Below are positions 1-13,131 of a DNA stretch of 13,131 nt, piece after piece. The notes beneath the pieces were generated by a model, which was not told the origin of the DNA, made no database searches, and saw only the letters and a list, made by a program, of their open reading frames with translations. The stretch's first letter is position 1. Each line of letters begins with the position of its first letter. Origin of the DNA: Candidatus Eiseniibacteriota bacterium (GTDB lineage: Bacteria; Arandabacterota; Arandabacteria; JAGLYR01); contig JAGLYR010000111.1 of assembly GCA_023132135.1 (NCBI GenBank), positions 1-13,131 of the forward strand, read 5' to 3'. Both the position numbers and the translations under genes were made by a program.

Positions 1-32
1 CTGTGTGCGAATCCATCCGGATTCGCACACAG
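1..32 (+). promoter_or_regulatory. Perfect 14-bp stem-loop in the feoB leader
   Basis: CTGTGTGCGAATCC (1-14) is followed by the loop ATCC (15-18) and the exact reverse complement GGATTCGCACACAG (19-32). There is no T-run after it on the + strand, so it is not a classic intrinsic terminator for rightward transcription. It ends 8 bases before the feoB ribosome-binding site. It could be a leader RNA hairpin, an mRNA-processing or stability element, a dyad operator, or the end of something left of the window. The window edge cuts any further context. Confidence 0.7.
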
Positions 33-40
33 TCCAGGCT

Positions 41-46
41 AGGAGG
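41..46 (+). promoter_or_regulatory. Ribosome-binding site that fixes the feoB start
   Basis: AGGAGG sits 7 bases before GTG at 54-56. The reading frame stays open leftward to the window edge, but only this GTG has a strong Shine-Dalgarno sequence, and it places the FeoB P-loop at the family-typical distance from the N-terminus. Confidence 0.8.
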
Positions 47-53
47 ACGCGGA

Positions 54-1757
54 GTGAGAATCCTGCTGGTCGGGAATCCAAACGTAGGCAAGAGCGTGAT
101 TTTCAACAGGCTCACAGGGGCCAACGTTATCTGCTCCAACTACCCTGGAACAACCGTGGAGCTCATCAAGGGCCACATGCGGGTTGCGGGGGAGAGAGTG
201 GAACTCCGGGACGTGCCCGGGACATACTCGCTTGAAGCCTCGTCGCCTGCGGAGGAAGTCGCCGTGCGGATGCTTGAGGACGGCGATGTCATCATCAACG
301 TTGTGGATGCCACGAACCTTGAGCGCAGCCTCAACCTGACCCTCCAGCTCCTGAAACGCCGGATTCCCATGATCGTGGCTCTGAACCTCTGGGATGAAAC
401 CCGCCACACCGGTGTCCAGATTAACACAGAGAAGCTAGCGGGCATCCTCGGCGTACCGTGCGTGCCGACCACAGCCATCACGGGCGAGGGCGTCAAGAAT
501 TTGGTGGATAGGATTCCCGAGGCCGGGATCTCGGCGTTGGACTACGACGACGCTGATCGCTGGCAGAAAATCGGTGAAATCGTCGGGGATGTCCAGAAGG
601 TCACGCATCGTCACCACACGGCACTCGACAAGCTGGAGGACGCCTCGGTCAGGCCGTTCTCAGGAATGCTGATTGCTCTGGTCGTTCTGGCGGGGGCGTT
701 TGAAGCCATAAGATTCATCGGTGAGGGTCTTATTGGATATGTGTTTGAACCACTTTTTGAGACTGTCTGGGCCCCGGTGATGATGCGGCTGTCGGCTCTG
801 CTGGGTGGAGGCGGGGTGGTTCACGATCTACTTATCGGCAGGTTGGTTGAGGGGAACATCGACTTCGGCGAATCGTTCGGCCTTCTGACGACCGGGCTGT
901 TCGTCCCGATCGGCGCGGTCCTGCCGTACGTCTTCGCCTTCTATCTCGCCCTCTCCTTCCTTGAGGACACCGGGTACCTTCCGAGGTTGGCCGTGATGAT
1001 GGATGGCCTGATGCACCGGCTTGGGCTGCATGGTCTGGCCATCGTGCCTACGATGCTCGGCCTGGGCTGCAATGTCCCCGGCGCCCTCTCCGCGAGAATC
1101 ATGGAGAGCCGGAAGGAGAGATTCATCACCGCGACCCTGATGGCGATATCTGTTCCCTGTATGGCGCAGATCGCCATGATTGTGGGACTGGTGGGGGAGG
1201 GTGGAGCGAAGGCGCTGCTGGCCGTTTTCGGGACCCTGTTTCTGGTCTGGCTCGGCCTGGGAATGCTCATGAACCGGATCATCAAGGGAGAGAGTCCGGA
1301 AATCCTGATCGATGTCCCCCCGTACCGCATCCCGTACTGGAAAGGGTTGTTCAAGAAACTATGGATGCGGGTTGTCTGGTTCCTGCGGGAGGCGGTCCCC
1401 TGGGTGATGGTCGGCGTGTTCGTTGTCAATGTTCTCTACACGCTTCGGGTCATCGATTTCATCGGAGGATTGGCTGCCCCGGTCATTACGGGGATCCTGG
1501 GGCTCCCGCTGGAAGCGGTGGGGGGACTCGTCGTCGGTTTCCTGCGGAAGGACGTGGCGGTGGGAATGCTGGTTCCTCTCCATCTGACGGTGAAGCAGGC
1601 AGTCGTCGCCAGCGTTGTTCTGGCCATGTATTTCCCCTGCGTGGCCACCTTTGCGGTGCTGATCAAGGAATTCGGGATTCGAGACATGCTGAAAGCAGCC
1701 GCTATCATGGTCGTCTCGGCCTTCACGGTGGGTGGGCTGCTCAACGTGATCCTGTGA
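54..1757 (+). CDS. feoB: FeoB-type ferrous iron transporter, short form
   Basis: This inner-membrane permease imports Fe2+ and carries an N-terminal cytosolic G domain. All G motifs are visible in the 567-residue product: G1 GNPNVGKS (7-14), switch I NYPGTT (29-34), G3 DVPGTY (53-58), G4 NLWD (111-114) and G5 AITG (141-144). A short helical linker (about 160-200) leads to the membrane part from about residue 203. The two Gate regions carry the family cysteines: GLGCNVPG (C339), VPCMAQ (C369) and FPCVAT (C529). Many FeoB proteins are 650-800 residues; this one has a compressed GDI/linker region and no C-terminal FeoC-like extension. Start is GTG at 54, with AGGAGG 7 bases upstream. The stop lies 32 bp before the TonB-receptor gene, suggesting co-transcription. 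FeoA is not in the window but could lie to the left. Mn2+ transport is a less likely alternative, known for one P. gingivalis FeoB paralogue. Confidence 0.95.
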   Translation: MRILLVGNPNVGKSVIFNRLTGANVICSNYPGTTVELIKGHMRVAGERVELRDVPGTYSLEASSPAEEVAVRMLEDGDVIINVVDATNLERSLNLTLQLLKRRIPMIVALNLWDETRHTGVQINTEKLAGILGVPCVPTTAITGEGVKNLVDRIPEAGISALDYDDADRWQKIGEIVGDVQKVTHRHHTALDKLEDASVRPFSGMLIALVVLAGAFEAIRFIGEGLIGYVFEPLFETVWAPVMMRLSALLGGGGVVHDLLIGRLVEGNIDFGESFGLLTTGLFVPIGAVLPYVFAFYLALSFLEDTGYLPRLAVMMDGLMHRLGLHGLAIVPTMLGLGCNVPGALSARIMESRKERFITATLMAISVPCMAQIAMIVGLVGEGGAKALLAVFGTLFLVWLGLGMLMNRIIKGESPEILIDVPPYRIPYWKGLFKKLWMRVVWFLREAVPWVMVGVFVVNVLYTLRVIDFIGGLAAPVITGILGLPLEAVGGLVVGFLRKDVAVGMLVPLHLTVKQAVVASVVLAMYFPCVATFAVLIKEFGIRDMLKAAAIMVVSAFTVGGLLNVIL

Positions 1758-1789
1758 GTTCTGTCGTAAACGGAGGTGCATACGAGATA

Positions 1790-4243
1790 ATGAGGAAGAT
1801 CCGGGTTTCGCTATTCTGGGCTACGCTGGCAGTTCTGTTGGGATCGGCGGTGGCGACGCAAGCGCAAGAGCTGGGGCGGATCGAAGGGCGCGTGGTGGCC
1901 GAGGAATCGGCCGTCCCGCTCTACGGCGCAAATGTCGTGGTACGAGGCACGCTTCTGGGAGGAGCCGCCCGCAGGGACGGGACCTACTTCGTCGCGGGTG
2001 TTCCCCAGGGACACCACGAGATCGAGGTCTCCATGATGGGCTATGCGCTGCAGAGGAAGGGAGTGGACGTTGTGGCGGGAGCCACAGTGACTGTCAGTTT
2101 TGAACTCGTGGAGACTGTTCTGGATCTGGGAGAGGTGGTCGTGACAACGGCTACGAGAACACCGCGCTACATCAAGGACGTGCCGGTGCGAACTGAAGTC
2201 GTCACAGGGACTGCCATCAAGGATAAGGGTGCGGCCAACCTCTATGAGGCCCTGGAGGGAACATCCGGCGTGCGGGTCGAGCAGCAGTGCTCCGCATGCA
2301 ACTTCTCCGTGCTCAGGATGCAGGGCCTGGAAGGTGATCACGTGCAGATTCTCGTGGACGGTCAGCCTGTCTACTCAGGCCTTGCCGGAGTCTACGGTCT
2401 GCAGCAGATCCCCTCGGCCAACATTGAGCGGGTCGAGATTGTCAAGGGCGCAGGTTCGGCCCTCTACGGGTCCAGTGCCATCGCCGGCGCGGTGAACGTG
2501 GTGACCAAACAGCCCACCAGAACCCCGATGCTCAAGTTCTCCTCCACCTTCGGCTCGCACAAGACGAATCAGTACTCTGTAGTCTCCTCGCAGACGCTTG
2601 GGAATCAGGATCTCATTTTCACCGCACAGAAGAACACCGGAAAGGAAATCGACCAGGACGGGGACGGCCTCACTGACCGGGTGGAGCTGGACAACATCGC
2701 GACGGGTATCAGGGTGAACTGGCACGATCTCTGGGGGCAGGATCAGTTCTCGGTGAGCGGCCGCACCCTGAACGAGTCTCGTCAGGGCGGTGAACTGGCC
2801 ACTTTCGAAAACCCCTTTGCCCCGGGAGCGGAACACGTTGAGACCGGACGCTACGAGGCAGGGGTTGCGTACTCGAAGACGTTTGGCTGGGACGGTGAGA
2901 TGGGGATCTCCACAAACTACGTGTCCCACGACAGAAACGCCACGAACGACACCTTCCTTGGGGATTACCAGTTGACCCACAGGGATGCCATACCGGCGGT
3001 GGACGAGCTGGAGCCCTACATTGCGAGGGAGAAACTCTACGTGGTGGACGCAAGTTACTCACATCCCCTGGCCGACAAACACAGACTGCTGGCCGGCGTC
3101 CAATACCGGAGAAACGAGCTGGAGGAGACAGGCCGGTACGTGATCGTGGACGAGAATGACCCAGGGTATGGAGAGACATACACCTCGATCGGTAACAAGC
3201 GCGCGGATGATCTGGGTTTCTATGCGCAAGGCGAGTTTCTGTTGAGTCCTGACCTGGAGCTGGTCGCGGGGGCCAGGTTCGACAGCCACGACTCCGAGGC
3301 CGATTTCGGGGGGGCCGGAGACGGCGCGCCTGAAGGCACGGTGGCCCTGGATTATGATGAGACGGCCTTCAATCCTCGGGCTGCGCTTCGCTACAGCCTC
3401 GGCTCATGGACATTCCGGACGAGCGTTGGCACCGGTTTTCGAGTGCCGTACGGGTTCGCGGAGGATCTTCACCTTTGCAGCGGCTCTCCCCGGGTGTACA
3501 AGCCGGGCGGCCTGAAGCCGGAGAAGTCGCGCAGTGTCAACCTCGGCGCCGACTACGATGGTGACGGCTACACTCTGAGCCTCAATCTCTTCCGTACGGA
3601 CGTCAAAGACAAAGTCGGGCTGGCCGATGCGGACGAGACGACGCAGAGCCTCGGGTTCACCTACCAGTGGGAGAACTTCGACGAGGCCTTCACCCAGGGA
3701 ATCGAGGCAGGCGCGCGAGTGGAACTGCCGAAGGGCACGGTTCTGGACATGAATGTTGGATACACAGACGCTCAGTACGAGAGCCGACGCCCGGACTGGG
3801 TGGAAAATCACAGCGAGCGCTTTGCCTCGGCCAGCAGGTTCATCTCCCGCGTCCCGAAATGGGCAGGAGGAATCAAACTGGAATTCTCGCCTGGAGAGTG
3901 GCGGTTCGTAACGGAGACTAACTACACGGGGTCGATGTATATCGACTACAACGAGGAAGACAATGTCGCGAATCCAGGCAGCAGGATCGTCCACACCGAT
4001 CCATACTGGCTGGTGAACGGGCGAATCTCAAAGGAGATCACCCGATCCGGAATTTCACTGTTCGGCGGCGTCAGAAATGCTTTCGATTTCGTCCAGGAAG
4101 AGCGACATCCCGACGATGCGGCATTCATCTATGCACCGCTCACCGGCCGGACTGTCTACGGAGGTATCGAGTTCAATTTCTCTGGAGGAGAAGAATCCGG
4201 TTCCCACTGCGGCGCCGGGCGTTGCGAGGTGCCGAACGGATAG
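1790..4243 (+). CDS. TonB-dependent outer-membrane receptor with Cys-pair plug
   Basis: This is an outer-membrane active transporter, 817 residues. A signal peptide ends near AQ26. A carboxypeptidase-regulatory-like domain covers about 29-112 (GRVVAEES to MMGY). A TonB-box-like EVVVTTA lies at 115-121, the plug at about 122-240 (RMQGLEGDHVQILVDGQPV, SALYGS, VNVVTK), then the beta-barrel. The plug has a CSAC pair (C167, C170). A D-x-D-x-D-G calcium-type loop sits at 288-296 (DQDGDGLTD) at the start of the barrel. The last strand appears to end at F797 and is followed by a 20-residue hydrophilic tail with HCGAGRC (C807, C812), whereas most such barrels end on an aromatic residue. ATG at 1790 is chosen because the signal peptide starts there; GGAGGT at 1772-1777 is 12 bases upstream, slightly long. 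The frame is open much further upstream, but only over feoB. The substrate cannot be read from sequence; iron complexes or tetrapyrroles are suggested by the neighbours. Confidence 0.94.
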   Translation: MRKIRVSLFWATLAVLLGSAVATQAQELGRIEGRVVAEESAVPLYGANVVVRGTLLGGAARRDGTYFVAGVPQGHHEIEVSMMGYALQRKGVDVVAGATVTVSFELVETVLDLGEVVVTTATRTPRYIKDVPVRTEVVTGTAIKDKGAANLYEALEGTSGVRVEQQCSACNFSVLRMQGLEGDHVQILVDGQPVYSGLAGVYGLQQIPSANIERVEIVKGAGSALYGSSAIAGAVNVVTKQPTRTPMLKFSSTFGSHKTNQYSVVSSQTLGNQDLIFTAQKNTGKEIDQDGDGLTDRVELDNIATGIRVNWHDLWGQDQFSVSGRTLNESRQGGELATFENPFAPGAEHVETGRYEAGVAYSKTFGWDGEMGISTNYVSHDRNATNDTFLGDYQLTHRDAIPAVDELEPYIAREKLYVVDASYSHPLADKHRLLAGVQYRRNELEETGRYVIVDENDPGYGETYTSIGNKRADDLGFYAQGEFLLSPDLELVAGARFDSHDSEADFGGAGDGAPEGTVALDYDETAFNPRAALRYSLGSWTFRTSVGTGFRVPYGFAEDLHLCSGSPRVYKPGGLKPEKSRSVNLGADYDGDGYTLSLNLFRTDVKDKVGLADADETTQSLGFTYQWENFDEAFTQGIEAGARVELPKGTVLDMNVGYTDAQYESRRPDWVENHSERFASASRFISRVPKWAGGIKLEFSPGEWRFVTETNYTGSMYIDYNEEDNVANPGSRIVHTDPYWLVNGRISKEITRSGISLFGGVRNAFDFVQEERHPDDAAFIYAPLTGRTVYGGIEFNFSGGEESGSHCGAGRCEVPNG

Positions 4244-4254
4244 AGACGGACTGC

Positions 4255-4276
4255 GCGAGTCCCTTTGCCGACTCGC
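4255..4276 (+). promoter_or_regulatory. Stem-loop 5' of the chelatase ribosome-binding site
   Basis: GCGAGTC (4255-4261) pairs perfectly with GACTCGC (4270-4276) around an 8-base loop. It occupies most of the 49-bp gap between the receptor stop and the chelatase start and ends 4 bases before AAGGAGG. No T-tract follows, so a role in mRNA stability or translation fits better than termination. Confidence 0.5.
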
Positions 4277-4280
4277 AATG

Positions 4281-4287
4281 AAGGAGG
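4281..4287 (+). promoter_or_regulatory. Ribosome-binding site that fixes the chelatase start
   Basis: AAGGAGG lies 5 bases before GTG at 4293. An in-frame ATG at 4278 overlaps this site and has no Shine-Dalgarno sequence of its own, and further upstream in-frame starts lie inside the receptor gene, so GTG 4293 is preferred. Confidence 0.75.
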
Positions 4288-4292
4288 AAACC

Positions 4293-5225
4293 GTGAGAGT
4301 TGTTGTCGTCTTTCTTGCATGCCTGTTCAGTTTGCCGTCAGGGGGACTGGCAATGGATACGGGGCTCATGATCGTGGCGCATGGGGCGCCGTCGCCGGAG
4401 TGGAACAGGGCGATCTTCGAGGTGGGAAAGCAGGTTGAGTCGCTCCGCAGTCAATACCAGGGTGGGAGTTTCCGCGGGGCAAAGGTAGCCATGCTGGAAT
4501 TCGCGAAACCAAACGTCCCGGAGGTAATGGCGGAGTTCGAGGCAGAGGGATACGGTCGGGTAATCGTGATACCCCTGTTCATCGCTCCCTCGGGCCATTC
4601 ACATGTGGATCTTCCTGCCGTGCTCGGCCTCTACTCGGATGAGGACGTGCAGGAGGAATTCGGTGGGGAGGTGGCCGGGAGACTCGGCAGGGGTTGCCTG
4701 CCCGTGATTGTGGGGCCGACGCTGGCGTCGGGAAACGTCCCGGCCCTGGCTGTGTGTGACCAGGTGAGGGAACTGTCGACGTCTCCGGACAGCGAGGCGG
4801 TGGTAATCCTGGCCCACGGCGATCACGGAATGGGGCCGGTATGGGAAGGTCTGTGCAGGGAGGTCTGCGCATACGTCTGCGGCAAGACCGGAATCACCTG
4901 GTGCGACTGGGCGTTCGTGGAAATGGGCCAAGCCTATCTTGCCGAGGGGATCCCGACGATCCTGCGGGCGAGTGAGGCGCGCCCCCGCGTCCTTGTTGCG
5001 AGTCTGTACGTAGCGACGGGGGCGGACCGCATAGCTGAGCGCTGGGGAAAGGCCGGTGGGGGGAGCGGCAAGGCGCCTCGGGGTATGATGGCAGCGTTTG
5101 CAAACGCACTGGAGGGCGTTGACGTGCAGTTCTCATCGAGGGGCGTGCTTCCGGATGAGAGAGTAGCCGGGTGGATTCTCGAAGAAGCGGAAGCCATTGT
5201 TGAGAGAGTGGAAGGGGGACACTGA
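4293..5225 (+). CDS. Exported CbiX/CbiK-type class II metal chelatase
   Basis: The product (310 residues) looks like a sirohydrochlorin cobalto/ferrochelatase that is secreted. A Sec-type signal peptide spans 1-20 (MRVVVVFLACLF to GGLA). Two CbiX-like halves follow. The N-half has the first active-site His in VAHG (H30), the LEFAKP strand (E69) and the second His in SGHSHVDLP (H102, with H104 nearby). The C-half repeats the pattern with LAHGDHG (H175) and FVEMGQ (E210), but where the second His should be it reads ATGADRI (242-247), so only the N-half keeps a full pair. Cytosolic members make cobalamin or siroheme; an exported copy next to iron-uptake genes argues for handling metallo-tetrapyrroles in the periplasm. 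Desulfovibrio CbiKP is a known periplasmic relative, and P. gingivalis IhtB a CbiK-like outer-membrane heme-binding protein. The gene stops 1 bp before the next start. Chelatase family is well supported; direction of reaction and substrate are inference. Confidence 0.87.
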   Translation: MRVVVVFLACLFSLPSGGLAMDTGLMIVAHGAPSPEWNRAIFEVGKQVESLRSQYQGGSFRGAKVAMLEFAKPNVPEVMAEFEAEGYGRVIVIPLFIAPSGHSHVDLPAVLGLYSDEDVQEEFGGEVAGRLGRGCLPVIVGPTLASGNVPALAVCDQVRELSTSPDSEAVVILAHGDHGMGPVWEGLCREVCAYVCGKTGITWCDWAFVEMGQAYLAEGIPTILRASEARPRVLVASLYVATGADRIAERWGKAGGGSGKAPRGMMAAFANALEGVDVQFSSRGVLPDERVAGWILEEAEAIVERVEGGH

Positions 5226-5226
5226 G

Positions 5227-5523
5227 GTGCCGCCGGAGACGCTGCACAGCACGTCTGGTGAATCTCCCTCTGTCGACGAAGTGATTGAGCGGTGTACGGC
5301 GGGCTTTCACGCGATCGTGGACATGCAGGAGGATCTCCTGAAAGCTGTCCTCAACGCCGGGCGGAGCAGAAGTGAGACGCCCAGCAGCTCGGGCGACACC
5401 GAACGCGCTCTGAGGGGCGCCATTGTCGAGGCGGTCGAGATCCTGGACCAGACTCGGAAGGCGTTCAAGTCAAAACAGCTCGAGCAGCTCCGGAGCCGCC
5501 TGCTCCGGATACTCGAGGTATAG
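5227..5523 (+). CDS. Small helical protein, function unknown
   Basis: I do not recognise this 98-residue protein. GTG at 5227 lies one base after the chelatase stop, with AAGGGGG 8 bases upstream, so translation is probably coupled. An in-frame TTG at 5197 would give a longer, less convincing N-terminus inside the chelatase gene. There is no signal peptide or membrane segment, so it should be cytosolic, unlike its exported neighbours. It is predicted mostly helical: one helix around SVDEVIERC to VLNAG, a Ser-rich linker, then an amphipathic, charged C-terminal helix from GAIVEAVEILDQ through KSKQLEQLRSRLLRILEV that could form a coiled coil. It has a single Cys (in ERCTAGFH) and no obvious metal or DNA-binding motif. 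A 7-bp hairpin (5490-5508) lies inside its 3' end. An adaptor or regulator of the iron operon is possible but unsupported. Confidence 0.65.
   Translation: MPPETLHSTSGESPSVDEVIERCTAGFHAIVDMQEDLLKAVLNAGRSRSETPSSSGDTERALRGAIVEAVEILDQTRKAFKSKQLEQLRSRLLRILEV
5490..5508 (+). other. Stem-loop at the 3' end of the small gene
   Basis: CCGGAGC (5490-5496) pairs perfectly with GCTCCGG (5502-5508) around CGCCT. It is within coding sequence and has no T-run behind it, so it may be incidental, but it is the first of four stem-loops in the 150 bases leading into the next receptor gene. Confidence 0.4.
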
Positions 5524-5545
5524 ATATTCATCTGTTCTTCTCTGG

Positions 5546-5579
5546 CGTAGGCTTGTCCTGCGGTCCGAATTGTCTTCGG
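5546..5579 (+). promoter_or_regulatory. Two small stem-loops in the second receptor leader
   Basis: CGTAGG (5546-5551) can pair with CCTGCG (5557-5562), one G-U pair. CCGAA (5565-5569) pairs with TTCGG (5575-5579). They lie in the gap 5524-5627 just before the large terminator-like hairpin. I see no cobalamin, heme or other known riboswitch signature and no clear promoter here. Confidence 0.35.
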
Positions 5580-5583
5580 TCAG

Positions 5584-5643
5584 CGAGGCCATGACTGACG
5601 TCCGGCAAGATGTCGGGAGACGCAGTCATGGCCTCGTTTTGTT
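5584..5643 (+). terminator. Terminator-like hairpin containing a start codon
   Basis: CGAGGCCATGACTG (5584-5597) pairs perfectly with CAGTCATGGCCTCG (5623-5636). The stem continues inward after a single bulged A with CGTC (5599-5602) to GACG (5619-5622), then CGGCA (5603-5607) to TGTCG (5611-5615) with one G-U pair. TTTTGTT (5637-5643) follows directly. This is the shape of an intrinsic terminator closing the feoB operon. The best start of the next gene (ATG 5628) is in the 3' arm and its GGGAG is inside the hairpin, so it could equally act as a switch on that gene. Confidence 0.65.
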
Positions 5644-7988
5644 ATCACCGGCGAGATGCCGGTGGAATACTCCTCGCTGTTCTCCTCTCGCTGGTTCTGG
5701 GAGTGCACCCCTCATCGGGCGGCTCGATTCTCTCGGGCCGCATCATTGACGCGGAGACAAACAAGCCGGTTTCTGATTGCTACGGCTACGTGGAGGGTGA
5801 AGGGTGGGCCTTCGTGACAGACAAAGAGGGCCGCTTCGCTATCCAAATCAGCAATCTTCCCGCGTTCATCAAGACACGGCATGTTGCCTACCGCGAACTG
5901 ATCTACACGATCCAGGACGAAGGTGACCTGGACCAGGAGATCGTGCTCCGGATCGTCCCCGGTTCCTACGTCCTCGAGCCGGTTCAGGTTACTGAAAGCC
6001 GTTTCCGGATGGATCCTGAACGGACGCCTGCACCACTCTCGGTCATTTCTCGAGAACAGATTTCCCATGAGAGCCCAATCAATGTCGGTCAGCTTCTTAC
6101 ACAAGTGCCCGGCGTGGAGTTGGAAAAGACAGGCCCGTGGTCTGCTCGACCTGTTATCCGGGGGCTGGGGGGGGACCGGGTGCTGGTGCTGGTGGACGGG
6201 CACCGCCTCAACCAGCCGAGGGGGCACGGGGCCCAACCGTCCCTCGTAGATATCGAGTCGGTGGAGCGGGTTGAGATTCTCCGCGGGAGTGCTTCGGCTC
6301 TCTATGGCTCGGAAGCGATGGGCGGGGTCATCAACATCGTGACGAAGAGTGGGCGGGGTCACGACGCGCACTCGGGATTCGGTGGGGGGATCAACCTCAT
6401 CGGGCGGACCGCGGACGAACAACTGTACGGCCGTCTCGACCTTCACGGCCGCACCGGACCGCTGAGCTTCGAGGTTGGAGTCAGTGGGCGTTCAGTGAAC
6501 GAACTCAGGACACCCGAGGGGGCGGTTCCCAACAGTGACTTCAGCGACCTGAGCGCGGACGCGGCGGTGCGCCTTCGCATCGGCGATCGCCACAGGTTCC
6601 GCATCTCTCTTCAACACTATCGTGCTGAAGACATTGGCATCCCGGCTTTCAACACTGCTGATCTGGGCAGTGGGCGGTTTCCCTTCAAAGAGCGGGAGTT
6701 CCTGGAAGCATCCTACACGCTGGAGAACGTCAGAAAGTGGCTGCCCAAGGTAGGAGCCAGTGTCTACCGGCAGGGAATCAACTCTCGCTTTGAAGAGAAC
6801 CGTGTTGACTCCCTGTTCTTTGGCGTCGGACTGGGGAAGCGTTTCATCGGGTGGCGTGTTCTCGACGAGGACAGGCATTCGGATCTCGAAACGCTCGGGG
6901 AGCGGGTCGAGGCAGTCTGCATTGCTGCGGATGCGCTCCTTGTCACGCTCGGGATCGAGAACGTGGAAGACGAAGTCGGCGGTCCCAATTCGAGCCACGA
7001 AGTCCAGCTCACGCCGGACGGCGCCGTTCGCTACGACGGGGGCGTGGTCGAGGGCGCCGCGATGCCGGACGCGGTGCGGGAGGTTCGCTCCGCGTTCCTG
7101 CAGAGCGAGCTGCAAATCCGCTCTCTGCTTCTCCTCACATTGGGCGGTCGCTACGACTGGGCGAGGACCAGGACGGACCTGACCGAGGGAAGTCCGGTCG
7201 ATCCCGGGGAGTTGCAGGACGAGCGGCTGAGCGTGAAGCTGGGCGCGAAGGTAGACGTGACGAAATGGCTGGGGCTCACGGGCGCGCTTGGAACCGGCTT
7301 CAAGATCCCGTCGCTCCAGGAGCGCTACTACAACGGGACGGTGCACGGGGGTTTGATGCTCTTCGGGAACGAGGACCTCGTGAGCGAGAAAACCCTGACG
7401 GCGGATCTTGGAGCGCGCCTGACGCTGAACCATCTCAGAGGCAGGGCGGATCTGTTCCGAACCTGGGCCGATGATCTCATCACTGTGCAGTACCTCACGC
7501 TCCTCTTCGGCAGGCCTCGGTTTCAGTACTTCAACGTGGACAAGGCGATTATCGAGGGTTTTGAGACGGAGCTCACGTGGAATCCGCACCGGCGCCTGGA
7601 GGTGAGCGCAGCGCTGGCCTGGCTCAGAGGAGACGACGTCAGCAACGCGGCGTTCAACGAGGGTGAGCGGACGCCTCTCCCGTCCATGCCTCCGGTCAAG
7701 TGCGTACTGCGGTTGACGTATCGTCGGCCCGTCGGCTGGGGAGCTCTTTCGAACCTGTGGATCGAGCCGCGGGCCCGGATTGTCGGCGACCGCAAGCGGG
7801 TGGCGGTCAACGAACCGGCCTCGCCCGGTTTCACAGTGTATGACGTCCGCGTGGGCATGGAGGTTGGCAGCTCGCTCGAGGTCACACTAGCGGTGGAGAA
7901 CGCAACCAACAAGCTGTACCGGGAACCGCTGTCCTTTGTCACGGAAGCGGAACGGAACTTCGTGGTGGGTGTGCGGAGCAAGTTCTAG
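5628..7988 (+). CDS. TonB-dependent outer-membrane receptor, heme-receptor-like
   Basis: The product from ATG 5628 is 786 residues. It has a signal peptide (MASFCYHRRDAGG, then LLAVLLSLVLG), a carboxypeptidase-regulatory-like domain (about 34-115), a TonB-box-like VQVTES, a plug (about 125-242: RGLGGDRVLVLVDGHRLNQP, SALYGSEAMGG, INIVTK) and a barrel ending in F786. In the barrel, FKIP (558-561) and NEDL (581-584) sit where heme receptors have FRAP and NPNL boxes, with H573 between them, the position of the conserved heme-binding His in HemR/HmuR-type proteins. That favours heme or hemoprotein uptake, but BtuB-like or siderophore receptors share the plug features. The start is ambiguous: ATG 5610 is also in frame, but only 5628 has a plausible GGGAG (5615-5619). 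Both lie inside the terminator-like hairpin. Upstream is the chelatase operon; downstream is a 65-bp gap to a secreted protein. Confidence 0.93.
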   Translation: MASFCYHRRDAGGILLAVLLSLVLGVHPSSGGSILSGRIIDAETNKPVSDCYGYVEGEGWAFVTDKEGRFAIQISNLPAFIKTRHVAYRELIYTIQDEGDLDQEIVLRIVPGSYVLEPVQVTESRFRMDPERTPAPLSVISREQISHESPINVGQLLTQVPGVELEKTGPWSARPVIRGLGGDRVLVLVDGHRLNQPRGHGAQPSLVDIESVERVEILRGSASALYGSEAMGGVINIVTKSGRGHDAHSGFGGGINLIGRTADEQLYGRLDLHGRTGPLSFEVGVSGRSVNELRTPEGAVPNSDFSDLSADAAVRLRIGDRHRFRISLQHYRAEDIGIPAFNTADLGSGRFPFKEREFLEASYTLENVRKWLPKVGASVYRQGINSRFEENRVDSLFFGVGLGKRFIGWRVLDEDRHSDLETLGERVEAVCIAADALLVTLGIENVEDEVGGPNSSHEVQLTPDGAVRYDGGVVEGAAMPDAVREVRSAFLQSELQIRSLLLLTLGGRYDWARTRTDLTEGSPVDPGELQDERLSVKLGAKVDVTKWLGLTGALGTGFKIPSLQERYYNGTVHGGLMLFGNEDLVSEKTLTADLGARLTLNHLRGRADLFRTWADDLITVQYLTLLFGRPRFQYFNVDKAIIEGFETELTWNPHRRLEVSAALAWLRGDDVSNAAFNEGERTPLPSMPPVKCVLRLTYRRPVGWGALSNLWIEPRARIVGDRKRVAVNEPASPGFTVYDVRVGMEVGSSLEVTLAVENATNKLYREPLSFVTEAERNFVVGVRSKF

Positions 7989-7994
7989 CCTGCA

Positions 7995-8042
7995 TTTCTC
8001 ACCGGTCCTCTGTTGCGGCTCGGGCTGCGGCGGGGTGAGAAA
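7995..8042 (+). promoter_or_regulatory. Stem-loop touching the next ribosome-binding site
   Basis: TTTCTCACC (7995-8003) pairs perfectly with GGTGAGAAA (8034-8042) around a 30-base GC-rich loop. The last two bases overlap AAGGAG (8041-8046), the ribosome-binding site of the gene at 8054. No T-tract follows, so it is not an obvious terminator for the receptor gene. Confidence 0.45.
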
Positions 8043-8053
8043 GGAGAAGAGCA

Positions 8054-10009
8054 ATGCGTAGACGTTTGTTGTGCATCGGGGCGGCCGTTGTGCTCCACAT
8101 CGTATCTGTTGCGCAAAGCGGAGCGGCACAGGATCTGTTGCCCTCGCCCTTCGCCGGGCGCAGCCTCTTCATAGACGAGAGATTCACACTCAGGCCGGGA
8201 CTACTCCGAAGCGGACAGGTGGACATCCCGGTATCCAGAGACACTTCGCCCGGCACGCTCGTCGATTCCACGTACTACGATCTTCAGGACATGGGTGGGC
8301 TGGGAAAACGCATCGTGGTCGCGCCGAACGGGGAAGTTCACCTGTCCTACCAGAACGGCTTCTGCTATCTCGCGCCCAATGGCTGCCCTCCGGATCCGAA
8401 TGAGCCGGATCCCTTCCCGAAGCGCGCCATGGGCTACGCCGGACATGCGGGGGGTTCGTGGTATTTCCCGGGGAAGGTGACGGACCCGGATCTCCCTCAG
8501 TGCTGTGCTTCCCCCGACGATCTGGGCGGCTATGGCGCTATTGCACTTACCCCGGACGGACGTGCGGCGATTGCGCAGCACATGAATCAGGACGGTTGTG
8601 ACCGGCGGGGCGATGTGTACGTGGACTCGGGCGTGGGTACCGGCGACTGGGAGGCCTATCTCGGGGAGATCACACCTGAGAGCTACATGTTTCCGCAGTT
8701 GGTTGCGAACCCGAATGGTTCCTTCACCATGCTCGGTGAAGTTCCGCGTGGCGGGGAGCACGGCGGGACGTTTGATGTCCGGGTTGCCTATCTGGGAGAG
8801 GAGGGCCAGGAAATTGACTGCCAGACCATCTACTGGCAGTTCGGGTCTTGGCGGAGCATCATCGACCTTGGCCTCTTCATCGGTGAAACGCCGGAGTTCC
8901 CTTCGATTGCAGGTGGGTCCGACGGAAGGGTCGCCGTCGCCGTTGTAGATAACGGAGGAAACGTGTACCTGGTCGAATCCTCCGACGGCACGTTCGATCC
9001 GGGAACCACCGCGCTGACCAACATCACCAACTACAGCCCGGACGGGATTACCGATCCCGATTCGACCTCGTGCGAGTACCGGCCATTCGTGCAGTGTGAC
9101 GTCGCGTACAACGACACGGTTCCCCACGTTGTCTGGTGCGAAATGCAGGCGCGGAAGGAAGGAGACAGCTTCTACCTGATCGACTACCGGAGCAAAGTCA
9201 AACACTGGTCGCCGGAGACCGGCGTGGAAACGGTCTATCAGATTCCCCCAGGCGTGGCGGATCTATACGACGAACCCTACCTCGGTCTGCCTGGATACTA
9301 TCCCGGTTTCAACACGGCGACCGTCGACTGGCCCCAGGTGGGCTTTTCGGACGACGGCGCCCGCACATACGTCGTCTGGGTTGGATTCAATGACACAGAC
9401 GTGGATACCTCGGTCCACGCCGGGTTGCCGGGCATCGTCCTGGGGGTTGGATTCGGAGATCTGTACTTCGCCCGCTCGGATGGACGTGGATGGATGGAGC
9501 CGGAGAACATCACGGACTCACCCGACCGGGACGATCGCTACCCGTCCCTGGCGGTTTTGAACCCGGACGGCCTCGCTCACATCGTTTACCAGACCTCCGC
9601 AGCGGCCGCCGCAGGCGGCTCGATCATCGGCGACCGCGACGAGGAGCCGCTGGATCTCCACTATATCCTCTACCACGAGTTCCAAACGGGCTACTACGGA
9701 ACCGTGGCGAGGGAGGAAACAGCGGGGCTTCCCTTCTCTGCGCTCCGGTGCTACCCGAATCCAGGTCGATCCTCGGTGCACTTCTCCGTCGGCGTCGATG
9801 TGGGGGGAAGAATCGACGTGAGCATCTTCGACGTGACCGGCCGGCGAGTGGCAGAGGTTACGGCGGTGAAGCAGGCCGGAGGAATCCTCGATATCGAGTG
9901 GAATGGTCGGGGAGATGGTGGTTCGGCGGTGGCAAGCGGCGTCTACTTCGCCGCGCTGGCGGTGGATGGTGTTCCGCAGGGAGTTCAGCGGTTTGTGCTT
10001 GTGCGGTAA
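8054..10009 (+). CDS. Secreted beta-propeller protein with FlgD/T9SS-like tail
   Basis: The product is 651 residues with a signal peptide ending near GAAQ26. No named family is recognised, but seven short motifs recur at about residues 89 (VAPNGEVHLSY), 164 (ALTPDGRAAIA), 217 (VANPNGSFTML), 286 (AGGSDGRVAVAV), 348 (CDVAYNDTVPHVVW), 430 (GFSDDGARTYVVW) and 500 (AVLNPDGLAHIVY). The 53-82 residue spacing and pattern fit a seven-bladed sialidase/BNR-like beta-propeller. Sialidase catalytic residues could not be assigned. The last ~90 residues, from YPNPGRSS through FDVTGRRV, GRGDGG and SGVYF to the basic end LVR, form a FlgD-Ig/type IX-sorting-like domain, suggesting surface display or secretion. 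Unusual is the number of Cys in the propeller (among them CC in PQCCASP), possibly disulfides. ATG 8054 has AAGGAG 7 bases upstream. It follows the receptor gene by 65 bp; a functional link is not shown. Confidence 0.86.
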   Translation: MRRRLLCIGAAVVLHIVSVAQSGAAQDLLPSPFAGRSLFIDERFTLRPGLLRSGQVDIPVSRDTSPGTLVDSTYYDLQDMGGLGKRIVVAPNGEVHLSYQNGFCYLAPNGCPPDPNEPDPFPKRAMGYAGHAGGSWYFPGKVTDPDLPQCCASPDDLGGYGAIALTPDGRAAIAQHMNQDGCDRRGDVYVDSGVGTGDWEAYLGEITPESYMFPQLVANPNGSFTMLGEVPRGGEHGGTFDVRVAYLGEEGQEIDCQTIYWQFGSWRSIIDLGLFIGETPEFPSIAGGSDGRVAVAVVDNGGNVYLVESSDGTFDPGTTALTNITNYSPDGITDPDSTSCEYRPFVQCDVAYNDTVPHVVWCEMQARKEGDSFYLIDYRSKVKHWSPETGVETVYQIPPGVADLYDEPYLGLPGYYPGFNTATVDWPQVGFSDDGARTYVVWVGFNDTDVDTSVHAGLPGIVLGVGFGDLYFARSDGRGWMEPENITDSPDRDDRYPSLAVLNPDGLAHIVYQTSAAAAAGGSIIGDRDEEPLDLHYILYHEFQTGYYGTVAREETAGLPFSALRCYPNPGRSSVHFSVGVDVGGRIDVSIFDVTGRRVAEVTAVKQAGGILDIEWNGRGDGGSAVASGVYFAALAVDGVPQGVQRFVLVR

Positions 10010-10080
10010 TCAGGTGCTTCGATTTCCCAATGGGCGAGGCGGCTGTGGAGAGGGGGTGTTGATGAAGCAAAGATAATTGA

Positions 10081-10130
10081 TCTCAGGGGGTGAGACGAAC
10101 CGAGAACCTGGTGCGTGGCAATGCCCACGC
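10081..10130 (+). promoter_or_regulatory. Two stem-loops in the 143-bp gap 10010-10152
   Basis: TCTCA (10081-10085) pairs with TGAGA (10091-10095) around GGGGG, and GCGTGG (10113-10118) pairs with CCACGC (10125-10130) around CAATGC. The second ends 10 bases before the ribosome-binding site at 10141. The rest of the gap contains one AT-rich patch (AAAGATAATTGAT, 10069-10081) but no convincing -35/-10 pair or terminator. Confidence 0.35.
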
Positions 10131-10152
10131 GAGTTGTGAAAGGGGGAAAACG

Positions 10153-10899
10153 ATGCGACGATTCCTGGCAGTATCTACGCTGATCCTGGTCGGTTCTCTG
10201 ACGACCGGAACGGCAAATGCTTGTGTCCTGTACGGGGAACATGTGACCGATGGAACTCTCGACCTCACGTGGTTTGCATGCTACGAAGCGAACGCCTTCG
10301 AGGCGTACACGCTGAATCCGGAGGAGGATCCGTGTTACCCGAATCCCGGCGGGGACGGGTACGTCGGGAAACTGGTGGGTACGTTCGCCGGGCCTCATGC
10401 GCTCGGGTCCACCCTGTCGGGGGATGGAGATCTTGGTGACTACCGTGTGGATGTCTGGATTTGCGTCGGCGCGGGCAATGCGAAGCGCGGGATCCTCTTC
10501 CGTTCGAGCGAGGACTGCTCGATGGGGTACCAGCTTATCCTGGACGCCGGCATGTTCACACTCATGTTCCGGTATGCGGATGGGGGAATGATGCCGATCA
10601 CCATTGCTTCGTGGTCGGCCGGGAACATCCCCGGAGGTATTCCGGCCGTGAACACATGGCACAAGTTCTCCATCGAGGGAATCGGCGACCAGTTCTACGT
10701 GTACTGGGACGACGTTCTTCTGGACGGGTGTCCCGTCACGCACGGCGAGATCGCCAGTGGGTACTTCGGTCTGTACCTTTTCTCTGCGGAGCCTACGGAC
10801 ATCACGCTGATTGCTGACGACATTGTCGCAAGCGACTTCGATCCGTCCGCGGTGGATCAGTCAACTTGGGGCGCCATCAAGAGGATGTACGTGAGGTAG
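10153..10899 (+). CDS. Secreted Cys-rich concanavalin/LamG-like protein
   Basis: The product is 248 residues. It has a signal peptide of 23 residues (ANA before C24) with a signal-peptidase I-type site; the -2 Asn makes a lipobox unlikely. The mature protein is beta-rich, and stretches such as YRVDVWICVG, RGILFRSSED, GYQLILDAG, NTWHKFSIEGIGDQFYVYWD and SGYFGLYLF match the strand pattern of LamG/concanavalin-like or DUF1080-type jelly-roll domains, which often bind glycans. No catalytic residues can be named. Several Cys residues follow the signal (in FACYEAN, DPCYPNP, WICVG, EDCSMGY, DGCPV), suggesting disulfides outside the cytosol. Unlike its two neighbours it lacks a FlgD/T9SS-like domain and ends in the short tail STWGAIKRMYVR. 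ATG 10153 has AGGGGG 6 bases upstream; earlier in-frame codons would add residues before the signal peptide. Binding partner unknown. Confidence 0.82.
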   Translation: MRRFLAVSTLILVGSLTTGTANACVLYGEHVTDGTLDLTWFACYEANAFEAYTLNPEEDPCYPNPGGDGYVGKLVGTFAGPHALGSTLSGDGDLGDYRVDVWICVGAGNAKRGILFRSSEDCSMGYQLILDAGMFTLMFRYADGGMMPITIASWSAGNIPGGIPAVNTWHKFSIEGIGDQFYVYWDDVLLDGCPVTHGEIASGYFGLYLFSAEPTDITLIADDIVASDFDPSAVDQSTWGAIKRMYVR

Positions 10900-10910
10900 G
10901 AAACCGAAAG

Positions 10911-11013
10911 GGCCGCGCTCGCGGCCTTCGGGAGCGGTCGCCGGCGATCTCGAGAGTCGAGGCCGGCCGACCAGGGGACGGGGCGGCTGCTTGCCCCTGC
11001 GCTGCCCGTCCCC
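10911..11013 (+). repeat. Cluster of GC-rich palindromes between genes
   Basis: Within the 288-bp gap 10900-11187, five inverted repeats follow one another: GGCCGC/GCGGCC around GCTC (10911-10926), TCGCCGGCGA (10938-10947), TCTCGAGA (10948-10955), GGCCGGCC (10961-10968) and GGGGACGGG/CCCGTCCCC (10974-10982 with 11005-11013). The first and last are hairpin-like and could terminate or protect transcripts, though neither has a T-tract. No reading frame here looks coding: there is no credible start with a ribosome-binding site. Confidence 0.5.
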
Positions 11014-11076
11014 GGCTCCTTTGCAGGAGGTTCAGATCCGTCCGCTGTCGCACGGGAGGCCGGCCCGCGGGTGCGA

Positions 11077-11105
11077 TGGACTTCGACATGGGTTTGTGAT
11101 AAAAT
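11077..11105 (+). promoter_or_regulatory. Candidate extended -10 promoter for the beta-helix gene
   Basis: TGGACT (11077-11082), 17 bases, then TGA-TAAAAT (11097-11105), giving a sigma-70-like -35, ideal spacing and an extended -10 TGn. The patch is markedly AT-rich against its surroundings. Transcription from about 11112 would give a leader of roughly 75 bases before ATG 11188. It follows the palindrome cluster, consistent with a transcription-unit boundary. Confidence 0.5.
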
Positions 11106-11155
11106 GTGAAGCGTAAGGCGATTCTTCACTGTGCAACGAACCTGCGTTCAACCAA

Positions 11156-11171
11156 CCTGCTCCACTGCAGG
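11156..11171 (+). promoter_or_regulatory. Stem-loop overlapping the beta-helix gene's binding site
   Basis: CCTGC (11156-11160) pairs with GCAGG (11167-11171) around TCCACT. The 3' arm runs into the purine-rich AGGAGGGAGGG (11169-11179), the Shine-Dalgarno region 8 bases before ATG 11188, so folding could partly hide it. A second upstream CCTGC (11141-11145) could pair alternatively. Confidence 0.35.
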
Positions 11172-11187
11172 AGGGAGGGCAGTAGCA

Positions 11188-13011
11188 ATGAAGGCCGGAA
11201 GAGCTTGTGTCATGCTCGTTTCACTTCTCCTGGTTATCGCAACATCTTCTCCCGCCTTGGCCCAGCTCACGGGAATCAAGTACATCGGCGGTCAGTCGCC
11301 CGATTACTCGACAGTTGAGGAAGCGATTGATGATCTGAATGCCCAGGGTGTAGGCGAGGGCGGTGTGACCTTCCTCATACGCGACGGCGTGTACGAGGAA
11401 AACGAGAACCTGATGATCTCGGGAGTCAGCGCGACCGCTGAGAACCCTGTCATTTTCCGGCCCGACGTGGATGCAACGGCGGAGATCAGATTCACGCTGA
11501 CGGGCGCGCAGCACTTCGGGATCAGACTCCACGATTCCGACCACGTCTGTTTTAACGGCGCGCCCTACCAGGGCAGGGCCGAAAGCAGGAACCTGACGAT
11601 CAACGCCTGGCGGATCAACGACGAGGACATCTTCACTATCTGGATTTCCAATGGGTCGGACCATTGCAGCCTGGAGAACCTGATTGTCTTCAACGAAGAC
11701 ACGTCGGACAGGACCGGCTGGTCAATGCCCGTGTACCTTTCGACCTACGGGGTGACCTCTCCGGAAGTGGGCATGGATGCGATCGGTGTCTCGAACTGTG
11801 AGCTTGTCGGCGGATCCACCTACGGGCTGTTCATGGACGGCGATCCCGGGATTCAACTCACCAACTTCCAGATCGTGGGCAACGACATCCACGACTTCGC
11901 AAGGTACGGCATTCACGTGCTCACTGACGTCATCGACTGCAATATCGAGGGGAACGAGGTCTACCAGACGTTTGAGGGCAGGAGTTCGGTGTATGGCATT
12001 CGGGCGGGTTCATCCAGCTGCAGTGGCCTTCGGATCCATCACAACTACATCCACGACCTCATGCACGAACCTCCCGCAAAGCCCTATGGTATATTCATGA
12101 CCAGCAATTGCCATGACAACCTTGTCTACAACAACATCATCCACCTGCTGCCCGCGCCCACCGCCAATAAGGCGTACGGGATCTACTGCTCGTCGGGCGA
12201 TTACGCGAACAACCGCTTCTACTACAACACGATCTATCTCGGCGGCACAAGCACCATTGATCGGGATTCCTACTGCCTCTACGTGTACAAGGATGCAAGC
12301 GACGACGTCCTGAAGAATAACATCCTGATCAACGACAGAACCGGCGGTAACGGGAAGCACTACGCCATTCGCATGAAAGCCATCACGTTTGCAGAGAGCG
12401 ACTACAACTTCCTTACGGTCACTTCCGACGACCCGCTGGACAATTGCTTCGTCGCGCGCATCGGGAGCGTGGACTACAATACCCTGGCGGACTTGCAAGG
12501 GGCGCCGGGATATACGCCGCGAGACCGGAACTCGCTCTCGGGTGACCCGGACTTGATCTACCCGGATCTCCATCTGAATGAAGCGAGTGGTTGCATCGGG
12601 AAGGCCACACCCATTGCGCTCATTTCGACGGACTTCGACTACGAAGAGCGGGATGCGGTGACCCCGGATATGGGGGCCGACGAGTTCCACGAGCTGTCGG
12701 ACGTGTCGGACGTCGATGCGGCGAGGGCACAGCTTCCGAGGCTTCTGTGGAACAGCCCGAATCCGTTTGGCGCGAGAGTTACGATCTCGTATGAAATGCC
12801 GGAGGAGGCGAGAATAGAGCTGGCGGTCTACGACGTCCACGGTCGGTTGGTTCGGAATCTTGAGACGGGTAGCAGACTGCCGGGCCGGCACCTCATTCAG
12901 TGGGATGGAAGAGGAGAAGACGGCAGGGCCCTCCCGAGCGGTGTCTATTTCTGCCGTCTGGAGATTGAGGGCCGGTTGGTGGAGACGAGGAAGCTGGCTC
13001 TGCTCAGATGA
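11188..13011 (+). CDS. Secreted parallel beta-helix protein with FlgD/T9SS-like tail
   Basis: The product is 607 residues with a signal peptide ending near ALAQ26. After a pectate-lyase-like start (STVEEAIDDLNAQG, TFLIRDGVYEEN) come right-handed parallel beta-helix rungs, about residues 130-430, with recurring Asn-hydrophobic turns: NLIVFNE, NFQIVGNDIHD, NIEGNEVYQ, RIHHNYIHD, LVYNNIIHL, RFYYNTIYL, VLKNNILIND. The helix closes with the TPDMGADEF motif frequent in such proteins. A linker (LSDVSDVDAARAQ) leads to a ~90-residue FlgD-Ig/type IX-sorting-like domain: NSPNPFGARVTISY (from N522), YDVHGRLVRNL, IQWDGRGEDG, SGVYFCRL, ending LALLR. It is probably secreted or cell-surface. Beta-helices often bind or cleave polysaccharides, but no catalytic site could be assigned. 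ATG 11188 fits the purine-rich ribosome-binding site and the signal peptide; in-frame codons upstream lack both. A promoter candidate lies at 11077-11105. Confidence 0.92.
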   Translation: MKAGRACVMLVSLLLVIATSSPALAQLTGIKYIGGQSPDYSTVEEAIDDLNAQGVGEGGVTFLIRDGVYEENENLMISGVSATAENPVIFRPDVDATAEIRFTLTGAQHFGIRLHDSDHVCFNGAPYQGRAESRNLTINAWRINDEDIFTIWISNGSDHCSLENLIVFNEDTSDRTGWSMPVYLSTYGVTSPEVGMDAIGVSNCELVGGSTYGLFMDGDPGIQLTNFQIVGNDIHDFARYGIHVLTDVIDCNIEGNEVYQTFEGRSSVYGIRAGSSSCSGLRIHHNYIHDLMHEPPAKPYGIFMTSNCHDNLVYNNIIHLLPAPTANKAYGIYCSSGDYANNRFYYNTIYLGGTSTIDRDSYCLYVYKDASDDVLKNNILINDRTGGNGKHYAIRMKAITFAESDYNFLTVTSDDPLDNCFVARIGSVDYNTLADLQGAPGYTPRDRNSLSGDPDLIYPDLHLNEASGCIGKATPIALISTDFDYEERDAVTPDMGADEFHELSDVSDVDAARAQLPRLLWNSPNPFGARVTISYEMPEEARIELAVYDVHGRLVRNLETGSRLPGRHLIQWDGRGEDGRALPSGVYFCRLEIEGRLVETRKLALLR

Positions 13012-13066
13012 GAACGCGTGGCGGCATGAACACGGTGTCGGGTGGAAGGTTCGGAAACGGTGGTAC

Positions 13067-13094
13067 GTGCCCGGTGCCCCGTGCTTCGTGCAAG
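13067..13094 (+). repeat. Four GTGCNNN units at exact 7-base spacing
   Basis: GTGC occurs at 13067, 13074, 13081 and 13088, giving GTGCCCG, GTGCCCC, GTGCTTC, GTGCAAG. It lies in the 120-bp non-coding tail 13012-13131, which otherwise shows only a weak stem-loop (GGTGCCC 13073-13079 with GGGCATC 13100-13106) and no credible gene start. Confidence 0.45.
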
Positions 13095-13131
13095 GAGAAG
13101 GGCATCGGAAGCAGTCCCTGTCATAGCCTGG

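Follow-up and report, generated by a model that had tools for sequence, protein, structure and literature searches.

The stretch of DNA analysed here (the window) is an entire contig of 13,131 bp that starts 53 bp 5' of feoB and carries one run of genes on the + strand: feoB, a TonB-dependent receptor gene (receptor 1), a chelatase gene, a small gene and a second TonB-dependent receptor gene (receptor 2). A sequence-only reading had reported this gene content, shared strand and spacing; all five genes were confirmed, and the gaps along the first four are 32, 49 and 1 bp, exact given a chelatase start at GTG 4293. The features are as follows.

1..32, no strand assigned: perfect inverted repeat 5' of feoB, at the end of the contig
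54..1757, + strand: feoB, ferrous iron transporter of 568 aa, GTG start (TIGR00437, FeoB_N, Gate, FeoB_C)
1790..4243, + strand: TonB-dependent receptor 1 (Pfam CarboxypepD_reg, plug, barrel)
4281..4288, + strand: Shine-Dalgarno sequence AAGGAGGA for GTG 4293
4293..5225, + strand: predicted exported class II (CbiX/SirB-type) chelatase of 310 aa, putative periplasmic dechelatase, GTG start (CbiX PF01903)
4293..4352, + strand: predicted signal peptide MRVVVVFLACLFSLPSGGLA (from the sequence; complete relatives have an export signal)
4380..4382, + strand: His30 codon, equivalent to CfbA His9 and SirB His10, invariant in 31/31 sequences
4497..4499, + strand: Glu69 codon, equivalent to CfbA Glu42 and SirB Glu43, invariant in 31/31
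4596..4598, + strand: His102 codon, equivalent to CfbA His75 and SirB His76, invariant in 31/31
4815..4817, + strand: His175 codon, second-lobe counterpart of His30, invariant in 31/31
5227..5523, + strand: small helical protein with an FKSKQL motif, from an undescribed family linked to iron (homologue neighbourhoods)
5584..5636, + strand: strong hairpin followed by TTTTGTT (perfect 14-bp arms 5584-5597 and 5623-5636, -40.6 kcal/mol)
5610..7988, + strand (ATG 5610 or 5628): TonB-dependent receptor 2, probably of the heme/hemoglobin type (TIGR01785)

That feoB, receptor 1, the chelatase and the small gene are closely spaced on one strand counts in favour of a shared iron-acquisition operon. The hairpin lies between the small gene and receptor 2 and overlaps the receptor 2 start codon; judged from its sequence it may be a terminator or a translational control element, so that receptor 2 may be a unit separate from the first four genes. 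An Rfam scan of the window gave no match, for the hairpin or elsewhere. The contig begins so close to feoB that any upstream feoA or regulator gene would have been lost from it. At 60.6%, the G+C content of the window matches that of the genome (about 60.5%), which makes mis-binning unlikely, and this explanation was rejected; the tetranucleotide correlation (r 0.954) is slightly under the 0.976-0.992 of the other contigs.

The chelatase scored 50.5 bits against CbiX PF01903 (cut-off 22), the only Pfam family that it matched, and it is thus not a member of the CbiK family (PF06180), against which a single relative reached 20.8 bits, under the cut-off of 26.2. In the AlphaFold model (pLDDT 87.5, pTM 0.85), the whole chain is predicted to form a complete two-lobe class II fold of the SirB/CbiX/CbiK/HemH superfamily, and its N-terminal and C-terminal lobes align with each other (hhalign E 7.8e-7). 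The model matched SirB with a Z score of 20.4 across 238 residues, CpfC with 18.4, D. vulgaris CbiK-P with 17.4 and P. gingivalis FetB, which we take to be the same protein as IhtB, with 17.1. The metal ligands were mapped by alignment with CfbA and from PMC11301274, and the His/Glu/His metal site of the class II superfamily was found at H30, E69 and H102. The sequence-only reading had made its proposal depend on export of this enzyme, and export is borne out by the predicted signal peptide here and by a hydrophobic export signal at the N-terminus of those relatives that are not clipped by contig ends.

FeoB scored 362.8 bits against TIGR00437 (cut-off 315.7) and also passed the Pfam cut-offs, with the G domain, Gate and FeoB_C domains all present; it accounts for the single FeoB_C match in the whole genome. 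FeoA was not found in the genome and might be missing from the assembly. Receptor 1 belongs to a subfamily recognised by a plug CxxC motif and by the box DLHLCSGSPRV(Y/W)K, both of which are invariant among its chelatase-adjacent orthologues (42-49% identity; Eisenbacteria, one Bacteroidota MAG and one Zixibacteria MAG). For receptor 2, the best NCBIfam model was TIGR01785 (255 bits, residues 123-792, full length), whose cut-off of 316.85 was not reached, and ShuA and PhuR were among the best-matching solved structures; by sequence it is likely to be a heme-type receptor, short of a formal assignment. Homologues of the small protein lie directly 3' of FeoB with DtxR nearby (locus L119), after DtxR-FeoA-FeoB (L091) and beside a FecCD/Peripla_BP_2 importer (L118).

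Across the genome, which is 96% complete, no FecCD-type importer was matched, in agreement with the predicted lack of a heme ABC importer, and the single FeoB coexists with no detectable inner-membrane heme importer of this type. Most of the FecCD matches in Eisenbacteria are weak, with E values of 1e-6 to 1e-8; these matches may represent ABC-3 relatives rather than heme importers. The genome likewise gave no PF02514 (CobN-Mg_chel) match and no CbiX protein besides the window chelatase; the latter, being a PF01903 protein in a genome with no PF02514, was rejected as a class I dechelatase of the HmuS/CobN kind. HemB was not detected in this genome, nor in four other chelatase-bearing genomes tested, and the host bacterium apparently cannot make its own heme. 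Together, these absences fit scavenging and speak against B12 or siroheme synthesis. The class-mates of this genome also lack HemB and yet lack the chelatase, so that the absence of HemB excludes biosynthesis and is not in itself a pointer to dechelation.

The exported chelatase family comprises 45 named loci from many phyla; Persicobacter and the Segatella albensis type strain are among its culturable, non-pathogenic carriers, and Hoylesella has an orthologue. TonB receptors stand beside the chelatase in 29 of the 49 loci compared, HmuY in seven, DtxR in six, Fer4/FMN (iron-sulphur/FMN) membrane proteins in four, ChaN in three and Fur in one; FeoB adjoins it in just four, as does FeoA, and several relatives have no iron genes nearby. 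Among nine cytosolic CbiX-type relatives used as controls, none keeps such iron or heme neighbours, a weak FeoB match near one of them (L038) having been discarded as an Era-like GTPase by sequence. The clearest parallels to the window run are Fur-FeoA-FeoB-chelatase-polyferredoxin (L071), FeoAB-receptor-HmuY-chelatase (L078), DtxR-FeoA-FeoB-small-(one gene)-chelatase (L091) and, in Eisenbacteria, DtxR-receptor 1-chelatase. On the family tree, the FeoB-chelatase linkage requires at least three separate changes. The adjacency anticipated from the sequence is therefore conserved in part: TonB receptors, HmuY and iron regulators recur across phyla and FeoB does so in four loci, whereas none of seven class-mates of the window genome carries the chelatase gene. 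Conservation within its own phylum was thus not found among these class-mates, the conserved relatives belonging to other phyla. A search of viral contigs with the chelatase returned no relatives.

It is proposed, with a probability of roughly 0.6, that the run is an iron-acquisition operon acting outside the inner membrane, in which the chelatase frees heme-type iron for FeoB. One or both TonB receptors would deliver a tetrapyrrole carrying iron, most likely heme, to the periplasm, where the exported chelatase would hold it between its two lobes; the iron would be drawn out onto the His30/Glu69/His102 site, with His175 on the facing lobe helping to return protons to the ring. The freed Fe2+ would then be imported through FeoB, and the iron-free ring would stay outside or be used elsewhere. 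The heme iron would probably have to be reduced beforehand; no reductase is visible within the window, and the flavin/iron-sulphur membrane proteins of several related loci could give the electrons. We infer heme as the substrate, removal as the direction of the reaction, the reduction step, the hand-over to FeoB and a part in the route for the small protein. The periplasmic route put forward in the sequence-only reading thus gains from export, from recurring neighbours and from the lack of FecCD, and loses from the rarity of adjacent FeoB. Also counted against it are that metal insertion is the activity reported for FetB and CbiK-P, the nearest exported class II enzymes to have been studied, and that disruption of cbiK in B. 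fragilis left heme-iron use unimpaired (unpublished data quoted in PMC6460266).

The same enzyme could work in the opposite sense, loading Mn2+, Co2+ or Zn2+ into a scavenged porphyrin while FeoB takes up the displaced iron or Mn2+. The insertion ligands are fully conserved in the family, DtxR-family regulators can respond to manganese, and FetB, which shares the fold, is described in PMC13402209 as making Mn-protoporphyrin, with iron removal marked 'FetB?'. However, FetB is a member of the CbiK branch, and the family profile matches it only weakly and in the second lobe (E 0.0011), and the FeoA, FeoB, Fur, HmuY and ChaN neighbours indicate iron and heme, so that metal exchange or insertion is considered unlikely. 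It is more doubtful still that the fold serves as a non-catalytic periplasmic hemophore passing receptor-delivered heme to another enzyme. This role would be in line with the titles that describe FetB/IhtB (PDB 9b86) and CbiK-P as heme-binding class II chelatases, the latter through two extra histidines (Lobo 2017, listed in PMC11301274), but the catalytic His/Glu ligands are invariant, HmuY is often already there as a hemophore, and the genome has neither a FecCD importer for intact heme nor HmuS.

An ordinary sirohydrochlorin chelatase of B12, siroheme or F430 synthesis, lying near iron genes by chance, would agree with the best NCBIfam models, which are sirohydrochlorin nickelochelatases under their cut-offs. 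Such an enzyme is cytosolic and acts in a uroporphyrinogen-making cell, whereas signal peptides occur family-wide here, the carrier genomes tested have no HemB, so that no tetrapyrrole would be made there, and no cobalamin riboswitch was found in the window or in seven relatives; a role in B12 or siroheme synthesis was therefore rejected, and the reading as a whole is highly improbable. That feoB, receptor and chelatase are accidental neighbours acting separately, as the chelatase-free genomes of the same class and the short contig might suggest, is very hard to reconcile with recurrence in multiple phyla, with the receptor 1-chelatase pair in several of them, and with the four loci, dispersed across the tree, in which FeoB lies on the same strand no more than about 5 kb away, where a rough estimate predicts 0.1.

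Textbooks present class II chelatases as enzymes that insert metal during the synthesis of heme, siroheme and B12. In genomes where HemB was not found, a widespread exported branch accompanied by HmuY, TonB receptors, FeoB and iron regulators suggests that the fold has been reversed for iron scavenging. More tentatively, the exported SirB-type proteins may constitute an undescribed, phylum-spanning group of class II heme dechelatases of HmuS-independent origin, freeing iron for FeoB within the periplasm, with a three-histidine site and electrons from flavin/iron-sulphur proteins. If true, this would be a second solution to anaerobic heme-iron extraction, unrelated to HmuS, and could explain how anaerobes that lack both HmuS and heme oxygenase use heme iron; sequences that current models would annotate as sirohydrochlorin chelatases, including those of Prevotellaceae, would become testable dechelatases. 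A demetallase was reportedly observed in pigmented Prevotella in 1979, and to our knowledge the protein was never identified; the present family would possibly account for it.

The window system is best read as the equivalent, with a class II enzyme, of the HmuS and FeoAB route of Bacteroides. In B. fragilis, FeoAB is required for the use of heme iron extracted in the periplasm (PMC6460266); HmuS of B. thetaiotaomicron yields Fe(II) and protoporphyrin from heme, with NADH (PMC12583661). Both systems combine a TonB receptor, an extracytoplasmic chelatase-family enzyme and FeoB. In both, heme gives up its iron outside the cytoplasm (for the window, as proposed), and HmuY occurs in several of the new loci. 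HmuS, however, is a membrane-bound class I (CobN/ChlH-like) protein of about 1,450 aa, whereas the window enzyme is a class II protein of 310 aa, with FeoB within its operon. The sequence-only reading knew of no system with this exact gene set, and the gene set, enzyme class and phylogenetic spread do appear new, while the principle has already been published for Bacteroides. The Iht system of P. gingivalis likewise pairs a receptor (IhtA) with an exported class II chelatase (the CbiK-like lipoprotein IhtB/FetB) suspected of heme-iron removal, and such a pairing is seen here in receptor 1 and the chelatase, which are adjacent in the window, in Eisenbacteria and in others. FetB belongs to the branch of CbiK and is described as Mn-inserting, whereas the window family belongs to the CfbA/SirB branch with its metal site in the first lobe; we found no FeoB or HmuY link described for Iht, whereas FeoB lies in the window run and HmuY in related loci. 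CbiK-P of D. vulgaris is also an exported class II chelatase of the same fold, heme binding being a property of CbiK-P, but it belongs to the CbiK branch, has periplasmic cobaltochelatase activity and is distantly related in sequence. SirB, CfbA and CbiX share the fold and the His/Glu/His ligands with the window chelatase but act in cytosolic, biosynthetic settings; SirB has two active-site histidines, with Arg134 at the place of the second-lobe histidine, and CfbA has four, in a dimer, whereas the window family keeps three in one chain.

The source genome is a 3.4-Mb draft, 96.4% complete and split into 345 contigs, of a phylum represented by eight genomes, and the window is one entire contig of 13,131 bp (C15), whose composition gives no sign of mis-binning. 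All five genes proposed in the sequence-only reading were found in place. With the chelatase beginning at GTG 4293, a start that yields the signal peptide MRVVVVFLACLFSLPSGGLA, the intergenic distances come to exactly 32, 49 and 1 bp.

Features of the gene run
54-1757, + strand, feoB
1790-4243, + strand, TonB receptor 1
4281-4288, + strand, Shine-Dalgarno sequence of the chelatase, AAGGAGGA, preceding GTG 4293
4293-5225, + strand, exported CbiX-type chelatase, start codon GTG
5227-5523, + strand, small gene
5584-5636, perfect 14-bp inverted repeat (-40.6 kcal/mol), then TTTTGTT
5610 or 5628 to 7988, + strand, TonB receptor 2

The hairpin at 5584-5636 may act as a terminator, as an attenuator or in translational control. 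It intervenes between the first four genes and receptor 2 and covers the latter's start codon, so that receptor 2 may form its own unit or be controlled on its own. Another perfect 14-bp inverted repeat occupies the very start of the contig (1-32), directly upstream of feoB; the handful of other contigs inspected from this genome did not show it. At 8054-10009 and 11131-13011 lie genes for two large secreted proteins that end in FlgD-Ig domains; one of them also has a beta-helix and a weak match to a Por-secretion tail. Both are apparently unrelated to iron. In the receptor 1 subfamily (orthologues in relatives' loci L070, L073, L074, L080, L092 and L096), two motifs never vary: a CxxC (Cys167, Cys170) of the plug and, in the barrel, a DLHLCSGSPRV(Y/W)K box that includes His and Cys. 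The small protein matched no Pfam family above cut-off; its homologues lie directly 3' of FeoB in L091, overlap the FeoB stop in L119 and adjoin a FecCD/Peripla_BP_2 importer in L118, a placement that makes an accessory role in iron uptake probable.

The Pfam CbiX match is confined to the first lobe of the chelatase, and an AlphaFold model built from 31 natural sequences (pLDDT 87.5, pTM 0.85) predicts a complete two-lobe class II chelatase, matching SirB (Z 20.4 over 238 residues), coproporphyrin ferrochelatase (Z 18.4), periplasmic CbiK-P of Desulfovibrio vulgaris (Z 17.4) and Porphyromonas gingivalis FetB (Z 17.1). His30, Glu69 and His102, invariant in 31/31 sequences, align with the metal ligands His9, Glu42 and His75 of CfbA (PMC11301274). 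A third histidine without variation, His175, corresponds in the second lobe to His30, according to a comparison of the two lobes' profiles (E 7.8e-7). Because SirB has Arg134 at this kind of position and CfbA places four histidines across a dimer (PMC11301274), the exported family looks, from its sequences, like an intermediate with three histidines in a single chain.

Scanning one genome from each species turned up 45 named loci with this family in Eisenbacteria, Latescibacterota, KSB1, Zixibacteria, Sumerlaeota, Acidobacteriota, Planctomycetota and Bacteroidota (including Prevotellaceae), and in MAGs labelled Elusimicrobiota, Thermodesulfobacteriota and Deferribacteres, labels that are possibly wrong. 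Export of the chelatase, predicted for the window copy from its signal peptide, is likewise predicted for the complete relatives, which bear export signals. Neighbours on the same strand within 7 kb were scored at 49 loci (the 45 together with the window itself, a pair of Persicobacter plasmids and a further locus), counts that are not independent because some loci are near-identical: TonB receptor 29, HmuY 7, DtxR 6, FmdE 5, FeoB 4, FeoA 4, Fer4/FMN membrane protein 4, ChaN 3, small protein 2 and Fur 1. Nine cytosolic CbiX-type relatives had no genuine such neighbour by the same scoring. The expected conserved adjacency was thus borne out in other phyla, for the receptor and at a few loci for FeoB, but not within the class, where the chelatase gene was found in none of seven other genomes. 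Pfam confirmed Fur-FeoA-FeoB-chelatase-polyferredoxin in L071, a FeoAB fusion-receptor-HmuY-chelatase order in L078, DtxR-FeoA in L091, HmuY in L080, L087, L088 and L104, and ChaN in Prevotellaceae loci; the Eisenbacteria order is DtxR-receptor 1-chelatase. A tree of 31 copies requires at least three separate changes to account for the chelatases linked to FeoB.

Other arrangements recur around the gene. Exported FmdE-domain proteins, a possible extra component, adjoin it repeatedly, mostly in Bacteroidota (L067:6895-7623, L075:4626-5372, also L072, L080 and L087). L099:10943-20607 and similar Prevotellaceae loci share a conserved set in which the chelatase precedes a SusC-like receptor, SusD, DUF4929, M16 peptidase and ChaN, a heme-binding protein. 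On the Persicobacter plasmids (L032:8845-12516, L033:8962-12597), a single open frame of ~1,220 aa between chelatase and HmuY combines a multi-pass membrane region of FMN_bind/Fer4_5 type with an entire TonB receptor; given a signal-peptide-like stretch at the junction, it may represent two genes fused in frame or a cleaved precursor.

Searches of the window's own genome, in which control genomes gave matches, found one FeoB and no FecCD permease, CobN/HmuS domain, HemB or second CbiX. The predicted lack of a heme ABC importer agrees with the missing FecCD; with no such permease, heme, siderophores and B12 lack their canonical way across the inner membrane. A cell that lacks HemB makes no tetrapyrrole of its own, which excludes a biosynthetic role, and the chelatase must work on an imported ring. 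HemB was likewise not found in four other chelatase-bearing genomes tested; as it is also absent from class members without the chelatase, its absence is by itself no proof of dechelation.

The best-supported reading is that an iron tetrapyrrole would enter through the TonB receptors, the chelatase would take out its iron in the periplasm, and FeoB would take up the Fe2+; the Fer4/FMN membrane proteins adjoining several relatives' chelatases are a possible counterpart for a reduction step. There are precedents: in Bacteroides fragilis, FeoAB is required for heme as iron source and iron is removed in the periplasm (PMC6460266), and B. thetaiotaomicron HmuS converts heme to protoporphyrin and Fe(II) with NADH (PMC12583661). 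Metal exchange or insertion is the main competing explanation, since FetB is described as a maker of Mn-protoporphyrin, and its removal of iron is given as uncertain (PMC13402209). As none of the catalytic residues varies, a non-catalytic heme carrier is less probable.

A literature search covering few subscription papers found no description of the exported family. The principle of periplasmic dechelation with FeoB is already known, as is the receptor-chelatase pair, from Iht of P. gingivalis; what appears new here is an exported CfbA/SirB-type branch with three histidines, feoB within the operon, and how widely the family is spread.
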